From a virus: a DNA stretch of 24,012 nt. Position numbers and translations under genes: made by a program. Below the pieces are notes generated by a model. It was not told the DNA's origin. It worked only from the letters and a program-made list of their open reading frames with translations, and did no database searches. The stretch lies in the IMG/VR virus record IMGVR_UViG_3300017708_002310, positions 1 through 24,012 of that record; one strand, given 5' to 3'. Of this stretch, positions 1-24,012 are shown in pieces (position 1 is the first letter of the stretch; the number at the start of each line of letters is the position of its first letter).

Positions 1-311
1 ACATCAGTTCCTACCTCACTCCAGGTATATTGTCTTGGTTCTCTCCAGTGAGCACTGAATCCACGAAATCCCCACTGGAACACATCTGTAACTGCTATAA
101 ATGGGTTTTGATCGAATGTGATGTTTGGAGTCTTGGCGTTATAGATGAACAGATACAATTTTCCAGGTTGCACAGATCTCACTGGAGTTGGTGTTAGTAG
201 TTCAAGAACTTCAATCATCCTATCGTCTGGGTCTGCTAGACCAGTCATATTGTCCACAACAGAACGGATTCTGTTTACATTAGTATCTGTATCTGTTGGT
301 CGTTTCGCCAT
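1..311 (-). CDS. Unrecognised protein downstream of gp4, N-terminal 103 codons only
   Basis: The gene starts with ATG at 311-309, overlapping the gp4 stop as TAATG, and runs off the left edge, so its C-terminus is missing. I translated it by hand: it opens MAKRPTDTDTNVNRIRSVV and continues with an acidic helix-like stretch, then GKLYLFIYNAKTPNITFDQN and a Trp/Phe-rich segment (QWGFRGFSAHW, YTWSEV). There is no signal peptide or membrane segment in the visible part. Translational coupling to gp4 suggests a late virion-assembly role. In T4 the gene after 4 is 53 (baseplate wedge), so a gp53 equivalent is possible by synteny, but I do not see T4 gp53 sequence features and leave the product open. 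Confidence 0.75.
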   Translation of the reverse strand, partial: MAKRPTDTDTNVNRIRSVVDNMTGLADPDDRMIEVLELLTPTPVRSVQPGKLYLFIYNAKTPNITFDQNPFIAVTDVFQWGFRGFSAHWREPRQYTWSEVGTD

Positions 312-757
312 TATTTGATACCTAATTCTTTTTCGGTTAATACTTTAAATTCCCACATACGATCATCACAATATTCTTTTGCCGCTTCCCACTTTGCTTG
401 ATTTTTAGCATATTCGTATGCCTCGTTGAGATACCTTTTTGTTTGTCGTTGTGGTTTTTTTGGTGGACTACACTGACTTAATGGTTTAACTTCAATCAAT
501 GAGCGTTTGATTCGTCCACTAGTATCTTTATATTTAATATAAAAGTCGGGAAAGTATCTGTGAATTTTATTATCAACAGGTGAACGATATGGAATGCAGA
601 ACTCTTCAGACTGCCATTCTAATATATTTTCGTTCAGGTCACAGTAGCGAGCAAATTTTCTTTCCCAAGATGAGCGACAAATAATATTAGTTGGATCGCC
701 CTTATACTTATTGGGGTATTGTGGTTTATATTTACTTTTATTGTAATGTCTATCCAC
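311..757 (-). CDS. gp4: Head completion protein gp4 (TnsA-like nuclease fold)
   Basis: This is the T4 gp4 (gp50/gp65) family head-completion protein, which acts on the DNA-filled capsid before tail joining. Visible family features are YKGDPTNII followed by RSSWERKFARYCD, SEEFCIPYRSP, RYFPDFYIK and LIEVKP. Together they resemble the TnsA PD-(D/E)xK core; Asp71, Glu89 and Lys91 (GTG numbering) are the candidate catalytic set. I chose GTG at 757-755 rather than ATG at 790. AAGGGG lies 7 bases upstream, the product is 148 residues against 150 in T4, and the longer version only adds residues read out of frame from the upstream gene. It overlaps the upstream NUMOD gene by 8 bases and the downstream gene by 1, so the three are probably co-transcribed and coupled. 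The basic C-terminal half (PPKKPQRQTKR) fits DNA contact. Confidence 0.9.
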   Translation of the reverse strand: MDRHYNKSKYKPQYPNKYKGDPTNIICRSSWERKFARYCDLNENILEWQSEEFCIPYRSPVDNKIHRYFPDFYIKYKDTSGRIKRSLIEVKPLSQCSPPKKPQRQTKRYLNEAYEYAKNQAKWEAAKEYCDDRMWEFKVLTEKELGIK

Positions 758-1085
758 GCTTCCACCCCTTAACAGTATTTCTTTTACCATTCAGCAGTTC
801 ACTTACGTGCCCTGATGATAATTTATTTTCTTTGCAGAAATGACTTAGGCAAGAGAATTTTACAATTTCACCTGTGGGAGATATTATAGTTCCTCCTTTA
901 TGTAAACTCGGTTTCCCAGTTTCACGCATCTTACGCTTTGCTTCTTCAGTGTGTGGGCGGTTATGAATCATTCCATAACCTTTTACTTCCTCATCTTCAG
1001 AAGTATCAATCCAAACTTTTCCAATGGACGGAAGTCCAAGAAATTTAGATACGTTGTCTGTATCGTAAAACCCCTTATATGACAT
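750..1085 (-). CDS. NUMOD3 + NUMOD1/IENR1 DNA-binding protein, homing-endonuclease relative without a visible catalytic core
   Basis: The 111-residue product has two modules found as DNA-recognition tails of HNH and GIY-YIG homing endonucleases. NUMOD3-like HTEEAKRKMRETGKPS covers about residues 45-62. A NUMOD1/IENR1-like helix-turn-helix unit follows to the C-terminus (SPTGEIVKF, then LSHFCKENKLSSGHVSELL, then KGWK). The first 42 residues (YKGFYDTDNVSKFLGLPSIG, then an acidic stretch) show no His-Asn-His or GIY-YIG motif. It is therefore either a truncated endonuclease or a stand-alone DNA-binding protein. It is the first gene of the leftward unit, begins at the divergent promoter region, and carries the gp4 ribosome binding site in its 3' end, typical of an endonuclease gene inserted beside a core gene without harming it. 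Activity cannot be judged from sequence. Confidence 0.75.
   Translation of the reverse strand: MSYKGFYDTDNVSKFLGLPSIGKVWIDTSEDEEVKGYGMIHNRPHTEEAKRKMRETGKPSLHKGGTIISPTGEIVKFSCLSHFCKENKLSSGHVSELLNGKRNTVKGWKRG
755..770 (-). promoter_or_regulatory. Ribosome binding site that fixes the gp4 GTG start
   Basis: On the minus strand AAGGGG (765-770) precedes GTG (757-755) by 7 bases. Both lie inside the last codons of the upstream NUMOD gene. No comparable purine stretch precedes the in-frame ATG at 790. The upstream stop TAG (752-750) falls just inside gp4, so ribosomes ending there could restart on gp4. Confidence 0.65.
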
Positions 1086-1092
1086 CTAAATA
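1085..1092 (+). promoter_or_regulatory. Candidate T4-type late promoter (rightward)
   Basis: TCTAAATA resembles the T4 late -10 octamer TATAAATA used by gp55-programmed polymerase and the CTAAATA form seen in cyanophages. It lies 28 bases before the GTG of the tube initiator/cap gene, leaving room for transcription to start near 1098. It overlaps the ATG of the leftward gene. Confidence 0.55.
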
Positions 1093-1112
1093 ACTAAACA
1101 ATCACCTAAGAG

Positions 1113-1120
1113 TATTTAGA
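1113..1120 (-). promoter_or_regulatory. Candidate T4-type late promoter (leftward)
   Basis: Read on the minus strand this is the same TCTAAATA octamer as at 1085-1092, 27 bases before the ATG of the NUMOD gene. With its partner it forms a perfect 8-bp inverted repeat around a 20-base centre, so the two divergent units would be fired from one small region. It abuts the GTG start of the rightward gene. Confidence 0.5.
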
Positions 1121-2002
1121 GTGCCTAGACCATTTCCGAAAAAGATATCGCAGATAAAACCAACATTAACAGAAGTTGCACAGAGTTCTCATTTTGTTGT
1201 TCAATTTGGTGGATTGAGTGGAACTTTAAGAACTCATCTTCGTGATAGGGGTATGGATGCTAGATTTATTACTGATAATCTTAGTCTCCTTTGCAATAGA
1301 GCATCACTTCCTGGTAGTGGTCTTGCAACCGCAGATGTTATCGGTAACTTCACTGGTGTTGCTGAGAAGTTTGCACACACTAGAACTTTTGTCCAAATGG
1401 ATATGGAGTTCTATGTTGATAACTCATATAGATCTTTAAAGTTTGTTGAACACTGGATGGAGTTTATTTCTAGTGGTGCTGAAACTGGTTTAGGAGTCAA
1501 TCCTTTACGTGATGGATATCATTTTAGAATGAGATATCCGAGTGAGTATAAGTGTGATGAAACTAGAATTATAAAATTTGAAAGAGATTATAAAAGATAT
1601 ATTGAGTATAGATTCTTTGGATTATTCCCAATTGCATTGAATGCAACACCAGTATCTTATGAAGGCTCTACATTGTTAAAGGCATCTGCGTCATTTAATT
1701 ATGATAGATATTATTCTGGACAGTCTCGTTCAATCAATGAATATATTGGAGATGATAACAATCAAGAGCAAAGTTCCAATTCAATTTTTGGTTCTGCACA
1801 GAATAGTGTATATGGTATAAATTTGAATGATAATACCTTCCTGAATACTAATGACCTTGGATTTAGTCCTAATTTTGCTGCTAGTGGTGATTACTCAAAT
1901 CTATTCAATATTGACCCAGCATCTACTACATTAAATAGGGCACAAATTAATAATGCTCAGTTTACTTCTACCAGTGATGCTGATTCTAGAGGTCGTGGAT
2001 AA
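1121..2002 (+). CDS. Baseplate tail-tube initiator/cap protein (gp54/gp48-like)
   Basis: The 293-residue product has the long tube-protein-like pattern of the T4 gp54/gp48 group, which sits on the baseplate and starts or caps tail-tube polymerisation. Conserved-looking blocks are SHFVVQFGGLSG (near residue 23), RFITDNLSLLCNRASLPGS, EKFAHTRTFVQMDMEFYVDN, KFVEHWMEFISSG and FFGLFPIALNATPVSYE. The last 80 residues are Asn/Ser-rich and look flexible. T4 gp54 is 320 and gp48 364 residues, so length favours gp54, but I cannot separate the two from sequence alone. Translation starts at GTG 1121 with a modest AAGAG about 8 bases upstream. It is the first gene of the rightward late unit, before gp26, whereas in T4 genes 48 and 54 follow gene 29. 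Confidence 0.75.
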   Translation: MPRPFPKKISQIKPTLTEVAQSSHFVVQFGGLSGTLRTHLRDRGMDARFITDNLSLLCNRASLPGSGLATADVIGNFTGVAEKFAHTRTFVQMDMEFYVDNSYRSLKFVEHWMEFISSGAETGLGVNPLRDGYHFRMRYPSEYKCDETRIIKFERDYKRYIEYRFFGLFPIALNATPVSYEGSTLLKASASFNYDRYYSGQSRSINEYIGDDNNQEQSSNSIFGSAQNSVYGINLNDNTFLNTNDLGFSPNFAASGDYSNLFNIDPASTTLNRAQINNAQFTSTSDADSRGRG

Positions 2003-2006
2003 CGCT

Positions 2007-2014
2007 ACTAAATA
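2007..2014 (+). promoter_or_regulatory. Candidate late promoter before gp26
   Basis: ACTAAATA sits in the 37-base gap after the tube initiator/cap gene and 25 bases before the gp26 ATG. This is the same distance and core (CTAAATA) as the octamers at 1085, 10024 and 21634. Confidence 0.5.
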
Positions 2015-2039
2015 ATTTTACTGATGTGCATGAATTGTA

Positions 2040-2756
2040 ATGCCTTTACCAAAGATTGCTACACCAACTTATGAGTTGGTGATACCTTCTACTAAGAAGA
2101 AAATTAAGTATAGACCATTTTTAGTTAAAGAAGAAAAGGTTTTGATCATCGCTATGGAAAGCGAAGATACAAAACAAATTGCTGGTGCAGTTAAAGATGT
2201 AATTAAGAACTGCATTATCACTCGCGGAGTCAAAGTAGAACAACTTTCTACTTTTGATATTGAATATTTGTTCCTCAACATTCGTGGTAAGTCTGTTGGT
2301 GAAGAAGTGGAAGTTCTTGTAACTTGTCCTGATGATGGAACTACAAAAGTTCCTACTGTAATTGATTTGGATTCTATTCAAATTCAACATGATGAAGAAC
2401 ATTCAAGAGATATTAAACTTGATGATCAATTGATTCTCAGGATGAGATATCCTTCAATGAATGAGTTTATTCATAACAACTTCGTCGTTGCTGATGCCGG
2501 TGTTGAAGATACTTTTGGTATCATTATGTCTTGCATTGAGCAGATTTATAATGAAGAAGAGTCATGGTCTGCTGCAGACTGTACTGAAAAAGAACTGAAA
2601 GAGTTTATTGAACAATTAAACTCTAAACAATTCAAAGAGATTGAAACTTTCTTTGCTACAATGCCTAAACTTTCTCATACTGTTGTAGTCAAGAATCCTA
2701 ATACGGGAGTAGATAATGAGATTGTACTTGAGGGATTAGCAAGTTTTTTCGGGTGA
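2040..2756 (+). CDS. gp26: Baseplate hub assembly protein gp26
   Basis: The N-terminus (LPKIATPTYELVIPSTKKKI, then KYRPFLVKEEKVLIIAMESED) and the middle (LSTFDIEYLFLNIRGKSVGE) are the signature of the T4 gp26 family. That family acts in assembly of the central baseplate hub and, by position and size, resembles the tail-assembly chaperones of other phages. It is 238 residues against 208 in T4. The later part (RMRYPSMNEFI, CIEQIYN, FIEQLNSKQFKEIETFFATM) is helical and acidic. The gene ends in a T TTT TTC heptamer, one Gly codon, then TGA, with a strong stem just beyond, so a fraction of ribosomes may shift -1 and continue into the next ORF (separate entry). It probably has its own late promoter at 2007. 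The ATG at 2040 has no strong purine-rich leader. Confidence 0.9.
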   Translation: MPLPKIATPTYELVIPSTKKKIKYRPFLVKEEKVLIIAMESEDTKQIAGAVKDVIKNCIITRGVKVEQLSTFDIEYLFLNIRGKSVGEEVEVLVTCPDDGTTKVPTVIDLDSIQIQHDEEHSRDIKLDDQLILRMRYPSMNEFIHNNFVVADAGVEDTFGIIMSCIEQIYNEEESWSAADCTEKELKEFIEQLNSKQFKEIETFFATMPKLSHTVVVKNPNTGVDNEIVLEGLASFFG

Positions 2757-2786
2757 GTATGGCTCATACTGATCTTGAGTCATACT
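2731..2786 (+). other. Putative programmed -1 ribosomal frameshift site fusing gp26 to the next ORF
   Basis: Three elements are visible in order. First, Shine-Dalgarno-like AGGGA (2731-2735) ends 8 bases before the heptamer. Second, T TTT TTC occupies 2744-2750, with TTT and TTC as the zero-frame codons, so both tRNAs can re-pair after a -1 slip. Third, five bases later an 11-bp stem (AGTATGGCTCA at 2756-2766 with TGAGTCATACT at 2776-2786, one G-U pair) closes a 9-base loop. The gp26 stop is at 2754-2756, one codon past the heptamer. The next ORF is exactly in the -1 frame. The shifted product would be 237 gp26 residues plus 61 new ones, 298 in all. The arrangement matches E. coli dnaX in layout and lambda G/G-T in biological setting. 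No experiment is implied. Confidence 0.7.
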
Positions 2787-2935
2787 TCCGAATTAATTTT
2801 GCCTTGATGCAACATCATAAATATAGCTTGACAGAACTAGAAAATATGATACCTTGGGAGAAAGAAATTTACCGTGCTTTCCTCCAACAGTATATTGAAG
2901 AAGAAAACCTAAAGGCACAACAGCAGAATGGTTGA
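2753..2935 (+). CDS. Small tail-assembly partner, likely -1 frameshift extension of gp26 (position of gp51)
   Basis: The 60-codon ORF overlaps the gp26 stop as GTGA. Its product is helical and charged: DLESYFRINFALMQHHKYSL, then TELENMIPWEKEIYRAFLQQ and an acidic end. The L-x-E-L-x-x-M-x-P-W-E-K pattern recalls the short T parts of G/T tail-assembly chaperones. In T4 gene 51 (hub assembly catalyst, 249 residues) follows 26, but this is far shorter and I see no clear gp51 likeness. GTG at 2753 has no good ribosome binding site; an in-frame ATG at 2759 has only a too-close GGGTGAG. This favours expression by -1 frameshifting from gp26, though coupled re-initiation at the overlap would also work. 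It overlaps the next gene by 8 bases. Confidence 0.75.
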   Translation: MSMAHTDLESYFRINFALMQHHKYSLTELENMIPWEKEIYRAFLQQYIEEENLKAQQQNG

Positions 2936-4403
2936 GATTTCCCCAATATTTGGTAGAGGACCAAGAATGTCTGCCGCTGCTTATACAGGCAGAGCGGTTG
3001 CTCCTGCCGCTGCGGAGGATGCTGCTGAATCTAAAGCACTTATCACCAAGAATTCATTACAACTTGGTATTGTATCATCACAAATACAAAATATGACTGC
3101 ACAAATGCAGTCTTTAGTAGGTTCTCTTACTGTTATTGCTACAAATCTTGCTACATCACAGGCACTTCAACAAAGGCAAGATAATCAGGCTATTGAGTTA
3201 GAAAATAAATTAGCACAACAAAAACTTAGAGAAGGAAAAGAAAGTTTAATTGAGAAAAGGATACAATCAGCAGCATTAGCACCTGCACAGAAGATTGCAA
3301 ATAAAGCACAATTCACACTTGGAAGACTTGGAGATTTCTTTATATCAATTCTTGGTGGATGGTTATTGAATCAGGGTGTTCAGACTTTGAAAGCATTGAG
3401 TGAAGGAAATGGAGATAAGTTAAAAGAAATTAGAAATAATGTTCTTAAAAATCTTGCTATTATTGCTGGGATATTTGTTGGAATAAAATTAGCAATCGGT
3501 GTTATCCTAGGAACATTCTCAGTTCTTGGTGTAAAACTATTAGCAGTTGCGGCAGTTGGATTGCTTACAAAACCTGGACAACAGTTGTTGGGATTTATTA
3601 TTGATGCTGCTAAAGCAGCAGCAAATTACTTATCGGAAAAACTTGGTCTTCCATCACCATTTAAACCAGCAGATCCCAATGGAGGAGACGGAAATAATGA
3701 TCCTCCTATAAGTAATGTAGAAGGAGATGATCCACCTCCTAAAGTTGGTGCTGGAAGCACTGAAGGATCTAATGGTAATCAAGACAATATAGAACAACCA
3801 GAGACTAAGAATCAATGGTGGGACCTTCCGGATGAGTTCCCAAATCCTGGAGAAGTCATTGGTGATGAGGATAATGTTGGTGGAGATACTCTAAAATCTA
3901 TTGAGTCTATCAAAGGATCATTTAACACTGCTGAAAGTATTATTAAGGCAATGGGTGGAGATGACTCAAAATCTGATCGCCCTGCAACAAAGAGAAAAAT
4001 GCAGACTGAAACCAAAACCACATTTGATATGGGTTTTGGTGAAATTGACTTATCAAAACCAATGGGTTCTGAAAAAGATCCAGTAGGTAAAAAGGTAACA
4101 GATCCAGAAACTTTAGAATACATTAGACAGGAACAGTATATTGGTAAGTATGGAGAACTTCCACCTGGAATGCTTTCTTCAACATCTGCAAGGAAAGATA
4201 TAGCAAAAAGAGTTTCTAAACCACCAGAAGAACCTGGTGTAACTGTTGTTCCAATGCCTGTTTCTGCTGGTGGTGGGACACCATCTCAACCAGCACCTGT
4301 TTCTAGTGGACCAATTGGTGGTGTTGAGATGTATTCTACCAGTAATGATGATAATATGTACACCTTTGGTGCTATGTCCAACTATAATGTGGTAGGGGTC
4401 TGA
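2928..4403 (+). CDS. Tail structural protein with hydrophobic helices, tape-measure candidate
   Basis: The 491-residue product has an Ala-rich start, a coiled-coil-like Gln/Glu/Lys-rich stretch (residues about 40-130), then LGRLGDFFISILGGWLLNQG (131-150) and two further hydrophobic segments to about residue 230 (LAIIAGIFVGIKLAIGVILG; LLAVAAVGLLTKPGQQLLGF). A Pro/Gly/Asp-rich disordered tail follows. Coiled coil followed by membrane-like helices is the pattern of tape-measure and membrane-inserting tail proteins. It lies right after the gp26-type chaperone, where tape measures usually sit; T4 gp29 is 590 residues. No direct gp29 likeness is visible, so this is an inference. ATG 2928 has only a distant AAAGG. 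ATG 2967 (residue 14) has AGAGGA six bases upstream and may be the true start. The end overlaps the next gene by one base (TGATG). Confidence 0.75.
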   Translation: MVEISPIFGRGPRMSAAAYTGRAVAPAAAEDAAESKALITKNSLQLGIVSSQIQNMTAQMQSLVGSLTVIATNLATSQALQQRQDNQAIELENKLAQQKLREGKESLIEKRIQSAALAPAQKIANKAQFTLGRLGDFFISILGGWLLNQGVQTLKALSEGNGDKLKEIRNNVLKNLAIIAGIFVGIKLAIGVILGTFSVLGVKLLAVAAVGLLTKPGQQLLGFIIDAAKAAANYLSEKLGLPSPFKPADPNGGDGNNDPPISNVEGDDPPPKVGAGSTEGSNGNQDNIEQPETKNQWWDLPDEFPNPGEVIGDEDNVGGDTLKSIESIKGSFNTAESIIKAMGGDDSKSDRPATKRKMQTETKTTFDMGFGEIDLSKPMGSEKDPVGKKVTDPETLEYIRQEQYIGKYGELPPGMLSSTSARKDIAKRVSKPPEEPGVTVVPMPVSAGGGTPSQPAPVSSGPIGGVEMYSTSNDDNMYTFGAMSNYNVVGV

Positions 4404-6268
4404 TGGCGAAGATAAAAACATCACTACTTAAAAATAGCGGCAGCATTGAAGGAATTCAAAGTTCCATCAACGCTTTTGGTACCAGTCTTCGTGCTGCTAA
4501 TAGCACTTCATCCACTATTATACGCAATTTAAATGATGGTAATAAGTTAAAAAAAGATGCCATATTGAGAAGGCGTCAACTATTTGGAAAACGAAGAGAG
4601 GCGGTTAGGAGAAGAGAGCAGGAAGATTTAATTGAAGCAGGTAGAGTTGGAGGAATTTTAAGAAGAACATCTAAAGTCATTGGAAGTAGCACTAAAGGAT
4701 TCCTTGGAAGAATTATGGACTTCCTTGGAACAATTTTAGTAGGATGGATTGTTACTAACCTTCCAGTTATTATTGATGCAGTTCAAGACTTAATCACAAG
4801 AATACAACAAGCAGCAGGTATTCTTAAGAATTGGTTTGAAGGTGTACAAAATTTCTTTGTTGGATTTACTTCCAATCTTGGTGATATTGCTACTAGACTG
4901 ATGAGTTTTGATTTATTTGGTCAAAAGATTGAAATTGATAAAGCATCAGATAAGATCACAAATGGAGTTCGGAGATTTGAGCAAGATTTCAGAAAAATGA
5001 TTCAAGACTTTAGAACTTTTAATCTTTTTGATTATATTAGCGATAACATAAAAAAATTGCTAGGAATTGAGACTGGAAAGAAAAAAGGATCTGCTGACGG
5101 AACTAAAACTGATCAGACTGACAATAATATTCCAACTGAAGGAACATTAAATCAGGAACAAATTGCTAGAGCTGCTAAGGCAGCAGGTTTTCCAGAAGAC
5201 AAAATTGCTACAATGACCGCTATCGCTATGGCGGAATCGTCAGGTGATAGTGGTGCTTTAAATAATAATCCAAATACTGGTGATCTGTCTTACGGTTTAT
5301 GGCAGATCAATATGTTAGGGGACATGGGTCCCGAGAGAAGAAAATTATTTGGTATTAAATCTAATGAGGAATTACTTAATCCTATTACAAATGCTAAGGC
5401 AGCATATAAAATATATGAACTTCAAGGATATGGTGCTTGGTCTGTTTATAAGTCTGGTAAGTATAGGGATTACATGCTATCCGCTAAAAAAGCAGCAACT
5501 AATGCTTTACAAGCATTAAAATCTGAACCAGAGATAACTCAGGTTGATCAGAGTACTAGATATAGAGTTAATGATGATGTTAGCAACATTCTTGGAGAGA
5601 ATGCGATTATAACATCAACTATGGGAGCACAGGAGAGTTTTAGAAATGCTCCTCATAAAGGTATTGATATTGCTTGTGCTGCAGGATTATACATTTCATT
5701 AACAGAAGATGCTGTTGTGGATGGATCTACTTATGATAAAGGATATGGATATGTAGTTGATTTGCACGTTCCTTCTCGTGGTGTTCACCTTAGATTTGCA
5801 CATAATAGTAAGATTATTATTAGAAAGGCAGGAGAAACTGTTCCTGCAGGAACTTCATTTGCAATCACTGGTAGTACAGGAAGGTCTACTGGACCACATA
5901 TTCACTTAGAAGCAAATAGCGTAGCGTGGGTATCAGGAACACCTGATATGGTTCCAGCACCTTATGTTTCTTTGATTCGTTTGTCTAGAGTTCAAATGGA
6001 TAATAAAGTTGATGATGTTCCTACAATTAGTGGAAAAGGTGGAACTTCACTTGACGTTGAAGGAATGGGAAATAGAAGTAATATTGCTAAGGGCGTAACA
6101 CCTGATAAGAAAGGTCAGGTTATTACCGTTCCAATTCCAACTGGTGGTGGTTCAGCACCAACTCCACCACAAAGATCAAAAGGAGGATCAGATTTAAGTA
6201 TTCCCACAGGAACTACGTTAAATAGTTTCATAACAAAAGCACTTCTTAGAGAGTTAGAGTACGTATAA
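4403..6268 (+). CDS. Virion peptidoglycan hydrolase: hydrophobic tail domain + lytic transglycosylase + M23 peptidase
   Basis: The 621-residue product has three parts. Residues 1-240 are a basic helical region with LGRIMDFLGTILVGWIVTNL (101-120), related to the preceding protein. Residues about 255-375 are a lysozyme-fold transglycosylase (SLT type): catalytic Glu278 in AMAESSG, SYGLWQIN near 300, and AYKIYELQGYGAWSVYKSG. Residues about 400-535 are an M23 (LytM-type) endopeptidase: His418 and Asp422 in HKGIDIA, His467 in RFAHNS, and His499-Ile-His501 in GPHIHLE, so zinc ligands and catalytic histidines are all present. It should cut both glycan strands and stem peptides of the host wall during injection, standing in for the lysozyme domain missing from the gp5-like protein at 7557. 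The C-terminus is Gly/Pro-rich. AGGGG four bases before the ATG serves as ribosome binding site. It may also contribute to tail-length determination. Confidence 0.88.
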   Translation: MAKIKTSLLKNSGSIEGIQSSINAFGTSLRAANSTSSTIIRNLNDGNKLKKDAILRRRQLFGKRREAVRRREQEDLIEAGRVGGILRRTSKVIGSSTKGFLGRIMDFLGTILVGWIVTNLPVIIDAVQDLITRIQQAAGILKNWFEGVQNFFVGFTSNLGDIATRLMSFDLFGQKIEIDKASDKITNGVRRFEQDFRKMIQDFRTFNLFDYISDNIKKLLGIETGKKKGSADGTKTDQTDNNIPTEGTLNQEQIARAAKAAGFPEDKIATMTAIAMAESSGDSGALNNNPNTGDLSYGLWQINMLGDMGPERRKLFGIKSNEELLNPITNAKAAYKIYELQGYGAWSVYKSGKYRDYMLSAKKAATNALQALKSEPEITQVDQSTRYRVNDDVSNILGENAIITSTMGAQESFRNAPHKGIDIACAAGLYISLTEDAVVDGSTYDKGYGYVVDLHVPSRGVHLRFAHNSKIIIRKAGETVPAGTSFAITGSTGRSTGPHIHLEANSVAWVSGTPDMVPAPYVSLIRLSRVQMDNKVDDVPTISGKGGTSLDVEGMGNRSNIAKGVTPDKKGQVITVPIPTGGGSAPTPPQRSKGGSDLSIPTGTTLNSFITKALLRELEYV

Positions 6269-7557
6269 TGTCTCTGTCCGATCCTTCAATTTATGAAGAA
6301 ATAATTATTGAATCTAATGATGGGTCAACTAGTGTTGATCTAAGACTTGGTGTTCAATCAATTGATTATTATGAAGATATTTTCTCACCAACAATAACCT
6401 TAAAGATTGTAATTACCAATACTGGTAATACTGTCAATGGAAAAGGTATATACCAGGGATTACCTTTGAGAGGTGGTGAGCGAGTATCCATAAAGATTAA
6501 AGATAAACTAGATTTCTCAGATAGAAATCAATACTTTTATGTCTCTAGTATTACAAATGTGATTAGCAATAATCAATCAGAATCATTTGTACTTAATCTT
6601 TGTTCAAGGGAAGCAATCACTAATGAAACCGCCAGAGTTCCTGTAAAGTTTCCAACATCTTCTCCAATCTCTGTTTCTGCTGAGAAGATTATCAAGGATT
6701 ACTTAAGAACTCCAAAGACTGTAGAAGTAGATAAAACAATGAACAAGTATGGGTTCATTGGTAATATGAGAAAACCCTTCACTGTATTGACATGGTTAGC
6801 ATCAAAAGGTGTTCCAGAAGTTGAAGGAAACGGAACTGCTGGTTATTGTTTTTATGAAACTCAAAGTGGATATAAGTTTAAGTCTTTAGATAAACTTATC
6901 TCCCAAGAAAAGAAAGTAACATATAATGCTACTGATGTTGTAAATCCTAATAAAGAAGCACAAGATTTCCAGATTATTAATTATGTGACGAATAGAAACC
7001 AAAATATGCTTGAGAAACTTCGTCTTGGTGCATATTCCAGTTTTAGATCATACTTTAATCCACTAAACTTTACGTTTACTGGTCCGGATAAGGGTAAATT
7101 TAGAGTAAGTGATTATGTTGATAAGTCAAGAAATCTTGGTGGTAAGATAGAACTTCCAAAGTTTATTGATGATCCTGATAAATCTCTTGGTGATGTACCT
7201 ACCAGAATGATGACTGGTATTGTTGATTTAGGAACTGTTGAAGTTGGAGTATCAACTGAAAAAAATGCTGATGCTCTTGAATTCCAATCTCAATCATTGA
7301 TGAGGTACAATACACTATTCACACAAACTTTAACTGTTACCGTTGCTTGTAATACTGATTTAGAAGCAGGTAATATTATTGAGTGTTTATTCCCTGCTAC
7401 AACAACTCAAAAAGAGAAGGAGTATGATCAAGAGCAAAGTGGTCTATATATGATTAAAGAGTTATGTCATCATTTTGACTCTAAAGGATCATACACCTCT
7501 GCAAAATTAGTTAGAGATACTTTCGGTCAATTTAGTACAAATAATAAGGAAAAGTAA
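6268..7557 (+). CDS. gp27: Baseplate hub protein, gp27-like
   Basis: The 429-residue product begins SDPSIYEEIIIESNDGSTSV and has the beta-rich hub pattern: YYEDIFSPTITLKIVITNTG, LPLRGGERVSIKIKD, FYVSSITNVISNNQSESFVL, then ISVSAEKIIKDYL and FTVLTWLASKGVPE. Near the end are LEAGNIIECLFPAT and GLYMIKELCHHF. This order of strands matches the T4 gp27 / late-control-D type ring protein (391 residues in T4), which forms the trimeric hub that joins the tube to the gp5 spike. Position directly before the OB-fold gp5-like gene repeats the partnership known from T4. I rate the assignment as probable from pattern and context; strict T4 likeness is weak by eye. It overlaps both neighbours by one base (TAATG), so the run is translationally coupled. 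Confidence 0.75.
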   Translation: MSLSDPSIYEEIIIESNDGSTSVDLRLGVQSIDYYEDIFSPTITLKIVITNTGNTVNGKGIYQGLPLRGGERVSIKIKDKLDFSDRNQYFYVSSITNVISNNQSESFVLNLCSREAITNETARVPVKFPTSSPISVSAEKIIKDYLRTPKTVEVDKTMNKYGFIGNMRKPFTVLTWLASKGVPEVEGNGTAGYCFYETQSGYKFKSLDKLISQEKKVTYNATDVVNPNKEAQDFQIINYVTNRNQNMLEKLRLGAYSSFRSYFNPLNFTFTGPDKGKFRVSDYVDKSRNLGGKIELPKFIDDPDKSLGDVPTRMMTGIVDLGTVEVGVSTEKNADALEFQSQSLMRYNTLFTQTLTVTVACNTDLEAGNIIECLFPATTTQKEKEYDQEQSGLYMIKELCHHFDSKGSYTSAKLVRDTFGQFSTNNKEK

Positions 7558-10028
7558 TGTTAGAGGAGTCATTTCTAAAAACTAATTTTATGGGGCGGGA
7601 TGGATTCCGCTGGTGGGTGGGACAAATTCCTCCTGAAGGTAAAGATTACGATCTTCAGCAGAACGGCGGTGGATGGGGTAATCGCATTAAAGTTCGTATT
7701 CTTGGTTATCATCCATATAGTCTTGTAGAACTTCCTAATAAAGATTTGCCCTGGGCAACTATATTAATGGGAACTACTGATGGTTCTGGTGCTCAAAATA
7801 GAGCAACATCGGTTTCTATTGCTCCTGGTGATACTGTATTTGGATTCTTCCTTGACGGTGATAATGGACAAGTTCCTGTTATTATGGGTGTCTTTGGAAG
7901 AACTTCTCAGGTTCCAACTTCTGATTATGTTTCACCTTTTGTTCCTTTTACAGGTAATACTGAGAAAGTAAAAAACGATGGCGGTATCGTTGCAAATAGT
8001 CAGTCAAATGAACAGAGCTCTTTATCTCAGGTTTCTCCTGTTGCAACTGATAAGAAAACTGCTGATAAAGTAGGAGAAGCAACGGGTCAGAATGAAAATA
8101 CCGAGACTGCACTAAGGTCTGCTTCTCCTGCTATTGGTCAAAAAGTACAAGCAGCATCAAAAGAAGAAGATAGTACTATTCGTAGAATAAAAACAGAAGT
8201 TGGTAATTTTGTTAGTAAAGTTCAATCTATTACTGCTAATGTAAAGGATGCTGTCGGTAATGCTAGACAGTTTGTTATGCGTGAGATTGAAAGTGTGACT
8301 GCCAGTATCCAGAAGGGTGCTATGAAACTTGTTGGTGATATGACTAAGAATCTCACCAAAACAATTACTCCAGTATTGAATGAAGGATTACAATTATTGT
8401 ATGATGAGGTATATAATACGGTTCTTGCTGCAACAGGAAGTCCTCCAGCAGCAGATATTTCTGGAACTATAGCACAAGCAGTGTTAATTTCACCAGTAAA
8501 AGAATTATCTGATGCTATTCCTTGTATAGCTAACAACGTTATCAATGGTATTGCAGATACTATTAGAGGTGTTTTAACAAATGTAGCAGATAATGTATTC
8601 AATTTTGTTGAGTGTATTGGTGATCAAGTTGTTGGTGCTTTAATGAATCATATTATTGGTGGAGTTTCCAGTTTCTTAGGACCATTTATGGGTGCTCTTG
8701 AGAAAATAACGCAAGGTTTCTCTGTAGCAGGATTCCTTGGTAGCACTGCTAATGCAATTTTAGGACTTGCAAGTAAACTTGGATGTAATGAAGTTGCTCC
8801 TGAGTTTGATATGGGTTCTGATGAATGGGTAATTGGAAAGGGTAGTAGTGATAAGACTGGTGTTCCTGTAGAACAAATCCTAGCAGTTGCTAACGAAGCA
8901 AAAGCACTTGCAGAAGCACCTCTTCAAGCAATTCAAGATATTGCTGGAGATGTTGGTTCTCTTGGTCTATTTGACTTTGCTAATCCAAGTGTCTCTGCTC
9001 CTGGATTTGAGAGTGTTCTTGGAAATTGTTATGCTGGTCCTCCAGAACTTGGTGGATGTGGTGGAACGAAAATTAAGTTGTTTGGTGGAGGAAAAGGTTC
9101 TGGCGGAGTTGCTAATGCTATCCTTCAGATTGCTGAAGGTGGTAGAGGTTTGACTGGAAGTATGATTGGTATTGATCTTGTAAATGGTGGTGGTGGATAT
9201 ACATTCCCACCATTTGTTGAGATTGTTGATGAATGTGGAAAAGGATTTGGTGCTACTGCCAGATCTAAAATTGATTATGACTCAGATTCTCCAACATATG
9301 GGCAGATTACAGACATTTACATTGTTACTGATGGTCAAGACTATACACCTTCAGAGAATGTAGAAGATTATATTCCTGATGATGAGAGAGGTCCAATTAT
9401 TATTGATGGTGGTTCTGGATACGATTCTGATGATACTGTAACTGATAATTATGGTAATGAATATACTATTAATGTAGATCCAATTGGAAGTATCATCAAA
9501 GTAAATAGAATATCGGTAAATGGTGAACTAAAATTCCCATCAATTATTGACGCCATTGAATTTTCTATCAATTCTACAATAGGATCTGGTGCTATATTAA
9601 GACCTAGACTTAGAGTAAGACCTGAAGAGTTTCAGGGTGAAGTCAAGCAAGTTATTGATTGTATCTCTAAAGATGATGATATTGTCGGATATGTTAATGG
9701 CGAACCTTATTATGGACCATTTCATTTACATCCTTCAACTGGAAGAAAGATGGTTGGTTCTAAACATATATCAATTCCTCATCAGTATATCTATGATACT
9801 CAGGCAGAAAGTTTTGGATCTACAACCACATCAGTAAGCACTACTACTACTACCCAGATAAACACACAAACGTCAACACCACAACAACAAACAATACAAC
9901 CTACTATATCTAGTACTAGTGGGTCAAACCCAACTTCTACTCCTAATCCTACTTCTAGTTCTACATCACCCCCCTCATCTCCACCATCTTCAAGTTCTGG
10001 AAGCGGCGGATATAGTGGAGGTTACTAA
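7557..10028 (+). CDS. gp5: Baseplate hub/spike protein, gp5-like OB fold without lysozyme domain
   Basis: Residues about 12-120 are the gp5 N-terminal OB fold: GFRWWVGQIPPEGKDYD, NRIKVRILGYHPYS, LPWATILMGTTDGSG, FGFFLDGDNGQVPVIMGVFG. In T4 gp5 this sits on the gp27 ring and is followed by a lysozyme domain and a beta-helical needle. Here neither is present. Residues about 200-470 are helical and Ala-rich, 505-690 hold Gly-rich beta modules (GGGGYTFPPFVEI, GSGYDSDD), 715-750 a His-rich motif (NGEPYYGPFHLHP, then KMVGSKHISIPH), and the last 75 residues are Ser/Thr/Pro/Gln-rich and probably disordered. At 823 residues it is longer than T4 gp5 (575). AAGGA six bases before the ATG is a good ribosome binding site. 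Wall-cutting activity has apparently moved to the 4403 gene and the needle to the 10050 gene. Confidence 0.85.
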   Translation: MLEESFLKTNFMGRDGFRWWVGQIPPEGKDYDLQQNGGGWGNRIKVRILGYHPYSLVELPNKDLPWATILMGTTDGSGAQNRATSVSIAPGDTVFGFFLDGDNGQVPVIMGVFGRTSQVPTSDYVSPFVPFTGNTEKVKNDGGIVANSQSNEQSSLSQVSPVATDKKTADKVGEATGQNENTETALRSASPAIGQKVQAASKEEDSTIRRIKTEVGNFVSKVQSITANVKDAVGNARQFVMREIESVTASIQKGAMKLVGDMTKNLTKTITPVLNEGLQLLYDEVYNTVLAATGSPPAADISGTIAQAVLISPVKELSDAIPCIANNVINGIADTIRGVLTNVADNVFNFVECIGDQVVGALMNHIIGGVSSFLGPFMGALEKITQGFSVAGFLGSTANAILGLASKLGCNEVAPEFDMGSDEWVIGKGSSDKTGVPVEQILAVANEAKALAEAPLQAIQDIAGDVGSLGLFDFANPSVSAPGFESVLGNCYAGPPELGGCGGTKIKLFGGGKGSGGVANAILQIAEGGRGLTGSMIGIDLVNGGGGYTFPPFVEIVDECGKGFGATARSKIDYDSDSPTYGQITDIYIVTDGQDYTPSENVEDYIPDDERGPIIIDGGSGYDSDDTVTDNYGNEYTINVDPIGSIIKVNRISVNGELKFPSIIDAIEFSINSTIGSGAILRPRLRVRPEEFQGEVKQVIDCISKDDDIVGYVNGEPYYGPFHLHPSTGRKMVGSKHISIPHQYIYDTQAESFGSTTTSVSTTTTTQINTQTSTPQQQTIQPTISSTSGSNPTSTPNPTSSSTSPPSSPPSSSSGSGGYSGGY

Positions 10029-10031
10029 ATA
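10024..10031 (+). promoter_or_regulatory. Candidate late promoter before the needle-like gene
   Basis: ACTAAATA overlaps the TAA stop of the OB-fold hub gene and lies 18 bases before the next ATG. It shares the CTAAATA core with the other gap octamers. The start point would fall close to the ribosome binding site, leaving a very short leader, so promoter use is less certain here. Confidence 0.4.
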
Positions 10032-10035
10032 TTGT

Positions 10036-10041
10036 AGGAGG
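10036..10041 (+). promoter_or_regulatory. Consensus ribosome binding site AGGAGG
   Basis: AGGAGG, 8 bases before ATG 10050, is the best Shine-Dalgarno match in the window. Most neighbouring late genes have weak sites and rely on overlap coupling, so this protein may be made in excess. Confidence 0.75.
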
Positions 10042-10049
10042 ATTAATAC

Positions 10050-10718
10050 ATGTCAAATAACTGGGCTAGACGAAAGGTAATATCATACACACCCGAATAT
10101 AGGGTTGATGTAAATAATCCTACGAATGGATTTCTTGGTGCTGGTGTATATGAGCATTATGCTCACACTGACAGTGGAGATATTTCACTTTCTGGTATGA
10201 ATCAAGCGGGTGTTTATCATATCTACAATGATCAAACCATTGAAATCGTTGGTGGTGGTGGTAAGAATAATGATCGTGGTGGTGTTGATGTAGTCATCAG
10301 TGGAATGAAAGGAAGCGTTATTATTAGTGCAATGCAAAATGGTGACGTTAGAATTAATGGAAATAATATAATTTTAGAAGCAAAACAAGATATTGTAATG
10401 AAAGCAGGTGGTAATCTTACTGCTGATATTGGTAGAAAGATTGATTTGGTAGCAAAAGAAGCATATTGCGATGCTCCACACTCTTATGGTCCTAATGCTA
10501 TCGCAACAGAAACTCCTCTTACTTTCCTTACTGAGGTATATTCAGGATTAGCAGCTTATGATATTGCTAAAAAGGCATCCGATTTTGCTGGTGGATTTGG
10601 TATATCTGGTGTTCCTGGAATTCCAGGTGTTCCTGCAGTTCCAGGTGTTGCTGCTGTCCAAGGAAAAGCAGTTGAAGAATTGAATAAAACATTAGAAAAC
10701 ATACTCAAAAATCTCTAA
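10050..10718 (+). CDS. Beta-helical needle-like baseplate protein with collagen-like segment
   Basis: The 222-residue product has regular short beta repeats over residues about 30-145 (GDISLSGMNQAGVYHIYNDQ, GVDVVISGMKGSVIISAMQN, GDVRINGNNIILEAKQDIVM, KAGGNLTADIGRKIDLVAKE). This is the pattern of the gp5 C-terminal / VgrG-type triple-stranded beta-helix that pierces the outer membrane. Residues 188-205 are GVPGIPGVPAVPGVAAVQ, a collagen-like Gly-x-Pro run, and the end is a short helix. A role as a separate membrane-piercing needle or spike subunit working with the needle-less OB-fold protein upstream is my inference from pattern and position. It has its own strong ribosome binding site and possibly its own late promoter. 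A structural tail protein of other location is the alternative. Confidence 0.75.
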   Translation: MSNNWARRKVISYTPEYRVDVNNPTNGFLGAGVYEHYAHTDSGDISLSGMNQAGVYHIYNDQTIEIVGGGGKNNDRGGVDVVISGMKGSVIISAMQNGDVRINGNNIILEAKQDIVMKAGGNLTADIGRKIDLVAKEAYCDAPHSYGPNAIATETPLTFLTEVYSGLAAYDIAKKASDFAGGFGISGVPGIPGVPAVPGVAAVQGKAVEELNKTLENILKNL

Positions 10719-10720
10719 AA

Positions 10721-13700
10721 ATGGATTTTAATTTTGGAAAAACCAATTTTGAGCATACTTTTGCTGCTAAAGTATATTTTTATGATGAGATTCAGGCAAA
10801 GGGTGGTGCAATATTTGAAGAAGATGTAATTATTGAAAAAGATCTAATTGTTAAAGGTCTTTTTGACGTTAAGAATCTTTTAGTAAAAAATAGACTTGAT
10901 GTTGGTGTAGGTGGAACTGTACTTACAGCAGATGCTACTACAGAAACAGTTGGTATAGGAACAACAGCACCAGTAGAGAAATTTCAAATATTATCTGGAG
11001 ATAATAGTTTTGTAGTTACTGGTCTAGGTACTGTTGGTATAGGAACCACAAATCCTGTAAATTTAACTGATGATGAACAATTAAAACTTGATGTTGCTGG
11101 ACTTACTATCACCGAAGATCTTTTAGTAAAAAGAAGTTTTGATGTTGGTATAGGTGGAACATTATTCACAGCAGATACTAGAACAGATAAGGTTGGTATA
11201 GGAACAACAGCACCAGTAGAGAAAGTTCAGATTCTTTCTGGAGATAATAGTATTGTAGTTACTGATCAGGGAGTAGTTGGTATTGGAACAACAACTCCAG
11301 CAGATTTTGCTAATGATGGTTCAATAAAGTTAGATATTAATGGAAGTGTTTCTATTCAGGAAGAAATTTATGACTCTAGAAATTTAAGAGGTTTTTCTGG
11401 TGATTTCTTAAGTAAGGATGAAAATGGTATAACTTGGGTAAGCCTTGAACCTGCTTTCCAAGAAGGTATTTTCCTACAAGATGAGGGTGTTTATGTACCA
11501 ATTCCAGGTCAAGGTGGTGTTGTTGGTGCTGGACAATCATTCTCAATTTTAAATTTTGTACAAAAAAATAGTCTTGGAAAAGGAACTGATACTCTTGTTC
11601 CGACTGCTAGAGATCCACAGACAGTTACTGGACTTGCAACCATATTCACTAATGATCTCTGGGGATTTAATGGTTCTGGTGATGATGCACCAATTTATAG
11701 AGATACTAGAGTTGGAGTCAAACAAAGTAATCCACAGTTTGATTTAGATGTAAACGGAACTTTAAATGTTGATGGATTAGCAACATTTAATGACCCATTT
11801 GATGCTACAAGTTCAGCGAATGGATCTGTTCATGTAGATGGTGGTGTTGGAATTGTTAAAAAACTCTTTGTCGGTAATGATACTAAAGTAGAATCTAGTA
11901 CTGGTGCAACTGCATCTAATGCTGTAGCAGCATTGCAAGTTGTTGGTGGCGCTGCAATTGGTGAAAAACTCTTTGTCGGTAATGATACTAAGGTAGAATC
12001 TAGTACTGGTGCAACTGCATCAAATACTACAGCAGCATTACAAGTCGTTGGCGGTGCCGCAATTGGTGAGAAACTTTTTGTTGGTAATGATACTAAGGTA
12101 GAATCTACCACTGGTGCAACTGCATCAAATGCTGCTGCAGCATTACAAGTCGTTGGTGGTGTTGCAATTGGTGAAAAACTCTTTGTTGGCAGTGATACTA
12201 AAGTAGAATCTACCACTGGTGCAACTGCATCAAATACTACAGCAGCATTACAAGTCGTTGGTGGCGCTGCTATTGGTGAGAAACTTTTTGTTGGCAGTGA
12301 TACTAAAGTAGAATCTACTACTGATGCAACTGCATCCAATGCTGCGGCAGCACTACAAGTAGTTGGTGGTGTTGCTATCGGAAAGAAACTTTTTGTTGGT
12401 CAAGAGACTAAGTTAGAAAATACATTAGAACTTGAGAATTCAATAATTGATATAAATCAACAAACTGGAGTTGATGGGAAAGATTATCGTTTATCATCTG
12501 TTGGTGCTGGTGTATCTTGGAGACCATCGGGTGTTGAAACAAAGAAAACTATTTGGGTTTCAAAAAGTGGTGATGATACAAATAGTGGATTATTAGAAGG
12601 TGATGCTAAAGCAACGGTTGGTGGCGCAGCAGCAATATCTCAACCTGGAGATACAATTAAGATTCGTCCTGGAAGATATGTTGAGAATAATCCAATTGGT
12701 CTTCAAAGAGATGTATCAATTACAGGTGAGGATTTAAGACTGGTTACTATTGAACCACAAAATACAAATTTAGATGTCTTTTGGGTTAGAAGAGGATGTC
12801 TCATTGAAAATTTAAACTTTGCTGGTGAAACTGTTGGTGTTACTCACACTGGTGCGGGTGCAGTTGCATTCCCAATAACTGGAGTGACTGCAAATAGTGG
12901 ATATACTGTTGCTGGACCAGCAGACGAAGGTCCAACACAAAGATGGAGGTCTCCATATATTCGCAACTGTACCAACTTCATGACAGAAAGTATTGGTATG
13001 AGAATTGATGGAAGTGATGCAATATCATTATCAGATCCTGGTGCAGACTTAAAATCAATGGTCTGCGATTCCTTTACTCAGTATAATGAAGCGGGGATTG
13101 GAGTATCTTTGACCAACAATGCATATGCTCAGTTAGTTTCTATCTTTACAATTAATAATGATATTGCAATCTACGCCGATACTGGAGCACAATGTGACCT
13201 TACAAATTCCAACTCATCATTTGGTAATTTTGGATTAGTTGCCGTTGGTCTTGGTTCAACACAATTTACAGGTAAAGTAAATGCTGGCGTTATTCCTGGA
13301 GATAATTCTGATGTAGTTGTTGGTAAGGAAGTTAATGATTTAAATAACGAAAACAGAAGACCATTTGATGGGCAAGCATTATACTTTAAAATTGATTTAG
13401 GAAATTATCCCGACGCGGAGGGTACAGGAAGAATTGATTCTCCGCTTCAAGAACTTTCAAGTATTTCAGTTATTGGTTCTCAAGGAGGATTTTCTCCTAC
13501 ATCTCCACCATCAGTTATTATTAGAGATTTTGATGGAACTCTTGATCCAAAGGGACCACAAGGTATTATTGCAGAGGCAAGTGCTACTGTTGATGAAAAT
13601 GGAATTTTAACTGAAATTGATGTTATCAATTCTGGAAGAAACTATCTATCCACACAAAATATTGTGGTAGATATAGATGGTAACATTGGACTTGCAACTG

Positions 13701-14107
13701 CAGTTATGGAACCAATTTATTTTACAATCTCTGAGGCAACAGAGAATATATCTGGAATAACCACAATGACGTTTAATGAATTTGTTCCTTATGAACTGTT
13801 TGAGAATGATCCTTTTACCTTGCAAAGAATTAGTCGTATTCTAACCAGTTCACATTCTTTTGAATACGTCGGTTCGGGTACCAGTATAAATACATCACTA
13901 CCTTTCCAAGGTTCTATTCCAATAAAAGAGAATGAGGTTGTTGTTAGTAAGGGGGCACAAATTCCATTCACTTCAACAGATCAAAAAGGAAATTTTGATA
14001 TTGGTGCGGGAATTCAAGTTGATCAAACTACATCTACAGTTAGAGGAAGAGATTTTAGTAAGGCAATACAGGCAGAGGTTACACCACTTATACTTGCGTT
14101 GAGATAA
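10721..14107 (+). CDS. Modular tail fibre protein with tandem repeats and pectate-lyase-like beta-helix
   Basis: The 1128-residue product starts MDFNFGKTNFEHTFAAKVYF. Residues 53-214 are two copies of an 81-residue unit (LLVK, VGIGTTAPVEK, QILSGDNS). Near residue 222 lies the module YDSRNLRGFSGDFLSKDENG, also present in the 2174-residue fibre. Residues 381-555 are five near-identical 35-residue repeats. Residues about 610-870 form a right-handed beta-helix of pectate-lyase type (IWVSKSGDDTNSG, ISQPGDTIKIRPGRYVENNP, CLIENLNFAG). After this come Gly-rich beta modules and the C-terminus (TVRGRDFSKAIQAEVTPLIL). It is likely a trimeric fibre or baseplate-attached spike binding host surface glycans; enzyme activity cannot be claimed. 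It starts 2 bases after the previous stop and has no clear ribosome binding site, so it probably depends on coupling. Confidence 0.85.
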   Translation: MDFNFGKTNFEHTFAAKVYFYDEIQAKGGAIFEEDVIIEKDLIVKGLFDVKNLLVKNRLDVGVGGTVLTADATTETVGIGTTAPVEKFQILSGDNSFVVTGLGTVGIGTTNPVNLTDDEQLKLDVAGLTITEDLLVKRSFDVGIGGTLFTADTRTDKVGIGTTAPVEKVQILSGDNSIVVTDQGVVGIGTTTPADFANDGSIKLDINGSVSIQEEIYDSRNLRGFSGDFLSKDENGITWVSLEPAFQEGIFLQDEGVYVPIPGQGGVVGAGQSFSILNFVQKNSLGKGTDTLVPTARDPQTVTGLATIFTNDLWGFNGSGDDAPIYRDTRVGVKQSNPQFDLDVNGTLNVDGLATFNDPFDATSSANGSVHVDGGVGIVKKLFVGNDTKVESSTGATASNAVAALQVVGGAAIGEKLFVGNDTKVESSTGATASNTTAALQVVGGAAIGEKLFVGNDTKVESTTGATASNAAAALQVVGGVAIGEKLFVGSDTKVESTTGATASNTTAALQVVGGAAIGEKLFVGSDTKVESTTDATASNAAAALQVVGGVAIGKKLFVGQETKLENTLELENSIIDINQQTGVDGKDYRLSSVGAGVSWRPSGVETKKTIWVSKSGDDTNSGLLEGDAKATVGGAAAISQPGDTIKIRPGRYVENNPIGLQRDVSITGEDLRLVTIEPQNTNLDVFWVRRGCLIENLNFAGETVGVTHTGAGAVAFPITGVTANSGYTVAGPADEGPTQRWRSPYIRNCTNFMTESIGMRIDGSDAISLSDPGADLKSMVCDSFTQYNEAGIGVSLTNNAYAQLVSIFTINNDIAIYADTGAQCDLTNSNSSFGNFGLVAVGLGSTQFTGKVNAGVIPGDNSDVVVGKEVNDLNNENRRPFDGQALYFKIDLGNYPDAEGTGRIDSPLQELSSISVIGSQGGFSPTSPPSVIIRDFDGTLDPKGPQGIIAEASATVDENGILTEIDVINSGRNYLSTQNIVVDIDGNIGLATAVMEPIYFTISEATENISGITTMTFNEFVPYELFENDPFTLQRISRILTSSHSFEYVGSGTSINTSLPFQGSIPIKENEVVVSKGAQIPFTSTDQKGNFDIGAGIQVDQTTSTVRGRDFSKAIQAEVTPLILALR
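10877..11362 (+). repeat. Two tandem 243-bp units in the fibre gene
   Basis: The segment beginning CTT-TTA-GTA-AAA at 10877 recurs at 11120, exactly 243 bases (81 codons) later. The stretch encoding VGIGTTAPVEK is nearly identical in DNA, while other parts have diverged to roughly two thirds by eye. The phase is preserved, so the duplication lengthens the fibre by one unit. Confidence 0.75.
11861..12385 (+). repeat. Five tandem 105-bp repeats (35 codons each)
   Basis: Units start with AAA-CT(C/T)-TTT at 11861, 11966, 12071, 12176 and 12281 with no length variation. Each encodes KLFVGxDTKVESxTxATASN followed by xxAALQVVGGxAIGx. A degenerate half unit precedes (VDGGVGIVK) and another follows (KLFVGQETKLEN). 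Differences are few (GND or GSD, SSTG or STTG, AVAA/TTAA/AAAA), showing recent duplication or gene conversion. Confidence 0.95.
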
Positions 14108-14108
14108 T

Positions 14109-15092
14109 ATGGCAATTGCACCACTTAATAAGTTCATCACTATTGCTGTTCCAGTTTCTCCTGGAGAGCAGACAGTTTATACTGCACCTACAGGAGTTTC
14201 TTCAATTATTTTATATGCTTCAGTATCTAATGTTGGGATAAATACATACCCAACAATGACTTTTACACATAGGAGAGAAAGTCAAGCGATCAAAACAAAG
14301 GGCAATACTAGAAATATTAGAGTTATAAAGAATGGTGAAATTCCACCTAATGATGCTTTAGTGATAGTTGATGGTAGATTAGTTCTTCAAAGAGATGCAA
14401 GAATAAAAGATTCTATTGTTATTAATGGAATTCAATCAGGAATAACAACAATTACGAATGTTGGATATAGTAGTATAACTGGAATAGCAACTGTAACTAC
14501 AATAAATTCTCATGGATTTGATGTTGATGATGAAGTAACCTTAAGTAATATTATTTTTGATTGTGGAGGTTATATTGGAGGTATAACTACAAGTGTTTTT
14601 CCAGAACCACAAAGAAGTTTTATCGTTGATAGTATTGTAGATAACGTAGGAACATCAAAAACATTTACTATTGACGCAGGAATAGTTGACATTCCTCACA
14701 CATATGTACCTGCTGAACATAGATTTATTAGTGCTGTAACAGATTCTGTCACTGTAATTTCTGGTAGTGGGGGACCATTTACTCCGACAAATGCAACCTA
14801 TGATGGTGCTACAGGAGTTTTAACATTAAAAATCGTGGGACATGGACTATCCAATGGAAATACAATAAGTATAGCAGATTATGGGATAACTTTTAGATGT
14901 AGTATGGATAATTATTTGACAAATCATCCATATCCCAGACCAACAGATCCTGCATCTGGATCTAATTTAACAATCACTTCAGTTACTATTAATACAATTA
15001 CGGTAAATGTAGGTGCCTCTCCAAGTGGAGGTAATGTGGCTCCATTACAAATGGAATTAATCATGAGTATCTTAGAAAACAGTACTACTTGA
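14109..15092 (+). CDS. Virion structural protein between the two fibre genes, function unknown
   Basis: The 327-residue beta-rich product has an N-terminal domain (about 1-110: PGEQTVYTAPTGVSSIILYA, IRVIKNGEIPPNDALVIVDG) that looks like a small virion attachment domain. It is followed by two copies of a module of the form His-Gly-(Phe/Leu)-x-x-(Gly/Asp)-x-x-(h)-x-(h)...Phe-x-Cys: SHGFDVDDEVTLSNIIFDC near residue 135 and GHGLSNGNTISIADYGITFR near 240. The second copy is followed by NHPYPRPTDPASGS. There is no enzyme motif, signal peptide or membrane segment. Its place between two fibre genes, with gaps of 1 and 6 bases, suggests a fibre-attachment, collar-like or decorating role. I do not recognise a T4 equivalent. 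Confidence 0.75.
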   Translation: MAIAPLNKFITIAVPVSPGEQTVYTAPTGVSSIILYASVSNVGINTYPTMTFTHRRESQAIKTKGNTRNIRVIKNGEIPPNDALVIVDGRLVLQRDARIKDSIVINGIQSGITTITNVGYSSITGIATVTTINSHGFDVDDEVTLSNIIFDCGGYIGGITTSVFPEPQRSFIVDSIVDNVGTSKTFTIDAGIVDIPHTYVPAEHRFISAVTDSVTVISGSGGPFTPTNATYDGATGVLTLKIVGHGLSNGNTISIADYGITFRCSMDNYLTNHPYPRPTDPASGSNLTITSVTINTITVNVGASPSGGNVAPLQMELIMSILENSTT

Positions 15093-15098
15093 TAAGAA

Positions 15099-18000
15099 AT
15101 GTCCAAATATATTTCAGGTCGCTATAAAAAAACTCCACAATCGGGATTAACTTCCGATAGGTATAGATATTTGTCTCCAGGTGATGCAGAACCAAATCTT
15201 GGAGATACTCCCACTGTTCAAGGTTCTACAAACATACCACCAGGACAACAATATATTGTTGTTAGTCTTATTGACAGACCTGGAGAAAGATTTTGGATTC
15301 CAAATCAGGGTGGTATTATTCCTGGATCTATTAGTGTATTTGATGAAGACGGACTTGTTGGAGGTTTAAGTAGCACAACACAACTAAATTTTGAAGGTAA
15401 TGCAATTGTTGCAGAAGGGATTAAATTACCACAACCAGGCGTTGCAGTAACAATCACAGTTGCACCTCCAGGAAATAATAATTCTGTATTATTTAAAAAT
15501 AATGATGATTTTGCTACAGATAGTAGATTTACTTTTGATGGTGGATTATTTACTGCTGGAGATAGGATTACTGTAGGCACTGGTGGAACAGTAATTACAA
15601 CCACTCTAGGTGGATTGGTGGGTATTGGAACTACAATTCCTACTCAAGAATTGCATTTAGATGGTGATTTTAGAATCACAGGAACGATTTATGATTCTAC
15701 AAATCAACCAGGCACTCCTGGAGATCTATTAGTTAAGTCAGAAGTAGGTGATCTTATATGGATTAGACCACAATCAATTATTTCTGGTGCTGGTGGAACC
15801 ATAGGTCAAATTCAGTTTCATAGTGCTGCTGGTCTTGTAGATGGTGCTGATAATTTTTATTATGATTTTAATAATAATCGTGTCGGAATAGGAAGTACAG
15901 TTCCAACACAATTACTTGATGTTCTTGGAGTATCTACCTTCAGTGGTGGAGTTTTTGTTGACAGTTTAACTGCAACTGAAAACTCAACATTTGAAAAGAA
16001 TTTGGATGTTGATCAAAAACTAACAGTAGATGGTTTAGCGGATTTAGATGAACTATATGTTGCAGGAATTGCAACTTTTGATAATAATATTGAAGCTAAA
16101 AAAGATTTAGATGTAGATGGTCATACTGAACTTGATAATTTAGGCGTATCTGGTATAGCAACTTTTAGTAATGAATTAAAAGTTGACGCTACAGGAACAT
16201 TAAATGTAATTGGTGATGGTTTAGGTCAAGATGTAATACTTGCTAGCGCAGGTGGTATTACAACAACTGGTGGAGATGCCTATATTGGTGGTGATTTATA
16301 CATTAAAGATGATTTAGTTTTTGATAACTTAACAGCAAATACTGGTACATTTAATGAAAGTTTAAAAGTTTCGGGTATTCTTACAGCAACTTCATTTGCC
16401 GATATTGGTGAGGTAAGAATTACTTCTAATATCATCAGATCTACTGGAGATGGTGATAACTTAGTTTTACAGTCTGATGATGGTATTATACAATCCAATG
16501 ATGATGTTTATATAAATTCAACTACTGAATCTGATGATAAAGATACTGGTGCTCTAGTCGTTAATGGTGGTGTTGGTATTGAGAATAATTTAAATGTTGG
16601 TGGTGCAGTATCATTCACTGGACCTTCTATTGGTGTCGCAGTAACACTTGCTGGTGCAGGTGGTATCACAACCACTGGTGGGGACCTTTATGTTGGTGGT
16701 GATTTATATGTTCAGGATGACCTTGTTTTTGATGATTTAACAGCAGATGAAGGAACATTTAATGCATTATTCCTTGGTGATGATGAAAAAATCAACTTTG
16801 GTGATAGTCCAGAAGGAGCAAATGATTTACAAATATATCATACAGCAGATTTAGGGCAACCAGAAGAGCAAAAGGGAGCTACAGGACAAGGTACAGTAGG
16901 AACTGGTATAACAGTTGCAAATGGAGGGGCAAGTATAATTGAGGAGACAGGTGAAGGTCCTTTAATCTTAAAGACAAATGGTGGTGGAAGTCAAAATGGT
17001 GCGCTTAACTTTTATGATAATAATTGGAGACCTCTGGCGAAATATCGTGCTGGTGGTAACACAGAATTTTTCTTTCAGGGTTATCACAGGTTAATTACAA
17101 CATTATATGGTACCGAAATATACAGAGACCTAGTTGTATTAGATCAAGGTAGTCACACTGCTTCTGTTGGTATTGGAACTGCTAATCCAACAGAAGCATT
17201 GGAAGTTAAAGGTAATGCAATTCCCAATATTGATGTTACTTATAATTTAGGATCTCCTACTAAGAGATGGAATAATGTTTATGCAAGCACATTCAATGGT
17301 CAGTTTCAAGGAACTGCTGATACTGCAAATAAGTTAACAACACCTAGAACATTTACTTTAGGTGAAGGTACTAATGATGATATTGTTGCAGTAGGAAAAA
17401 CTTTTGATGGAACTTCTAACGTAGGATTTGCTCTTACATTAACAACTACTGGTGTAACACAAGGTACTTATGGTTCTGAAACTAAAGTTGGAACATTTAC
17501 TGTTGATAGTAAAGGCAGAGTAACATCAGCATCTGAAGTAAATATTGATTTTGGTAATGCTACTGTAGATAAAGCAAATAAGTTAACAACACCTAGAACA
17601 TTTACTTTAGGTGAAGGTACTAATGATGATATTATTGCTATTGGAAAAACCTTTGATGGAACTGAAAATGTAGGATTTGCTCTTACATTAAAAGACGTTG
17701 GTCCTGGAGCAGGAGATTATGGTGGAGAAAATAAATTAATATCCTTAGAGTTAGATGATAAAGGAAGAGTTACTGGAGTAACAAGTACTAGTATTGATTT
17801 TGGTATTGCAACTGTTGCTACTGCCAATTCATTAACAAACTCAAGAAACATAGAAGCAACAGGTGATATTTCATGGAATGTTAACTTTAAAGGTCATGAA
17901 GATGTAACTGCTGCAGCAACATTAGCATCTATACCAAATCTTGTTGCAGGAACTGTTGGTTCTTCAACTAAAGTTGGTGTCGTTACTTTTGATACTAAAG

Positions 18001-21000
18001 GTAGAATAACAGCAGCATCCAATGTAAATATTGATTTTGATAATGCTACTGTAGGTAAAGCAGGATATGCAGATACTGCAGGTATAGCAACTAACCTGAA
18101 GGGTGGTCAAGCATATCAAATTCCTTATCAAAGTGCTGCTGATACGACACAGTTTATTCCTAATGGAACTACAAGTGGTCAATTACTACAGTATAATGAA
18201 AATTCAGCACCATCTTGGGTAAATGTAGGAGAATTATCTGCAGGAATAGCAGAAACTGCTAACAATCTTGCAAATGGTGCAGCAGGAAGTATACCATATC
18301 AAGATGGTCCTGGAAGTACGGTATTCCTTGCAGAACCTAATGCAGGTAATTATGTTCTTACTTACGATAATATAAATGAAGCACCAGAGTGGAAAGATAT
18401 ATCCACTTTTGATGCCGTTGGATATACAATAGAGGCGGCAGATGATGGTAACAATGCTAAGATTATAATAACTGACGGTGGTACAGGAATTTCTTCCATT
18501 ACTGTTACTGCTGGTTCTAATATTACTATTGACCCTGCAGATTCAACTGGATTTACTATTGCTGCGGTTAATGGTGCTGGAATTGGTATTGCTGCTAGTG
18601 CTAGTAATATATTAAATGTTAATAATGGTCTAATTGGTGGTGTTAATGATAATAGTGGTGAGGATAAAATTGTTTTCTATGATGAAAGCGAAGAGAAATT
18701 AACTTATTTAACTGTAGGATCTGGATTAACGATTACTGATACTTCTATTAGTGTAGATAGTGATATTGCCTTAGATAAAATTTCTGAAGGAAACTCAAAA
18801 GCAGAAATAATTGATACTGCAACAGAATCTAAATTCACCGTAGAAATTGATGCTGCCGAGAAATTTTCTGTTGATATTGGTGGTCCAAAAATACATAGAC
18901 AAGATAATTCTAATGAAGGTGGATCTATAGTACTCAATAGAGCAGCAGATGATGTTGCTGCTTTTGAACTTGATGTTTATGGATCATCAAGTTCTGATTC
19001 TGGTAGATTTAGAATTATAGATTCTACTGGTGGTGGAGAGAGATTTACGATTGGACCTGCTGGACAAATTGGTCTTAGTGGTGCAAATTATGGTTCATCA
19101 GGACAGGTACTGACTTCTAATGGTGCTTCAAGTGCTCCTACATGGGAAAATGCTTCTAGTATTGGTGCTGGAGCCACAGATAAGATTTCTGAAGGAGATT
19201 CAAAAGCAGAAATTGTAGACACTAATGGTAATGGGCACTTTTTAGTAGAGACAGAAGCAACAGAAAGACTTCGTATAACTTCCGATGGTAATGTTGGTAT
19301 AGGTTCTACACAACCAACAGTAGAACTTGACATTAATGGGAAGGTTGCTCTCGGAAGTTCTGTTTATGATTCAAATGGTAGTACCGGAACTGGGGGACAG
19401 GTATTGTCTAGTATCCCTGGTATAGGTGTTTCTTGGACAGATCAGACTGGTGGTGGTAGTGGATCTGGATCGTCTAAGGTTGCATTGTTATTTGAACAAA
19501 AATCTATAAGTAATAGTGGTGGTGGTTATAACGCTGGGAATTGGGTTGTCAGAGAATTAAATACGGAAATTGATCCTCAAAATTTCGTTGATTTTAATCC
19601 AAGCGGTGACTCTTGGTCATTAGAAGCAGGAACTTATAGGATAAAATGGAGTGCCCCAATGTATAGGGTTAATGGGCATATATCCATATTATTTTATTCT
19701 ACTGATAGTACTTTTAATAATAATAGTTTTACGGGAAATGTCACTGTTAGTGGAAGTAGTGAATTTTCGGACAGTACTAGAAATCCAGGTATACAAACTA
19801 GATCTTTTGGAGATACTATAGTTACAATATCTCAGACAACTTACTTTAAAATCCTAAGCAGGGGCGGTACTACAAACAATGTAGGAGGATTGGGATTAGG
19901 TGTTCCATCAGGTCAAGCGGATGAAATTTATACACAAGTATACCTAGAAGATTTATCTGCTTCTGGTGGAGGAGGTGGAACTGGGACTTTAACGGATGTA
20001 GATGTAAAACAATATTCAGATAGTAATACACCAAGAACAGAATATGGATGTAGTAATCCTATTGAAGTAACAGTTGCTGCTGGAATTGCAACCATTGGAA
20101 TTGGGACTACAAGTAATGCATATGGAAAGCGTTATATTGGACCCACAGAACCAACGGGAGATATTTGTGATGGTGATATTTGGTATGATACAAGTATCGG
20201 TACTGGATCTGGATTATTTAGTGCAGACCCAGTAGGAACTATTATTGCTTGGTCTGGTACAACATCAAACATTCCAAGTGGATATCAACTTTGTGATGGT
20301 AGTGTTGCACTATCAACAACACTTCAAAATATTGTAGGAACTAATGTACCTGACTTAACAGATAGGTTCATCGTTGGTGCTAATAATATTAGTGGAACAG
20401 GATCATATCCTGGTGTTGGTATAGGTTCTACTGGTGGTAGTTCTGATGCCATAGTTGTTGAACATAATCACAGTTACAGTAACTTTTCAGATCCAGGTGA
20501 TCACACCCACTCTTATGATGATTACTCTAGAGGAGGAACTGAGGACACGATTGATACTAACAATTACAATATAGGTGATCGTCCAAGAACGACTGGTGGT
20601 AGTGGTTCACATACACACAGTTTCGATATTGATAACCAGGGAGTATCTGGAACTAATAAAAACCTCCCACCATATTATGCACTATTCTATATTATTAAGC
20701 ATAGTTCCTCTACTACTGATGGTTCGGGTGTTTCTGTTAATGTAGTCAATGCACAAAACAGAGGAAGTAGTGGTGGTACACAGTATTTACTTTTTGTTGG
20801 TGGTACTGCTGATCAGCAGGTATACGTATCAACTGATAATGATAAGAGACTTAGATATACTCCATCTTCACAACTCCTAGAAACTGAGCAATTTCTTGCT
20901 CGTAGTAATACTTACATTGGTAATATTACTGCTCCTAGTTCAGCAGGTGTTGGACTAAGTAGTGATATTAGTATTTCTGCAGTTGGTGCTTCTGGTTTGC

Positions 21001-21623
21001 TTACTGAATCTTCACACATCCACAAATGGCTTGCTGGACCAAACCGAGAATATGAAATTAGAATTGGTGGTGCAGGTGTTCTTAGACCTGAGGTGGATAA
21101 TACTCTTACTATTGGTTCTGCTACCAAGAGATGGTCTGTTGTTTATGCTGGTACTGGAAGTATTGATACTTCTGATCAGAGAGAGAAGACTGAAATTGTT
21201 GATAGTATACTAGGTACAGATTTTATCAAGTCTCTAAGACCAGTATCTTATAAGTGGATTTCTGGTGGTAAAGTACCAAGATATGAAGTAGACGAACAGG
21301 GTGAGTTTATCTTAGGTGATGTGGGTCAAAAGATTGTTTGTCGTGATGAAAACGATAGTCCAATCTTTGATGATGTTCCTGGTAGAAGAACTCATTATGG
21401 TTTCATTGCACAGGAAATAAAACAATCTTTAGATGATGCCGGTATCGTTGATGGAGACTTTGGTGGTTGGGTTCTTGGAGATAAGGATGATCCAAATAGT
21501 TCACAATCCTTACGATATAGTGAGATTATTGCTCCACTTACAAAGGCACTTCAAGAAGCATTAGGTAGAATTGAAGAACTTGAAAAATCAGTTCAAGACC
21601 TTCAAAGTTCTAATAATAATTAA
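15099..21623 (+). CDS. Giant tail fibre with phage collar domain and C-terminal S74 self-cleaving chaperone
   Basis: At 2174 residues this is the largest gene here. The N-terminal part has fibre modules (VGIGTTIPTQELHLDGDFRI, YDSTNQPGTPGDLLVKSEVG, two GGITTTGGDxYxGGDLYxxD units). Residues about 740-990 carry three phage-fibre repeats of about 83 residues (NKLTTPRTFTLGEGTNDD, then SKGRVTSASEVNIDF). About 1461-1620 look like a C1q-type jelly roll (WVVRELNTEIDPQNF, LEAGTYRIKWSAPMY). About 1708-1867 are a phage tail collar domain: DPVGTIIAWSG, GYQLCDGS, PDLTDRFIVGA, three His-x-His motifs at 1789, 1802 and 1838 as in metal-binding T4 gp37/gp12 tips, and LPPYYALFYIIKH. From Ser2025 (TSDQREK) to the end is a peptidase S74 intramolecular chaperone (SLRPVSYKWISGG, HYGFIAQEI, LRYSEIIAPLTKAL, terminal coiled coil) that should trimerise, fold the fibre and cut itself off before Ser2025 or close by. 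It is the probable main host-recognition fibre. Confidence 0.92.
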   Translation: MSKYISGRYKKTPQSGLTSDRYRYLSPGDAEPNLGDTPTVQGSTNIPPGQQYIVVSLIDRPGERFWIPNQGGIIPGSISVFDEDGLVGGLSSTTQLNFEGNAIVAEGIKLPQPGVAVTITVAPPGNNNSVLFKNNDDFATDSRFTFDGGLFTAGDRITVGTGGTVITTTLGGLVGIGTTIPTQELHLDGDFRITGTIYDSTNQPGTPGDLLVKSEVGDLIWIRPQSIISGAGGTIGQIQFHSAAGLVDGADNFYYDFNNNRVGIGSTVPTQLLDVLGVSTFSGGVFVDSLTATENSTFEKNLDVDQKLTVDGLADLDELYVAGIATFDNNIEAKKDLDVDGHTELDNLGVSGIATFSNELKVDATGTLNVIGDGLGQDVILASAGGITTTGGDAYIGGDLYIKDDLVFDNLTANTGTFNESLKVSGILTATSFADIGEVRITSNIIRSTGDGDNLVLQSDDGIIQSNDDVYINSTTESDDKDTGALVVNGGVGIENNLNVGGAVSFTGPSIGVAVTLAGAGGITTTGGDLYVGGDLYVQDDLVFDDLTADEGTFNALFLGDDEKINFGDSPEGANDLQIYHTADLGQPEEQKGATGQGTVGTGITVANGGASIIEETGEGPLILKTNGGGSQNGALNFYDNNWRPLAKYRAGGNTEFFFQGYHRLITTLYGTEIYRDLVVLDQGSHTASVGIGTANPTEALEVKGNAIPNIDVTYNLGSPTKRWNNVYASTFNGQFQGTADTANKLTTPRTFTLGEGTNDDIVAVGKTFDGTSNVGFALTLTTTGVTQGTYGSETKVGTFTVDSKGRVTSASEVNIDFGNATVDKANKLTTPRTFTLGEGTNDDIIAIGKTFDGTENVGFALTLKDVGPGAGDYGGENKLISLELDDKGRVTGVTSTSIDFGIATVATANSLTNSRNIEATGDISWNVNFKGHEDVTAAATLASIPNLVAGTVGSSTKVGVVTFDTKGRITAASNVNIDFDNATVGKAGYADTAGIATNLKGGQAYQIPYQSAADTTQFIPNGTTSGQLLQYNENSAPSWVNVGELSAGIAETANNLANGAAGSIPYQDGPGSTVFLAEPNAGNYVLTYDNINEAPEWKDISTFDAVGYTIEAADDGNNAKIIITDGGTGISSITVTAGSNITIDPADSTGFTIAAVNGAGIGIAASASNILNVNNGLIGGVNDNSGEDKIVFYDESEEKLTYLTVGSGLTITDTSISVDSDIALDKISEGNSKAEIIDTATESKFTVEIDAAEKFSVDIGGPKIHRQDNSNEGGSIVLNRAADDVAAFELDVYGSSSSDSGRFRIIDSTGGGERFTIGPAGQIGLSGANYGSSGQVLTSNGASSAPTWENASSIGAGATDKISEGDSKAEIVDTNGNGHFLVETEATERLRITSDGNVGIGSTQPTVELDINGKVALGSSVYDSNGSTGTGGQVLSSIPGIGVSWTDQTGGGSGSGSSKVALLFEQKSISNSGGGYNAGNWVVRELNTEIDPQNFVDFNPSGDSWSLEAGTYRIKWSAPMYRVNGHISILFYSTDSTFNNNSFTGNVTVSGSSEFSDSTRNPGIQTRSFGDTIVTISQTTYFKILSRGGTTNNVGGLGLGVPSGQADEIYTQVYLEDLSASGGGGGTGTLTDVDVKQYSDSNTPRTEYGCSNPIEVTVAAGIATIGIGTTSNAYGKRYIGPTEPTGDICDGDIWYDTSIGTGSGLFSADPVGTIIAWSGTTSNIPSGYQLCDGSVALSTTLQNIVGTNVPDLTDRFIVGANNISGTGSYPGVGIGSTGGSSDAIVVEHNHSYSNFSDPGDHTHSYDDYSRGGTEDTIDTNNYNIGDRPRTTGGSGSHTHSFDIDNQGVSGTNKNLPPYYALFYIIKHSSSTTDGSGVSVNVVNAQNRGSSGGTQYLLFVGGTADQQVYVSTDNDKRLRYTPSSQLLETEQFLARSNTYIGNITAPSSAGVGLSSDISISAVGASGLLTESSHIHKWLAGPNREYEIRIGGAGVLRPEVDNTLTIGSATKRWSVVYAGTGSIDTSDQREKTEIVDSILGTDFIKSLRPVSYKWISGGKVPRYEVDEQGEFILGDVGQKIVCRDENDSPIFDDVPGRRTHYGFIAQEIKQSLDDAGIVDGDFGGWVLGDKDDPNSSQSLRYSEIIAPLTKALQEALGRIEELEKSVQDLQSSNNN
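17325..17633 (+). repeat. Pair of identical 60-bp direct repeats at 83-codon spacing
   Basis: The 60 bases at 17325-17384 recur unchanged at 17574-17633, 249 bases apart and in phase. They encode ANKLTTPRTFTLGEGTNDDI. Flanking sequence is related but diverged, and a third protein-level copy (TANSLTNSRNIEATGDISWN) follows. The identity suggests recent duplication or conversion. Confidence 0.9.
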
Positions 21624-21633
21624 TTTCCCCACA

Positions 21634-21641
21634 TCTAAATA
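21634..21641 (+). promoter_or_regulatory. Candidate late promoter before the three-paralogue cassette
   Basis: TCTAAATA lies in the 51-base gap between the giant fibre stop and ATG 21675. It is the same octamer as at 1085 and (inverted) 1113. This would let the following three genes be expressed apart from the fibre. Confidence 0.55.
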
Positions 21642-21674
21642 AATTCTGAATGAACTCTATAAAATTATTGCATA

Positions 21675-22559
21675 ATGACAACTAAAATTAGAATTGGTGG
21701 TGAATGGATTAATTTAGAGAGTAACGTTGTAGTTTCTCCTAGTGGTGTCAGTGGTTCTTGGAGAAATACTAATAACACTCATAATGTATTTTATACTAGT
21801 ACTACATCATCAGTGATGTATGTGAGTGCAATTTTCCACGTTAAACTGCTTTCCGCTGATTCTGGTTCAGAAGTTATAGCAGGTAGTAGTGCTTGGGCAT
21901 ATGTATCTACCTCCGGTGAAACTGGAACAAATCTTTCAAATAATTATACTAATATTTGTAGGGTAAGAGATAATGGAACATCAAATGCAGATGATCTTTA
22001 TTTAAATGCGAGATTTTTTGTTCCATCTAATTGTAAGTATATTGTGAAACTGCTTGATAAAGATTTAGCAGATACTCTTGGATCTAGAGTTTCTACACTT
22101 TCTTGGAAAGAATTTGATTTTGAGTTGAAAAGCTCAGATATTATATTTAATTCAAAAGGTTCAAACAGTAATAATTTTAGTCGTGCGGCTAAAGTATCAT
22201 CAAGTCAAATTACTAGTACTTGGTCACAGTTTATGAAAGACTATGCAGTATGGTATGAACCTGGAAATACTGGAACTAATCCACCATATTCAACAACATA
22301 TACAATAAATATCACAAAAGCAGGTGATTATACATTAGAATATGGTATAGATGGTAATGGAAATATAACTTTTGACGGAACACAAGTTGCATCAGCTGTT
22401 GGAACTGATGCATCATGGACAAATGATCCACCTAGCTTTGTTACGTTATCAAATGTAAGTACTGGAACGCATACATTAGTTGCAACCGTAGATGGTTCAA
22501 CCAATTGGAATAGTAATCCTGCAGGTATAGCTTGGAAACTTAAACTTAGTGGAACTTAA
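21675..22559 (+). CDS. Fibre-associated paralogue 1 with extra C-terminal lectin-like domain
   Basis: The 294-residue product has residues 1-155 shared with the next two genes: an N-terminal TTKIRIGGEWINLES, CRVRDNGTSNADDLYLNARF, FVPSNCKYIVKLLDKD and SWKEFDFEL. Residues about 160-294 are unique within the trio: TWSQFMKDYAVWYEPGN, TYTINITKAGDYTLEYGIDG, NGNITFDGTQVASA, LSNVSTGTHTLVATV and NSNPAGIAWKLKLSGT. The second part is an all-beta fold of carbohydrate-binding type by pattern; binding is inferred. Position right after the giant fibre points to an accessory adhesin or fibre-tip protein. A late-promoter-like octamer stands 34 bases before the ATG; no strong ribosome binding site is visible. 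Confidence 0.7.
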   Translation: MTTKIRIGGEWINLESNVVVSPSGVSGSWRNTNNTHNVFYTSTTSSVMYVSAIFHVKLLSADSGSEVIAGSSAWAYVSTSGETGTNLSNNYTNICRVRDNGTSNADDLYLNARFFVPSNCKYIVKLLDKDLADTLGSRVSTLSWKEFDFELKSSDIIFNSKGSNSNNFSRAAKVSSSQITSTWSQFMKDYAVWYEPGNTGTNPPYSTTYTINITKAGDYTLEYGIDGNGNITFDGTQVASAVGTDASWTNDPPSFVTLSNVSTGTHTLVATVDGSTNWNSNPAGIAWKLKLSGT

Positions 22560-22570
22560 GGAGAAATAAA

Positions 22571-23050
22571 ATGCCAGTAAAAATCAGAGAAGGAAGCACT
22601 TGGAAGTTAATTGCAAATGATTCAGAAATTCCTGCTAATCTAGGAGGTAGTTATGCACACTATGGACCTAATGAATCATCTACAAGATCTGCTAATACTG
22701 TATATACAAATAATGAATCTAGACTTATTCATATTAATGCCACAATAGGTATAGATAGAGATTCATCAATTGGTACTGACCTAGCTGCTGGAACTCTTGT
22801 TTCAGGAAGTTATGTTCTTGCAGAAATAACTTCTCCACAAGGTGCAACTACAGAGGTTGCTAATATTAGAGATAATGGTAATGCAAATACAAAATATTTA
22901 TTTTTAAATCCACAATTTTTCGTACCTATTGGATTTAGTTATAAAATTAAATTATATGATTCTGATGATAATGATTGGTCACTAAATACAACTTATCCAA
23001 ACGCTATAGAAACATTCGCTTGGTCAGAATATATATTTAATTTAGAATAA
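22571..23050 (+). CDS. Fibre-associated paralogue 2
   Basis: The 159-residue product shows the same core as its neighbours: PVKIREGSTWKLIANDSEIP at the start, ANIRDNGNANTKYLFLNPQF, FVPIGFSYKIKLYDSDDNDW and FAWSEYIFNLE at the end. It also has HINATIGIDRDSSIGTDLAAG and GSYVLAEI, which align with the third gene. There is no enzyme motif, signal or membrane segment. AAGGAG seven bases before the ATG is a good ribosome binding site. The stop overlaps the next ATG (TAATG). Tandem copying of a small adhesin-like gene beside the fibre fits host-range diversification; a fibre chaperone role is the alternative. The family has no name I recognise. Confidence 0.7.
   Translation: MPVKIREGSTWKLIANDSEIPANLGGSYAHYGPNESSTRSANTVYTNNESRLIHINATIGIDRDSSIGTDLAAGTLVSGSYVLAEITSPQGATTEVANIRDNGNANTKYLFLNPQFFVPIGFSYKIKLYDSDDNDWSLNTTYPNAIETFAWSEYIFNLE
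22981..22988 (+). promoter_or_regulatory. Possible internal late promoter before paralogue 3
   Basis: ACTAAATA occurs inside the coding sequence of paralogue 2 (part of Ser-Leu-Asn-Thr), 61 bases before ATG 23050. It has the same octamer as the gap motifs, but chance occurrence in AT-rich coding DNA is plausible. Confidence 0.25.
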
Positions 23051-23556
23051 TGGCGGTAAATATTAGACAAAACGGATCCTGGAATAATATTACTTTTGAT
23101 ATTGCACCATTTGCTGTTAGTGGAACCTGGAGCGATGAAACGAGTAATAGATTTTACAGAGATATCAGCATGACCGATGTAGAACAAGCAAAAAGAATAT
23201 ACACAAATACTAGTGGAAATCTAATGCTTGTTCGTGCTGTTCCTGGAATAGACAGAATTCCTAGAGGTTTGAATAATACGGAAATTTCAGGATCTTTTGC
23301 AATTGCATATGTAGATGACTTAGAAGTTGCTAGATTTAGAGATAATGGAACGAATGCAGCAGATAAACTTAGAATTGAACTTCAATTTTTTGTTCCACAA
23401 GGTAGTGAATATTATGTAAAATGCTATAAAGCGGATCACCCTCCTGATGATGCTAATACTAGTTGGCAAGGTACAAGTACTAATGGTGTTGCTGGCGATG
23501 CTAATGATCAACCTATTATTGAGACCATAGAATGGTTTGAATTTACATTCCAGTAA
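23050..23556 (+). CDS. Fibre-associated paralogue 3
   Basis: The 168-residue product is the third member of the tandem family: AVNIRQNGSWNNITFDIAPF at the start, VRAVPGIDRIPRG, GSFAIAYVDDLEVARFRDNG, ADKLRIELQFFVPQGSEYYV, and IETIEWFEFTFQ at the end. It carries an insertion of about 20 residues (DHPPDDANTSWQGTSTNG) before the last strand that the second copy lacks. It starts on the stop of copy 2 (TAATG), so it is translationally coupled. It is the last gene of the late rightward run; after a 5-base gap a sigma70-type promoter begins. No hairpin terminator is visible between the two. The function is unknown and probably structural or receptor-related. Confidence 0.7.
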   Translation: MAVNIRQNGSWNNITFDIAPFAVSGTWSDETSNRFYRDISMTDVEQAKRIYTNTSGNLMLVRAVPGIDRIPRGLNNTEISGSFAIAYVDDLEVARFRDNGTNAADKLRIELQFFVPQGSEYYVKCYKADHPPDDANTSWQGTSTNGVAGDANDQPIIETIEWFEFTFQ

Positions 23557-23561
23557 AACCC

Positions 23562-23590
23562 TTGACTTTCTGATTCACATGCGTTATGAT
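23562..23590 (+). promoter_or_regulatory. Sigma70-type (early) promoter
   Basis: TTGACT (23562-23567) and TATGAT (23585-23590) are each one base from consensus and separated by exactly 17 bases. Expected start is near 23597, giving a leader of about 17 bases to ATG 23614. Host sigma70-type polymerase reading is typical of T4-like early genes, in contrast to the CTAAATA motifs upstream. Confidence 0.85.
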
Positions 23591-23613
23591 ATCAGGGTAA
23601 TCAAAAAACCATT

Positions 23614-23811
23614 ATGAACACTGAGGCATACGTTGAAGGTGTAATGATAGACATTTGTTCTCGCTCCTTTCTTCTTATTAGTGATCAGGGAGAAGAACGT
23701 TTTATTAAATGCGATACTCCCGAAGAGTTTATGAATGTTATGGAAGTATGCACTTCACATCTTAATGATGATCAAATTCAGTATGCAGATCTTTCAGTTA
23801 AAGGGAATTAA
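23614..23811 (+). CDS. Small phage protein of unknown function, probably early
   Basis: The 65-residue product begins MNTEAYVEGVMIDICSRSFL and continues LISDQGEERFIKCDTPEEFM, then NVMEVCTSHLNDDQIQYADL. It is acidic and soluble, looks like a small alpha/beta domain and has three Cys residues in no known metal pattern. There is no signal or membrane segment. It is the first gene after the sigma70-type promoter. The predicted leader is only about 17 bases and has no ribosome binding site at normal distance (AGGG lies 16 bases upstream). The next ATG follows 5 bases after its stop, so it is coupled to the antitoxin-like gene. I do not recognise the family. Confidence 0.7.
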   Translation: MNTEAYVEGVMIDICSRSFLLISDQGEERFIKCDTPEEFMNVMEVCTSHLNDDQIQYADLSVKGN

Positions 23812-23816
23812 GTTTA

Positions 23817-23990
23817 ATGGAAGTTTTTACCCTGAAAGAATGGGAAGACAATTTTGATAATCTTATGGAAAGAGTCGAAAACGGTGAAACCATAGGTATT
23901 GTGAGGGAAGATGGTAAGGCAGCAGTGATGATGCCTGCCGATGATGAACTAATACGAATACACACTGAGCAAAATAACGAAGCTCAGTAG
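23817..23990 (+). CDS. Phd/YefM-like antitoxin, orphan within the window
   Basis: This gene of 57 codons starts at ATG 23817 (AAGGG at 23801-23805, 11 bases upstream) and ends at TAG 23988-23990. The product, MEVFTLKEWEDNFDNLMERV then ENGETIGIVREDGKAAVMMP, matches the N-terminal DNA-binding fold of Phd/YefM antitoxins: a short strand, a helix with a Leu-Met-x-x-Val register, Gly-Glu-Thr, a strand, Asp-Gly-Lys, then a Val-Met-Met-Pro strand. The remaining 17 residues (ADDELIRIHTEQNNEAQ) would be the toxin-binding tail, shorter than in most Phd proteins. No toxin gene lies upstream; downstream only 22 bases are visible. It may be a transcriptional autoregulator, a phage-borne antidote to host toxins, or the first half of a pair beyond the edge. 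Confidence 0.65.
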   Translation: MEVFTLKEWEDNFDNLMERVENGETIGIVREDGKAAVMMPADDELIRIHTEQNNEAQ

Positions 23991-24012
23991 TTCATCATCA
24001 GCCCGTGAGACT

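Follow-up and report, generated by a model that had tools for sequence, protein, structure and literature searches.

How does a T4-like phage express a small reading frame that lies in the -1 frame at the end of gp26? In the window, by which we mean the whole stretch of DNA from an ocean virus analysed here (24,012 nucleotides, carrying T4-like tail genes), gp26 is followed by such a frame, a gp51-like ORF that could be a separate gene or could be joined to gp26 by a change of frame. Tail assembly chaperone pairs, lambda G/G-T and many others, are made by frameshifting, and the frameshift signal of E. coli dnaX consists of a Shine-Dalgarno (SD)-like element, a slippery heptamer and a downstream hairpin. 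The frameshifts of lambda G/GT and related tail assembly chaperones were reportedly described by Xu, Hendrix and Duda in 2004. Our comparative analysis indicates, with a probability of about 0.95, that a programmed -1 ribosomal frameshift yields two forms of one tail assembly chaperone from this locus.

The 3' end of gp26 reads GAG GGA TTA GCA AGT TTT TTC GGG TGA, then GT ATG GCT CAT, and the features found around it are collected in Table 1. The T_TTT_TTC heptamer is situated four codons from the gp26 end, and its position relative to the gp26 codons gives the phase required for tandem -1 slippage. It is the single occurrence of TTTTTTC on the plus strand of the 24,012-base record and the only T-run heptamer in phase within the ORFs of the window. 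The SD-like AGGGA (2731-2735) is contained in a GAGGGA upstream. Downstream, a 5-nt spacer leads to a stem with a loop of 9 nt, and the segment 2752-2800 folded alone reaches -18.2 kcal/mol (z = -5.25), a value equalled by 0 of 200 shuffles. Translation in the -1 frame gives FF-RVSM-AHTDLES...; the extension (RVSMAHTDLESYF...) runs through the 60-codon gp51-like ORF to 2935, and the computed fusion comprises 298 aa. An earlier note on this DNA had claimed the SD-like AGGGA, the in-phase T TTT TTC near the gp26 stop, an 11-bp stem 5 bases beyond it and a downstream -1 ORF giving a fusion of about 298 residues, and each of these elements was found in place.

Table 1 Coordinates of the features at the gp26-gp51 junction of the window
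Feature	Position	Strand	Remarks
gp26 ORF, short product, predicted G-like tail assembly chaperone	2040..2756	+	238 aa
SD-like GAGGGA, proposed stimulator	2730..2735	+	8 nt upstream of heptamer
Slippery heptamer T_TTT_TTC	2744..2750	+	phase X_XXY_YYZ
gp26 zero-frame stop TGA	2754..2756	+	TAA or TAG in relatives
Stem, 5' arm, 11-bp, ATG 2759 inside	2756..2766	+	
Stem, 3' arm	2776..2786	+	
-1 frame extension, T-like domain / gp51-like ORF, possible own start ATG 2759	2750..2935	+	

Relatives were gathered from IMG/VR and from named phages, and 255 loci were aligned at the gp26 stop; reduction of the heptamer-bearing loci to distinct ones left 203 distinct junctions. The window has an ATG 2 nt past the gp26 stop, and 148 distinct junctions share it at that position. 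Most of the window's clade retains ATG 2759, so that a separate gp51 could be produced there as well. Both processes might then operate together, frameshifting producing the fusion and reinitiation producing free gp51 in the ATG-bearing clades, with the stem tuning both, which would add to the frameshift explanation. The ATG is indeed retained through a large and diverse class that also keeps the frameshift signal. This invariance is circular, however, since the class is defined by the ATG; Met/Leu at the site may be a mere residue preference, and the T part occurs solely fused in T4-type gp51, with no free form known. We regard such a combination as rather unlikely.

Much less probable is a gp51 made purely as a separate gene, by termination at TGA 2754 and reinitiation at GTG 2753 or ATG 2759. 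Besides the ATG shared by the window and the 148 junctions, this reading could call on the GGGTGA before ATG 2759, which pairs with the anti-SD sequence in the window (-3.8 kcal/mol), and on the TAATG overlaps of Vibrio phages that carry no heptamer. Nevertheless, the anti-SD pairing is not conserved (median +0.6 over the 148 junctions), so that the earlier statement that the small ORF lacks a good ribosome binding site is correct only in part. The ATG is moreover located inside the stem, and reinitiation leaves the invariant wobble bases of the heptamer, described below, unexplained.

It also fails for relatives that possess no usual start codon at all. In 39 of the 255 loci, no ATG, GTG or TTG appears up to 8 nt after the first base of the stop codon, and in 27 of those 39 the first such codon comes no earlier than +38, within the conserved domain or past it; related loci enter these counts separately, and starts of the ATT or CTG type may exist among them. 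Relatives without a start include the phages S-RIM2, ACG-2014a, ACG-2014b, ACG-2014d, S-CAM8, S-CAM4, Citrobacter Ci1, Aeromonas AS-szw and Cronobacter S13, many of the contigs L179-L197, L269 and L274, as well as L136, whose closest relatives carry the ATG. Because many relatives thus have no usual start codon, pure reinitiation was rejected as a general mechanism. In at least 27 loci, and in further named phages, no ATG, GTG or TTG precedes the conserved domain or falls within most of it, and the downstream ORF is there plausibly translated solely as part of a trans-frame fusion. The frameshift reading would also explain why gp51 is missing or shortened in many deposited cyanophage annotations: those of ACG-2014b, ACG-2014d, S-CAM8 and S-CAM4 lack it, and those of S-RIM2 and ACG-2014a place its start at an internal codon.

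The heptamer itself is strongly conserved. TTTTTTC is found in 250 of the 255 loci, TTTTTTT or TTTTTTG in 3, and none in 2, namely T4, whose partner gene is elsewhere, and Vibrio phage K355. Every one of the 203 distinct heptamer-bearing junctions has the heptamer in phase and an open -1 frame, whose ORF measures 59-70 codons from the heptamer. The stop codon, by comparison, is free to vary (TAG 88, TAA 67, TGA 48). Parsimony counts over 220 distinct gp26 genes, which allow for relatedness, show that the synonymous sites of the heptamer are held constant to a degree that protein constraint by far cannot account for. The codon preceding the two Phe codons is AGT, TCT, GCT, AAT, GAT or GGT, with 44 changes at its first two bases and zero at the third. 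The two Phe wobble sites change 0 and 2 times against a median of 52 for gp26 wobble sites; the first Phe codon is TTT in 220 of 220 genes and the second TTC in 218, the exceptions, TTT and TTG, retaining the run of six T. The conservation of heptamer and phase beyond protein constraint, which the earlier note had proposed as a check, is thus borne out by 0, 0 and 2 wobble changes against 52. A chance heptamer retained by the FF dipeptide alone, for which the near invariance of FF in gp26 might speak, is ruled out by this test and has a negligible probability, as nine other conserved Phe columns switch between TTT and TTC 17-60 times each and the preceding codon changes its amino acid yet always ends in T.

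Several lineages deviate from this arrangement. The same note had named, as evidence that would count against it, relatives with an intact gp26 and partner but no slippery heptamer in phase. Four Vibrio phages, K355 (L178), K364 (L282), D493 (L283) and YC (L284), are of this kind, with a TAATG overlap between the two genes. Coupling may have replaced slippage in these four. In Vibrio schizo-T4 phages, for example phi-ST2 and VS2, T_TTT_TTC occurs together with TAATG. Variant heptamers are found in Caulobacter phage Cr30 (TTTTTTT) and Rhizobium phage RL2RES (TTTTTTG).

The SD-like element is maintained across the junctions. At its site GAG is used 164 times and GAA 32 times, versus 1541 GAG and 3716 GAA elsewhere in gp26, in raw counts that, like those of the start codons and unlike the parsimony counts, ignore relatedness. 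Of the 32 sites with GAA, 23 have GGG as the following codon (8.7 expected; p 6e-9 by Fisher's test, uncorrected for relatedness).

The stem has a narrower distribution. It is retained in about 114 of the 148 junctions of the ATG class, where 79% of its cells are paired, compared with 30-43% for slid versions. Furthermore, where the 5' arm is of the GTATGG type, the 3' arm uses almost uniform codons for Ser (TCA 109/113) and Tyr (TAC 110/113); with other 5' arms the usage is mixed. Fold strength follows the same division, with a median z of -4.0 in the ATG class and -1.1 in the other classes. Only four pairs show two-sided changes, and slid controls score equally or higher; covariation is consequently not claimed for the stem, and as it is modest, the paired-cell fraction and the synonymous-site test provide the better evidence. 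Because the stem is weak or absent in the classes without that ATG, a universal stem was rejected: the heptamer is common to clades beyond the window's, whereas the stem is peculiar to that one clade, where it may stimulate slippage. The conservation that the earlier note expected of the stem accordingly holds for that clade and does not extend to the others.

The protein domains point in the same direction as the nucleotide signals. The gp26 of the window matches PF12322 (T4_baseplate, E 8.8e-74) and phrog_150 (E 6e-81), and the -1 extension has its match (E 1.6e-26) in phrog_634, the family to which T4 gp51 belongs, annotated as 'baseplate hub assembly catalyst'. Against phrog_150, the 298-aa fusion aligns over residues 1-284 in one stretch with 304 bits, compared with 272.9 for gp26 alone. 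T4 gp26 and T4 gp51 both belong to PF12322 (E 8.8e-64 and 7.7e-55) and find each other by BLASTP at 2e-5. T4 gp51 is a natural fusion: PF12322 covers its residues 1-201, and past about residue 203 it continues in frame with the C-terminal domain of the small ORF. This domain make-up and the phrog_150 match of the fusion indicate that the two genes of T4 correspond to one gene plus a slip in the window.

Structural comparison gave a weaker indication. An AF2 model of the window gp26 (pLDDT 87.8) had as its top Foldseek match in the PDB the HK97 tail assembly chaperone 2ob9, a weak match with E 0.9; a sequence search of gp26 against the PDB gave no match. VIA-align placed 3fgx (Z 8.0), 2ob9 (7.9) and 3klu (7.1) ahead of the next chain at 4.7; we take 3fgx and 3klu to be tail chaperone relatives. 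These matches have middling Z, poor Foldseek E values (about 1) and coverage limited to the N-terminal ~85-90 residues, and as Z-scores of 7.1-8.0 lie within a range that a common arrangement can also give, gp26 is a candidate for the TAC fold. That the top match is a tail chaperone is suggestive. The T4 gp51 family was modelled too, and with this model VIA-align found neither a chain exceeding Z 5.0 nor a tail chaperone, a result that says little because Foldseek picked the candidates.

Collectively, the phase, the frozen wobble bases and the missing start codons uphold the proposed frameshift joining gp26 to the small ORF. The window phage would in this way encode both a short form and a C-terminally extended one. 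We propose that the majority of ribosomes terminate at 2754 and release the G-like gp26 of 238 aa, and that a fraction slips on T_TTT_TTC and continues in the -1 frame to give the GT-like gp26-gp51 fusion of 298 aa. The upstream SD-like element and, in the window's clade, also the stem that begins 5 nt downstream would promote this slippage. If the lambda model applies, gp26 alone would coat the tape-measure protein, and the fusion would recruit tail-tube subunits via its C-terminal domain. As regards origin, we suggest tentatively, and with more doubt than confidence, that the frameshift is ancestral in T4-like phages, that duplication and fusion took its place in T4 and its close relatives, and that in the window's clade the stem has the further role of hiding the extension's ATG, the extension then being made solely as a fusion, while the related clades have neither ATG nor stem.

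A comparison with known systems clarifies what is shared. The locus resembles lambda G/GT in its slippery heptamer and in the position of the gene after the tail tube gene and before long ORFs; it differs in family (PF12322, that of T4 gp26), in the greater length of gp26 (238 aa), and in being accompanied by an SD-like element and, within a single clade, by a strong stem. As T4 gp51 consists of a gp26-like part plus the C-terminal domain, and the best, though weak, fold match of gp26 is a tail chaperone, the window system is best understood, by analogy, as working like lambda G/GT. The proposed tie to the G/GT chaperones thus draws support from the in-frame fusion in T4 gp51 and, more weakly, from the predicted gp26 fold. 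T4 gp26 and gp51 contain the same two domains, gp51 having the make-up of the fusion product, but in T4 each form, short or long, has a gene of its own and there is no heptamer, whereas the window would use one gene and a frameshift. With E. coli dnaX the locus shares the three parts and a hairpin at similar spacing; the dnaX heptamer is A_AAA_AAG rather than T_TTT_TTC, and the stem of the window is not conserved outside one clade. Pseudomonas phage Adele and the Vandenendeviridae likewise show a poly-T slippery site at the end of TAC-N, a -1 frame open in all alleles and a downstream ORF misannotated as a separate gene, but they represent another phage family and use a GTTTTT motif (PMC12846349).

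T4 gp26 and gp51 are described as hub assembly chaperones, gp51 being absent from the particle (PMC3004832), and a 2016 review treats T4 as an exception to the conserved G-T frameshift (PMC5009743). According to the summaries in PMC10885494 and PMC12846349, Vladimirov, Gautam and Davidson (2022, Virology 566:9) identified the T4-like tail assembly chaperones; the first adds that, in place of frameshifting, some T4-like phages have a short gene plus a long fused one, and the second, citing the same work, mentions poly-T slippery sequences in T4-like TAC-N genes. From these summaries, a published account of frameshifting in some T4-like phages very probably exists already, and the tie of T4-like gp26/gp51 to the chaperones, which the earlier note put forward, is not new, both summaries citing the 2022 paper for it. 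The scale of the test, the loss of start codons and the clade-specific stem may be new here. Our results give strong comparative evidence that the tail chaperone pair, which T4 makes from two genes, is made by frameshifting in T4-like cyanobacterial phages and in several phages of Vibrio, Aeromonas, Cronobacter, Citrobacter, Rhizobium and Caulobacter. This sets up a clean comparison of frameshifting and gene duplication in fixing a protein ratio.

The gene neighbourhood is that of a tail module. Profile matches identify the ORF upstream of gp26 as the tail tube protein, and the ORFs 2928-4403 and 4403-6268, in the place of the tape measure, give weak tape-measure matches; the region 2928-6268 is probably the tape-measure region, split in two in the window. 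The annotated order in Caulobacter phage Cr30 is gp26-like, gp51, hypothetical, tape measure. Both window ORFs contain hydrophobic stretches, the second with SLT_3 lysozyme and M23 peptidase domains, and S-RIM2 has one long ORF annotated 'hypothetical' at the same place. Just upstream of the tail tube gene, a small minus-strand ORF (750-1085) has an I-HmuI NUMOD-like domain (E 8.9e-5, below cut-off) and is perhaps a homing-endonuclease remnant. Another minus-strand ORF (311-790) encodes a TnsA-like endonuclease N-terminal domain (PF08722, E 2.4e-25) and occupies the place of gp4, head completion, in P-SSM2. Near the end of the record, a 57-aa ORF (23817-23990) resembles the Phd/YefM antitoxin (PF02604, E 4.7e-6, slightly below the Pfam cut-off), with no toxin partner seen before the record ends. 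The 1128-aa structural ORF at 10721-14107 includes several near-identical tandem repeats at about 11830-12339 (LFVGNDTKVES.TGATASN..AALQVVGG.AIGEK), over which the opposite strand is open, and the 2174-aa fibre-like ORF at 15099-21623 ends in a C-terminal Peptidase_S74 (chaperone of endosialidase) domain.
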